Assembly: GCA_017627255.1 (NCBI GenBank)
Contig: JAGAHD010000061.1
Coordinates: 1 to 49,361 of the forward strand
From: Bacteroidales bacterium
Lineage (GTDB): Bacteria; Bacteroidota; Bacteroidia; Bacteroidales; UBA932
DNA length: 49,361 nucleotides
Direction of reading: 5' to 3'
Each line of letters starts with the position of its first letter. Within the stretch, counting starts at the first letter, position 1. Below are positions 1-49,361 of the stretch, piece by piece. The notes below the pieces were generated by a model. That model did not search any database, had not been told where the DNA came from, and saw only the letters and a list, made by a program, of their open reading frames with translations. Position numbers and translations under genes: made by a program.

Positions 1-573
1 GAATCCCTGTTCCAGTTCTCGTGGATCGACAAGGAGAATATGGCGATCCAGGGACAGAGTTGGGGCGGCTATGAAGTGGCATACCTGATTACGAGAACCG
101 GCATGTTCAAGGCGGCCGGCGCCGGTGCTCCGGTTGTCAATATGACATCCGCCTATGGCGGAATCCGCTGGGAATCAGGTATGAGCCGCCAGTTCCAATA
201 TGAGCAGACGCAAAGCCGGATCGGCCGCTCCCTGTGGGACGGCATCGAACTGTACATGGAGAACTCTCCCCTTTTCAAGCTTCCGAATGTCACGACGCCG
301 GTGTTGATCATGCACAACGACAATGACGGAGCCGTGCCTTGGTATCAGGGAATCGAGATGTTCATGGGCCTGCGCCGGCTGGGAAAACCGGCCTGGCTGC
401 TGGAGTACAACAATGAGGCGCACAATCTCAGGGAACGCCGCAACCGAAAGGACCTGACCATCCGGCTCCAGCAGTTCTTCGACCATTACCTGAAAGGAGC
501 TCCGGAGCCGGCCTGGATGCGGGACGGCGTTCCGAGCGCTAAGAAGGAATACTATTTCGGATACGAATACTAA
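1..573 (+). CDS. S9 family serine peptidase, C-terminal part (5' end outside window)
   Basis: This is the C-terminal catalytic part of a prolyl-oligopeptidase/dipeptidyl-peptidase (S9) enzyme; the frame is open to the left edge, so the start and the beta-propeller are missing. In the 190-residue fragment the nucleophile motif GQSWGGYE gives Ser20. Asp109 in NDNDGAVP and His141 in EYNNEAHNL are the likely remaining triad residues. In Bacteroidota such enzymes are usually periplasmic or surface peptidases that trim peptides from the N-terminus, but location cannot be judged without the N-terminus. The stop codon overlaps the stop of the convergent serine dehydratase gene by two bases, leaving no room for a separate terminator. 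Family is clear; exact specificity is not. Confidence 0.9.
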   Translation, partial: ESLFQFSWIDKENMAIQGQSWGGYEVAYLITRTGMFKAAGAGAPVVNMTSAYGGIRWESGMSRQFQYEQTQSRIGRSLWDGIELYMENSPLFKLPNVTTPVLIMHNDNDGAVPWYQGIEMFMGLRRLGKPAWLLEYNNEAHNLRERRNRKDLTIRLQQFFDHYLKGAPEPAWMRDGVPSAKKEYYFGYEY

Positions 574-1784
574 CGGAAGCGTTTTCCGTAGTGCAGCGCA
601 AGACCTCCCGCCGAAGTCTCCTTGTAGAGCGACGGGAGGTCTTTTCCCGTCTGTTTCATGACTTCGACGACATGGTCGAAGGAAATCCGGTGTTTGCCGT
701 CCGAGAAGGTGGCATAGATATCGGAATCCAGGGCACGCGTGGCGGCAAAGGCGTTCCGCTCGATGTAGGGAATCTGGACCAGTCCGCAAATCGGGTCACA
801 GGTCATGCCCAGATGATGTTCAAGCCCCATTTCTGCCGCATATTCGATCTGCGAAGGACTGCCGCCGAACAACTGGCAAGCCGCTGCCGACGCCATGGCA
901 CAGGCGACGCCCACTTCCCCCTGGCAGCCTACTTCGGCTCCGGAAATGGATGCATTCTGCTTGACGACATTGCCGACGATACCGGCAGTTGCCAGGGCAT
1001 GGAGAATCTTGGTATCGCTGAAATTATGCCCATGGGCAAGATGGTAGAGCACTCCGGGCATGACACCCGATGAACCGCAAGTCGGCGCCGTGACAATCCT
1101 TCCACCCGCTGCGTTTTCCTCGCTGACGGCCAGGGCATAAGCGAAAGTCAACCCGCGTGAACGGAGGTTGGGCTGATAGCCCAGGGCTTTCACGTGGTAA
1201 ACGGCCGCTTTCCGGGCCAGGTTAAGCGGGCCGGGAAGACGTCCTTCCGTTTCCAGTCCCCGCTCCACGGATTCTTTCATCGCCACCCAAATCTCCTGCA
1301 GGTAATCCCAAATTTCCTTTCCCTCACACAGTTCCACATATTCCCAGCTGCTTCGCCCGTTAGCATCGCACCACTCGGTAATCTCCGTCAGGGTATTCAT
1401 CGGATAAACGTCTCCGGACACGGACAGTTCCCTGCCCGGACCTTCTGAGAGAGCTCCGCCGCCGACGCTGAAAACCTTCCATTCGTCCAGAACTTCTCCT
1501 GACGGCCCGAAGGCCTTGAAGAGCATCCCGTTAGTGTGATATTCGGGAACGATATCCGGCCGCCACAGGATCTGCACGGGCGCAATGGGCTCCAGCGCTT
1601 CCGAAATGGCGATGTCGGTCATATGGCCTTTTCCCGTTGCAGCCAGCGAGCCATACAACGTGACTTCAAAGGATGCTGCCTCCGGATGCTTCCGGGCGAA
1701 AAGCGTGGCAGCGTTATTCGGCCCCATTGTATGGGAGGAGGAAGGGCCTTTGCCGATCTTATAGAGTTCTTTCAGCGATTTCAT
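570..1784 (-). CDS. sdaA: L-serine ammonia-lyase (iron-sulfur L-serine dehydratase)
   Basis: A single-chain, 404-residue Fe-S L-serine dehydratase that converts L-serine to pyruvate and ammonia. The N-terminal part carries [16 protein letters not shown] (substrate and beta-subunit-like region) and the C-terminal part the alpha domain with [21 protein letters not shown] and [14 protein letters not shown]. The Cys spacing fits the family's cluster ligands: Cys287 and Cys329 are present, but position 340, where the third ligand (PCIERN) is expected, is Tyr (codon TAC at 765-767). Cys333 in CDPIC could substitute, or the enzyme may be weakened. The gene has its own promoter (TATCTTTG, 1809-1816) and is separate from the radical SAM gene upstream. 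Family assignment is firm; activity is uncertain because of the missing ligand. Confidence 0.93.
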
Positions 1785-1808
1785 GACAGTCGTCTGTTAA
1801 AACGGCCG

Positions 1809-1816
1809 CAAAGATA
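1809..1816 (-). promoter_or_regulatory. Bacteroidota -7 promoter element of sdaA
   Basis: The minus strand reads TATCTTTG, an exact match to the TAnnTTTG -7 consensus, about 25 bases upstream of the sdaA ATG. The expected -33 element would lie in the end of the radical SAM gene and is not obvious. Confidence 0.55.
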
Positions 1817-1822
1817 CAAAAG

Positions 1823-2890
1823 TTATCCCAATGTTTTCAGCAGGCACTGGATTAATTTTCCGTTTTCGTCCCGCAGATGCATTCCATTACCCTGGCAGTA
1901 TTTCCAATATCGACAGGCTGCACAGTCGTCCTTGTACATCCAGGAGCGGTCACGATATGGCTGGAAGCGCCGGTTCCAGACTTCCATGAAGTCGTCTTTG
2001 TAGATATTTCCCTGGTGATAGTCGGCCCGGATGCTGGGACAGGCGGAAATCGAGCCGTCCGCCAGCACGGATCCGACGGTAACCCCGGCGCTGCAAAGGA
2101 AGAAATGGTCGCGTACCTCTCCTTCATAATTCCCGAGAAACCCTTCACAGGCGAAAGAAGCACGGATCCTTCCCTCCTTCCGAGTGGTGCGGATGAACTC
2201 CATCAGCCCCCGGAGCTCGTCCCGGGACAGCCTCATGTCCGGATCCGCCGCAGCACGCCCCGCCGGGAATACAGTAAAGAGCCGCCAATCCTTCAATCCC
2301 GCACGGATCAGGAAATCACGGAGCTCCGCCAGGTGCGGATAGTTCTTCCGGTTCACGCATGTGACGACATCAAATGCAACGGCACCTGATGCAATGACCA
2401 TGCTGATGGCCTCTGCAGCCCGGGCAAACGATCCGCGCATCCCGCGCATCCAGTCATGGTCTTCCTCCAAGCCGTCCAGGCTGACCGTCATAGAACGGAG
2501 TCCGCCGGCAAGCAGCTCCCGATACCGGGATGCTGTCAGCGCCAGCGCATTGGTGACGATTCCCCAGGGAAAGCCCTTGTCATACATCATCTTTCCGCAG
2601 CGGGCGAGATCCGGCCGCAACAGCGGTTCTCCACCCGTCACGTTGATCATGACCCGATGAGGATCTGTCGCCGCTGCCACACTGTCCAGCACGCGGGCGA
2701 AATCTTCCATGGGCATGTCCACGGTGGAGGCGGTCTGCCGGCAGTCACTCCCGCAGTGGCGGCAATGCAGGTTGCACCGGAGTGTGCATTCCCAGAACAA
2801 CTGCTGCAGCGGATGGGCCGCCACAACGTCATCCTGCAGCTTTTTATTAATATTCAGCGCGATACGCCGCCTCAAAGAAAGGTTTCCCAT
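1823..2890 (-). CDS. Radical SAM/SPASM protein, lipoprotein-associated (TIGR04133-like)
   Basis: A 355-residue radical SAM enzyme. After a basic start (MGNLSLRRRIAL) comes LFWECTLRCNLHCRHC, whose Cys39, Cys43 and Cys46 form the CX3CX2C site for the SAM-binding [4Fe-4S] cluster. Extra Cys residues sit at 35 and 50. The C-terminal SPASM region has SACPS, CAACRYWKYCQGNG and a final Cys near the end, fitting two auxiliary clusters. SPASM enzymes modify peptides or proteins. The N-terminal wording and the small lipoprotein gene 5 bases upstream match the family I know as TIGR04133 with its TIGR04134-type lipoprotein. Substrate and chemistry are unknown; by inference the lipoprotein is the substrate. 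It is the last gene of the surE-lpxB-beta-helix-lipoprotein run. Confidence 0.88.
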   Translation of the reverse strand: MGNLSLRRRIALNINKKLQDDVVAAHPLQQLFWECTLRCNLHCRHCGSDCRQTASTVDMPMEDFARVLDSVAAATDPHRVMINVTGGEPLLRPDLARCGKMMYDKGFPWGIVTNALALTASRYRELLAGGLRSMTVSLDGLEEDHDWMRGMRGSFARAAEAISMVIASGAVAFDVVTCVNRKNYPHLAELRDFLIRAGLKDWRLFTVFPAGRAAADPDMRLSRDELRGLMEFIRTTRKEGRIRASFACEGFLGNYEGEVRDHFFLCSAGVTVGSVLADGSISACPSIRADYHQGNIYKDDFMEVWNRRFQPYRDRSWMYKDDCAACRYWKYCQGNGMHLRDENGKLIQCLLKTLG

Positions 2891-2895
2891 TCCGG

Positions 2896-3141
2896 CTATT
2901 CTTCAATGCCAGGATCGTCCATTACTTCGAAACGGGCAGGAGGGACGCCGTACATCAACTTGATGGGCGTATAATCACCCGGCAGTGGCTTCAGGGTGTC
3001 AATCCGGGGAAGCGTAAGCGTGTCGGGTTTCTCTTCCTCCTTGGAAGCAGCCCGCGGCCGAAGTCTCGGGCTGCATGAGGCGAACCCCAGCAGCCCCAGC
3101 AAGCCGATGGAAAAAATCCAAGTAATCCTTTTCCTGTCCAT
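2896..3141 (-). CDS. Small lipoprotein, putative substrate or partner of the radical SAM/SPASM enzyme
   Basis: An 81-residue secreted lipoprotein. Residues 1-22 form a signal peptide (MDRKRI, then a hydrophobic run) ending in the lipobox GFASC with Cys23. A charged, proline-rich linker follows, and the C-terminus holds LMYGVPPARFEV (residues 62-73). A Tyr-Gly-x-Pro motif of this kind is, from memory, the hallmark of radical-SAM-associated lipoproteins (TIGR04134). Those proteins are usually longer and continue into a carboxypeptidase-regulatory-like domain; here the chain stops eight residues after the motif. The gene lies 5 bases upstream of the radical SAM gene, so co-translation is likely. 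Lipoprotein status is well supported; the substrate role is inference. Confidence 0.8.
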   Translation of the reverse strand: MDRKRITWIFSIGLLGLLGFASCSPRLRPRAASKEEEKPDTLTLPRIDTLKPLPGDYTPIKLMYGVPPARFEVMDDPGIEE

Positions 3142-3181
3142 CTTGAAACGCCCTTCCGTAATACCGCTGCAAGATAGTCAT

Positions 3182-4714
3182 TTATTCCGACAATTCCATC
3201 TTTTCAAAGAAAGCGCGGATTTTTTCCTCATTGACAAAACGGGCTTTGAAACCGAGCACGTTCCGTTCGTCCATCAGCTGTTCCAACCCCTTGTATCCTG
3301 AGGGATCCACGTCAAGTACTTCCCTCCGGTATGTGTCGCTGGAGAACAGCCCTTCCCCGTCTTCCGGACGGTCCTTGAAAGAACCAAGGAACCAGTTGTG
3401 TTCAAACACATTGTTGGTGGACTGGGACATCATGAAACCTCCCTCATCCGCCACATAGAAGACATTATGGCTGAAAGTCGTAGAGTCAGCATAGCCGTCC
3501 CAGGCCTCGGAGCAGACGGTCGTACGGTCGATGGGATCCGGACGGGGATTGGCATGGATGATATTGTATCCGATGAACGTGTTCGTTGCGCGTCCGCCGA
3601 TATGGATGCTCGGCGAAAACATCTCACCCCGGTCCGGTCGCGGGCGGATGCCGTCTCCGATACTGATGTTGTATTCGACCCGGCTCCGGTCATTGCCGAT
3701 GCTGTAGTCTTTCCGGGCGCCGCCGGCATCGCACACCAGCACCAGGCCGCCGTGATTGTCATGGCTGTAGTTGTATCGGATGACGGTACCGGTACAATTG
3801 TAGTCGCAGTCATACCCCTGTGCGTCAGAAGGGGCCTTGTGGTCACTCACTTCGTTGAACTGAATAAGGGTATTGTCGCAGCTCCAGGGCCAGATGCCGG
3901 CTGCAGCCTGGGCAGGCGGGAGAAGGTCGGGGCATTCCCGCATCACATTGTACTCGATCAGGGTACCGTCACAGCCGATGGGGACGATCCCATCGCCAGG
4001 GACCTGTTCGATCAGGTTGCCGCGCACGACCACTCCCGTATTCGGGAACCACTCGCTGCGCCTGAAATAGCCGTCCCAGATCATGGCATTGCGTTCGCAA
4101 CGCAGGATATGGCAGTTGGAGATGGTCAGTTTATCAAACCGCGATGGAATTTCCCGGCCATGGTTGATGATGTGGATACCGGAACCGCCGCCCTCCCGCT
4201 TGATGAGGGACCCGTTGACATCATGGACGAACACGGAGTCAATGGTAATGCCGGCAGAGATACCATAGTCACAGACTTCAACCTGGAGACCGGTCCGTGC
4301 CGGGACCCGTTCCTTTCCGGTATTGACAATCTCAAGACCGCGGACGGTCAGGTATTCGGAATTCAGGACCCGGACGGCCCACATGGAAGAGTCCTGCCCC
4401 TGGATGACCGGCATCGGCCCGTCGCCATAGCCGCTGACAAGGATCGGAGCTTCTTCTGTTCCGCATCCGGTGATCTCCAGTGGTCCCATGAAAGTCCGGC
4501 CCCGTCGCAGCAATAACTTTTCCCCGGCTTTGAGGGGCGCGCTACCCGCCCTGGAGAGGGTTTTCCAGGCACGTTCGGGAGTAGTTCCGGCATTTTGGTC
4601 ATCGCCTTGCTCGCTGTCAACATAATAGGCAACCGGGACGTTCCGGCCGGAACAACTGCTGAGCAGGAACAGGCCTGCCAGCAGCAGGAAACTTGTGAAT
4701 TGTTGGATACGCAT
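3182..4714 (-). CDS. Right-handed parallel beta-helix lipoprotein
   Basis: A 510-residue exported lipoprotein with a signal peptide MRIQQFTSFLLLAGLFLLSS and a lipobox ending LSSC. The body opens with YYVDSEQGDDQNAGTTPERAW, typical of the start of pectate-lyase-like beta-helix proteins. It is then built of short repeats with asparagine ladders and hydrophobic strands (such as LTVRGLEIVNTG, LIEYNVMREC, NTFIGYNIIH). Such proteins bind or cleave polysaccharides; no catalytic residues can be named here. The ATG at 4714 is chosen because it starts directly at the signal peptide; a TTG at 4729 overlapping the lpxB stop would add MTNKA and is less likely. It sits between lpxB and the small lipoprotein gene, so it probably shares their transcript. 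Confidence 0.85.
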   Translation of the reverse strand: MRIQQFTSFLLLAGLFLLSSCSGRNVPVAYYVDSEQGDDQNAGTTPERAWKTLSRAGSAPLKAGEKLLLRRGRTFMGPLEITGCGTEEAPILVSGYGDGPMPVIQGQDSSMWAVRVLNSEYLTVRGLEIVNTGKERVPARTGLQVEVCDYGISAGITIDSVFVHDVNGSLIKREGGGSGIHIINHGREIPSRFDKLTISNCHILRCERNAMIWDGYFRRSEWFPNTGVVVRGNLIEQVPGDGIVPIGCDGTLIEYNVMRECPDLLPPAQAAAGIWPWSCDNTLIQFNEVSDHKAPSDAQGYDCDYNCTGTVIRYNYSHDNHGGLVLVCDAGGARKDYSIGNDRSRVEYNISIGDGIRPRPDRGEMFSPSIHIGGRATNTFIGYNIIHANPRPDPIDRTTVCSEAWDGYADSTTFSHNVFYVADEGGFMMSQSTNNVFEHNWFLGSFKDRPEDGEGLFSSDTYRREVLDVDPSGYKGLEQLMDERNVLGFKARFVNEEKIRAFFEKMELSE

Positions 4715-4725
4715 GGCTTTATTTG

Positions 4726-5895
4726 TCAAATTGTTGAACCATCATTCATTTCGGCAATCATGGCGCGGGCAACGGCCTTGGAAGCTCCTGTCCCGCCCAA
4801 TCTCCGCCGGATTTCGGCATAGTCGGCGGCCATGCGGGAGCGGTAGTTTCCGTCTTCCAGCAGGCGACGGAGCTCGGAGAGGAGATTGTCCGCCGTAAAA
4901 TAGTACTGGAGATATTCCTTGAAAGCGGCGCGGTCGAGAATCAGGTTTGCCAGACTGACGAAACGGATCTTGATGATATTGCGCATGATCAGGAAGGTCA
5001 GGGCAGCCGTCCGATAGCCGACCACCTGGGGTGTTCCGATCAGAGCCGCTTCAAGCGAAGCCGTCCCGGAATTGATGACGGCAGCCCGGGCATGACGGAG
5101 CACGGAGTAGGTTTCACCGAAGACGACGTGAACAAAGCTTCCGTTCCCCGCCAGGTCATAATCGGCCTCGGTACGGCCGGGAGCGGCAGCAATGACAAAC
5201 TGATAATCAGCGAATTCCGGCATGGCGTGCATCTTGGCCGCCAGTTCCGAAAACACCGGCATCATCGATGCAATCTCTCCGCTGCGGCTCCCTGCCAGCA
5301 GGGCGATGAAGGGCCTGTCATCCAGGCCGGTCCGTTCCAGGAAGGCGGCCCGGGACTCGGACAGGGCATCGGACTGGTCAATCGCATCAATCAGTGGATT
5401 GCCCTTGTATATGAAATCGACTCCTTTCCGCGAAAAATACGCTGTCTCGAAAGGGAAAACGATGAACAGTTTGTCCACGTATGCCTTGAGTTTCCGGATC
5501 CGGCTTTCCCGGGAAGCCCAGACTTTCGGGGCGATGTAATAAAAGACCCGGAGACCCTGCTTGTGGGCGAATTCCGCAACGCGGAAGTTGAATCCCGGAT
5601 AATCGACCAGGATGACGGAATCCGGCTTCCAGCGAAGAATGTCCGCCTGGCACTGCCTCAGCTTCCGGAGGAGCTTCCTTCCCTGGAGGAAAACTTCCCA
5701 GAATCCCATGACGGCCCCTTCCCGGTAATCCTTGACAAGACCGCTGTATCCTTGCCGTTCCAGGGCGACGGCATCCATTTTCTCCCCTCCCCAGTAACGG
5801 ATGTCGGCACCGGGGTCTTCGTCATAAAGGCCCCGCATCAGGTTGGACGCGTGCAGGTCGCCGGATGCTTCGCCGGCTACGATGTAGTATTTCAT
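4726..5895 (-). CDS. lpxB: Lipid-A-disaccharide synthase
   Basis: A 389-residue GT19 glycosyltransferase that joins UDP-diacylglucosamine and lipid X to give the lipid A disaccharide at the inner face of the cytoplasmic membrane. The start MKYYIVAGEASGDLHASNLM is diagnostic. Other family segments include VLVDYPGFNFRVAEF, YYIAPKVWASRESR, FPFETAYFSRKGV, ALLAGSRSGEIASMMPVF and the nucleotide-sugar region INSGTASLEAALIGTPQVVGYR. Length is normal. The ATG overlaps the surE stop (ATGA), so the two are translationally coupled, an arrangement common in Bacteroidota. Other lipid A genes are not in this window. Confidence 0.97.
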   Translation of the reverse strand: MKYYIVAGEASGDLHASNLMRGLYDEDPGADIRYWGGEKMDAVALERQGYSGLVKDYREGAVMGFWEVFLQGRKLLRKLRQCQADILRWKPDSVILVDYPGFNFRVAEFAHKQGLRVFYYIAPKVWASRESRIRKLKAYVDKLFIVFPFETAYFSRKGVDFIYKGNPLIDAIDQSDALSESRAAFLERTGLDDRPFIALLAGSRSGEIASMMPVFSELAAKMHAMPEFADYQFVIAAAPGRTEADYDLAGNGSFVHVVFGETYSVLRHARAAVINSGTASLEAALIGTPQVVGYRTAALTFLIMRNIIKIRFVSLANLILDRAAFKEYLQYYFTADNLLSELRRLLEDGNYRSRMAADYAEIRRRLGGTGASKAVARAMIAEMNDGSTI

Positions 5896-6716
5896 AAGAG
5901 GGTCTTCAGTCGGTTATATTCTCCGTAATCGGTCAGGTCTACGCTGCAGGGAGTTACCGTAATCCATCCCGCCGCATTCAGGCTGTGGTCCGCCGTCTCC
6001 GTTTCCGTCTCGTCATCCACGAAAGTCCCGATCATGAAATAGGCTTCCTCCCCCTGCTCCAGATCTCCCCCGCTGCTGCGCCACAGGAAATCATGGTCCA
6101 GTCCCCGTCGGCGGAGCTCTTCTTCATTCCAGTGTTCAAATTCCTTGACCCAATGCCCCTTACCCTGGCGGGCGACCCGGATTCCCCGGATCGGGATTTC
6201 TGCCTTGGGGAAATTGATGTTGTAATAGATACCGAAACGGTCGGGCCAGTTGGAAAGAAGGGTTTTCACCAGTCCGGGGAGGTATTTTTCCACCTGGCTG
6301 AAATCCGCATCCGGACGGAAATCCGCCGTCGACACACCGATTGCCTTGCACCCGTTGAGTGCCCCTTCTTCCGCTCCCCCGAGCGTCGCAGAGTAATTGG
6401 CTCCCATCGATGCGTTGGAGCCATGGTTGATTCCGCAGATGACCAGGTCGGGATCCCGGTTCTCATAGCCATATTCCAGTCCGAACTTGACGCAACTGGC
6501 CGGGGTGGCGTCCAGATAAGCCCACTTGCCGGGCCCCTCATCCGGAAGTTTCTTGTAAGCCAATTTCTTCATACCCAGGGAAACGGCCATCGACATGGCA
6601 CTCTGATGATATTTCGGCGCAACGACAGTCACATCGCCGAAAGAGGCCATGATCCGGGCAAGGACATAGATTCCGCCAGCCCTGTAACCGTCGTCGTTGC
6701 TGATGAGGATGCGCAT
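5892..6716 (-). CDS. surE: 5'/3'-nucleotidase SurE
   Basis: A 274-residue metal-dependent survival-protein nucleotidase that dephosphorylates nucleoside monophosphates in the cytoplasm. The protein begins MRILISNDDGYRAGGI, holding the Asp-Asp metal ligands. VVAPKYHQSAMS, DLVICGINHGSNASMG and YSATLGGAEEGAL are the other active-site segments. An ATG 14 codons upstream (6758) exists, but it lies inside the -7 promoter element TATCTTTG at 6756-6763 and would add residues that SurE proteins lack, so 6716 is chosen. It is the first gene of the surE-lpxB-beta-helix-lipoprotein-radical SAM run and is divergent from gapA. Confidence 0.96.
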   Translation of the reverse strand: MRILISNDDGYRAGGIYVLARIMASFGDVTVVAPKYHQSAMSMAVSLGMKKLAYKKLPDEGPGKWAYLDATPASCVKFGLEYGYENRDPDLVICGINHGSNASMGANYSATLGGAEEGALNGCKAIGVSTADFRPDADFSQVEKYLPGLVKTLLSNWPDRFGIYYNINFPKAEIPIRGIRVARQGKGHWVKEFEHWNEEELRRRGLDHDFLWRSSGGDLEQGEEAYFMIGTFVDDETETETADHSLNAAGWITVTPCSVDLTDYGEYNRLKTLL

Positions 6717-6755
6717 TTTGACGTTAATTATTAAAATTTCTTCGAAATCTGAATA

Positions 6756-6763
6756 CAAAGATA
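6756..6763 (-). promoter_or_regulatory. -7 promoter element of the surE-lpxB unit
   Basis: The minus strand reads TATCTTTG, matching TAnnTTTG, 39 bases upstream of the surE ATG. The gapA element on the other strand starts 21 bases away, so the two promoters are back to back. Confidence 0.6.
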
Positions 6764-6784
6764 CGGAATTATCAGATTTTTTCG

Positions 6785-6792
6785 TAAATTTG
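6785..6792 (+). promoter_or_regulatory. -7 promoter element of gapA
   Basis: TAAATTTG matches TAnnTTTG, 73 bases upstream of the gapA ATG, which leaves an untranslated leader of about 65 bases. No clear -33 TTTG is visible. Confidence 0.55.
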
Positions 6793-6841
6793 CGACGCCT
6801 CCGGAAGAAAATCGGAAGCGGGTTAGTAGAAGTATGTTTAA

Positions 6842-7864
<1,023 letters not shown>

Positions 7865-7882
7865 GTTGTTCCTCCATTAATT

Positions 7883-7932
7883 AAAGAGGGAGACTAAAAA
7901 GTCAATTGACTGATTAGTCTCCCTCTTTTTTT
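7883..7932 (+). terminator. Intrinsic terminator of gapA
   Basis: A perfect 14-base-pair stem (7883-7896 with 7915-7928, AAAGAGGGAGACTA and its complement) runs into a T tract ending at 7932. The loop itself contains a 12-base palindrome, AGTCAATTGACT at 7900-7911, so a second small hairpin could sit on top. It lies between convergent genes and may also stop the leftward nitroreductase transcript, though that side has a weaker T run. Confidence 0.9.
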
Positions 7933-7943
7933 ATTTCTCCCGG

Positions 7944-8555
7944 TCAAAAGAACTTGACGATTTCATCCAGGGATTTCCGCGCAGGGCGGGTGGGGTCATC
8001 GGCCCGGTATCCCAAGGCAATGACGGCCATGACGGCTTCCTCTTCGGGAATGCCGAACAACTGGCGGAGTCCGTCTGCATCGCGATAGCCCATGATCAAC
8101 GTATCGAACCCCATGGAACGGGCCGCCAGGATCAGGTACGCGTCGCTGAGGCCATTGTCATAGGCGCCCCATCCGTCTCCGACCTCATTGGTCGCGTCAC
8201 CACGGAAAAAGCCTGAAAGTCCTTTCCGGAACGTGGATACAAGGACGACGGGGGCTCCTGCGATATTCTCGGCATTGCGTTCTCCGACCAGTTTCTTGAC
8301 CGCTTCAACTTTGTCGGGGCTGACAGCTGCATAATACCGGGTCGGCTGTCCGTTTGCCCAGGAAGGCGCATCCTGGACCATGGCCAGCAATGTGCGCACT
8401 TCGGGTTCCGTGATGGTCCGGGAGGCATCATAGTTCCTGACGCTTCTGCGGGAAGTAAGGACATCATCGAAAGATGGGGATGCAGGTTGTTTTTCACTGC
8501 TGCAGGCGCTCATTCCCAGAAGGAGCACCGCTCCAAAGACAATTCTTCTCATCAT
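7944..8555 (-). CDS. Nitroreductase-family lipoprotein
   Basis: A 203-residue FMN-dependent nitroreductase-like protein with a lipoprotein signal. MMRRIVFGAVLLLGMSAC gives lipobox Cys18, so the mature protein should be membrane-anchored outside the cytoplasm. After it comes the family core: SRRSVRNYD (FMN phosphate contact), DAPSWANGQPTRYY, AYLILAARSMGFDT and VMAVIALGYRADDPTRPARK. Most nitroreductases are cytoplasmic; an exported flavin-binding form is uncommon and raises the question of where it gets flavin and electrons. It is the last gene of the DUF349-yidC-yggS run, 24 bases after yggS. Substrate unknown. Confidence 0.88.
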   Translation of the reverse strand: MMRRIVFGAVLLLGMSACSSEKQPASPSFDDVLTSRRSVRNYDASRTITEPEVRTLLAMVQDAPSWANGQPTRYYAAVSPDKVEAVKKLVGERNAENIAGAPVVLVSTFRKGLSGFFRGDATNEVGDGWGAYDNGLSDAYLILAARSMGFDTLIMGYRDADGLRQLFGIPEEEAVMAVIALGYRADDPTRPARKSLDEIVKFF

Positions 8556-8579
8556 ATAGCTATAGTTTCCGTTCGTTCA

Positions 8580-9239
8580 TCAATATTCCCGGGGGCCGAA
8601 GATGTCCGTCCCGATACGCACCATCGTGGCTCCGTGCCGGACGGCGAGCGGCCAGTCCCCGGACATCCCGATGGAAAGCTCCGTAAAAGTGCCGCACATC
8701 TCGGGACGTTCCGCCCGGATCCGCTTGAAGAGAGATTCAATCCGTGCGAAATCCGCCTCTATCACGTCCTCGTCCTCCGTATTCGTCGCCATACCCATGA
8801 GCCCCCTGATCCGGAGGTTTTCGGAAGGGGTGTTTCCGGAACAGATCATCAAGATTTCTTCTTCGGAGAAACCTTGTTTCGTCTCTTCCGCGCCCAGATG
8901 AAGTTCCAGCAGGACATCCGTCACCTTACTGTGGTCTCTCCCCCATGCATCGATGGCTTCCAGCAGGTGCATCGAATCCACGGACTGGACCAGGGAAACG
9001 TAAGGGAGCACCATCTTGAGCTTGTTGGTCTGGAGATGGCCGATGAAATGCCACTCCACATCCGGGGGCATCTGCCGGACTTTGGCAGCAAGCTCCTGGG
9101 GACGGTTTTCACCGAAAATACGCTGGCCGGCATCATATGCCTCCATCAGACGTTCCACCGGGTGGAATTTGGAAACTGCCACCAGTTTTACACCTGATGG
9201 CAGTTTGCTGTATAAAGCGGATAAATTATCTTTTACCAT
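8580..9239 (-). CDS. yggS: YggS-family pyridoxal phosphate homeostasis protein
   Basis: A 219-residue PLP-binding protein of the YggS/PROSC family, which buffers pyridoxal phosphate and affects amino acid and vitamin B6 balance; no enzyme activity is established. The PLP lysine is in KLVAVSKFHPVERL. Other family segments are IFGENRPQEL, VEWHFIGHLQTNK, QSVDSMHLL, LRIRGLMGMA and LSIGMSGDWPLAVRHG followed by MVRIGTDIFG. Its start overlaps the end of yidC by 14 bases, so it belongs to the yidC transcript. Confidence 0.95.
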   Translation of the reverse strand: MVKDNLSALYSKLPSGVKLVAVSKFHPVERLMEAYDAGQRIFGENRPQELAAKVRQMPPDVEWHFIGHLQTNKLKMVLPYVSLVQSVDSMHLLEAIDAWGRDHSKVTDVLLELHLGAEETKQGFSEEEILMICSGNTPSENLRIRGLMGMATNTEDEDVIEADFARIESLFKRIRAERPEMCGTFTELSIGMSGDWPLAVRHGATMVRIGTDIFGPREY

Positions 9240-11106
9240 TCTTTTTGCTTTGCTGGGCCTGCTGCTTCTGCATCTCCCGCTGCATTTTCTGAGCCTCTTC
9301 CAGACGCTGCTGCCACTTGGATTTCGGGGCCGGTTTTCCTTCGGCAGCCTTCACCTTTGCGAGAATCTGCTCCGGATGGACGAACCATTTCTTGATGATC
9401 CAGGTTTCCAGCATCGTAATGAGGTTGGAAAGCAAGTAGTAATAACTCAGGCCAGAAGAGAGGTTGTTGCAGATGAAGAACATCATGATCGGCATCATGT
9501 ACAAGCTCATGAAACGCATCATCTGGGCATTCGGATCATTGCCGGCCGACTGGTTCTGCATCGTAATGCGGGAATAGAAAAACACGGACAAGGCCATCAA
9601 CAAGGCAAACAGCGAGATATGGTCCATGCCCAGGATACTGGTTCCCCAATGGATGACATCGTCATAGGCGGAAAGGTCCTCGGCCCACAGGAAACGCTGT
9701 TGGCGCAGCTGGATGGAAGCCGGGAAGAACCGGAACATCGCCCAGAGGATCGGCATCTGGAGCAGCATCGGCAGACAGCCGCCCATCATGGAGACGCCCG
9801 CCTTGTTGTACAGTTCCATCGTAGCCTGCTGCTTCTTCATCGCGTCCTCCTGCTTCGGGTATTTGGCGTTGATCTTGTCCATTTCAGGTTTGAGCGCCTG
9901 CATTTTCGCAGAGGAAGAGTAGCTCTTGTAGGCAAACGGCAGCACGACGATCTTGATGAAAATCGTCATCAGGAGGATAATGATGCCGAAGCTGTCGATG
10001 AACTTGCTCAGCCAGTCGAACAGCGGAATGATCACCCCCTTGGTGAACCAACCGATCCATTTTCCTCCCAGCGGAATCACCTTTTCATAAGAATGTCCGT
10101 AGGCTTTCAGGCCTTTATAGTCATTCGGGCCGAAATAGAACTCAAACGGCACTTCAATGCGTTCGGAACCCGGCTGGATGTCAGCCCGCATGGAAGCCCG
10201 GCATGTCATCAGGTTGTGGTCCGGGTTGTCCTTCGGTGCAAACTCCACATTGAACTCTCCATAACTGAAATCCTTCGGCGCACGCATGATAGCGGAGAAG
10301 AACTGCTGCTGGAAAGCGAACCATTCGATCTTGTTGTCAAACCGTTTGGACCCGTTCCGCCCGTTACCGATATTTTCCGGCTTCTTGTCATCCGGGAAAA
10401 AATAGTTCAGGCGGGAATACTGGCTTTCGTTCTTGTATCCCTTTTCCATCCGCGGAATGACAGCCTCGAAATCAACATCGATGCTACCCACGTTACGGGG
10501 AATCAGGTTCTGCATCCCGACCATGGAAAGCGTCTGGGATACGGAATAGGAGTCCTTTTCCAACGTGTACTTTTCCTCGATATATCCGCCGCCCGAGAAC
10601 GGAAGGCGCATCACGACAGTCGTGTCGTTGGATGCCTCGGGGATATACTGAAAGTTGAACTTGCGGGTGTCGACTGCCGTCGGGGCATAGACGACGAAGC
10701 CCAGCTGGCTCTTTCCTTCCTTCAGGATGTACAGGTCGCTCTGGTCATAGTTGGTGAAACCCTTCACCTGGACGGAATACGGCTGCGCACCGAGGGTCGT
10801 GAAGGCGATAGCCAGCTTGTCGTTCTCGATACGGATGATCTGGCCGGCCTGCTGGGTAGCGGCATTCAGGAGGGAATCACTGTAAACGGCCGCCTGGGTC
10901 GGAAGATTGGCGACGACAGTATCCTCCGGATGCTCGGCAAGATAGGCTGCTCGGATGCTGTCCTGACGGAAGGCTTCCACAGCCGCGATCGAATCCAGCT
11001 GGGCCTGATAGGCGACCTGCTTGCGATACTGCCGGCTCTGGTATCCGAAAAAGCCCATCATGATCAGGCCGATCAGGACAAAGCCGATGATTGAGTTTTT
11101 ATCCAT
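9226..11106 (-). CDS. yidC: Membrane protein insertase YidC
   Basis: A 626-residue inner-membrane insertase/chaperone that places membrane proteins together with or apart from SecYEG. An N-terminal membrane segment (IIGFVLIGLIMMGFFGY, about residues 7-23) is followed by a large periplasmic domain to about residue 350. The conserved YidC/Oxa1 membrane domain begins near WFTKGVIIPLFDWL. It includes LPFAYKSYSSSAKMQALKPE, MGGCLPMLLQMPILWAMF and LITMLETWIIKKWFV. The tail is basic and glutamine-rich, as is usual for ribosome contact. The stop of the upstream DUF349 gene lies 2 bases away. The 692-residue open frame on the opposite strand is a by-product of codon bias. Confidence 0.97.
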   Translation of the reverse strand: MDKNSIIGFVLIGLIMMGFFGYQSRQYRKQVAYQAQLDSIAAVEAFRQDSIRAAYLAEHPEDTVVANLPTQAAVYSDSLLNAATQQAGQIIRIENDKLAIAFTTLGAQPYSVQVKGFTNYDQSDLYILKEGKSQLGFVVYAPTAVDTRKFNFQYIPEASNDTTVVMRLPFSGGGYIEEKYTLEKDSYSVSQTLSMVGMQNLIPRNVGSIDVDFEAVIPRMEKGYKNESQYSRLNYFFPDDKKPENIGNGRNGSKRFDNKIEWFAFQQQFFSAIMRAPKDFSYGEFNVEFAPKDNPDHNLMTCRASMRADIQPGSERIEVPFEFYFGPNDYKGLKAYGHSYEKVIPLGGKWIGWFTKGVIIPLFDWLSKFIDSFGIIILLMTIFIKIVVLPFAYKSYSSSAKMQALKPEMDKINAKYPKQEDAMKKQQATMELYNKAGVSMMGGCLPMLLQMPILWAMFRFFPASIQLRQQRFLWAEDLSAYDDVIHWGTSILGMDHISLFALLMALSVFFYSRITMQNQSAGNDPNAQMMRFMSLYMMPIMMFFICNNLSSGLSYYYLLSNLITMLETWIIKKWFVHPEQILAKVKAAEGKPAPKSKWQQRLEEAQKMQREMQKQQAQQSKKNGKR

Positions 11107-11108
11107 AG

Positions 11109-12962
11109 TTAGTCGTTGTTCTCCTCCTCCTTGGCCACCATTTCCCGGATCTTGGCTTCCAGCTGCTTGAGCTCAGCCTTGGCGGCATCGATGCGCTCCA
11201 GCATCTGGGCCTTAAGCGTCTCGGCGCCCTTGGACAGGCCAAAGAACCCGATATTATTCTCATAGGTCTGGATATCCTGCTGGAGCTGGTTGTACTTCTG
11301 GGCCAGTTTGTCCTTCTCGGTCAGCGGAGCGTTGCGGCGCGGTTCACGATTCCCGCGGCCGGCCTCGGAGCGACGGCCTCCCCGATGGAAATCAGGGAAT
11401 TTTTCCTGCATGGCAGCGCGATAAGCAGCCCCGACAGCTTCCTTTTCCTTGAACGGAACGAAACCGATCGCATTCCATCTCTCCGCAAAGGCGCGTGCGG
11501 CTTCCGTATCTGCAGCGGCATCCCCGGCAGATTCATACGCCTTGATCTCTTCAATCAGGGCCTTCTTGGCCTTGAGATTGCCATAGAAATCATTCTCAGG
11601 ACGTGCCTGCTTGTCACGCTCGTTGAAGAAAGCGTCGCAGGCCGCACGGAACCGCTTCCAGAGCTGCTCGGATTTCTTGCGCGGGACGGCGCCGATTTCC
11701 TTCCACTGGCGCTGGATTTCGATGATGGCGTCAGAAGTCTTCTTCCAATCCGTGCTGTCCTTGAGTGCCTCCACTTGTTCAATGAGGGAGAGTTTCTTCT
11801 CCATGTTGGCATTCATGTTGTCCTTGAACTCGTTGTAGAAGGAGCGCTTGCGTTCAAAGAAGGTGTCGCAGGCAGCGCGGAAGCGGTCATAGATCTTCTG
11901 GTTCTCCTTACGCGTAGCAAAACCGATCTTGCGCCATTCCGCCTGGATGCCTTCAATCTCCTTGGAGAGGGCATTCCACTCATTGGAGGAGACGATTTCT
12001 TTGGCGGCAATGGCTTCCACCTTCTCGCAAAGGGCGGTCTTCGCCTCCAGATTGGCGCTCTGCTGTTCCTTCAGCCCCTCAAAATGGGCCTGGTATTTCT
12101 TGTTGATGACGGAAGTGGCTGCGCGGAAGCGCTCCCAGATGCTGTCCCGGAACTCCTTGGCGACAGGACCGAATTCCTTCCACTGCTCGTGCAGCTTCTG
12201 GAGTTCCTTGAATGCGGAAACGACATCCTCGCTTTCCGCCAGGGCCTCAGCCTGCTCGCAGAACTCGGTCTTGGCTTCGAGATTCTTCCGGAAATCGAGG
12301 TCGCGGAGATCCCGGTTGATCTGGACCAGGTCGTAGAACTTCTCGACATAAAGCTGGTAGGTGTCATTGATATCCCGATAGTTCTGCTGCGGGACCTGAC
12401 CGATTTCACGCCAGCGGTTCTGGATCTCCCGGAATTTCGGGAAGGCATCCTTCATGTCTCCCTGCTCTTCGACGAGAAGCTTCAGGTCTTCGATGACGGC
12501 CTGTTTCTTCGAGAGGTTTTCCTCGCGTTCGGCATCGAGCTGGCGGTTGTATTCCGCACGCTCTTTCTTATACGTATTGTAAATGGCCTTGAATCCGGCT
12601 TCAATGGCGGCAAAGGGGCTCTGCGCCTCTCCTTCCTGCGGCTCGGAGGCGATTTCTTCAACGGTTTCCGCATCGGGTTCCTCGACGGAAGCATCCAGGC
12701 CCGCTTCGGCCTTCTCGCGGGAAAGCCTCTTATAGAAAGCGGATTTGATGGCTTCGGCTTCCTTGGAACGTTTCATACGGTCGACACTTTCAGTCAGCGA
12801 TTGGAACAGGCCGGACAGTTCGGCGAGCGTCTTCTCGCCATAGTTGATGACGGTTTCCTTGACTTCCTCCACGATTTCTGCTGCCGTCTTCGGCTCTTCC
12901 TGGGCTACATCTGGGGTTTCGACGACTGTCTCGACAACCTCAGGCTTCATTTCTTCACTCAT
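11109..12962 (-). CDS. DUF349 domain repeat protein
   Basis: A 617-residue, highly charged, mostly helical cytoplasmic protein. It contains at least four DUF349 repeats, recognisable by the pattern WxxIGxVP...RFRAAxDxFF: RWREIGQVPQQNYRDI, QWKEFGPVAKEF, EWRKIGFATRKENQKI and QWKEIGAVPRKKSEQLWKRF. A weaker fifth copy is RWNAIGFVPFKEKEAV. The first 60 or so residues are acidic, and the C-terminus is a predicted coiled coil (YNQLQQDIQTYENNIGFF onward). The function of DUF349 is not established. It is the first gene of the run leading to yidC and is divergent from trmD. Confidence 0.92.
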   Translation of the reverse strand: MSEEMKPEVVETVVETPDVAQEEPKTAAEIVEEVKETVINYGEKTLAELSGLFQSLTESVDRMKRSKEAEAIKSAFYKRLSREKAEAGLDASVEEPDAETVEEIASEPQEGEAQSPFAAIEAGFKAIYNTYKKERAEYNRQLDAEREENLSKKQAVIEDLKLLVEEQGDMKDAFPKFREIQNRWREIGQVPQQNYRDINDTYQLYVEKFYDLVQINRDLRDLDFRKNLEAKTEFCEQAEALAESEDVVSAFKELQKLHEQWKEFGPVAKEFRDSIWERFRAATSVINKKYQAHFEGLKEQQSANLEAKTALCEKVEAIAAKEIVSSNEWNALSKEIEGIQAEWRKIGFATRKENQKIYDRFRAACDTFFERKRSFYNEFKDNMNANMEKKLSLIEQVEALKDSTDWKKTSDAIIEIQRQWKEIGAVPRKKSEQLWKRFRAACDAFFNERDKQARPENDFYGNLKAKKALIEEIKAYESAGDAAADTEAARAFAERWNAIGFVPFKEKEAVGAAYRAAMQEKFPDFHRGGRRSEAGRGNREPRRNAPLTEKDKLAQKYNQLQQDIQTYENNIGFFGLSKGAETLKAQMLERIDAAKAELKQLEAKIREMVAKEEENND

Positions 12963-13014
12963 GATAAATGGTGTTCAAAAGTTTAACATATTATCGGACA
13001 AAATGTCCAGAATG

Positions 13015-13022
13015 CAAATATA
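13015..13022 (-). promoter_or_regulatory. -7 promoter element of the DUF349-yidC unit
   Basis: The minus strand reads TATATTTG, matching TAnnTTTG, 52 bases before the ATG. The leader contains a 13-base inverted repeat at 12996-13008 (GGACA-AAA-TGTCC), which could be an operator or a small hairpin. Confidence 0.6.
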
Positions 13023-13051
13023 AGAAATTTTCCTATTTTATCATAAAACAC

Positions 13052-13059
13052 TAAATTTG
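13052..13059 (+). promoter_or_regulatory. -7 promoter element of trmD
   Basis: TAAATTTG matches TAnnTTTG. Transcription should begin near 13065, which rules out the TTG codon at 13057 as a start and supports the ATG at 13078 with a very short leader. Confidence 0.6.
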
Positions 13060-13077
13060 CACGACAAACTAACTGCT

Positions 13078-13761
13078 ATGCGAATCGATATCCTTACCGT
13101 GGTTCCGGAACTGCTGGAGAGTCCGCTGAGTCATTCCATCCCCGGACGGGCCGTCAAGAAAGGGCTCGTTGAAATCCATGTCCACAATCTCCGAAAATAC
13201 GGAATCGGCCCGCGTCTGACCGTGGACGACTATTGCTATGGCGGAGATGCCGGGATGGTCATGATGGTGGAACCCGTTTTCAAGATGATCGAGGAACTGA
13301 AGGCCGAACGGGATTACGACGAAGTCATCTACATGGCGCCGGACGGGGAAATCCTCGACCAGGGCATTGCCAACGAATTGTCCCTGAAAGAAAACATCAT
13401 CATCCTGTGCGGACACTACAAAGGCATTGACGAGAGGATCCGCGAACATCTCGTCACCCGGGAAATCTCGGTCGGGGATTTCGTCGTGAGCGGCGGTGAG
13501 ATTCCGGCCGCCCTGCTCGCCGACAGCATCATCCGCCTCATCCCCGGCGTGCTGACAGACGAGACTTCCGCCCTGAGCGACAGTTTCCAGGACGGACTGG
13601 TCTCCCCTCCCGTCTATACACGGCCGGCGGAATACAACGGGTGGAAGGTCCCCGATATCCTCCTGTGCGGCAATCCCAAACTGATCCGCGCCTGGCAGGA
13701 CGAACAGGCGCTCGCCCGGACACGGCAGCGGCGTCCCCACCTGCTGGACAACATGGACTAA
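13078..13761 (+). CDS. trmD: tRNA (guanine(37)-N1)-methyltransferase
   Basis: A 227-residue SPOUT-fold methyltransferase that makes m1G37 in tRNAs reading CNN and some other codons, preventing frameshifts. The start MRIDILTVVPELLESPLSHS is typical. The active-site and knot segments are DDYCYGGDAGMVMM, IILCGHYKGIDERI and EISVGDFVVSGGEIPA. The C-terminal domain has YTRPAEYNGWKVPDILLCG. In many bacteria trmD sits with rpsP, rimM and rplS; here it stands alone, divergent from the DUF349 gene. The ATG at 13078 is preferred over the TTG at 13057, which is inside the promoter. Confidence 0.97.
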   Translation: MRIDILTVVPELLESPLSHSIPGRAVKKGLVEIHVHNLRKYGIGPRLTVDDYCYGGDAGMVMMVEPVFKMIEELKAERDYDEVIYMAPDGEILDQGIANELSLKENIIILCGHYKGIDERIREHLVTREISVGDFVVSGGEIPAALLADSIIRLIPGVLTDETSALSDSFQDGLVSPPVYTRPAEYNGWKVPDILLCGNPKLIRAWQDEQALARTRQRRPHLLDNMD

Positions 13762-13764
13762 AAG

Positions 13765-13796
13765 ATTTAAAGCTCGCTTCCCAGCGAGCTTTAAAT
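13765..13796. terminator. Hairpin between trmD and the TonB receptor gene
   Basis: A perfect 14-base-pair stem (13765-13778 with 13783-13796) with a TCCC loop starts 3 bases after the trmD stop. On the plus strand no T run follows. On the minus strand the arm runs into TTTAAATCTTTT, so it fits better as the end of a leftward transcript starting near 13915, although it may serve both directions. Confidence 0.7.
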
Positions 13797-13917
13797 TGGT
13801 TAGTTAGTAGTGTATTCTTACTCTGAAGAAGGTTAATTAATGTTGGTTAGAAGAGTCGTTCTTCACGTAAAACAATTATTAAATAATTTTATAAAATCAT
13901 TTGGTCTTGTTTTAACT
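13765..13917 (-). ncRNA. Candidate small RNA in the trmD/TonB-receptor gap
   Basis: A consensus-quality leftward promoter (13922-13952) points into this AT-rich stretch and the hairpin at 13765-13796 closes it, giving a predicted RNA of about 150 bases. No convincing open frame exists in it: the first ATG (13900) gives only three codons. The interior is A/T-rich and unpaired-looking, with CTAACCAACATTAATTAACC. It matches no RNA family I recognise. Existence rests on promoter plus terminator only. Confidence 0.4.
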
Positions 13918-13921
13918 ATTG

Positions 13922-13952
13922 CAAATATAGGCAAAGATTTTTATTCACCAAA
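13922..13952 (-). promoter_or_regulatory. Orphan leftward promoter
   Basis: The minus strand has TTTG (13952-13949), exactly 19 bases of spacer, then TATATTTG (13929-13922): both Bacteroidota promoter elements at the usual spacing. It lies downstream of the TonB receptor stop, and no gene follows before trmD, which runs the other way. Confidence 0.6.
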
Positions 13953-13992
13953 AAATTTCGAATAAAACTTTATTTAATAAATTTTTTTAATA

Positions 13993-16221
13993 TCAGAACG
14001 ACAACGTCATTTTGAGCATATAATTGCGGGGAGATTGGGGATAAACCCCCACTCCAGTGGCGACAGAGCCGGTTTCTTCGTTGTAAGATTCCCATCTCCA
14101 ACCGGAAGCATAGTACATCAGGTTGAACAGATTGTTCACGTATGCCGCAAGGCGGAGCTGGGCATGGCGGCCGAGCTGGAATCTATGCGAAACGGAAAGA
14201 TTCGCCACATAATATGCCGGGATGGCCATCTCATCCCGCATGGAATTGTCCAGGAACTGCCGTCCGACATATTTCCCGTCCAAAGTCAGAGCCGTCGTTT
14301 TCAAGGAGTTCGTCGCCACGCCCCGCCAGGGTGTTACCTCCATCTGCAGCATTCCGATGACGGAAGGCGACATCAGCATCTGCGTCCGACCGTACGGAAC
14401 GGGATGGGTCCTTCCGGAATAATCATCGATTTCCACATAAGCGGTATAATCGTCGATTTCATTTACGGACAATGTCGTGTTCCCGTCCAGCCGCAACCAC
14501 CGGGCAGGCGCCCAGGCTGCGGATAATTCGACGCCCCGCCTCCAGGCGCGCGGGACGTTCTCCTTGATGGCATAGCCGGAACTGGAAAGCTTGCCGGTTT
14601 CCAGCAGCATGTCGGTATATTCCATCAGGTAGACATTGGCGGAAGCCGAAAAAGAAGAGGCGCTGAACCCGTAGCCTGCTTCGACATCCACCATGGATTC
14701 CGGACGGATCGGAATATTCTCCCCCTTGATGTTTTCCTTGATGTCGCTCCGGCCAGGCTCCCTGTTTCCGAGTGCGACAGAGGCAAATATCTTATGCCTT
14801 CCCAGCCGGGCGGTCAAGCCGGCGCGGGGATTGAAGAAATCCCAGTTCTTGTGATAGTCCATCTCAATGGAACTCACTTTGTCATCCCGCCCCGTCAGGT
14901 CATAACCGATATGGCGATACTGGAGGTCCACATACGCTGTAAGCCATTCCAGGGGACGGTATTCGGACCGCACGAACGCAGACAGGTCATCTTTCCTTCC
15001 CTGGTTGCGATACCAGGCGCTTTTTGCATTCAACGACGCATAGTCATACGTTTCCCCAAGTCCCTTGGCCCAAAGCATTTCTCCCCAGTGGCCGCCGTCA
15101 TAACGGGACAGATACACTCCTCCCGTCACATCCAGCCGGTCAGAACGGAACCGCAGGTCGGAATTGAAAACCCAGAGATCGTTCCCCATTTTCTTGCGAT
15201 AGATCATGTCACTCTTTTTCGCACCGTCCCATTCAGAGAACGGGAATCCGAATTCCGCATATTTCCGCCCGGTTTTGTAATACTCGTCATAGCCGTCACC
15301 CCGTGAATAATCCAGGGTATTCGACCAGGACAGCCGGTCCGTCAAAGCGCGGGTGTAGTTCAGCTGGACATGATGCTGGGTATAGTTGTCAGTCTGGTTG
15401 TCATAATAGCAGGTGCGGCCGCTGTCATCCGTGTATTCTCCGGCTTCGTTGTAACGGCGGTCGAGGGCATATTGCTCCAGGGAGATGCCATCCCAAGTGA
15501 TGCCGCTACGCTGGTCACCAACCAGGTAAGTCAGCCGGAGTGAATTACGCCCCCGCAGCCAGCCCAGGGTCACAAAGCCTGACTGTGACTGGACAAAGGC
15601 ATTCCGGATATATCCGTCCGTCGTACCTTTCGCGTAGGCAGCAGTCGCATAAAAGCCCTTGTCTGTCAAGCCCGTAGAAGCCGAAAGGGTGGTAATGAGC
15701 GTTCCATACGAACCGGCACCCACCTCCAGGGTCGCGAACGGGTCGGGCGTAACGAAGCCAGTATTCATGTTGATGCTGGCGCCGAAGGCTCCTGCCCCGT
15801 TAGCCGAGGTTCCCAGTCCCCGCTGGACCTGGACGTGGGAGATCAGGCTCGTAAGGGCGGGGATATTCACCCAGAACACTTCCTGCGACTCGGCGTCATT
15901 GAGGGTGATGCCGTTCAGGGTAACGTTGATCTGGGATCCTTTCGAACCGCGGATGGTCATGGCAGAGTTGCCGAGTCCCGTACCGCCTTCATTGTACGTA
16001 ACGACGGAAGGCAGCAGGTTCAGGGTCATGGGAAGGGAATTCATGGGATTGGAAGAGCGAAGCTGGTCCTTGCCCATCGTGGAATAGGTTACGGGGGTGT
16101 TCTCACCGGCCCGCGTGGACGAAACGACAATGCTGTCCAGCCGTTCAGTCCATTCTTCGGTCTGTGCTCCTGCACAGACACACAGCACAGAAAGTGCCGC
16201 AGTCAATACGGTTTTTTTCAT
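13993..16221 (-). CDS. TonB-dependent outer membrane receptor, TPP-riboswitch controlled (probable thiamine uptake)
   Basis: A 742-residue outer membrane receptor that imports a substrate using TonB energy. A signal peptide (MKKTVLTAALSVLCVCAGAQ) is followed by a short TonB-box-like region (LDSIVVSSTRAGE) and the plug domain (NPMNSLPMTLNLLPSVVTYN, AMTIRGSKGSQINVTLNGI, VQVQRGLGTSANGAGAFG). A 22-strand-type barrel ends in the aromatic terminus MLKMTLSF. The ATG at 16221 is chosen over one at 16272 because it starts the signal peptide, has a clear GGAGG 6-7 bases upstream, and lies just after the TPP riboswitch. By that regulation the likely cargo is thiamine, as for other riboswitch-linked Bacteroidota receptors; the cargo is inferred. 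Confidence 0.93.
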   Translation of the reverse strand: MKKTVLTAALSVLCVCAGAQTEEWTERLDSIVVSSTRAGENTPVTYSTMGKDQLRSSNPMNSLPMTLNLLPSVVTYNEGGTGLGNSAMTIRGSKGSQINVTLNGITLNDAESQEVFWVNIPALTSLISHVQVQRGLGTSANGAGAFGASINMNTGFVTPDPFATLEVGAGSYGTLITTLSASTGLTDKGFYATAAYAKGTTDGYIRNAFVQSQSGFVTLGWLRGRNSLRLTYLVGDQRSGITWDGISLEQYALDRRYNEAGEYTDDSGRTCYYDNQTDNYTQHHVQLNYTRALTDRLSWSNTLDYSRGDGYDEYYKTGRKYAEFGFPFSEWDGAKKSDMIYRKKMGNDLWVFNSDLRFRSDRLDVTGGVYLSRYDGGHWGEMLWAKGLGETYDYASLNAKSAWYRNQGRKDDLSAFVRSEYRPLEWLTAYVDLQYRHIGYDLTGRDDKVSSIEMDYHKNWDFFNPRAGLTARLGRHKIFASVALGNREPGRSDIKENIKGENIPIRPESMVDVEAGYGFSASSFSASANVYLMEYTDMLLETGKLSSSGYAIKENVPRAWRRGVELSAAWAPARWLRLDGNTTLSVNEIDDYTAYVEIDDYSGRTHPVPYGRTQMLMSPSVIGMLQMEVTPWRGVATNSLKTTALTLDGKYVGRQFLDNSMRDEMAIPAYYVANLSVSHRFQLGRHAQLRLAAYVNNLFNLMYYASGWRWESYNEETGSVATGVGVYPQSPRNYMLKMTLSF

Positions 16222-16223
16222 TT

Positions 16224-16300
16224 TTTCCTCCGGCGGTATGAGCCGCATCAGGTTCAATGGGTATAATCTCAACCGGGCACAGGGCCCGATACCCCAAAAT
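16224..16300 (-). promoter_or_regulatory. TPP riboswitch (THI element)
   Basis: Read on the minus strand, the conserved core is complete and in order: GGGGTATC, a short P3 hairpin (CGGGCCCTGTGCCCG), TTGAGAT, ACCC, GAACCTGAT, TCATACCGCCG and AGGAAAA. The last part overlaps the GGAGG ribosome-binding site of the TonB receptor, so ligand binding should hide it and block translation. It begins 8-10 bases after the stop of the cyclase gene upstream, so the RNA may be read through from that gene or start from a promoter inside it. Confidence 0.93.
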
Positions 16301-16308
16301 ATGGATGG

Positions 16309-17079
16309 TTATTTCTTAACTAGTTCAACCCGGTACAAGCGTTTCCAGTTCTTGCCGGTCAGGTAGATCCGTCCCTCCCCGTCCACGGCGATGCCGTTCA
16401 GGACGTCGGTGTCGGGCGTGCGGAGGGAATCCGGAAGCAGTCCGGTGCAGTCGACCGTGGCTTCCACCTTCCCGTCTTTCGGATTGATCACGACGATCAG
16501 GTCGGTCGTATACACATTCGCCCAAATCTTTCCATCAATCCACTCCAATTCGTTCAGGTAGCGCACCGGACGGTTGTTCAGGGTCACCTTCTGGCGGCGG
16601 ACGACCTTCAAGTCAGGGTCCATGAAATACAGGCTGGAAGATCCGTCGCTGGCAATCAGCTGTTTTCCGTCCGTCGTAAGCCCCCAGCCTTCCCGGTTGT
16701 AAGCGACAGTGGACTTGTACTTGAGCGTTTTGGCATCGTAGCGGAACGCGACCCGGTTGGTCCAGGTCAGGATATAGAGGTCATCCCCGAGGATGACGGA
16801 TCCCTCCACGAAATACTTCCGTGCAAAGTCCTGCTTACTCAGGGGAAGGCCGCTCGCCAGGTCCACCGTCCGCAGCGTACTCTCTCCATACTGTCCGGTA
16901 GTCTCATAGAGCGTTCCCCCATGGAAGAACAGCCCCTGCGTATAGGAATGCTCGTCATGGGGATACTCCTCCACGACTTTCACCTTGTATTCCTTCACCT
17001 GGGCCTGGGAACAGGCTGCCAGCAGGAGGGAGACTCCGGCCAGCAGGAACCGTCTTGCGAAAGAATGTAGGGATGCCAT
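16309..17079 (-). CDS. Glutaminyl-peptide cyclotransferase, lipoprotein
   Basis: A 256-residue plant-type (papaya-like, PF05096) glutaminyl cyclase that converts N-terminal glutamine of peptides to pyroglutamate. It is a five-bladed beta-propeller. The signal peptide ends in the lipobox LLAAC, so it is an exported lipoprotein. Family segments include HDEHSYTQGLFF, LYETTGQYGESTLR, REGWGLTTDGKQLIASDGSS, YLNELEWIDGKIWANVY and LNGIAVDGEGRIYLTGKNWKRLYRV. The ATG at 17079 is chosen; the longer open frame would run antisense through rnpB. It has its own promoter (17106-17113). Confidence 0.92.
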   Translation of the reverse strand: MASLHSFARRFLLAGVSLLLAACSQAQVKEYKVKVVEEYPHDEHSYTQGLFFHGGTLYETTGQYGESTLRTVDLASGLPLSKQDFARKYFVEGSVILGDDLYILTWTNRVAFRYDAKTLKYKSTVAYNREGWGLTTDGKQLIASDGSSSLYFMDPDLKVVRRQKVTLNNRPVRYLNELEWIDGKIWANVYTTDLIVVINPKDGKVEATVDCTGLLPDSLRTPDTDVLNGIAVDGEGRIYLTGKNWKRLYRVELVKK

Positions 17080-17105
17080 AACGGGTGTACTTAACAATAC
17101 CGGCG

Positions 17106-17113
17106 CAAATTTA
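17106..17113 (-). promoter_or_regulatory. -7 promoter element of the glutaminyl cyclase gene
   Basis: The minus strand reads TAAATTTG with TTG 20 bases upstream (17134-17136). That upstream element lies just beyond the rnpB -7 box, so the two divergent promoters interleave. Confidence 0.6.
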
Positions 17114-17125
17114 GCTTTTTTTTCG

Positions 17126-17133
17126 TACCTTTG
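17126..17133 (+). promoter_or_regulatory. -7 promoter element of rnpB
   Basis: TACCTTTG matches TAnnTTTG and places the RNA start near 17139-17142, in agreement with the P1 helix of RNase P RNA. Confidence 0.65.
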
Positions 17134-17139
17134 CAACCG

Positions 17140-17486
17140 CTCAGCACAATGGCGGGACGATCTGCCGCGCCGCTCCGGCGGTGAGGAAAGTCCGGACAGG
17201 GCAGGGCGCCCGACTGTGGAAAGCACAGAAGGGAGTAATCTTTTGATATCGTAACAGAAAACAACCGCCGGGCCTTTTCGGCAGTGATGCCGTTTTCCGG
17301 CAAGGGTGAAAACGCGGGGTAAGAGCCCACGACCATGTGCGGCGACGTACACGGGGTACGGTATCCGGGCCTGCAAGACCAAATATACTGGCAGATGAGG
17401 GCGGCCCGTCCGATGCCAGGGGGTAGGTTGCGTAGATAAATGGCAGATTTAAAAACAGAAACCGGCTTACGGCCCCGCCACTGAAA
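17140..17486 (+). ncRNA. rnpB: RNase P RNA, bacterial type A
   Basis: The catalytic RNA of ribonuclease P, which removes 5' leaders from pre-tRNA. The diagnostic 5' core GAGGAAAGTCCGGACA is at about 17183-17198, and the matching 3' core ACAGAAACCGGCTTAC followed by CCCCGCCA is at 17455-17480. The P1 helix pairs TGGCGGG (17150-17156) with CCCGCCA (17474-17480). The internal segment AAGGGTGAAAACGCGGGGTAAGAGCCCA is also typical of the specificity domain. Ends are approximate by a few bases. It is transcribed alone, toward ilvE. Confidence 0.95.
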
Positions 17487-17525
17487 CGAATCCCGCGGCT
17501 GAGTCCGCGGGATTCTTCGTTTCAG
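17481..17525. terminator. Shared hairpin ending rnpB and the ilv-leu operon
   Basis: CTGAAACGAATCCCGCGG (17481-17498) pairs with its near-perfect complement ending at 17525, with a three-base bulge and a short loop. The GC-rich inner stem and the T-rich right arm fit an intrinsic terminator for rnpB. The right arm contains the stop codon of ilvE, so the same hairpin sits at the end of the opposing operon. Confidence 0.8.
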
Positions 17526-18562
17526 ACATCCAGGTAATGGCACCAGCCGTGGGTGTCTTCCAGTTCACCGAACTGGATCCCGGTAATCCGCGCATACAGT
17601 TTCTTCGACACCGGACCGACCTCACCGTCCGGGCAGAAGCGGAATTCACGGGCGACCTCCGGCGCTTCCAGGACCGGTTTGATGTCGATGTGCGAAATCG
17701 GAGTGATCACGACGGCCGTACCGCAGCCTCCGACTTCCTCGAACGAATCCAGTTCTTCCAGCCGAATCGGGCGCTTCTCCACTTCCATGCCGAAATCGGC
17801 CGCCACTTCCTGGAGGGTTTTGTTCGTAATGGAAGGAAGGACGCTGTCCGACAGCGGGGTGATGTACTTGTTCCCCTTGATGCCGAAGAAATTGGAGGAC
17901 CCGAATTCGTCGATGTATTCCCGGGTGGAGGAGTTCAGGTACAGGAGTTCGGCATATCCCTGTTCATGGGCGAATTTGTAGGGCTTGAACGTCGCCGCGT
18001 AATTGGCGCCGATCTTGTAACTGCCCGAACCCTTCGGAGCCGCCCGGTCATAATTGCCGGGAATCACGGCGGCGCAGGACTTGAGATGTGCGCCATAATA
18101 GGAACCGGCCGGTGCGCAGATGACGGCAAAGATCGCCTCGGGATACGGCACCAGCTGCATCTGGGGATGCATGCCCACGAGCAGCGGGCGGAGATACAGC
18201 GAAGCCTGGTGCCCGTAGGGCGGCAGGAACTCCGCGTTGCCCTTGACGCAGCGCTCGCACATATCGATGAACATTTCCTTGTCAGGACATGGCATACCGA
18301 GGTATTCGGCCGTACGCGCCATGCGGGCGGCATTTTCTTCCGGCCGGAAAATGGCGGCGCGGCCGTCTTTCTGACGAAAGGCCTTCAGTCCTTCGAAGCA
18401 GGAAATCGCATAGTGGAACACCTGTGCGAAGGGGTCGAAAGTAAAGGAGAAAGTCTCTGTCTCTTCCACGGGAGACCACTGGCCGTCCTTGAAATGGGAT
18501 AGGACGACCGTTCGGGTCCGATAGGCATCGAAGCCCAGTGAATTCCAGTCTATCTGTTTCAT
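17522..18562 (-). CDS. ilvE: Branched-chain amino acid aminotransferase
   Basis: A 346-residue fold-type IV PLP aminotransferase that transfers the amino group from glutamate to the keto acids of Leu, Ile and Val, the final step of the pathway encoded upstream. QVFHYAISCFEGLKAFR is the start-side family signature, and Lys in GSGSYKIGANYAA is the PLP lysine. STREYIDEFGSSNFFGIK and VGGCGTAVVITPI are the phosphate and substrate-loop segments. Last gene of the ten-gene ilv-leu operon, 6 bases after leuB. Confidence 0.96.
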   Translation of the reverse strand: MKQIDWNSLGFDAYRTRTVVLSHFKDGQWSPVEETETFSFTFDPFAQVFHYAISCFEGLKAFRQKDGRAAIFRPEENAARMARTAEYLGMPCPDKEMFIDMCERCVKGNAEFLPPYGHQASLYLRPLLVGMHPQMQLVPYPEAIFAVICAPAGSYYGAHLKSCAAVIPGNYDRAAPKGSGSYKIGANYAATFKPYKFAHEQGYAELLYLNSSTREYIDEFGSSNFFGIKGNKYITPLSDSVLPSITNKTLQEVAADFGMEVEKRPIRLEELDSFEEVGGCGTAVVITPISHIDIKPVLEAPEVAREFRFCPDGEVGPVSKKLYARITGIQFGELEDTHGWCHYLDV

Positions 18563-18568
18563 ATCGCG

Positions 18569-19618
18569 TTAAATGTTAGATGCAATCCAGTCGCCAACTT
18601 CCGAAGTAGTGCAGGTCCCTCCAAGGTCTTCCGTTACGATGCCGGCCTCCAGGGAGGCGGCTACGGCCCTCCGGATGGCTTTTCCCTCCTCCATCAGGCC
18701 GAAGGCATACTCGAACATCATGGCGGCGGACAAGATCGCTGCCACAGGGTTGGCGATGTTCTTGCCGGCCGCCTGGGGATAGGAGCCGTGGATGGGTTCG
18801 AAAAGGGAGGTATGCTCGCCGACAGAAGCGGATGCCAGCAGGCCCATCGATCCCGAAATGCAGCTGGTTTCATCGGTAAGGATGTCACCGAACGTGTTTT
18901 CCGTCACCAGAACATCGAAGAATTTCGGGCAACGGATCAACTGCATGGCCGCATTGTCCACGAACATGTAATCGACCGTCACGTCAGGATAACGGGGTTC
19001 CATTTCCCGGGCAACCTGGCGCCACAAACGGGAGGATTCCAACACGTTGGCCTTGTCTACGACGGTCAGGTGCCGGCGCCGGCGAAGCGCATATTCGAAA
19101 GCCAGTTCCAGGATGCGTTCCACTTCGGCACGACTGTAAATGCAGGTGTCGTAGGCGGTATTTCCGCCGTCTTTCCTGCCTTTCTCCCCGAAATACATGC
19201 CGCCGGTCAGTTCCCGGATGCAGAGGAAATCGGCGCCGTCCACCAGTTCGGTCTTGAGGGGCGACTTGTCCACCAAGGATTTGAAAGTCTCTACGGGGCG
19301 GAGGTTCGCATAGAGTCCGAGCTGCTTGCGGATGGCCAGGAGTCCCTGTTCCGGACGCACTTTCGAAGTCGGGTCATTGTCATATTTGGGATCCCCTACC
19401 GCACCGAAGAGGACCGCGTCGCTTTCCATGCAGAGCGCATGGGTCTCGGCAGGATAGGCATCGCCGAAACGGTCGATGGCGCAGGCGCCGACATAACCGA
19501 ACACGTACTCGGCCTCATGTCCGAAACGGGTGCAGACGGCATTGACGGCCTTGACGGCCTGTTCGACGACCTCAGGTCCGATGCCGTCACCGGGGAGTTT
19601 TGCAATTTTCAGTTTCAT
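18569..19618 (-). CDS. leuB: 3-isopropylmalate dehydrogenase
   Basis: A 349-residue NAD-dependent beta-decarboxylating dehydrogenase that converts 3-isopropylmalate to 2-oxoisocaproate (and 3-methylmalate if a citramalate route operates). The start [19 protein letters not shown] is typical. [14 protein letters not shown] is the substrate loop, [14 protein letters not shown] carries the active-site Lys-Asn, and [19 protein letters not shown] is the cofactor and metal region. Its start overlaps the stop of the synthase gene upstream (ATGA). Confidence 0.96.
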
Positions 19619-21138
19619 ATCAGATTGTTTTCGATAAGGTTCAGCATTTTGACCGTTGCCTTGATGGCCGCTTCCGTCTGGTCGGAATCGATTCCCCTGG
19701 TCTTGAAATCACGGCCGTCGAAATCCCAGGAAATGGATGTCTCCACAAGGGCGTCAGTCTTGCCGCCGGGCGGAATCTTGACCAGGTAGTCCGTCAGTTT
19801 GGGATGACGGCGCCCAAGCCGGTCATAGATTTTCCACAACGCCTTCATGAAGGCATCATATTGTCCGTCTCCGGCTGAGGATTCCTCATATTCGGTTCCG
19901 TCGATGTCAATCCGGAGATTCGCCAGAGGGCGCATGCTCCGGGTCAGCTGGAGGCTGTAATTCACGATATGGATCCGGTCTGGGACGGCGGAGAAATCCC
20001 CTTTCAGGACGTCGGCGATGATGAAGGGAAGATCTTCAGGAGATAGACTCTCCTTCTTGTCCCCGAGTTCCACCACACGGGCGGTCACCACCCGCATCTG
20101 TTCCGGAGTCAGGTTGATGCCCAGGGACTCCAGGTTCTTGACGATATTCGCCTTGCCGCTCGTTTTGCCGAGGGCATAATGGCGATGGCGGCCGAACCGC
20201 TCCGGAAGCAGCGCGTTCTGGTACAGTCCGCCTTTCTTGTCCCCGTCGGCATGGACCCCGCTCGTCTGGGTGAAGACGAATTCGCCCACCAGAGGCTGGT
20301 TGGCCGGAATCCGTACACCGGAAATCGTTTCCACATACCGGCATACATGCATCAACTTGCCTTCGTCCAACGTATTCGCGACCTTCAGATGATCATTCAA
20401 GATTCCGAGGGCGCTGGAAACCGGAAGATTCCCGGTCCGTTCTCCAAGCCCGTTGACCGTAGTATGAATGCCTTGTACCCCCGACTTGACGGCCTCGAAT
20501 GTATTGGCCGCCGCAAGGTCATAGTCATTATGCGCGTGGAAGTCGAAGCGGATGCCGGGATACCGCTCCACCATCGTCCGGCAATACAGGGCTGTCCGGT
20601 CCGGATCCAGGATACCGAGCGTATCCGGCAGCATGATCCGCCGGACGGGAGCGTCCTTGAGCGCATCCACCAGGAAGAAGACATAGTCGGGGGAATCCGT
20701 CATGCCCCCCGACCAGTCCTCCAGGTATACGTTCACCTCGAGGCCGCGGGAAACAGCCTTTGAGATGTCCCTCAGGATATCGTCAAGGTGCTCCCGGGGT
20801 GTTTTCCGGAGCTGCCCCTCGACGTGACGGAGAGACCCTTTCGTCAGCAGGTTCATCACCCTTCCCCCTGCCGAGGAAATCCAGTCGATCGACAGGCCGC
20901 CATCCACGAATCCAAGCGCTTCCACCGCATCAAGATGACCACAGGTCGCCGCCCAGGAACAGATCTTGGAAAACGCTTCCTGTTCCCCGGAGGAAACCCT
21001 GGCCGAACCCACCTCGATCCGGTTGACTTTCAGTTCCTCCAGAAGCAGGCGGGCAATGGCGAGTTTCTCGTCCGCATTGAACGAGACACCTGCCGTCTGC
21101 TCCCCGTCCCGGAGCGTTGTATCCATGATTTCGATCAT
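19615..21138 (-). CDS. Second isopropylmalate synthase-family enzyme, probable citramalate synthase
   Basis: A 507-residue acetyl-CoA-dependent synthase of the DRE-TIM family with the metal motif [30 protein letters not shown] and [10 protein letters not shown]. The C-terminal LeuA dimer/regulatory domain starts near residue 385. It is clearly different from the LeuA gene in the same operon: the region after the first motif reads [18 protein letters not shown] instead of [15 protein letters not shown] second copy beside leuBCD fits (R)-citramalate synthase, which would make isoleucine from pyruvate and acetyl-CoA using LeuBCD and so bypass threonine deaminase. A second isopropylmalate or a homocitrate-type synthase cannot be excluded. 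No ilvA is in the window. Confidence 0.82.
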
Positions 21139-21725
21139 CGCTTTTCCCAGGCTTCAATCTTGTCTTTCTGCAACAGGAGGAAATCAATGTCGTCCAAGGC
21201 ATTCATCAGGCAATACTTCTTGTACGCATTGAGTTCAAAAGATTCGCTGTGTCCTGTAGCCAGATTGGTTACGGTCTGCGCCGGCACATCCACCCGCACC
21301 CGGGCTGAAGGATCCGCAGAAACCGTTTCAAACAGTTCCGCCAGGAATCCCTCTGACACAACCACGGGAAGGACGAAATTGTTGAGTTCATTATTCTTGT
21401 GGATATCCGCGAAGAAACTGGAAATCACCACCTTGAACCCGTATCCGGCAATGGCCCAAGCCGCATGTTCCCGGCTGGAACCGGACCCGAAATTCTTTCC
21501 GGCAATGAGTATCTCCCCGCCATAACGCGGATCGTTCAGGACAAATCCCGGAACGGGAGTCCCGTCCGGCCGGTAGCGCCAGTCACGGAAAAGGTTTTCT
21601 CCGAAAAAACGCTCATCGCGGGTCGTAGCTTTCAGGAAACGGGCCGGAATGATCTGGTCCGTATCCACATTCTCGAGCGGCAGCGGCACGCAAGTGCTTT
21701 CTATGATGTTGAATTTCTGTTTCAT
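21135..21725 (-). CDS. leuD: 3-isopropylmalate dehydratase small subunit
   Basis: A 196-residue small subunit of isopropylmalate isomerase, which pairs with LeuC to move the hydroxyl group between 2- and 3-isopropylmalate. The start [20 protein letters not shown] and the loop [17 protein letters not shown] are diagnostic. Its ATG overlaps the leuC stop, and its own stop overlaps the start of the next synthase, so translation is coupled on both sides. Confidence 0.97.
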
Positions 21726-23116
21726 AACAACTCCCTTGGATCAGTGATGACACCTGTGACGGCTGCCGCAGCCGCCGTCAGCGGGCTGGCGAGCAGCGTG
21801 CGGGCACCCGGTCCCTGGCGCCCTTCGAAATTACGGTTGCTGGTCGAGACGCTGTACTTTCCGGCCGGTATCTTGTCGTCATTCATGGCCAGGCAGGCCG
21901 AACAGCCCGGCTGGCGGACGGCAAATCCCGCCTCTCCCAAAATCTTGTCCAGCCCCTCTTCCTGGATCTGGCGGCGCACTTCCCAGGAACCGGGGACGAG
22001 CCACGCCGTAATGCCGGGCGCTTTCTTCCGGCCTTTTACGAGGGAGGCGAAAGCCCGGAAATCCTCGATGCGACCATTCGTACAGGCCCCGAGGAAAACA
22101 TAATCCACTGGTTTTCCGAGCAGGACCTCGCCCGGCTGGAAGCCCATGTAAGACAGGGACTTGAGGAAAGACGTCCTCCCCTCCTCCGGAATCGATTCCA
22201 CCTCCGGGATCCGCCCGTTGACAGGGATTCCCATGCCGGGATTGGTCCCGTAGGTCACCATGGGGCTGATATCGGACGCGTCATATACCACCTCACGGTC
22301 AAAGACTGCGTCATCGCCGCTCCGGAGCGTCTTCCACCGGGCCACAGCCTGTTCCCACTGTTCTCCCTTCGGCGCGTGTTCCCGGCCTTTGAGATAAGCG
22401 AAGGTCGTCTCATCCGGGGCGATGAAGCCGCCTCTTGCTCCCATCTCTATGGAAAGGTTGCACAGTGTCAGCCGTCCTTCCATGGAAAGGTTCCTGACGG
22501 CCTCACCGGCATACTCGACAAAATACCCCGTTGCGCCGCTGGTGGTCAGCTGTTTCATGATGTACAGCGCCATGTCTTTTGCCGTAACGCCCTCTCCCAA
22601 AGTTCCTTCCACTCTGATTCGCATGGATTTGGGCTTGGGCTGCAGAATGCACTGAGACGCCATGACCATTTCCACTTCACTCGTACCGATGCCGAAGGCG
22701 ACAGCCCCCATCGCACCGTGCGTGGAGGTATGCGAATCCCCGCAGACGATCGTCATTCCCGGCAGGGAAAGTCCACGTTCCGGGCCCACGACATGGATAA
22801 TGCCGTTCCGCGGGTCCATCATGCCGTAGTGCGTCAGTCCGAACTCGGCGACATTGGCTGCCAGGGTATCCACCTGCTTTTTGGACACCGGGTCCTCAAT
22901 CGGCTTGTCCTGGTCATGGGTCGGCGTATTGTGGTCCGGCATACAGATGATCTTCTCCGGGCGGAGGCAGCGGATGCCGCGGGCGCGCAGTCCGTCAAAC
23001 GCCTGGGGACTCGTCACTTCATGGCAGTACAGGCGGTCGATATACAACTGGTCCAGTCCTCCTTCGACATGCTGTACGACATGGGCGTCCCAGGTTTTGT
23101 CAAATAATGTGTTCAT
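21722..23116 (-). CDS. leuC: 3-isopropylmalate dehydratase large subunit
   Basis: A 464-residue aconitase-family Fe-S subunit. It starts [38 protein letters not shown] is the substrate region, and the [4Fe-4S] ligands are the Cys in [10 protein letters not shown] and the two in RQPGCSAC. Length is normal. It sits 8 bases downstream of leuA and overlaps leuD. Confidence 0.97.
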
Positions 23117-23124
23117 CCGTTCTT

Positions 23125-24615
23125 TCAGATTTTGTTGATACAGTCCACATAGGCTTCGATGGATGCCGTAACGATGTCCGTGCTGGCGCCGAAACCATAG
23201 TAGACATGGCCTTCGTTTTCTACCTGCATGTGAACTTTGCAGCAGTCATCGGATCCTTTCGTAACGCCCTGGATCGTGAATTCGTTGATGGTTACCTGGC
23301 GCTTCACAATCTGGCGGAGTGCATTGATGGCCGCATCGACCGGGCCGTTTCCCGTCGCCGCCGCCTCGAATTTCTCCCCGGCGATGTCCAACCCGATGGA
23401 AGCCACCGGCTTCATGCCGATGCCGCTCGTCGCCTGCAGCCAGTCCACTTTGATCCGCCGGTCATGGGCGCGGTCCGCCCCTGCCAGCATCAGAATATCG
23501 TCGTCATGGATTTCCTTCTTTTTGTCGGCCAGCAGGAGGAATGCCCGGTACACCTCATCCAGTTTCTCGTCCGGCAGCCTCACTCCGTTCACTTCCAGGC
23601 GGTATTTCAGGGCCGCCCGGCCGCTCCGGGCCGTGAGCACGATCGAGTTGGTATCGACACCCACGTCCTTGGGATCGATAATCTCATAGGTGCCGGCATT
23701 CTTGAGGACGCCGTCCTGGTGGATGCCGGAAGAATGGGCGAACGCATTCTTGCCGACAATGGCCTTATTGGGCTGGACAGGCATGTTCATGAGCGTCGAC
23801 ACCAGCCGGCTGACCGGGTAGATGCGCTGGGTATTGATATTGGTCTCCAGCGGAATCCCCCTGTGGGCCTTCAGGATCATGGCGACTTCCTCCAGAGCCG
23901 TATTTCCGGCCCGTTCGCCGATGCCGTTGATGGTCACTTCGCATTGACGGGCACCGGCCAGGAGGCCGGCCATGGTATTGGCCGTCGCCATGCCGAGATC
24001 ATTGTGGCAATGGGTGGAGATGACGGCTTTGTGGATGCCGTCCACATGCTCGACCAGGTACTTGATCTTGGCGCCGAATTCCTCCGGCAGGCAGTAGCCG
24101 GTCGTGTCAGGGATGTTGATCACCGTTGCGCCGGCCTTGATCACAGCCTCGACGACACGGGCAAGGTACTCGTTATCGGTCCGTCCTGCATCTTCCGCAT
24201 AGAATTCCACATCCTCGACATACTGCTTGGCATATTTCACCGCACGCACAGCCCTCTCCAGGATCTCCTCCCGGTTGGAATTGAACTTGTAGCGGATATG
24301 CTCGTCAGACGTACCGATACCCGTATGGATCCGTCCCCGCTTGGCATGCTTGAGCGCCTCCGCAGCCATGTCGATATCCTTCGGCACGGCCCGGGACAGG
24401 GCGCAGATCACCGGCCAGGTCACCGCCTTGGAAATCTCGACGACCGAGTTGAAATCCCCGGGACTCGAGATCGGGAAGCCGGCCTCGATCACATCTACGC
24501 CGAGCTGTTCCAGCGCCTTGGCCACCTGGATTTTCTCCACGGTGTTGAGCTGGCATCCCGGGACCTGTTCCCCGTCACGGAGTGTCGTATCGAATATGTA
24601 GACGCGATCGCTCAT
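23125..24615 (-). CDS. leuA: 2-isopropylmalate synthase
   Basis: A 496-residue first committed enzyme of leucine synthesis, condensing acetyl-CoA with 2-oxoisovalerate. [20 protein letters not shown] is the metal and catalytic signature. [35 protein letters not shown] and [16 protein letters not shown] follow in the barrel. The C-terminal LeuA dimer domain (from about residue 380, with [17 protein letters not shown]) gives leucine feedback inhibition in this family. Its start overlaps the ilvC stop. Confidence 0.97.
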
Positions 24616-25661
24616 CGGTCAATCTCCTCGGGACGGAGTTTACGTACAACGGCTCCTGTGCGCCAGAGTTCGCTTTCGCGAAGCGCCTTCAGTTCCTCTT
24701 CCAGGCCCTTACGGTAATCCGGTTTGGAGTTGGCGTCGATGGAAACCTGCGCTTCCTCGCCGCTCGCTACCCGGGCATAGAGTTTTTCGAAGACCGGTTT
24801 CGTCGCATCGTGGAAAGGTCCCATCCAGTCGAGAGCCCCGCGCTGGGCTGTCGTCGAGCAGTTGGCATACATCCAGTCCATGCCTTTCTCCGCAAAAAGC
24901 GGCATCAGGGACTGAGTGAGTTCCTCGACCGTTTCATTGAATGCTTCGGACGGCGAGTGGCCGTGCTCGCGAAGGACCTCATACTGAGCCGACAAAATAC
25001 CCTGGATGGCCCCCATCAGGGTTCCGCGCTCTCCGGTCAGGTCCGAATACACCTCCCGTTTGAAATCAGTCTCGAACAGGTAGCCCGAGCCGACACCGAT
25101 ACCCAGGGCAAGCGTACGCTCCAAGGCATGCCCCGTCGCGTCCTGATAGACGGCATAAGAGGAATTCACGCCACGGCCCTGCAGGAAAAGACGACGGAGG
25201 GAAGTTCCCGAACCTTTGGGCGCCACCATGATCACGTCCACGTCCTTCGGCGGAACGATTCCGGTCCGGTCATTGTAGGTGATGCCGAACCCATGGGAGA
25301 AATACAGGGCTTTTCCGGTGGTCAGGTGCTTCTTGACGACCGGCCACACGGCGATCTGCGCGGCGTCGGACACCAGATACTGGATGATGGTACCCTTTTC
25401 GCAGGCCTCTTCGATCCCGAACAGGTCGACGCCCGGCACCCAGCCGTCCGCGACGGCCTTGTCATAAGTCTTTCCGGGCCGCTGGCCGACGATGACACGG
25501 AAACCGTTGTCCTTGAGATTCAGTGCCTGTCCGGGTCCCTGGACGCCGTAACCGATGACGGCGATGGTTTCTCCGGCGAGGACTTCGCGGGCTTTTTCGA
25601 GCGTGAATTCTTCTCTGGTGACGACATTCTCGTCGACGCCTCCAAAATTGATCTTTGCCAT
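24612..25661 (-). CDS. ilvC: Ketol-acid reductoisomerase
   Basis: A 349-residue NADPH-dependent enzyme that rearranges and reduces acetolactate or acetohydroxybutyrate. The nucleotide site is [20 protein letters not shown], with [13 protein letters not shown] as the cofactor-specificity loop. [18 protein letters not shown] and the metal-binding region [16 protein letters not shown] follow. KESEL-like C-terminal text ([16 protein letters not shown]) completes it. Overlaps leuA and lies 6 bases after ilvN. Confidence 0.97.
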
Positions 25662-25667
25662 AATGAA

Positions 25668-26225
25668 TTATTGAATGTTAAGTTGTTTCCTTTCCCTTTC
25701 CCGTTTCCGCAGGAACTTGAAGACAGGTTCCTGTGTCGCCCGGGATACGGCGATACGGCCGGAGCGGACGAACTGAAGGACCCCGAACGGTTTCAGTTCG
25801 TCATGCAACTGGGCGGTTTCCTCGGAGGATCCGGTCTTCTGGATGACCGTGAAGGTCTTGTTCATTTCCACGATACGGGCATGGAAGCGGTCCAGGACAT
25901 TCTCGATGTCCCCGCACTCAAGCAGGCTTTCCGTCGACACCTTGTACAGAGCGAGCTCCCTGTAGACAATCTTGTCGGAAGTGTAGAAAAAAACCTTGAT
26001 GACGTCCACGCGCTTCTCGATCTGCTGGACACTCTCCTTTACTTTCTTTTCCGTTCCGCTGGTAACGATAGTGATATTGTGGACCCCCTCCAGCGAGGTG
26101 GCGCCGGCCGAAAGGCTCCAGATACTCAGGTTGTGACGGGTGAATACGTTCGTAATTTGGGCAAGGAGGCCGATCTGGTTCTCGGTGTAGATGGTCACCG
26201 TGTATTCCTTGATTTCGTTTTCCAT
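25668..26225 (-). CDS. ilvN: Acetolactate synthase small (regulatory) subunit
   Basis: A 185-residue regulatory subunit. The N-terminal ACT domain (EYTVTIYTENQIGLLAQITN, LSIWSLSAGATSLEGVHNIT) binds valine for feedback inhibition in this family. A second ACT-like part with VDVIKVFFYTSDKIVYREL and a basic tail follow. The ATG at 26225 lies 1 base after the ilvB stop and is preferred; an upstream start at 26264 would overlap the ilvB coding end and add residues foreign to the family. Confidence 0.95.
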   Translation of the reverse strand: MENEIKEYTVTIYTENQIGLLAQITNVFTRHNLSIWSLSAGATSLEGVHNITIVTSGTEKKVKESVQQIEKRVDVIKVFFYTSDKIVYRELALYKVSTESLLECGDIENVLDRFHARIVEMNKTFTVIQKTGSSEETAQLHDELKPFGVLQFVRSGRIAVSRATQEPVFKFLRKRERERKQLNIQ

Positions 26226-26226
26226 A

Positions 26227-27927
26227 TCAACTATACCATTCGGTTTCAGTGAGCATGATTTCATGGATTCCCTTTCCCGGTGGAATCATCGGCATGACGT
26301 TTCCGGTTTCCAGGACGTGGACGTTCAGCAGGCAGGGTTCATCATCCGCGAACAGGTCGCGCAGGGCAGGTTCCAGTTCTTCGCGTCGCTCAACGGTCTG
26401 GCAGCGGATACCATATGCCCGGGCGATGAGGGCATAGTCCGGATTCAGCATCCGGGTCTGGGAGTAGCGTTCCCCGAAAAACAGCTGTTGCCACTGCCGG
26501 ACATTACCGAGCCAGTTGTTGTTCAGCAGGACGATTTTCACGCCGATGCGTTCCTGCATGATCGTACCGAACTCCTGCAAGGTCATCTGGATGCCACCGT
26601 CTCCGACAAACAGGCAGACTGGTCGCCGGGGATCAGCAATCTTGGCCCCGATCGCGGCAGGAAGGCCGAATCCCATCGTCCCGAGGCCTCCGGACGAAAT
26701 AAAGCTCCGGGCGGCGCAGAAACGGGAATAACGGGCGGCCATCATCTGGTTCTGGCCCACATCCGTCACGATGACCGCCTTGCATTTCGTAACCCGGGAT
26801 ACGCCATCAATGACCTCTCCCATGCGGATGAGACCGTTGCCGGGACGGATCTCAGGGTCGATAACCATCGCTTTTTCCCTCGCCAGGCACGGGGCGAACC
26901 CGGCCACCCACTCGGGATGATGCCTTTCCTGCATCCGGCTGGTCAATTCCGTCAGGACCTTCCGGGCATCCCCACGGATGCCGACGGTGACGGGAATAAT
27001 CTTTCCGATTTCCGACGTGTCGATGTCGATGTGGATTACCTTGGCTTGGCGGGCATACGTAGAAACCGTTCCGGTTACACGGTCATCGAAGCGCATGCCG
27101 ACAGCAATGAGGACATCACACTGGTTGGTCATGATGTTCGGAGCCACGTTCCCATGCATGCCGATCATTCCCTGGTAGAGCGGGAAATCCGAAGGAAGGG
27201 CACTCAGGCCAAGCAGAGTGGAACCTGCGGGGATATCCCCTTTTTCCAAGAAGGCCTGCAGGGCAGTCTCCGCATGGCTCAGGGTAACACCCTGTCCGAA
27301 TACGACAAAAGGCCGTTCGGCATGATCCAGCAAGTCGACAGCCTGCCTGAGCGCCACCTCCGAAGGCTTGGGCTCAGGAATATAGCTCCGGATGAAATCG
27401 CATTTTTCAAAATGGAAATCCGTCATGCCGACCTGGGCATCCTTGGTGAAATCCAGCACCACGGGACCGGGGCGTCCCGTATTGGCGATATAGAAAGCGC
27501 GGGCAACGGCCCAGGCGACATCCTCAGCCCGGCGGATCTGGTAATTCCACTTGCTGATCGGAGCCGTCAGGCCGATGATGTCCGCCTCCTGGAACGCGTC
27601 CGTTCCCAAGGCCGCCGCAGGAACCTGTCCCGTGATGACGACGACCGGCGTGGAGTCTGTCATGGCATCGGCGATGCCGGTTATAACATTCGTCGCACCG
27701 GGGCCCGAGGTGACGATGACGACACCGGGGACGCCCTTGATCCGGGCATACCCCTGCGCGGCATGGATCGCGCCCTGTTCGTGGCGGACGAGAATGTGGC
27801 GGATCGAGTCCGTGAAATCGCAGAGACTGTCATAAACGGGCATGATCTGCCCGCCGGGATATCCGAAGACGGTGTCCACACCGGATTCGACCAGGGATCG
27901 CCACAATGCTTCTGAACCAGTAATCAT
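26227..27927 (-). CDS. ilvB: Acetolactate synthase large (catalytic) subunit
   Basis: A 566-residue thiamine-diphosphate enzyme that condenses pyruvate with pyruvate or 2-oxobutyrate. The catalytic glutamate is in HEQGAIHAAQGYAR, after VFGYPGGQIMPVYD. The FAD-binding middle domain holds MIGMHGNVAPNIM and VGMRFDDRVTG. The thiamine-diphosphate/Mg site is VGDGGIQMTLQEFGTIMQE with LLNNNWLGNVRQWQ. Because the enzyme needs thiamine diphosphate, it links functionally, though not physically, to the TPP-controlled receptor in this window. Second gene of the operon, 32 bases after ilvD. Confidence 0.97.
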   Translation of the reverse strand: MITGSEALWRSLVESGVDTVFGYPGGQIMPVYDSLCDFTDSIRHILVRHEQGAIHAAQGYARIKGVPGVVIVTSGPGATNVITGIADAMTDSTPVVVITGQVPAAALGTDAFQEADIIGLTAPISKWNYQIRRAEDVAWAVARAFYIANTGRPGPVVLDFTKDAQVGMTDFHFEKCDFIRSYIPEPKPSEVALRQAVDLLDHAERPFVVFGQGVTLSHAETALQAFLEKGDIPAGSTLLGLSALPSDFPLYQGMIGMHGNVAPNIMTNQCDVLIAVGMRFDDRVTGTVSTYARQAKVIHIDIDTSEIGKIIPVTVGIRGDARKVLTELTSRMQERHHPEWVAGFAPCLAREKAMVIDPEIRPGNGLIRMGEVIDGVSRVTKCKAVIVTDVGQNQMMAARYSRFCAARSFISSGGLGTMGFGLPAAIGAKIADPRRPVCLFVGDGGIQMTLQEFGTIMQERIGVKIVLLNNNWLGNVRQWQQLFFGERYSQTRMLNPDYALIARAYGIRCQTVERREELEPALRDLFADDEPCLLNVHVLETGNVMPMIPPGKGIHEIMLTETEWYS

Positions 27928-27959
27928 ATCTATTTGTCGTTAGTCGTTCTGCAGGATGA

Positions 27960-29792
27960 TCAATCGATGACCCGGACCGCACCTTGATCGGCCGAGCTCA
28001 CCATCCGGGCGTAGGCAAGCAGGCTTTTTGAAACATCCCGGTGACGATGGGGAGGCGTGAACGCCAGGGTGCCGCGTGCCACCTCTGCCTCGCGCCGGAG
28101 CGCAAGTTCTTCCGCTGGGACGAGGAGCCGGATGGAACGGGAAGGAATGTCGATTTCAATGGTATCCCCGTCGCGGACCAGCGCAATGTTTCCGCCGGCG
28201 GCAGCCTCCGGAGAGACATGGCCGATACTCAGTCCGGAAGTTCCTCCGCTGAAACGTCCGTCCGTCAGGAGGGCACACGCCTTGCCGAGATGCATCGACT
28301 TGAGGTAAGAAGTCGGATACAGCATTTCCTGCATGCCGGGACCGCCTTTCGGCCCCTCATGCGTGATGACGACGACGTCTCCGCTGCGGACCGTCCCGTC
28401 CAGGATCCCTTCACAGGCGGCCTCCTGGGAATCGAACACGCGCGCAGGACCGGAAAACTTCCAGATGGAGGGATCCACCCCCGCCGTCTTGACGACACAT
28501 CCGTCCGGAGCGAGATTGCCTTTCAGCACCGCCAGTCCACCGTCCCGGGTGTAGGCATGTTCCAAATCCCGGATACAGCCTTCTGAACGGTCTGTATCCA
28601 ACTGGTCATAATAGGTTTCCTGGGAGCCCATCCGCGTGCTGAAGCGGTTGGCCGGGGCACTGCGGAAAAGCGTCAAGGCCTCTTCCGACACGTTCGGGGA
28701 CAGGATGGAATAGCGGTCGATTTCTTCCTTGAGAGTCATTCCGTCCACCCGGTAGAGAGAGGTATCGACCAATCCCCCTTCCGCGAGTTCCCGCATGATG
28801 GAAACCACACCGCCGGCGCGGTTCACATCCTGGACATGGAAGCGGGCGGTATTCGGCGCCACTTTGCAGATGCACGGGACCTTGCGGGACAGCGCGTCGA
28901 TATCCGCCATCGTGAAATCGGCACCGGCCTCCCGGGCGACAGCCAGCAGATGGAGGACCGTATTGGTCGAACCGCCCATGGCGATATCCAGTGCCATGGC
29001 GTTGAGGAATGCGGGGCGGGAAGCGATGCTGCGGGGCAGGACCCGTTCATCTCCTTCTTCATAATAGCGGAGGGCATTCCCGACGATAAGGGCAGCCGCC
29101 TTCCGGAAGAGTTCCGTACGGTTCCTGTGGGTCGCCAGGACGGTTCCGTTTCCCGGCAGGGCAAGACCGATGGCTTCGGTCAGGCAATTCATCGAATTGG
29201 CCGTGAACATACCGGAACAACAACCGCATCCGGGACACGAACGGGCTTCGATTTCAGCCACTTCCCCGTCAGAAAGGGAGGGATCGGCTGACTTGACCAT
29301 CGCATCGATCAGGTCCAGGCGATCCTTGCCCATGACGCCGGCTTCCATCGGTCCGCCCGATACGAAGACGGTCGGGATGTTCAGCCGCATGGCAGCAATC
29401 AGCATGCCCGGCGTAACCTTGTCGCAATTGCTGATGCAGACCATCGCATCGGCCTTGTGGGCATTGACCATATACTCGACGCTGTCCGCGATGATTTCGC
29501 GGGACGGAAGGGAGTACAGCATGCCGTCATGCCCCATTGCAATACCGTCATCCACGGCGATCGTATTGAATTCAGCGGCATAGCAGCCCAGTTTTTCGAT
29601 TTCAGCCTTGACCAGCTGGCCGGCCTCATGAAGATGGGTATGTCCAGGAACAAACTGCGTGAAGGAGTTGACGACAGCGATGACCGGCCGGCCGACCTGC
29701 TCCGGCTTCATGCCGGCAGCCGTCCACAAAGCCCGGGCTCCGGCCATCCTGCGACCTTCGAACGTGATGCTGCTTCTCAAAGAGTGTTTCAT
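27960..29792 (-). CDS. ilvD: Dihydroxy-acid dehydratase
   Basis: A 610-residue Fe-S dehydratase that converts dihydroxyisovalerate or dihydroxymethylvalerate to the keto acids. Cluster Cys residues are in [13 protein letters not shown] and [14 protein letters not shown]. Other signatures are [37 protein letters not shown] and [16 protein letters not shown]. It is the first structural gene of the operon. Its ATG lies 11 bases after the T run of the attenuator, so it is expressed only when transcription passes that terminator. Confidence 0.97.
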
Positions 29793-29802
29793 ATATCTTT
29801 AA

Positions 29803-29840
29803 TAAAAAAATCTCCTTTTCAGTGCGGCCTGAAAAGGAGT
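29803..29840 (-). terminator. Attenuator terminator of the ilv-leu operon
   Basis: On the minus strand an 11-base-pair perfect stem (CTCCTTTTCAG at 29839-29829 with its complement at 29822-29812) and a six-base loop are followed by A and seven T residues (29811-29804), just before the ilvD ATG. A segment TTGAAAGG at 29872-29865 can pair, with a one-base bulge, with the terminator's left arm and so could form the antiterminator. CTCCTT inside the leader peptide codons (29898-29893) can weakly pair with that segment. This is the 1:2, 2:3, 3:4 layout of classical attenuators; the alternative pairings are my reading and not computed. Confidence 0.85.
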
Positions 29841-29880
29841 CGGTTCATATTCTGTTCCGTCATGCCTTTCAAGTCCGCGC

Positions 29881-29934
29881 CTACAGGGAGACAAGGAGAA
29901 TAATGGAAAGGATGAGGGCGAGTACGCTGTTCAT
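29881..29934 (-). CDS. ilv-leu operon leader peptide
   Basis: A 17-residue frame, MNSVLALILSIILLVSL, ending in TAG. It contains six Leu, three Ile and two Val, so 11 of 17 residues are the amino acids made by the operon. It starts about 20 bases after the predicted transcription start, and its stop is 41 bases before the terminator stem, the right position for ribosome stalling to steer RNA folding. Too short to be found by standard gene callers. Composition, position, and the terminator make a leader peptide very likely. Confidence 0.85.
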   Translation of the reverse strand: MNSVLALILSIILLVSL

Positions 29935-29959
29935 TACACTTACAAACTGTAACCGGGTA

Positions 29960-29990
29960 CAAAGTAAGTGATTTAGTTTTTAAAAAACAA
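29960..29990 (-). promoter_or_regulatory. Promoter of the ilv-leu leader
   Basis: The minus strand has TTG (29990-29988), 20 bases of spacer, then TTACTTTG (29967-29960), one mismatch from TAnnTTTG. It predicts an RNA start near 29953. Confidence 0.5.
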
Positions 29991-30012
29991 GAAAAAGTTT
30001 AAAAATTATTTA

Positions 30013-30774
30013 TCAATCAGCATCCAAGAGAGCAGGGAACTTTGTACGGAACGCCTTCAGGTCTTCGTGCGAAATATCGAATGTTGCGTAATCCACCTTG
30101 TTTTCCTTACAATTTGTAAGCATTTCTCCGCGCGGACCGTACAAAGTGGAATGTCCGGGATACCGGTTGTCCGGATCCTCTCCTACCCGGTTGACTCCTG
30201 CAACGAAGCACAAATTCTCGATGGCCCGGGCCTTCAGCAGGGCGTCCCAGGCAGCAATCCGGGGTTCCGGCCACGAAGCCACGTACAGGATAAGGTCATA
30301 CTCCGCCCCGTTTTCCGTCATCCGGTTCCGGCTGAAGACCGGGAAGCGAAGGTCGTAACAGACCTGGAGCAGGATCCGGAAACCGCCGTATTCCACGACC
30401 GTGCGTTCCCCGCCGGCCGTATAGCGAAGATGTTCACCGCCGAATGAAAACAGGTGATGCTTGTCATAATGCCGTTCCCTCCCGTCGGGCCATACGAAAT
30501 AGAACCGGTTCCGGTAACTCTCCCCCTCCCGGACGGACAGGCTGCCGGCCACGGCGCAGGAACGCTCCCGGGAGAGGCGTTTCATCAGGTGGAGGCTCTC
30601 GCTGTCATCACTTTCAGCCACGCCTTCCGGTCGGGTGACAAATCCTGTCGAGAACATTTCAGGAAGCACAATCAAATCTGTCGGGGGAACGGACAAGAGG
30701 ATCCTTTCCACCTCCCGGCGGTTGGCTGCGGGATCCGCCCAGACCGGATCCGTCTGTAACATGGTAATTTTCAT
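30013..30774 (-). CDS. Nitrilase-superfamily amidohydrolase (omega-amidase-like)
   Basis: A 253-residue cytoplasmic C-N hydrolase. The Glu-Lys-Cys triad is visible in LIVLPEMFSTGF, RHYDKHHLFSFGGE and ILLQVCYDLRFP. The arrangement FSTGF and LFSFGGEHLRYTAG resembles YafV/Nit2 omega-amidases, which deaminate 2-oxoglutaramate or 2-oxosuccinamate formed by transaminases. A repair role toward deaminated glutathione is also possible in this family. The ATG at 30774 is chosen; the longer frame starts at a TTG within the promoter. Single gene upstream of the ilv-leu leader on the same strand. Confidence 0.9.
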   Translation of the reverse strand: MKITMLQTDPVWADPAANRREVERILLSVPPTDLIVLPEMFSTGFVTRPEGVAESDDSESLHLMKRLSRERSCAVAGSLSVREGESYRNRFYFVWPDGRERHYDKHHLFSFGGEHLRYTAGGERTVVEYGGFRILLQVCYDLRFPVFSRNRMTENGAEYDLILYVASWPEPRIAAWDALLKARAIENLCFVAGVNRVGEDPDNRYPGHSTLYGPRGEMLTNCKENKVDYATFDISHEDLKAFRTKFPALLDAD

Positions 30775-30798
30775 GGCATCACGATTCTTCTGTCCTGA

Positions 30799-30806
30799 CA
30801 AAAATA
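30799..30806 (-). promoter_or_regulatory. -7 promoter element of the amidohydrolase gene
   Basis: The minus strand reads TATTTTTG, matching TAnnTTTG, 24 bases before the ATG. Confidence 0.55.
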
Positions 30807-30838
30807 AGGATTTCCCGGGAATTATGAAAAGATGTTCT

Positions 30839-30846
30839 TACTTTTG
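30839..30846 (+). promoter_or_regulatory. -7 promoter element of the YiiX-like gene
   Basis: TACTTTTG matches TAnnTTTG but ends only 4 bases before the ATG at 30851, so the RNA would start at or very near the start codon (leaderless), unless the true promoter is elsewhere. Confidence 0.4.
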
Positions 30847-30850
30847 TATC

Positions 30851-31471
30851 ATGAAACGAATCCTGCTTCCCATTGCACTTGCGGCCTTCATGACCGCCTG
30901 CACGGCCCCGTCCCTCCGGAACGGAGACCTGCTGTTCCAGGCCAATGAAGGTGATTTCACCGATGCCATCGAGGCGGTGACGGACGGTGTTTTTTCGCAC
31001 GTCGGCATCATAGAACGGAAAAACGGGAAGGTTTTTGTCCTGGAGGCCTCTTCGAAAGAGGGTGTCGTCCGGACTCCCCTCCGGCAATTCCTGGATGAGG
31101 CCGCGCATACTTCGGAAGGAAAACCGATCGTGGAAGCCTGCCGGCTCCGGGGATGGACGCCGGAGCAGCTGGACGACGCCGTCCGGAAAGCCGCCTCCTT
31201 CCTGGGAAAACGCTATGATTTCGCCTTTTCGCCGGGGACAGAGCGACTGTACTGCAGCGAACTGGTGTATGAATCCTTCCGCCTCCCGGACGGGAGCCCA
31301 GCCTTCACGGCGCGCCCGATGTCTTTCCGGGACTCTTCCGGAAATATCGCCCCATTCTGGATGGACTATTACGAAAAAATGGGAACGGATATTCCGGAGG
31401 GCCTTCCCGGAACCAACCCCAATGACATGTACCGGGACCCGGTTCTTTATCCGGTTCCCCTCAAATTTTGA
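30851..31471 (+). CDS. YiiX/YebB-like NlpC/P60-type cysteine hydrolase, lipoprotein
   Basis: A 206-residue exported lipoprotein (signal MKRILLPIALAAFMTAC, lipobox Cys17) of the permuted NlpC/P60 papain-like family (YiiX, DUF830). NGDLLFQANEGDFTDAI opens the domain. The histidine is His50 in FSHVGIIE and the nucleophile Cys135 in LYCSELVYESF; His before Cys is the permuted order. The family acts on amide bonds in cell wall peptides or lipids, and the specific substrate here is unknown. It is followed after 6 bases by a nitroreductase gene. The start was set at the signal peptide; the longer frame covers the opposing gene. Confidence 0.88.
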   Translation: MKRILLPIALAAFMTACTAPSLRNGDLLFQANEGDFTDAIEAVTDGVFSHVGIIERKNGKVFVLEASSKEGVVRTPLRQFLDEAAHTSEGKPIVEACRLRGWTPEQLDDAVRKAASFLGKRYDFAFSPGTERLYCSELVYESFRLPDGSPAFTARPMSFRDSSGNIAPFWMDYYEKMGTDIPEGLPGTNPNDMYRDPVLYPVPLKF

Positions 31472-31477
31472 TTCTCC

Positions 31478-32107
31478 ATGGCAGACAATTATCTGGAAAA
31501 GAAAGAACAAGCGCTGACCGAACGGCGTCCGGTCATCCGGCGCACAAACGTATCGCTGGACACCCTTTTGAAAAGGAACCGCAGTTACAGGGGATATGAT
31601 CCCTCCCGCAAGGTGTCCCGTGACGAACTGGAGCGTATCGTCTCCGTCAATCCATGGCTGGCATCGGGAATGAACCGGCAGGCGCTCCGGTTCAAACTCG
31701 TCACGGAAGAAGATGCCGGAAAAGTCCTTCCGCACATCCACCTGGGAGCCGCCCTGCCCGAACTGCATCTGCCGCTGCCCGGTACGGAACCCCGCGCCTT
31801 CATCGTCATCTGTTCCGCCGTACCGGAGAATCCTGTCCTGGACATCGACCTCGGCATTTCCGCCCAAAGCATGCTCCTGAAAGCCGTAGAGGCAGGCTTG
31901 AACGGCATCATCATCCTGAACTTCGACAGGCAGGCCGTCCGGACAGCCCTGCAACTGGAGATTCCGCCGCTCGCCGTCATCGCCCTGGGGAAAGGGGCGG
32001 AACACATTTTCCTGAAACCCGTTTCGATAGGAGAAGACCTCGCATATTACCGGAAAGACGGGGTGCATTATGTCCCCAAAATCAGGATCGATGACCTGAT
32101 CCTGTAG
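31478..32107 (+). CDS. Nitroreductase-family protein
   Basis: A 209-residue FMN-type nitroreductase-like protein without a signal peptide, so cytoplasmic. Features are LLKRNRSYRGYDPSRKVSRDEL (FMN contact), NPWLASGMNRQALRFKLV, DIDLGISAQSMLLKAVEAGL and LAVIALGKGAEHIFLKP. Unlike most family members it lacks a long middle insertion. It may reduce quinones, nitro compounds or flavin. Forms a two-gene unit with the YiiX-like lipoprotein and is followed by a terminator. Confidence 0.9.
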   Translation: MADNYLEKKEQALTERRPVIRRTNVSLDTLLKRNRSYRGYDPSRKVSRDELERIVSVNPWLASGMNRQALRFKLVTEEDAGKVLPHIHLGAALPELHLPLPGTEPRAFIVICSAVPENPVLDIDLGISAQSMLLKAVEAGLNGIIILNFDRQAVRTALQLEIPPLAVIALGKGAEHIFLKPVSIGEDLAYYRKDGVHYVPKIRIDDLIL

Positions 32108-32130
32108 GCCAGGTCATCCCCTTCCCTAAT

Positions 32131-32170
32131 GAAAGAGAGGCTCACGTTTGATGTGAACCTCTCTTCTTTC
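32131..32170. terminator. Terminator between convergent genes
   Basis: GAAAGAGAGGCTCAC pairs with GTGAACCTCTCTTCTTTC with one mismatch and a small bulge around a GTTTGAT-type loop. Both flanks are pyrimidine/purine-rich, so it can work for the nitroreductase (plus) and for the helix-hairpin-helix gene (minus). Confidence 0.8.
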
Positions 32171-32184
32171 TTGGAAGCCGGCGA

Positions 32185-32592
32185 CTAGTAGGTCACTACC
32201 GGTTCAAGCTGCTTGGCCAGGTCGATGTACTTCTGGACTTCCTTTTCAACCGGCGTGCGTTTGCAAAGGTGCTTGGCCTCGTTGACCTCAAGCATCTTGG
32301 CAGCCAGGTTGGCGGCGTTGCGGTTACGGAGCTCCTTAACGGTATCGACGCCGGAAGCCTCAAGCAGCTCGGAGAACTGCGGGCCCACGCCCTTGATACG
32401 GAACAGGTCAGCATGATTGACCCAGGTCAGCACGCGACCATGGTCGATGCCCGTGGCTTCCTCAATTTCCAGACGCCCCTTGGGGGAAGCACCTCTTTCG
32501 AGGAGCTGGTCGACTGTTTCGATGCCGGCGGCAATCAATTTCTCTGCATAGACAGGGCCGATACCCTGGATGTCGATAATTTTGTACGTCAT
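32185..32592 (-). CDS. Helix-hairpin-helix protein (DUF4332-like)
   Basis: A 135-residue cytoplasmic protein made of two tandem helix-hairpin-helix units: DIQGIGPVYAEKLIAAGIET near the start and RIKGVGPQFSELLEASGVDT from about residue 65. This is the layout of DUF4332. Such modules usually bind DNA backbone without sequence preference; the role of DUF4332 is not known. Single gene, with its own promoter and a terminator shared with the convergent nitroreductase. Confidence 0.85.
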   Translation of the reverse strand: MTYKIIDIQGIGPVYAEKLIAAGIETVDQLLERGASPKGRLEIEEATGIDHGRVLTWVNHADLFRIKGVGPQFSELLEASGVDTVKELRNRNAANLAAKMLEVNEAKHLCKRTPVEKEVQKYIDLAKQLEPVVTY

Positions 32593-32631
32593 ATCAGTGT
32601 GTGTTTAAGGTTGTTGCGGTTTTCAATCCCT

Positions 32632-32639
32632 CAAATATA
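32632..32639 (-). promoter_or_regulatory. -7 promoter element of the helix-hairpin-helix gene
   Basis: The minus strand reads TATATTTG, matching TAnnTTTG, 39 bases before the ATG. Confidence 0.6.
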
Positions 32640-32672
32640 ATCATTTTTCAAAAAAAATAGTATTTTTTTTCT

Positions 32673-32680
32673 TATATTTG
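32673..32680 (+). promoter_or_regulatory. -7 promoter element of the 32699-36445 unit
   Basis: TATATTTG matches TAnnTTTG and gives an RNA start near 32686. A TTG at 32678 lies within it and cannot be the start codon, which supports ATG 32699. Confidence 0.6.
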
Positions 32681-32698
32681 CGCAAATCTTTAAACTCC

Positions 32699-33160
32699 AT
32701 GGATACCCACCCGCTTGACACTGAAAAAATTTACTATTCTTCCGACATGCTGACTTTGGAGGGAGACAATGGTCCCGAGACTCGGAAGATTGGGGAATGG
32801 CTTCAGGTCGATCCGGTCCGTATCCATAAGATGGTCATCAAGGAAAAGACACTTCACGTAGACCAGATGGAGGTTTTCGCCCCGCTGGTTTCCAAGCTGC
32901 GCAGAGCGGACTACGAGTATTACAAGCGGATTACCGGTCTCAAGATGATGATCGATTTTCCGGGTTATACGTCCGAAATCGAAGCTAAGATTCCCTATGA
33001 CACAGATCCCATCGCCTTTTACAAATGGTGGCGAAAGAATAAGCATGAACACGTCGTTCACCTGTCGCCCGCCTACCAGTTCAAGTTGTTTCAGAAAGTC
33101 TCGGTGATGGAACCGAAGATCATGCTGAAGAAAGATATCGAATTCGTCAAGAATTTCTGA
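32699..33160 (+). CDS. Hypothetical protein, first gene of an rRNA/tRNA-modification unit
   Basis: A 153-residue protein I do not recognise. It has no signal peptide or membrane segment and mixes charged and aromatic residues, with a cluster FYKWWRKNKHEHVVHL near residue 115 and a lysine-rich end (KIMLKKDIEFVKNF). The start at 32699 follows the promoter at 32673-32680. It is followed 3 bases later by the LRR gene, then by the RluA-type synthase, hydrolase and TcdA genes, so it is probably co-expressed with RNA modification enzymes. Function unknown. Confidence 0.8.
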   Translation: MDTHPLDTEKIYYSSDMLTLEGDNGPETRKIGEWLQVDPVRIHKMVIKEKTLHVDQMEVFAPLVSKLRRADYEYYKRITGLKMMIDFPGYTSEIEAKIPYDTDPIAFYKWWRKNKHEHVVHLSPAYQFKLFQKVSVMEPKIMLKKDIEFVKNF

Positions 33161-33163
33161 GCC

Positions 33164-33787
33164 ATGACCCTTGAAGAGATTCTCCGCGTTCCCACGGCTC
33201 CCACTCCTGCGGAACTTGCTGAAGATGAATGGGACGACAGCTATTGCTGTTCCTATTCCCAGGATGGGACCCGACTGCTGGATGCCGAAAACTTCCCTTC
33301 CGCTGTGAAAGTCCGGGAAGGCTGCCAAGTTATCTGTGACGGTGTTTTCGCCTTTCAGGATTACATGGCCGAAACGTCGCATCCCGACGGCGAGATCCCC
33401 CTGGAAGAACGCAATTCCTTCCTGGACAAGATTACCCTGCCCTCCTCCGTCACCCACATCGGGAAAGGGGCTTTCAACGAATGCGGCTACCTGGAGTCTA
33501 TCCGGCTGCCGAAGAGTTTGCTTTCCATTGGAGAAGAAGCCTTCTGCGACTGCTGGAACCTGGAGAAGATCAGCCTTCCGGCCAGTACCCGCGTCATCGG
33601 CCCCAGGGCTTTCCAAGGCTGCATCAACCTGTATCAGGTCCGCCTGAACAAGAATCTGGAAGCCATCGGAAAGGACGCTTTTGACGACTGCGAGTCCCTG
33701 GAAACGATCCTGATTCCATCCGGAACCCTGGACAGGTTCCTCGCCCTGCTTCCCCAAGAACTTCACGAATGCATCGAAGAAATATGA
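33164..33787 (+). CDS. Leucine-rich repeat protein, BspA type (LRR_5)
   Basis: A 207-residue protein with an acidic N-terminal part and about four Treponema/BspA-type repeats: ITLPSSVTHIGKGAFNECGYL, IRLPKSLLSIGEEAFCDCWNL, ISLPASTRVIGPRAFQGCINL and VRLNKNLEAIGKDAFDDCESL. Such repeats usually form surface-exposed binding proteins, but this one has no signal peptide, so it should be cytoplasmic. Its stop overlaps the start of the pseudouridine synthase gene (ATGA). Binding partner unknown. Confidence 0.88.
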   Translation: MTLEEILRVPTAPTPAELAEDEWDDSYCCSYSQDGTRLLDAENFPSAVKVREGCQVICDGVFAFQDYMAETSHPDGEIPLEERNSFLDKITLPSSVTHIGKGAFNECGYLESIRLPKSLLSIGEEAFCDCWNLEKISLPASTRVIGPRAFQGCINLYQVRLNKNLEAIGKDAFDDCESLETILIPSGTLDRFLALLPQELHECIEEI

Positions 33788-34779
33788 TCGACACCGCCGG
33801 ACAGCGGTTCACCGTCACTCATGACGGCCCGCTTCTCAAGTATCTGTATGAAATCTTCCCCTCCCAATCCAAGACGGGGGTGAAAAACATGCTGTCCAAG
33901 GGGCAGGTTCTGGTGAACGGAGAGCAGAAGACAGCCTTCGACCAGCCGCTGTTCGCCGGAGACCGCCTTCTGGTCCTTCCGAAAACCGTGTCCATGGCCC
34001 GTGCCGATGTGGGCGACGTGCGGTCCGACATCGAAAAGGAAGGCGTGAAGATCGTGTATGAAGATGACGATTATCTGGTCGTCGACAAACCCAGCGGCCT
34101 GCTGACCATTTCCTCCGCCCGGGGATCGAAGAGCAAAACCGGGCACAAGGAAAAGACCCTGTACGCCTTGCTGAATGCCTATGTCAAGGCGTCGGCGCGT
34201 GCCCGTCGGAAAGAAGACCTGGCCAGCGGCCGACAGCCGGACCGGAGTACCGCCAAGGTCTGGATCGTTCACCGCATCGACAAAGGCACATCCGGCCTGC
34301 TGGTCTTCGCCAAACATGAAAGGGCCAAGGAACTGCTACAGAGCCGCTGGAAAGAGCTTGTCATCGAAAGGCGTTACATCGCATTCCTGGAAAATAAGCT
34401 CGAAAAGGAATCCGGTGCCATCCAAAGCTGGCTGGTGGAGAACCCCAAGTCACTGAAAGTCTATTCATCTCCCGAGGAGATCCGTGACGGCCATCTGGCC
34501 ATCACCCACTATCGGGTCCTCGGTTATTTCCACAAAGGGAAAGGCGTCTATACCAAGACCGAATTCTCGCTCGAGAGCGGCCGGAAGAACCAGATCCGTG
34601 TCCATGCCGCGGACATCGGCCACCCCATTGCCGGAGACGAGAAATACGGTGCGGACACCGACCCGGTCCGGCGCCTGGCCCTCCATGCGGCCAGCCTGGT
34701 TTTCCGCAGTCCCCTTTCCGATACCGTTATCCGATGCAAGTCTCCCCTTCCGGAGGTTTTTGAACGTTTTGAACCCTAA
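33784..34779 (+). CDS. RluA-family pseudouridine synthase
   Basis: A 331-residue RNA pseudouridine synthase. An S4-like RNA-binding segment lies at the N-terminus (LLKYLYEIFPSQSKTGVKNM, GQVLVNGEQKTAFDQ). The catalytic domain begins IVYEDDDYLVVDKPSGLL and has the catalytic Asp in VHRIDKGTSGLLVFAK. ESGRKNQIRVHAADIGHPIAGDEKYG is the C-terminal family signature. There is a basic insertion (KASARARRKEDLASGRQPDRS) before the catalytic motif. The exact target uridine (23S rRNA or tRNA) cannot be told. Overlaps the genes on both sides. Confidence 0.94.
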   Translation: MIDTAGQRFTVTHDGPLLKYLYEIFPSQSKTGVKNMLSKGQVLVNGEQKTAFDQPLFAGDRLLVLPKTVSMARADVGDVRSDIEKEGVKIVYEDDDYLVVDKPSGLLTISSARGSKSKTGHKEKTLYALLNAYVKASARARRKEDLASGRQPDRSTAKVWIVHRIDKGTSGLLVFAKHERAKELLQSRWKELVIERRYIAFLENKLEKESGAIQSWLVENPKSLKVYSSPEEIRDGHLAITHYRVLGYFHKGKGVYTKTEFSLESGRKNQIRVHAADIGHPIAGDEKYGADTDPVRRLALHAASLVFRSPLSDTVIRCKSPLPEVFERFEP

Positions 34780-35702
34780 TGGAAACCTGTTTCATCCCCG
34801 GTGCCTCTGACCAGGTCCAGCTCAGCACCCTCGTCATCGCCCCCGAATCTCCCAAAGCCATCGTCCAGCTGGTCCATGGCATGGCGGAGCACAAAGAGCG
34901 TTATATCCCTTTCATGAATTGGCTCTCCGAACGGGGATATGCGGCCGTCATCTGCGATCTCCGCGGTCACGGAGCCTCCGTTTCTTCGAAAGAAGACCTT
35001 GGATACATGGGAGCCAGCGGCAGACAGGGGCTGGTGGATGATGTCCTGCAGGTAACCCGCTGGGCGAAGGCCCGGTTCCCCGGACTTCCCCTTTTCCTGT
35101 TCGGCCACAGCATGGGTTCGATGATTGTCAGGAGCTACCTGAAACGTTACGATACGGAACTTGCCGGCCTGATCGTCTGCGGCAGTCCCAGCGCCAATTC
35201 CGCAGCAGGTTTCGGGAATTTCCTGGCCGGATGCATCGGACTGCTGAAAGGACAGCACTACCGTTCTGCGTTCCTGGCCCGCCTGAGTACCGGCAGCTAT
35301 GACAAGAAATTCCGGAAAGACGGAATCACCAACGCCTGGCTTTCCACCAACCGCGCCAATGTGCAGGCGTATAACAACGATCCGCTCTGCGGTTTTACCT
35401 TTACGGTCAACGGATATCGGAGCGGACTGTTCTCCCTGATGGAAGACATCTATTCCGAAGCGGGCTGGCAGGTACAGCACCCGGAAATCCCGATCCACTT
35501 CGTCGCCGGCATGGAAGATCCGTGCATTGTCAATACCCGGAAGTTTTCCGAAGCCGTCAGTTTCCTCCGGAAGCGCGGATACAGGAATGTTTCAGCCAAG
35601 CTGTACCCCCGGATGCGTCACGAAATCCTGAATGAGACCGGCCGGGAGGATGTCTGGCGCGACCTGGCAGATCTATTCGACACGTGGATGGCCGGACGAT
35701 GA
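34779..35702 (+). CDS. Alpha/beta hydrolase, lysophospholipase/monoglyceride lipase-like
   Basis: A 307-residue serine hydrolase with no signal peptide. The segment VQLVHGMAEHKERYIPF is the oxyanion region. The nucleophile is Ser111 in LFGHSMGSMIVR, and Asp247 (FVAGMEDPC) and His281 (YPRMRHEILNE) complete the triad. The fold and RYxPFMNWLSERGYAAVICDLRGHG match the Hydrolase_4 family of monoacylglycerol lipases. Substrate unproven. It starts on the last base of the upstream stop and its own stop overlaps tcdA. Confidence 0.92.
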   Translation: METCFIPGASDQVQLSTLVIAPESPKAIVQLVHGMAEHKERYIPFMNWLSERGYAAVICDLRGHGASVSSKEDLGYMGASGRQGLVDDVLQVTRWAKARFPGLPLFLFGHSMGSMIVRSYLKRYDTELAGLIVCGSPSANSAAGFGNFLAGCIGLLKGQHYRSAFLARLSTGSYDKKFRKDGITNAWLSTNRANVQAYNNDPLCGFTFTVNGYRSGLFSLMEDIYSEAGWQVQHPEIPIHFVAGMEDPCIVNTRKFSEAVSFLRKRGYRNVSAKLYPRMRHEILNETGREDVWRDLADLFDTWMAGR

Positions 35703-36445
35703 ACCAGGATCTCCAGAAATCCCTTTTTAACAGGACGGAACTGCTCCTTGGAGCCGATACCCTTCGCCGGATCGGCGAACAAAGAGTCATCCTTTTCGGA
35801 GTCGGCGGGGTCGGCGGCTGGTGTGCAGAGGCGCTGGTTCGAAGCGGCCTCCGCCACCTGACGATCGTCGATGCCGACCGGGTCAGCGCCACCAACGTCA
35901 ACCGGCAGCGGGTTGCCACTGTCCGGACCATCGGCCAGGTCAAGGTGGACGCACTCCGTGAAATGCTGCTGGAAATCAATCCGGAGGCCGATATCCACGC
36001 GGTCCAGGCCGTCTACCACGACGATACGGCGGAGGGTTTCCACCTGGCGGAGTACGATTATGTCATCGACGCCATCGATTCGCTCAAAGACAAAGCATCC
36101 CTTCTCCTGCGGGCTAGCGAGACCCCTGCGAAGGTTTTCTCTTCGATGGGGGCGGCCCTCAAGCTGGATCCGACCGGGATCCGGGTCGCAGAGTTCTGGG
36201 AAGTACGTGGCTGCCCGCTCGGAGCAGCGCTGCGCAAGAAAATGAGAAGGGAGGGCAAGGCTCCCGCCCAGAAGATTCTCTGCGTCTATGACGAAGAAGT
36301 CCTGCAGAACAAGGGTGAGGAAACGGCCCTTCGGGAAGATCTGGCATTCAACAAGGTCAGCCACAACGGAACGCTGGCCCATATTACGGCCCTTTTCGGA
36401 TTTACGCTTGCCGGTCTGGTCATCCAGGATATCTGCAGAGGGTGA
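35699..36445 (+). CDS. tcdA: tRNA threonylcarbamoyladenosine dehydratase
   Basis: A 248-residue E1/ThiF-fold enzyme that uses ATP to cyclise t6A37 of tRNA to ct6A. The start LFNRTELLLGADTLRRI is typical of TcdA (CsdL/YgdL). The nucleotide site is ILFGVGGVGGWCAEALVRSG with DADRVSATNVNRQ, then YVIDAIDSLKDKASLL and FSSMGAALKLDP. The ATG at 35699 overlaps the hydrolase stop; the GTG at 35684 adds residues not expected. Last gene of the plus-strand unit, 6 bases before the convergent Fur-family gene. Confidence 0.93.
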   Translation: MNQDLQKSLFNRTELLLGADTLRRIGEQRVILFGVGGVGGWCAEALVRSGLRHLTIVDADRVSATNVNRQRVATVRTIGQVKVDALREMLLEINPEADIHAVQAVYHDDTAEGFHLAEYDYVIDAIDSLKDKASLLLRASETPAKVFSSMGAALKLDPTGIRVAEFWEVRGCPLGAALRKKMRREGKAPAQKILCVYDEEVLQNKGEETALREDLAFNKVSHNGTLAHITALFGFTLAGLVIQDICRG

Positions 36446-36451
36446 AAGCCG

Positions 36452-36865
36452 TCACCGGCAGTCGGGACAGATACCCTTGAGCAGATAACTGACCGTATGG
36501 GACTCGAATCCCTCCGGAACAGATACGGGCGGCACCGGAATATCCTCCAGGCAGAGGGTCCTGTGGCATTTCTCACAGTAGAAATGGACGTGGACATCAT
36601 CATCCTCGTCATCGTGATGGCTGTGGCACAGTTCATAGCGCACACCATCCCCCGCATCTTCCAGTACGTGTACGAGATGCGCATCGCGAAAGAGCGTCAA
36701 AGTCCGGAAAACATTGGATTTGTCAATGGTTTCCAGCCTCTCCTCCAGTTCTGTCATCGACATGGGACGTCCCGCACCGGAGAGGGCCCGTGCGATAAGG
36801 ATCCGGTTCGCCGTCGGTTTGACGCCGTGATGCTCCATCAGGGATATAAGGGTACTGTCTTCCAT
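36452..36865 (-). CDS. Fur-family transcriptional regulator
   Basis: A 137-residue metal- or peroxide-sensing repressor. A winged-helix DNA-binding region (LMEHHGVKPTANRILIARAL, DKSNVFRTLTLFRDAHLVH) is followed by the dimer/metal domain. Cys pairs in FYCEKC and ICPDC form the structural zinc site. An unusual His/Asp-rich stretch, CHSHHDDEDDDVHVHF, lies at the regulatory metal site and is richer in Asp and His than usual. Whether it senses Fe, Zn or peroxide cannot be told. The ATG at 36865 is chosen because an upstream in-frame start would lie before the -7 element. Confidence 0.92.
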   Translation of the reverse strand: MEDSTLISLMEHHGVKPTANRILIARALSGAGRPMSMTELEERLETIDKSNVFRTLTLFRDAHLVHVLEDAGDGVRYELCHSHHDDEDDDVHVHFYCEKCHRTLCLEDIPVPPVSVPEGFESHTVSYLLKGICPDCR

Positions 36866-36873
36866 TTCGGATA

Positions 36874-36881
36874 CAAAAATA
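36874..36881 (-). promoter_or_regulatory. -7 promoter element of the Fur-family gene
   Basis: The minus strand reads TATTTTTG, matching TAnnTTTG. The same T run directly follows the thrA terminator stem, so one sequence serves as terminator tail and promoter box. Confidence 0.55.
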
Positions 36882-36909
36882 AGGGATTGCGCCGAAAAAC
36901 GCAATCCCT
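36882..36909 (-). terminator. Terminator of the metY-metX-thrA operon
   Basis: A perfect 10-base-pair inverted repeat (AGGGATTGCG at 36882-36891 with 36900-36909) with an eight-base loop is followed on the minus strand by TTATTTTTG. It begins 25 bases after the thrA reading frame ends. Confidence 0.8.
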
Positions 36910-36934
36910 ATTTATGGGGATACCGGAAGAGGTG

Positions 36935-37246
36935 TCAGATCGACAGCATGATGTCGTTCAGCAGGCCGCCGGCCGTCTGCCGCGTCCCGGCGCCGGCACC
37001 CTGGATCAGCATCGGTGAAGGATAGTCCCCTGTCGTAATCAGGATGGCGTTGTCCGTTCCCTTAAGCGAATACAGCGGAGAATCCGGTCCTACCTCCTGC
37101 AGGCCGACTTTCGCATGTCCTTCCGCATCGACGGATGCGACATACCGGAGTTTGAGTCCCTTTTCGGAAGCCTTGGCATAGCGGTCGGCAATGTCGGCGG
37201 GAATCGGTTCCAGTTCCACCTGGGACTCTTCCAGCGGAATGCCTGC
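36935..37246 (-). pseudogene. thrA: C-terminal part of thrA, beyond an in-frame TAG
   Basis: This stretch continues the homoserine dehydrogenase domain in the same frame after the TAG at 37247-37249: AGIPLEESQVELEPIPADIA and onward, ending GAGAGTRQTAGGLLNDIMLS. It holds 103 sense codons. The conserved C-terminal end is intact and there is no other stop or frameshift, so only one codon separates it from the upstream part. Family members usually have Glu at the interrupted position (REAG), and GAG to TAG is one base change. It could be translated from an internal ATG (37219), but alone it has no activity known to me. Confidence 0.85.
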
Positions 37247-39295
37247 CTATCGGCTGAGAATGAGGATTTTCCGCAGCACGTCCACCCCGCTCAGGTCGAT
37301 ATTCGGATCGGGCTCGGTGTAGCCCTTGATCCGGGCTTCCTCAACCAAGTCCTCAAAGCCTGTACCTTTATAATTATCCATCAAGTAGTTCAGTGTACCG
37401 GAAAGGACGGCATCCATCCGGACAAGGGTATCTCCGCTCTGCACGACCCGGTCCAGGGTGACCAGGACTGGCAACGCCGCGCCAGCCGTGGTTTCATACC
37501 GGAGAGACACCCCGGAGCGCTTGGCCTCCCGCTGGAGGTTCCGGAACTGTGCCAACGTACCGGAAAAGGGGATCTTGTTGCATGCGACGACGGAATAGCC
37601 GCTGTGGAACAGGTCCGGATACCGGAAACCGATCTCGTCGTTGGCCGTACAATCCACAAAGACGGCATTCTCCGGAGAAAGGCTGCAGAGCGCATCTGGA
37701 TACGAGCCGGACGGGCCCTCTGAAAGGATTTCCCCGGCCCGGGACAGGTCGATACCCTCCGTATTGATGACATAGTGGCGGCTGTTGGCCAGTCCACAGA
37801 CCCTCAGTTCCTTACCGGAGCGGCGTGCAATGGCTTCCGCATTGTCATGGAGCATCTTGACAAGAGCCTTGCCGACACGTCCGTAGCCGGCGATGAACAA
37901 GTGGATAACCCGGGTGCTGAACCGGTCGAAAAACTCGTGGTGAATGGCACGGATGGCTTCCTGGGCCCGTCCGGAAGGGACGATAACGGAGATGTTCCGC
38001 TCGGATGAGCCCTGGGCGGTGGCGCGCACAGGGATGCTGTGGCGGCCGAGCGCGGCCAGCATCATGCCGGTAGCGCCGCTGTGCCCCAGGATGTCATCAC
38101 CTATCACACAGACGATGGAATACCCCGTCTCCACTTTGAGCGGATTGATCTTTCCGAGGGAAATCTCATAGGCGAAACAATTGTCTGCCGCACTGCGGGC
38201 CCTTTCCGCGTCCGTTTCGGCCACGGCAATGCACATGGAATGGACGGAAGAGGCCTGCGTGATAAGGATGATGTTGATTCCTTCCCGGCTGAGCGCGTCG
38301 AAAAGGCGTGAAGAGAACCCCGGGACGCCGACCATCCCGCTGCCTTCCAGGGAAATGAGGGCGATGCGGTCGGAATAGGCGATGCCGGTCACGCCGTCGC
38401 GTACCCTCGGCGGATTCTTTTCGACCAGCGTACCCGGTTCGTCAGGATGGAATGTATCCTTGACATAAATGGGGATCCCCTCCTCCACCACCGGCTGGAT
38501 GGTCGGAGGATAGATGACTTTCGCCCCGAAATGGGAGAGTTCCTGTGCGGCCCGGTAAGAGATGTTCGGAATCGGACGTGCCGTCGGGACGACTTTGGGA
38601 TTAGCCGTCATGATACCGGGCACATCGGTCCAAATCTCCACCCGGCGGGCATGGATTCCCACGGCAAACAGGGATGCGGTGTAGTCGGATCCCCCCCGGC
38701 CGAGAGTGGTCGGATGCCCCTCCGCATCGGAAGCGATGAAACCGGGAACGACGAAAAGCTCCGTCTGCACATGGGCGTCAACAGCGGCCCTTACATTCCG
38801 GTAGGTGGTTTTCTGGTCCGCCTGACCTGCAGTCGTCCTGACAATCTGCCGGGCGTCCAGCCAATGGCAGGCGACCCCGAGCGAGAGGAATTTATCCGTC
38901 AGGATCCGGGAAGAAAACAGTTCTCCGAAACTCTCGATGGCCTCCAGGCTCCGGGGGCTCAGTTCCCCCAGGAGCAGGACCCCCTGCACCGTATTCTCCA
39001 AAGCGGCGAACAGCGCGTTGACGGCATCCGTCGTCCGCTCCCGGTACCCGGAGGGAAGGAGTTCATCGATCACGTCATGGTGCCGCTGCTTCAAGTCGCG
39101 GAGCACTTCAAAGCAGGAAGCATCCCCTGCCGAAGCTTTCCGTCCGATCTCCACCAGCGTATCGGTGCATCCGCTGATAGCGGAAGTCACAACAATCGTC
39201 CGGTCGTATTCAAGGGCTTTCCCGACAATCTCTATTACCTGAAGCATCGCTTCAGCATTGGCAACAGAAGTGCCACCAAATTTAAGTACTTGCAT
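37247..39295 (-). CDS. thrA: Bifunctional aspartokinase/homoserine dehydrogenase, truncated by TAG
   Basis: The first 682 residues of a ThrA-type fusion that makes aspartyl phosphate and later reduces aspartate semialdehyde to homoserine. The kinase has MQVLKFGGTSVANAE, TTLGRGGSDYTASLFAVG and WTDVPGIMTANPKVVP. Two ACT regions follow (ISLEGSGMVGVPGFSSRLF). The dehydrogenase begins LFIAGYGRVGKALVKML and holds TTAGAALPVLVTLDR plus the catalytic Asp and Lys in DLSGVDVLRKILIL. The frame then stops at TAG, 103 codons short of the normal end, so kinase activity should survive while dehydrogenase activity is doubtful without readthrough. Third gene of the metY-metX-thrA operon. A sequencing or assembly error remains possible. 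Confidence 0.9.
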   Translation of the reverse strand: MQVLKFGGTSVANAEAMLQVIEIVGKALEYDRTIVVTSAISGCTDTLVEIGRKASAGDASCFEVLRDLKQRHHDVIDELLPSGYRERTTDAVNALFAALENTVQGVLLLGELSPRSLEAIESFGELFSSRILTDKFLSLGVACHWLDARQIVRTTAGQADQKTTYRNVRAAVDAHVQTELFVVPGFIASDAEGHPTTLGRGGSDYTASLFAVGIHARRVEIWTDVPGIMTANPKVVPTARPIPNISYRAAQELSHFGAKVIYPPTIQPVVEEGIPIYVKDTFHPDEPGTLVEKNPPRVRDGVTGIAYSDRIALISLEGSGMVGVPGFSSRLFDALSREGINIILITQASSVHSMCIAVAETDAERARSAADNCFAYEISLGKINPLKVETGYSIVCVIGDDILGHSGATGMMLAALGRHSIPVRATAQGSSERNISVIVPSGRAQEAIRAIHHEFFDRFSTRVIHLFIAGYGRVGKALVKMLHDNAEAIARRSGKELRVCGLANSRHYVINTEGIDLSRAGEILSEGPSGSYPDALCSLSPENAVFVDCTANDEIGFRYPDLFHSGYSVVACNKIPFSGTLAQFRNLQREAKRSGVSLRYETTAGAALPVLVTLDRVVQSGDTLVRMDAVLSGTLNYLMDNYKGTGFEDLVEEARIKGYTEPDPNIDLSGVDVLRKILILSR

Positions 39296-39302
39296 CGTTC
39301 GT

Positions 39303-40307
39303 TTATTTCATGATTATAGCCGTCAGCTTGGCAGTCTCCAACAAGAATCCGTCATGGCCGAAACGGGAGGAAATCTCATAATATTCCGCACCGGGAATCA
39401 TCGATGCCCAGGCGGAAGATTCGGAGGGAGGGAAAATGCAGTCCGAATCGATTGAAACCACTGTCGTCCGGGCACGGATCCGGCCGAGGGCAGCCGCAAC
39501 GCCTCCCCTGAAGCGGCCGACATTATGGCTGTCCAAGGCGTTGCAGAGGGTATAATAAGAATACGCATCAAAACCGCGGCGAACCAGTTTCTCCCCCTGG
39601 TACCGTTCATACGAGGCTGCCCTTCCGGCAAAAAGTGTGTCAGCATCCTCCTCATACTGTGTCAGGCCATAGCCCTCGAAACTCCGGTACGAGATCAGGG
39701 CCTGGGCACGGGCACATCTGAGCCCGGCCTCACCGCCGGAAAGACCGGATGCTTCCCGGAATGTCGGGTCCGCCTCCAGGGCCATCCGCTGGGCTTCCAC
39801 ACAAGCCGACAGGTATGGAGAAATCCGCGGAGCTGTCGCAATGAAAAAGCAGTGTCCGAACACTTCCGGTTCCGTAACAGCCCATTCCATTGCCTGAAAG
39901 CCGCCGATCGAGCTTCCAATCAGCATATCGACATGCTTGATTCCCAATCGTTTGCGAACTACGATTGACGCCGAAATCATATCCCGCACCGTCACTTTCG
40001 GGAAATCCAGGAGCCACGGCCGGCTGAGTTCGGCGCGGAAAGTGGCCGGTCCTTCGGAACCGTACGCAGAACCCAGCATATTGACGCAGACCACGAAATT
40101 ACGCCGGGTGTCGATGGCCTTTCCGAGGCCGACCATCTCGGGCCACCAGTCTTCCGGGTCGCTGTTCGCTGTCAGCGCGTGGCAGATCCAGACCACATTC
40201 TGTTTTCCGTCATACTCGGCTGAAGAGACGTGGTAAACAATCCGTGCACCGGACAAGATGCCTCCTGCCTCCAGGGCGAGGTCGGCCGTACACTCCTGCC
40301 GGATCAT
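39303..40307 (-). CDS. metX: Homoserine O-acetyltransferase (MetX type)
   Basis: A 334-residue alpha/beta-hydrolase-fold acyltransferase that activates homoserine for methionine synthesis. ICHALTANSDPEDWW is the oxyanion segment and VCVNMLGSAYGSEGP is typical of MetX. The nucleophile is Ser133 in LIGSSIGGFQAMEWA. Asp in VVSIDSDCIFPP and His in SRFGHDGFLLE complete the triad. Acetyl rather than succinyl use is inferred from family and from the sulfhydrylase next door. It overlaps the metY stop (ATGA) and lies 7 bases before thrA, whose product homoserine is its substrate. Confidence 0.94.
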   Translation of the reverse strand: MIRQECTADLALEAGGILSGARIVYHVSSAEYDGKQNVVWICHALTANSDPEDWWPEMVGLGKAIDTRRNFVVCVNMLGSAYGSEGPATFRAELSRPWLLDFPKVTVRDMISASIVVRKRLGIKHVDMLIGSSIGGFQAMEWAVTEPEVFGHCFFIATAPRISPYLSACVEAQRMALEADPTFREASGLSGGEAGLRCARAQALISYRSFEGYGLTQYEEDADTLFAGRAASYERYQGEKLVRRGFDAYSYYTLCNALDSHNVGRFRGGVAAALGRIRARTTVVSIDSDCIFPPSESSAWASMIPGAEYYEISSRFGHDGFLLETAKLTAIIMK

Positions 40308-41593
40308 ACGGCAGCGGCATCCAGTGCAGCCGACAAGTCGGCGATGATATCATCGGGATCCTCCAGGCCGATGCTCAGGCGGATCAGATCCGGGGCGATT
40401 CCTGCCGCACGGAGCTGTTCATCGGAAAGCTGCCGGTGGGTATGGGAGGCAGGATGAAGGATACAGGTATAGCAGTCAGCCACATGGGTTTCGATGGTGA
40501 CAAGGCGCAGGGCATCCATGAAACGCTCATCGAAGGCCCGTCCACCTTTCAGTCCGAGGCACATGACTCCACAGGATCCTTCCGGCAGGTATTTCAGCAT
40601 TTTCCCATGCTCCGGATCATCCGGGAGGTCAGGAAAGCGTACCCAGGCGACTGCCGGATGCTGCTGGAGGAAGGCAGCAACCTTCCGGGCGCTTTCGTTG
40701 TGCCGGCGTACGCGAAGATGCAGCGTCTGGAGTCCCAGGTTGAGATAGAAGGCATTCTGGGGGCTCTGGCAGGAACCCAGGTCCCGCATCAGGTGGGTCA
40801 CCGCCTTGGTGATATAGGCAGCCTTGCCGAACTTTTTCGTGTAGGTCAGCCCATGGTAGGAGGCATCGGGAGTGCAGAGTCCGGGATACCGGTCGGCATG
40901 GGCCTCCCAGTCGAAATTCCCACTGTCCACGATACAGCCTCCGACCGTTGTTCCGTGGCCGTCGAAATACTTCGTCGTGGAATGAGTGACGATGTCAGCT
41001 CCCCATTCAAAGGGACGGCAATGGATCGGCGTGGCAAAGGTATTGTCCACTACCAAAGGGACACCATGGCTATGAGCGATAGCCGCGAATCTCTCGATAT
41101 CAAGCACTTCCACGCCAGGATTCGAGAGGGTCTCCGCAAAGAGGAGCTTGGTGCCGGGCCGGAATGCCGCAGCGATTTCCTCGTCGGAATTCCGCTGGTC
41201 GATGAACGTGACGTCAATGCCCATCTGACGGAGCGTCACCTCCAGGAGGTTGAACGTACCGCCATAAATATTGTTCAGGCTGATGATATGGTCTCCGGCC
41301 CTGCAGATGTTCAGGCAGGCAAGCAGGTTCGCTGCCTGACCCGATGACGTAAGGACGGCCCCTACCCCTCCTTCCAGGGCGGCGATTCGCGCTGCGACGG
41401 CATCGCAGGTAGGATTCTGCAGACGGGAATAGAAGTAACCGCTCTCCTCCAGGTCGAACAGGCGGCCCATCTGGTCGGACGTCTCATATTTGAATGTCGT
41501 ACTCTGGATGACCGGAAGTTGGCGGGGATCTCCTTTGCCGGGCGTATAGCCGGCATGGACGCATAGGGTATCAATCTTGCTCATTTTTTCCAT
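40304..41593 (-). CDS. metY: O-acetylhomoserine sulfhydrylase
   Basis: A 429-residue PLP enzyme of the Cys/Met metabolism family that makes homocysteine from O-acetylhomoserine and sulfide. DTLCVHAGYTPGKGDPRQLP opens the protein. YSRLQNPTCDAVAARIAALE and LTSSGQAANLLACL form the cofactor region, the PLP lysine is in VTHSTTKYFDGHGTTVGG, and TIETHVADCYTCILHPASHTH is near the end. First gene of the operon. Two ATGs fit (41593 and 41584); the promoter at 41605-41612 leaves only about 5 bases before the first, so the second may be the one used. Confidence 0.94.
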   Translation of the reverse strand: MEKMSKIDTLCVHAGYTPGKGDPRQLPVIQSTTFKYETSDQMGRLFDLEESGYFYSRLQNPTCDAVAARIAALEGGVGAVLTSSGQAANLLACLNICRAGDHIISLNNIYGGTFNLLEVTLRQMGIDVTFIDQRNSDEEIAAAFRPGTKLLFAETLSNPGVEVLDIERFAAIAHSHGVPLVVDNTFATPIHCRPFEWGADIVTHSTTKYFDGHGTTVGGCIVDSGNFDWEAHADRYPGLCTPDASYHGLTYTKKFGKAAYITKAVTHLMRDLGSCQSPQNAFYLNLGLQTLHLRVRRHNESARKVAAFLQQHPAVAWVRFPDLPDDPEHGKMLKYLPEGSCGVMCLGLKGGRAFDERFMDALRLVTIETHVADCYTCILHPASHTHRQLSDEQLRAAGIAPDLIRLSIGLEDPDDIIADLSAALDAAAV

Positions 41594-41604
41594 TCATTTG
41601 ACGG

Positions 41605-41612
41605 CAAATTTA
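41605..41612 (-). promoter_or_regulatory. -7 promoter element of the metY-metX-thrA operon
   Basis: The minus strand reads TAAATTTG, matching TAnnTTTG. The untranslated leader is too short for a SAM riboswitch, so control is more likely by a DNA-binding protein such as the divergent Lrp-family regulator. Confidence 0.6.
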
Positions 41613-41663
41613 CAAGTATTGGAAATATTATCCAAGAATCTTCTTTAATACGGAAAATTATTC

Positions 41664-41671
41664 TATTTTTG
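41664..41671 (+). promoter_or_regulatory. -7 promoter element of the Lrp-family gene
   Basis: TATTTTTG matches TAnnTTTG. The predicted leader of about 60 bases contains a nine-codon frame (41686-41715, MNRISKLIF) before the regulator's ATG. Confidence 0.55.
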
Positions 41672-41739
41672 CGAAGAATATAAGCATGAACAGAATTTCA
41701 AAACTGATTTTTTAAATTTTTTAGAATAACATCCCTGCC

Positions 41740-42207
41740 ATGACCGACACCATCCTCGATTCCACGGACCTGAACATCCTCCGCTGCCTGCAGGAGAATG
41801 CCCGGCTGACGACCAAGGAACTGGCCGCCAGAGTCAATCTGTCCAGCACTCCGGTCTTCGAACGCCTCAAGCGCCTGGAGCGGGCGGGCTTCATCCAAAA
41901 ATACGTAGCTGTACTGGATGCGGAGAAACTACACCTCGGTTTCACTGTTTTCTGTTCCGTCAAGCTCAAGCAGATGAGCCGGGAAGTGGCCAGGGACTTC
42001 ATCTCCGTCATCAAGGACATTCCGCAGGTCGCGGAATGCTACAACATTTCAGGGGAATATGACTATCTGCTGAAGATCCATGCCCCGGACATGAAATACT
42101 ATAACGAATTTATCATCAATGTCCTGGGAACCATCGGAGCCATCGGCAGCATCCAGTCTTCCTTCGTGATGGACGAAATCAAGAACACCCATGCCCTCTT
42201 TCTCTAA
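41740..42207 (+). CDS. Lrp/AsnC-family transcriptional regulator
   Basis: A 155-residue feast/famine regulator. An N-terminal helix-turn-helix (LDSTDLNILRCLQENARLTT, KELAARVNLSSTPVFERLKRLE) is followed by the RAM ligand-binding domain (FCSVKLKQMSREVARDFISV, VAECYNISGEYDYLLKIHA). Such proteins bind an amino acid, often leucine or another hydrophobic one, and control amino acid genes. Divergent position 146 bases from metY suggests it may regulate the methionine operon as well as itself; this is inference from position only. Confidence 0.93.
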   Translation: MTDTILDSTDLNILRCLQENARLTTKELAARVNLSSTPVFERLKRLERAGFIQKYVAVLDAEKLHLGFTVFCSVKLKQMSREVARDFISVIKDIPQVAECYNISGEYDYLLKIHAPDMKYYNEFIINVLGTIGAIGSIQSSFVMDEIKNTHALFL

Positions 42208-42215
42208 AAAATGAT

Positions 42216-42223
42216 TATATTTG
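42216..42223 (+). promoter_or_regulatory. -7 promoter element of the gltD-like/que/glp operon
   Basis: TATATTTG matches TAnnTTTG, 32 bases before the ATG at 42255. The leader is too short for a preQ1 riboswitch. Confidence 0.6.
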
Positions 42224-42254
42224 TGAATCAAGAGAAGAAATGCACGACTGAAAT

Positions 42255-43484
42255 ATGAAAAACACAGAAGCGCTGCGTTGCCTGCTTTGCAAGAAGCCGA
42301 AATGCTCGATCCAGGGATGCCCCGTCCATACGTCCGTCCCCGAATGCATGCAACTGTACCGGGAAGACCGCCTGGATGAAGCGGGCGAGATCCTTTTTGA
42401 CAACAATCCCCTGTCCGCCATCACGTCGCTCGTCTGCGACTGGCGCCAGTTCTGCTTCGGAAACTGCGTCCTCCACGTAAAGAAAATGCCGGTCCGCTGG
42501 TATCAGATCGAGCAGGAAATTTCCGAACGTTACCTGTTCACCTACCGGCTCAAGCGCAAGGATAACCGCCTGAAGGGCCGCCGTGTTGCCCTGATCGGCG
42601 CCGGCCCTGTCGGCATCGCTTCCGCGATATGGCTGTACCGGGCCGGAGCGAATGTCACGCTGTTCGATTCCAACGAGCGGATCGGCGGCGTCCTGCGCTA
42701 CGGAATCCCCGGCTTCCGCCTGGACAAGAAATTCGTCAATGTGTATGAGCGCATGTTCGAGGAAGCCGGTATCACCTTCCAGGGCGGCGTCCGCGTAGGC
42801 ACGGACCTGACCCTGGCTTTCCTGGCCACCCGGTACGATGCCGTCATCATCGGCGCCGGGGCGGAGAAACCCGCTACCCTCCAGATTCCCGGAGAGGCCC
42901 GTTCCATCCAGGCCCTCCCGTTCCTGAAGAACCCCAATGCCTATGAACTGGGGCATCATGTCATCGTCATCGGCGCCGGAAACGTTGCCATGGATGCCTG
43001 CCGCACGGCCATCCGAAAAGGTGCGGATACGTGGATCTACTACCGGAAAACCTATGAGAACATGCCCGCGAACCCCATCGAAGTCGAGGAAGCCCAGCGG
43101 GACGGCGTGAAAATCAGGATTTTCCAGGCGCCCGTCCAGGTGAACGAACGCTCCGTCGTCTTCTGCGACTGCCAGAATGTCACCGATCCCGAAACCGGGA
43201 AGGTATCCACACGCATCCTCGAAGGAACCGAGCATGAGGTACCTTGCGACACCCTGATCACGGCCATCAGCGAAAAACCCGAATACGGAGTCTTCACCGG
43301 CTCCGAACCGGAATGGAATGAAGCGGGATATCCCCAGTTGGACGAGAACCAGAAGGTAAGCATTCCCGGCATCGACAACATTTACATGGCCGGCGATTTC
43401 ATCCTGGGTGCCAGCACGGTCGTCCAGGCCGTCGCCTCCGCCAAGACGGCGGTCAATGCCATTATTAACCGTTTCGCCCAATGA
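42255..43484 (+). CDS. GltD-like FAD/NAD(P)-dependent oxidoreductase
   Basis: A 409-residue flavoprotein related to the small subunit of glutamate synthase and to dihydropyrimidine dehydrogenase. The N-terminal Cys cluster (CLLCKKPKCSIQGCPVHTSV, then FCFGNCVLH) should hold Fe-S clusters. An FAD site (VALIGAGPVGIASAIWLYRAG), the loop ERIGGVLRYGIPGFRL, an NAD(P) site (VIVIGAGNVAMDACRTAIRKG) and a final FAD segment (IYMAGDFILGASTVVQAVASAK) follow. No large glutamate synthase subunit is adjacent, so its partner or electron acceptor is unknown. First gene of the operon; its stop overlaps queC. Confidence 0.9.
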   Translation: MKNTEALRCLLCKKPKCSIQGCPVHTSVPECMQLYREDRLDEAGEILFDNNPLSAITSLVCDWRQFCFGNCVLHVKKMPVRWYQIEQEISERYLFTYRLKRKDNRLKGRRVALIGAGPVGIASAIWLYRAGANVTLFDSNERIGGVLRYGIPGFRLDKKFVNVYERMFEEAGITFQGGVRVGTDLTLAFLATRYDAVIIGAGAEKPATLQIPGEARSIQALPFLKNPNAYELGHHVIVIGAGNVAMDACRTAIRKGADTWIYYRKTYENMPANPIEVEEAQRDGVKIRIFQAPVQVNERSVVFCDCQNVTDPETGKVSTRILEGTEHEVPCDTLITAISEKPEYGVFTGSEPEWNEAGYPQLDENQKVSIPGIDNIYMAGDFILGASTVVQAVASAKTAVNAIINRFAQ

Positions 43485-44122
43485 AAGCAGTCCTGATCTA
43501 CTCCGGAGGGCTGGACAGCACCACCCTCCTGTATGAATACCGCGACCGGATCGGGCTTGCCGTCACATTCGACTATGGCTCCAAGCACAATGCCCGGGAG
43601 ATCGCCTGTGCCGTGGAGAACTGTGCCCGGCTGGGAATCCGGCACATCGTCATTCCACTCGAATTCATCGGGAAGTATTTCCGCAGCGACCTGCTGCTCT
43701 CCGGAGGGGCCGTTCCGGAAGGAAATTACGCCGAAGAGAACATGAAATCGACCGTTGTCCCGTTCCGCAACGGCATCATGCTTGCCGTTGCCGCAGGCCT
43801 TGCTGAGAGCTATGACATGGACACCGTCCTGATTGCCAACCACAGCGGCGACCATGACATCTATCCCGACTGCCGCCCTTCCTTTGTCGAGGCGTTCGAC
43901 GAGGCGACCCATGCGGGCACCTACAACGGAGTCCGGGTCGTCTCCCCCTACTGTCACCTTACCAAACGGGACATCGCGCTTCGCGGCAAGGATCTCGGCA
44001 TCGATTACGCCCTGACGTATTCCTGCTACAAGGGCGGAGAAAAACACTGCGGTCGCTGCGGGACCTGCACGGAAAGGAAAGAAGCCCTGGAAGGGTTTGA
44101 CCCCACTGAATACGAAGAATAA
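43481..44122 (+). CDS. queC: 7-cyano-7-deazaguanine synthase
   Basis: A 213-residue ATP-dependent PP-loop enzyme that converts 7-carboxy-7-deazaguanine to preQ0. The PP-loop is LIYSGGLDSTTLLYEY, VTFDYGSKHNAREIACA follows, and the zinc site is the Cys group in SCYKGGEKHCGRCGTCTER. PFRNGIMLAVAAGLAE and NHSGDHDIYPDCRP are other family segments. It overlaps the flavoprotein stop (ATGA) and precedes queD by 6 bases. Confidence 0.97.
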   Translation: MKAVLIYSGGLDSTTLLYEYRDRIGLAVTFDYGSKHNAREIACAVENCARLGIRHIVIPLEFIGKYFRSDLLLSGGAVPEGNYAEENMKSTVVPFRNGIMLAVAAGLAESYDMDTVLIANHSGDHDIYPDCRPSFVEAFDEATHAGTYNGVRVVSPYCHLTKRDIALRGKDLGIDYALTYSCYKGGEKHCGRCGTCTERKEALEGFDPTEYEE

Positions 44123-44128
44123 GAGCCT

Positions 44129-44461
44129 ATGTATTACGTTTGCAAACGAATGGAAATATCGGCCGCCCACAGCCTCATGCTTTCCTATGAAAGCAAATGC
44201 GAGGACTTGCACGGCCATAATTGGATCGTAAAGATATACTGCAAGTCCGAAACCCTCAATGCGGACGGCATGGTAACGGACTTTACGGTCATCAAACGCG
44301 AGATTTCGAATGCCCTGGACCACAAGAATCTCAATGATGTCCTACCCTTCAACCCGACGGCCGAAAACATCGCCCGCTGGATCTGTGACCATGTCGACAA
44401 CGCCTACCGAGTAGAGGTGTGGGAGTCCGAAATGAACATGGCCGCCTACGAAAGAGACTGA
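44129..44461 (+). CDS. queD: 6-carboxy-tetrahydropterin synthase
   Basis: A 110-residue zinc enzyme that makes 6-carboxy-tetrahydropterin from dihydroneopterin triphosphate, the first dedicated step toward queuosine. Zinc ligands are His in ISAAHSLML and the two in CEDLHGHNW, with the catalytic Cys in the same segment. MVTDFTVIKREISNALDHKNLN and PTAENIARWICDHV are typical. Slightly short but complete. Sits between queC and queE. Confidence 0.95.
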   Translation: MYYVCKRMEISAAHSLMLSYESKCEDLHGHNWIVKIYCKSETLNADGMVTDFTVIKREISNALDHKNLNDVLPFNPTAENIARWICDHVDNAYRVEVWESEMNMAAYERD

Positions 44462-44473
44462 CCCATTCGCGGA

Positions 44474-45046
44474 ATGTACCGGATCAACGAAATATTCTAC
44501 AGCCTCCAGGGAGAGGGGTACTGGACCGGGACACCGGTTGTCTTCGTCCGGATGAGCGGCTGTAACCTCCGTTGTCCCTTCTGTGATACCGACCATGTCC
44601 GTTTCCAGGAAATGGATGAAGCACAAATCGTTTCGGATATTCTCCGAATTGCGCCGAACTGCCGGAGGGTCTGCATCACCGGAGGAGAGCCGTCCCTGCA
44701 ACTGGACCTTCCGCTCTCCGAAGCGTTGCACCGGGCCGGCTTCCGGATCCATGTGGAGACGAACGGAACCCGTCCGCTTCCCGAAGGCATCGACTGGGTG
44801 ACCCTGAGCCCGAAGGCGGACGTCCCGGACCTCGTCGGGAACGGAACTGTCGTATTGGAAAAGGCTGATGAAATCAAGGTCGTTTACCTGGGGAACGACG
44901 TAGAGCGCTGGGCAAGGTTCCCTGCCACCTGGCATTTCCTGCAACCTTGCTCATGCTCCAACACTCGGGAAACCGTTGACTATATCCTTTCACATCCCGG
45001 GTGGAGATTATCCTTGCAGACACACAAGTATCTGAATATAAGATGA
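44474..45046 (+). CDS. queE: 7-carboxy-7-deazaguanine synthase (radical SAM)
   Basis: A 190-residue radical SAM enzyme that contracts the ring of 6-carboxy-tetrahydropterin to 7-carboxy-7-deazaguanine. The start INEIFYSLQGEGYWTGTP is diagnostic. The cluster motif is MSGCNLRCPFCDTDH (CX3CX2C). CITGGEPSLQLDLPL and FRIHVETNGTRPLPEGIDWV follow. Its product feeds QueC. The stop overlaps the glpA start (ATGA). No queF or tgt is in the window. Confidence 0.96.
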   Translation: MYRINEIFYSLQGEGYWTGTPVVFVRMSGCNLRCPFCDTDHVRFQEMDEAQIVSDILRIAPNCRRVCITGGEPSLQLDLPLSEALHRAGFRIHVETNGTRPLPEGIDWVTLSPKADVPDLVGNGTVVLEKADEIKVVYLGNDVERWARFPATWHFLQPCSCSNTRETVDYILSHPGWRLSLQTHKYLNIR

Positions 45047-46635
45047 AGAACGAATACGATGTCATTATTGTCGGAGGCGGCATAACCGGAGCCGGAACGG
45101 CCCGGGACTGCGCGATGCGCGGTTTGCGGGTCCTCTTGATCGAACGGCACGACATAGCGGCGGGAGCAACGGGCCGGAATCACGGCCTGCTACATTCAGG
45201 AGCCCGTTATGCCGTTACGGATCCGGAATCCGCCAGTGAGTGCATCCGCGAAAACCAGATCCTGAGAAACATTGCCTCGCACTGTGTAGACCAGACGGAA
45301 GGCCTGTTCATCACACTGCCGGAAGATGACCTGAATTACCAGGCTACATTCGTCGATTCCTGCCGGAATGCCGGAATCCAGGCCGAAATCATCGATCCGA
45401 AGGAAGCCCTCCGCCTTGAGCCATCCGTCAATCCCGACATCATCGGTGCCGTCAAGGTACCGGACGGCAGCGTAGACCCTTTCCGGCTCTGTGCCGCCAA
45501 CATGCTGGATGCCAAACTGCATGGAGCCCAGGTTCTGCTGTACACCGAAGTGACAGAATTCATCAAGGACGGGAATACGATCAAGGGCGTGCGGACGTAT
45601 AATACCCAGACAAAACGGAAAGGAGCATACTACGCATCCGTCGTGGTCAATGCATCCGGCATCTGGGGTCACCACGTCGCGGAGATGGCCGGTGTCCACA
45701 TCGGAATGTTCCCCGCCAAGGGATCGCTGCTGATTTTCGCCCACCGGGTGAACGACGTCGTCATCAACCGCTGCCGCAAACCGGCCAACGCGGATATCCT
45801 GGTCCCGGGCGACACGGTCTGCATCATCGGAACCACCTCGGACCGGATTCCGTTCGAAGCCTGCGACGACCTCCATGTAGAACCGGATGAAGTCAACCTG
45901 CTGATCGAAGAAGGGGCCAAACTGGCTCCCTCCCTTGCGAACACGCGCATCCTTCGGGCATTTGCCGGCGTAAGGCCGCTGGTCAGCGCCGACAACGATC
46001 CTACGGGACGCAGCATCAGCCGTGGCACGGTCTGTCTTGACCATGAGGTCCGGGACGGCGTGGGAGGTTTCGTCTCCATCACCGGTGGGAAACTGACGAC
46101 TTACCGCCTCATGGCAGAGGAGGCTACCGATCTCGTTTGCCGGAAACTGCACATAGACAAGACCTGTGAAACGGCGGTCACTCCCCTGCCCGGATCCGAA
46201 GGAAAGAGTTTCCGGGAAGTGGCGGAAAGAATCTGGGAAAACCCGACAACCATCCAAAAGGCGACGGTCGGCCGCTTGGGATCGGGGGCTGCCCGCATGA
46301 AGGACAACAGCGTCCTGGAGCAGTCGCTCATCTGCGAATGCGAGGAGGTCTCTGTCGGAGAAATCAACTCGGCCATCGAACGGCTGGACGTATCGTCCCT
46401 CACGGATCTCCGCCGCCGCACCCGTGTCGGGATGGGTACCTGCCAGGGAGAACTCTGTGCCTGCCGGGCAGCCGGACTGCTCGTCAAAGCCCATGACTGT
46501 GTGGAACGGGAAAGGGAGGACATCCGGGATTTCATGACGGAGCGCTGGAAAGGCATGTATCCGATCGGCTGGGGGGACGCCCTCCGGGAAGCAGAATATA
46601 CGCAATGGGTCTATAAACACGTACTGGGGGTATGA
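45043..46635 (+). CDS. glpA: Anaerobic glycerol-3-phosphate dehydrogenase subunit A
   Basis: A 530-residue FAD subunit that oxidises sn-glycerol 3-phosphate to dihydroxyacetone phosphate. The FAD site is YDVIIVGGGITGAGTARDCA with VLLIERHDIAAGATGRNHGL; FVSITGGKLTTYRLMAEEA is also typical. The C-terminus has a BFD-like [2Fe-2S] domain with LICECEEVSVGEI and GTCQGELCACRAAG. The ATG at 45043 overlaps the queE stop and begins the FAD fold; the upstream frame start is within queE. It overlaps glpB. Confidence 0.95.
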   Translation: MKNEYDVIIVGGGITGAGTARDCAMRGLRVLLIERHDIAAGATGRNHGLLHSGARYAVTDPESASECIRENQILRNIASHCVDQTEGLFITLPEDDLNYQATFVDSCRNAGIQAEIIDPKEALRLEPSVNPDIIGAVKVPDGSVDPFRLCAANMLDAKLHGAQVLLYTEVTEFIKDGNTIKGVRTYNTQTKRKGAYYASVVVNASGIWGHHVAEMAGVHIGMFPAKGSLLIFAHRVNDVVINRCRKPANADILVPGDTVCIIGTTSDRIPFEACDDLHVEPDEVNLLIEEGAKLAPSLANTRILRAFAGVRPLVSADNDPTGRSISRGTVCLDHEVRDGVGGFVSITGGKLTTYRLMAEEATDLVCRKLHIDKTCETAVTPLPGSEGKSFREVAERIWENPTTIQKATVGRLGSGAARMKDNSVLEQSLICECEEVSVGEINSAIERLDVSSLTDLRRRTRVGMGTCQGELCACRAAGLLVKAHDCVEREREDIRDFMTERWKGMYPIGWGDALREAEYTQWVYKHVLGV

Positions 46636-47777
46636 AATTCGACACGATCATCATCGGCGGAGGCCTGGCCGGCCTCACCGCCGGAATCAGCCTCCAGCAG
46701 GCAGGCATCCATACAGCCATCATCAGTTCCGGACAGAATGCCCTCCATTTCTTCTCCGGCATTTTCGAATCCTCAGAGACCTGTCGGGAAAGGCTGATCC
46801 GCCTGTTCTCGACAGCAGGCATCCGGGTCCAGGACATCCCCGGCTACCACCTGATGCCCATGGGCACCTTCCGGGAAGCCGGACTGTCCCTGGAAGACGT
46901 GGCCTCCTTTCCGGAGAAGAAGATCGCAGAACGGGCTCTTATCGTGAATTTCATGGGATTCCATGATTTCTTCTCCTCCTTCCTTGCGGAAGGACTGGAA
47001 AAAGAAGGCACGGCCTGCCGGATCCGCTTCATCCGTCTTCCGGAAATGGAGCATCTGCGCCAGAGTCCCAGTGAAATGCGGTCCGTGAATATCGCCCGCG
47101 TACTGGATGAGTGCTGGGAGAAGGCGGTTGCCGATATCCGTGTCCTCCACAAGGACGAGGACCTGATCATCCTGCCCCAGGTATTCGGTCTCAAGGATGC
47201 GTCAGTCCCTGAAAAAATCGCTTCCGCCCTTCCTGCCCATGTCGTTTTTGTCGGCACGATGCCGCCTTCGGTCCCGGGAATCCGCACCCAGATGAAACTC
47301 AAGCGACGTTTCGAAGTGCTGGGCGGGACATTCCTGATGGGTGACGAGGTCACATCCGCCGCCCTCCACGAGGGGGTGGTCAGCAGTGTCACGACGCGGA
47401 ACCTGGATTCGGTCCGCCTTTTTGCCGACCACTTCATCCTCGCCAGTGGCGGATACTTTTCCAAAGGACTGGTCGCGACGCCGAACCGGATTGTCGAACC
47501 GTTGTTCGGGCTGGATGTTTTCCAGGCTTCCGACAGAAACCAATGGTACCGGACCGACTTCTTCCAGGACCAGCCCTACATGGATTTTGGCGTCAGGACC
47601 GATACCTCCCTGCATGCACTCAAGGATGGTGTACCCATGAAGAACCTGTATGCCATCGGCTCGGTGCTCGGAAACACCCGGAAGGACGATTTCGGCACCG
47701 CGGCCGGCCTGGCCGTCAGTACGGCCTTTGCCGTTGCAGACGCTATCAAGGAATCCCAGAAAGAACAGCTGCCATGA
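46632..47777 (+). CDS. glpB: Anaerobic glycerol-3-phosphate dehydrogenase subunit B
   Basis: A 381-residue flavin subunit that connects GlpA to the membrane subunit. It begins FDTIIIGGGLAGLTAGISLQQAG and has SSGQNALHFFSGIFE, VVFVGTMPPSVPGIRTQMKL, LASGGYFSKGLVATPNRIVE and VLGNTRKDDFGTAAGLAVST. Length is slightly below the E. coli protein. Start and stop overlap glpA and glpC by four bases each. Confidence 0.93.
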   Translation: MKFDTIIIGGGLAGLTAGISLQQAGIHTAIISSGQNALHFFSGIFESSETCRERLIRLFSTAGIRVQDIPGYHLMPMGTFREAGLSLEDVASFPEKKIAERALIVNFMGFHDFFSSFLAEGLEKEGTACRIRFIRLPEMEHLRQSPSEMRSVNIARVLDECWEKAVADIRVLHKDEDLIILPQVFGLKDASVPEKIASALPAHVVFVGTMPPSVPGIRTQMKLKRRFEVLGGTFLMGDEVTSAALHEGVVSSVTTRNLDSVRLFADHFILASGGYFSKGLVATPNRIVEPLFGLDVFQASDRNQWYRTDFFQDQPYMDFGVRTDTSLHALKDGVPMKNLYAIGSVLGNTRKDDFGTAAGLAVSTAFAVADAIKESQKEQLP

Positions 47778-48988
47778 AACTCCAGGAATATACTGCCAGC
47801 GCGCATAATTTCGAAGAGTGCATGAAATGCACCATCTGTACGGCCTACTGCCCGGTCGTACCGGTCAATCCCCGCTACCCCGGTCCTAAACAGGCCGGAC
47901 CCGACGCAGAACGGCTGCGTCTCAAAGATCCCTATTTTTTCAATCAGGCGCTCAAGTACTGCCTGAACTGCAAACGGTGCGAAGTCGTCTGCCCTTCCGG
48001 CGTCAAAGTAGCCGATATCATCCAGTCTGCCAGAATCCGATATGACCACACCCCTCCCAAGCTTCGGGACCGGATACTGGCCAATACCGATTTCATGGGA
48101 AAACTGGCCCGGCCTTTCGCCCCCATCGTCAACGGAGTGACCGGGATGAACCTGACAAAGACAGTCCTGGATGCCACCCTGGCTATCGACCGCCACAGGA
48201 CGTTTCCCAAATACAGCGGACAGAGTTTTGAAGGCTGGCTCAAGCGCCATGCCAAGGAACAGGCCAAATATGAGCGTCAGGTCGCGTATTTCCACGGCTG
48301 TTATGTCAATTACAACAACCCGCAGCTGGGAAAGGATCTTGTGAAAGTGATGAATGCTATCGGCATCGGCGTCCAGCTGCTGGAAAAGGAGAAATGCTGC
48401 GGAGTTGCCCTGATCTCGAACGGGATGTCCAAGCAAGCCACGAAGAATGCGGAACACAACATCGCCGCCCTTCGAAAGGCGGTCGACAAGGGGCTTACCG
48501 TACTGGCGACGTCCTCGACCTGTACGTTCACGATGCGGGACGAGTACCCTGAATTGCTGAAGGTGGACAATTCCGCGGTCCGGGATTCCCTTTTACTGGC
48601 AACGCGCTATATTTATCAGTTGCTGGCCTCCGGAAAAGCCACCCTGGATTTCCGTCCGGACTACCACGCGAGGATTGCATACCATACGCCCTGCCACCTC
48701 GAGAAACTCGGCTGGGGAATCTTCTCCTACGAACTGCTGAAAATGATACCCGGAGTGGAATTCACGCTTCTGGATTCCTCCTGCTGCGGCATTGCCGGCA
48801 CCTACGGGTTTAAAAAGGAAAATTACGAGGCGTCACAGGCTATCGGAAAACCGCTCTTCGACCAGATCCGCTCGGTGAATCCGGACGTAGTGGCCTGCGA
48901 CTGTGAAACCTGCAAGTGGCAGATCGAAATGTCCACCGGTTATCCGGTGAAGCATCCGATTTCCATCCTGGCTGAAGCGATCCGCTGA
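47774..48988 (+). CDS. glpC: Anaerobic glycerol-3-phosphate dehydrogenase subunit C
   Basis: A 404-residue Fe-S subunit that passes electrons to the quinone pool. Two ferredoxin-type clusters are in CMKCTICTAYCPV and CLNCKRCEVVCPSG. Two CCG domains follow (EKCCGVALISNGMSKQA and DSSCCGIAGTYGFKKENYE, each with an upstream Cys as in YHTPCHLEKLGW). The ATG at 47774 overlaps the glpB stop. Last gene of the operon; it ends directly against the convergent partial gene at the window edge. Confidence 0.95.
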   Translation: MKLQEYTASAHNFEECMKCTICTAYCPVVPVNPRYPGPKQAGPDAERLRLKDPYFFNQALKYCLNCKRCEVVCPSGVKVADIIQSARIRYDHTPPKLRDRILANTDFMGKLARPFAPIVNGVTGMNLTKTVLDATLAIDRHRTFPKYSGQSFEGWLKRHAKEQAKYERQVAYFHGCYVNYNNPQLGKDLVKVMNAIGIGVQLLEKEKCCGVALISNGMSKQATKNAEHNIAALRKAVDKGLTVLATSSTCTFTMRDEYPELLKVDNSAVRDSLLLATRYIYQLLASGKATLDFRPDYHARIAYHTPCHLEKLGWGIFSYELLKMIPGVEFTLLDSSCCGIAGTYGFKKENYEASQAIGKPLFDQIRSVNPDVVACDCETCKWQIEMSTGYPVKHPISILAEAIR

Positions 48989-49361
48989 TCAGCGGCGACG
49001 TTCCCCGATTCGTTTGCGGAGTCCCGGAGACAGGGAGAGGCCGTACGCCTTGTCCGCCTCGTCCAGCCATTTTTCAGCCAGATCCAGGTCACCGAGCATA
49101 TAGAAAGCAAGAGCAATGTTATACGAAGCGCACGCCCGTTTTTCGTAATTTTTCGTCTTGACAAGACCCGTCCATAACCGGATGGCCTTGTCCCATTCAT
49201 ACCGGTAGGCATGTTCCGCAGCATCGACCCAGGAACCGTCCCAGTCATCATAGTAGTACAACGAGTAACGCTCAGTCTTCCAGGTTGATACAAAACGATT
49301 CGACATTTGGGCGCCGACATTCTCACCATTGTTGGATACGGACTGGAACGCCTTGTCCTGC
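48989..49361 (-). CDS. TPR-like protein, DUF6340-like (5' end outside window)
   Basis: The frame stays open through the right edge of the window, so the N-terminus is missing; the ATG at 49306 is internal. The visible C-terminal 123 or so residues hold two helical repeats of TPR type (AAEHAYRYEWDKAIRLWTGL and ACASYNIALAFYMLGDLDLA). The text around VSTWKTERYSLYYYDDWDG resembles DUF6340 proteins of Bacteroidota, which are predicted exported lipoproteins of unknown function. The family call is from memory of the pattern and moderate. Confidence 0.7.
   Translation of the reverse strand, partial: QDKAFQSVSNNGENVGAQMSNRFVSTWKTERYSLYYYDDWDGSWVDAAEHAYRYEWDKAIRLWTGLVKTKNYEKRACASYNIALAFYMLGDLDLAEKWLDEADKAYGLSLSPGLRKRIGERRR

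Follow-up and report, generated by a model that had tools for sequence, protein, structure and literature searches.

Sequence and covariation evidence for a probable leader-peptide attenuator of the ilv-leu operon in Bacteroidales

Introduction

A contig of a Bacteroidales bacterium (JAGAHD010000061.1; all 49,361 nt were analyzed and are hereafter called the window) carries a ten-gene ilv-leu operon preceded by a very short reading frame rich in leucine, isoleucine and valine codons and by a hairpin with a T tail. What is the role of this leader? In the ilv and leu attenuators of Escherichia coli, a peptide rich in the regulated amino acids is followed by RNA able to form the stems 1:2, 2:3 and 3:4, and attenuation of this kind requires a ribosome close behind RNA polymerase. 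A first-pass annotation of the window had proposed a similar arrangement here. The leader is examined below in the window, in related genomes and by stepwise folding.

The ilv-leu operon and its leader

The operon and the parts of its leader, all on the minus strand, are as follows.

27960-29792 (ATG at 29792), minus strand: ilvD, dihydroxy-acid dehydratase, first gene of the operon (NCBIfam NF009103, TIGR00110)
17522-27927, minus strand: ilvB, ilvN, ilvC, leuA, leuC, leuD, a citramalate-synthase-like gene, leuB and ilvE, in this order (NCBIfam)
29934-29881, minus strand: leader peptide ORF, ATG at 29934, encoding MNSVLALILSIILLVSL, stop TAG at 29883-29881 (direct sequence reading)
29906-29915, minus strand: strand 1, TCATCCTTTC, inside the leader ORF, which could pair with 29870-29860 (predicted fold)
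29876-29865, minus strand: strand 2 (s2), putative antiterminator strand GGACTTGAAAGG (covarying pairing with strand 3 in relatives)
29839-29829, minus strand: strand 3 (s3), terminator left arm CTCCTTTTCAG (direct reading, terminator scan)
29828-29823, minus strand: hairpin loop GCCGCA (direct reading)
29822-29812, minus strand: strand 4 (s4), terminator right arm CTGAAAAGGAG (direct reading, terminator scan)
29810-29804, minus strand: seven T, after one A at 29811; expected termination site (direct reading, terminator scan)

The ten genes follow one another closely, overlapping or separated by no more than 32 nt, and all match ilv/leu-pathway families of NCBIfam, which bears out the ten-gene operon of the first-pass annotation. 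The best match of the eighth gene is CimA (NF042433), at 618.7 bits and below the cut-off of 950. Beyond the operon, an RNase P class A RNA gene (RF00010; 17149-17485, plus strand) converges on the end of ilvE. Further on, a TPP riboswitch (RF00059, 65 bits; 16207-16306, minus strand) overlaps the listed start of the ORF at 13993-16272, which has a TonB-dependent receptor plug domain; the true start of this ORF is probably further in than listed.

Direct reading confirmed the order that had been described upstream of ilvD, namely a Leu/Ile/Val leader peptide, s2, the hairpin, the T run and ilvD. Eleven of the 17 residues of MNSVLALILSIILLVSL are L, I or V, and the putative leader ORF is in this respect what is expected of ribosome-mediated attenuators, a short ORF rich in codons for the products of its operon. 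An ATG sORF with 8 of 10 BCAA residues turned up in 11 of 3000 sequences obtained by dinucleotide shuffling of the upstream 303 nt. The hairpin (29839-29812) is a perfect 11-bp stem with a 6-nt loop, as annotated, with one A between the stem and the seven T. It is the single site returned by the terminator scan, where shuffles yield 0.6, so that the hit alone is weak evidence. By its sequence the hairpin is a predicted intrinsic terminator between leader and first gene, as an attenuator requires; it ends only 19 nt before the ilvD ATG, and 88 nt separate the leader stop from the ilvD start. The leader RNA, whose folding had been proposed as a check, folds into a structure whose stability none of 200 shuffles matches (z -3.5).

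Conservation of leader and hairpin within the genus

A comparison of ilvD leaders in related genomes had also been proposed, and an attenuator would be doubtful if relatives kept the hairpin without a BCAA-rich frame. A sample of 300 genomes of the genus held ilvD in 101 of them, at 103 places; 102 upstream regions of at least 250 nt were kept, and one (L144), whose contig ends 130 nt upstream, was dropped. A BCAA-dense sORF was defined by an ATG start, a length of 10-45 residues and at least seven of ten consecutive residues being L, I or V. Such an sORF is present in 65 of the 102 regions, compared with 2.5 expected from dinucleotide shuffles and four on the reverse strand, and the remaining 37 regions are without one.

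T-tailed hairpins, of -9 kcal/mol or better and directly before a T run, were found in 65/65 leader-bearing regions, 10/37 leaderless regions and 16/65 shuffled leader regions. This rule was written after a stricter one (56/65 leader-bearing, 10/37 leaderless), since the nine misses of the latter showed hairpins by eye. Peptide and terminator therefore travel together, and the leaderless hairpin rate resembles that of shuffled sequence (10/37 vs 16/65), so a hairpin kept without the BCAA-rich frame is not the pattern in this genus. Four of the ten leaderless regions with hairpins (L136, L152, L162, L175) have strong ones and may be among a few exceptions.

The leaderless genes are largely of one kind: 31 of the 37 encode a short IlvD N-terminus (M-x-Y/L-RS; L008, L010, L011, L142, L143, L146-L170 and L173, with L147 counted from an inner Met). 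In two others (L016, L184), ilvD seemingly lies behind leuB inside an operon, as judged by eye. In L008, an ORF with the start MKILKFGGS diverges from ilvD; from this motif we take the ORF to be aspartokinase-like. A small hairpin lies just before the ilvD ATG there.

Codon use differs between the leaders and nine genes of the window operon (CTG 0.14 vs 0.50, ATT 0.64 vs 0.23). The apparent preference of leaders for CTT/CTA and ATT is only suggestive, as the leaders were drawn from many genomes whose base composition is not known.

Where would transcription of the leader begin? Two further features lie upstream.

29967-29960, minus strand: probable Bacteroidota -7 box TTACTTTG, one mismatch to consensus, with TTG about 20 nt further upstream
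30013-30801, minus strand, the same strand as the leader: carbon-nitrogen hydrolase gene, ending 78 nt before the leader ATG

The box was named from TAnnTTTG, which we take to be the Bacteroidota -7 consensus, and would place the transcription start near 29953. A TnnnTTTG motif occurs 8-85 nt upstream of the leader ATG in 47 of the 65 leaders (14.6 expected from mononucleotide shuffles), 42 of the 65 having the TAnnTTTG form and the window the TnnnTTTG form only. A sigma-70 promoter scan found none, as is understandable where a Bacteroidota-type promoter is expected.

Covariation between antiterminator and terminator strands

Compensatory changes in the stems had been named as a further check, and were found for s2:s3. 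An GGACTGGGAAGG-like s2 and an CCTTCTCAGTCC-like s3 were recognized in 43 of the 65 leaders, in 35 distinct combinations; the other 22, with consensus strands unrecognized, were left out, 18 of them belonging, by our reading, to a third leader type. Standard pairs make up 363 of 420 s2:s3 positions, compared with 339.4 (sd 2.7) when partners are swapped, a value reached in 0/10,000 permutations (permutation and swap tests that ignore shared ancestry). Double-sided exchanges are seen at five positions (C-G/T-A/G-C, T-A/C-G, G-C/A-T, A-T/T-A) and are hard to explain without pairing. Energies of the 2:3 duplex agree, at -18.66 kcal/mol with the own partner and -15.50 kcal/mol with swapped partners (0/10,000 reach).

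For the other two stems the margins are smaller or biased. The 1:2 duplex has -14.52 kcal/mol with its own partner and -13.79 kcal/mol with swapped ones (155/10,000 reach; 39 distinct leaders), which lends weak support to a model where strand 1, in the leader ORF, sequesters strand 2. Standard pairs in 3:4 number 197 of 216 vs 183.1 permuted (0/10,000), a figure biased by the choice of each s4 as the best partner and given no weight here.

How far does this hold for the window itself? It had been claimed that s2 could pair with the left arm of the terminator. In the window, TTGAAAGG does so imperfectly, with a mismatch in the 2:3 helix, and the single-sequence test, run against shuffled spacers, gives p = 0.17, short of significance, so this part of the claim stands through covariation in relatives and not through the window alone. 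The same test gave p <= 0.05 in 25 of 52 relatives, four of 56 having been dropped for a called hairpin that did not lie downstream of the leader. Judged from covariation in the relatives, the putative antiterminator strand is a pairing partner of the terminator left arm.

The third leader type (L176-L183, L185-L193, L018) ends like VVVVVVISIIIP, or HVIVIVVSLIVG. In L177, L179 and L181 the antiterminator seemingly pairs CCATTGGTG with the 5' part of the terminator loop, as seen by eye.

A model for attenuation

The reading of the first-pass annotation is supported by the co-occurrence of leader and hairpin (65/65) and by s2:s3 covariation, with the BCAA operon downstream and the His- and Trp-rich sORFs of the genus (below) pointing the same way, and the leader is very probably a ribosome-mediated transcription attenuator sensing charged Leu, Ile and Val tRNA. 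Weighing against it are the imperfect 2:3 helix of the window, the 37 of 102 regions that have no leader and the small margin for 1:2. The sequence itself shows the parts in their order, conserved in relatives, and the 2:3 covariation; we infer where transcription starts, that the leader is translated, that ribosomes stall and transcription terminates, and which amino acids are most important. When charging of Leu, Ile and Val tRNA is low, a ribosome would stall in the 17-codon leader and mask strand 1, strand 2 would be left to pair with strand 3, and polymerase would read into ilvD and the nine further genes. When BCAAs are plentiful, the ribosome would reach the stop codon and mask strand 2, or depart and let 1:2 re-form; with strand 2 unavailable, strand 3 would pair with strand 4 and transcription would stop at the T run.

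Stepwise folds of the window leader are equilibrium folds with an assumed ribosome footprint and start site. In partial transcripts with no ribosome, 1:2 forms first and then the terminator 3:4. With the ribosomal A site at each of eleven tested codons, from 4 to 17, 2:3 forms with 7.8-8.1 expected pairs. These stalled states were folded with polymerase at the end of strand 3 and not to full length, so the choice between 2:3 and 3:4 would rest on kinetics. At the stop codon the outcome depends on the footprint. The RNA from 29868 to 29804, left when the ribosome covers a little over 13 nt past the stop, forms the terminator only. A footprint of exactly 13 nt leaves GAAAGG barely accessible, with 6.7 pairs of 2:3 still formed; for transcription to terminate when BCAAs are plentiful, the ribosome would then have to be released or to cover more RNA. 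Release followed by 1:2 re-formation may restore termination in the window. Where s2 already starts within the leader ORF, as it does in 27 of 52 relatives, a ribosome at the stop codon would mask it.

Alternative explanations

Could the leader act instead on translation or RNA decay, for example through ribosome reinitiation or Rho? Reinitiation has been proposed for leaders very near their gene, with such a distance peak reported in Bacteroidetes too (PMC4833913). The 88 nt between leader stop and ilvD start are far beyond that peak of 10-14 nt, and the T-tailed hairpin is present in all 65 leader-bearing regions, which leaves a mechanism other than intrinsic termination distinctly improbable.

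A second reading takes the hairpin merely as the end of the upstream transcript, the peptide as chance and the ilvD promoter as lying further downstream. The carbon-nitrogen hydrolase gene is indeed on the same strand and ends 78 nt before the leader ATG, and 11/3000 shuffles hold an equally dense ATG sORF, but this reading accounts neither for co-occurrence in 65/65 regions nor for s2:s3 covariation in relatives, and 19 nt between hairpin and ilvD ATG are insufficient room for a usual promoter; we consider it highly unlikely. A chance peptide beside an unrelated terminator is rejected on the same co-occurrence and covariation.

A leader whose peptide is incidental, the RNA being a T-box, a PyrG-like element or a ligand-binding riboswitch, is just as implausible, since the sub-threshold Rfam matches (PyrG leader, 23.1 bits, gathering 65, E 0.68, 29799-29878; PreQ1 near the leader, 14.7 bits, gathering 39, E 1.8, other strand) are set against relatives that share peptide composition and short alternative stems rather than a fixed aptamer. 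In the Rfam scan of the window's ilv leader no family reached its gathering score, T-box and riboswitches included, and a known riboswitch or T-box was rejected on this ground. Up to E 1, Rfam scans of eight ilv loci gave only two sub-threshold microRNA models, in L031 and outside the leader.

Distribution across Bacteroidota

How widely does the attenuator arrangement extend? A scan of named genomes gave at least 595 matches, of which the best 80 were taken; 20 with non-Bacteroidota titles were set aside and 60 examined, 58 of them long enough (L049 and L054 were too short). These 58 loci are Bacteroidota by title except for two Desulfobulbaceae-type titles, both without a leader. Among the matches listed, the closest named relatives of the window's IlvD point to Bacteroidales as its origin. 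Among them, and thus among the best 80 of at least 595 matches, 30 have a BCAA-dense ATG sORF. Under the strict rule, 18 of the 30 leader-bearing loci have a hairpin, as do 9 of the other 28; in most of the remaining 12 leader-bearing loci, though not in L057, an imperfect hairpin is visible by eye. Leader-bearing loci include Bacteroides graminisolvens DSM 19988 (L029), Phocaeicola faecalis (L035), Heminiphilus faecis (L060), Labilibaculum sp. K2S (L084), Odoribacter laneus (L090) and Alistipes MAGs (L068, L088), and two of nine examined loci with Prevotella or Prevotellaceae titles (L033, L036).

A sample of the phylum had ilvD matches in 78 of 238 genomes, and the 29 best-scoring places besides the window were examined. 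A clear leader arrangement was found only in L194, from the same order; none was clear in the other 28 of these best-scoring loci, which lie outside the order. BCAA-dense sORFs occur in six further loci (L209, L215, L216, L217, L219, L222). Most non-Bacteroidales loci of this sample carry a different IlvD subtype. As only L194 is clear and the other subtype prevails elsewhere, the attenuator claim is kept to Bacteroidales. Several of the distant Bacteroidota loci L198-L203 and L208 have, by eye, a short GGGTTGACC-AAACCC-like repeat, which stands shortly upstream of the different IlvD subtype.

Relation to known attenuators

The window leader shares with the E. coli ilv and leu attenuators a BCAA-rich peptide, predicted alternative stems and a predicted terminator before the first gene. 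It differs in its probable Bacteroidota-type promoter, in having one peptide for three amino acids and in serving a single ten-gene operon; the likeness drawn here is one of arrangement. Attenuation had been presented as out of place in Bacteroidota, which is too strong, as peptide leaders in this phylum are indicated by Rfam RF01692 and by PMC9723704. RF01692 (Bacteroid-trp, the Bacteroidete tryptophan peptide leader RNA) follows, by its name, the same principle in the same phylum, with Trp codons and trp genes in place of those of the ilv leader, and matches neither the window nor the eight ilv loci scanned; Bacteroid-trp is listed among candidate RNAs in PMC2864571. For Flavobacterium psychrophilum, of the same phylum, one study reports strong clues of leader-peptide attenuation before amino-acid operons, inferred from structured 5' regions; "ilv" is absent from the main text (PMC9723704). 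The ilvBNC attenuator of Corynebacterium is likewise hairpin-based and in a BCAA operon, but belongs to Actinobacteria and to a different operon (PMC11857589). In Bacteroides thetaiotaomicron, sORFs in 5' UTRs are reported to be reminiscent of leader peptides (PMC7366714). Among the papers listed in searches of an open-access library, none dealt with an ilv leader in Bacteroidales; the 2010 survey by Lopatovskaya and colleagues, cited in PMC4833913, may contain one.

The novelty is limited, since the Trp peptide leader and the flavobacterial clues are already known in the phylum, and the window most likely holds a classical attenuator of the ordinary kind, in a phylum from which few have been described. 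It would add a conserved small regulatory peptide and a switch serving the BCAA operon in many Bacteroidales, with relevance to BCAA synthesis by gut members of the order. Rfam covers the trp leader of the phylum and has no family at threshold for the ilv leaders scanned. Because the ribosome must trail RNA polymerase closely, the conserved leader offers a direct way to probe, by simple reporters, how transcription and translation are coupled in Bacteroidota.

Candidate histidine and tryptophan leaders in the same genus

Are other amino-acid operons of the genus preceded by similar leaders? The His and Trp loci considered are L243, L223-L242 and L245-L254. A His-rich sORF (at least three His in eight residues) lies before hisG in 16 of 20 loci examined, out of 29 places and with no shuffle control. 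The window's own genome (L243) has an sORF with HHHHHH, then a T-tailed hairpin, before hisG. Ten trpB places were examined, one of them a partial match and the other nine above the family cut-off; a Trp-rich sORF precedes trpB in eight of the ten, seven with WWW (no shuffle control). It seems rather likely that leader-peptide attenuation is a main control of amino-acid synthesis in Bacteroidales, spanning BCAA, His and Trp operons; if true, ribosomes would follow RNA polymerase closely in this order. Among eight trpB loci scanned, one (L245) matches RF01692, with 49.2 bits vs a gathering score of 49.
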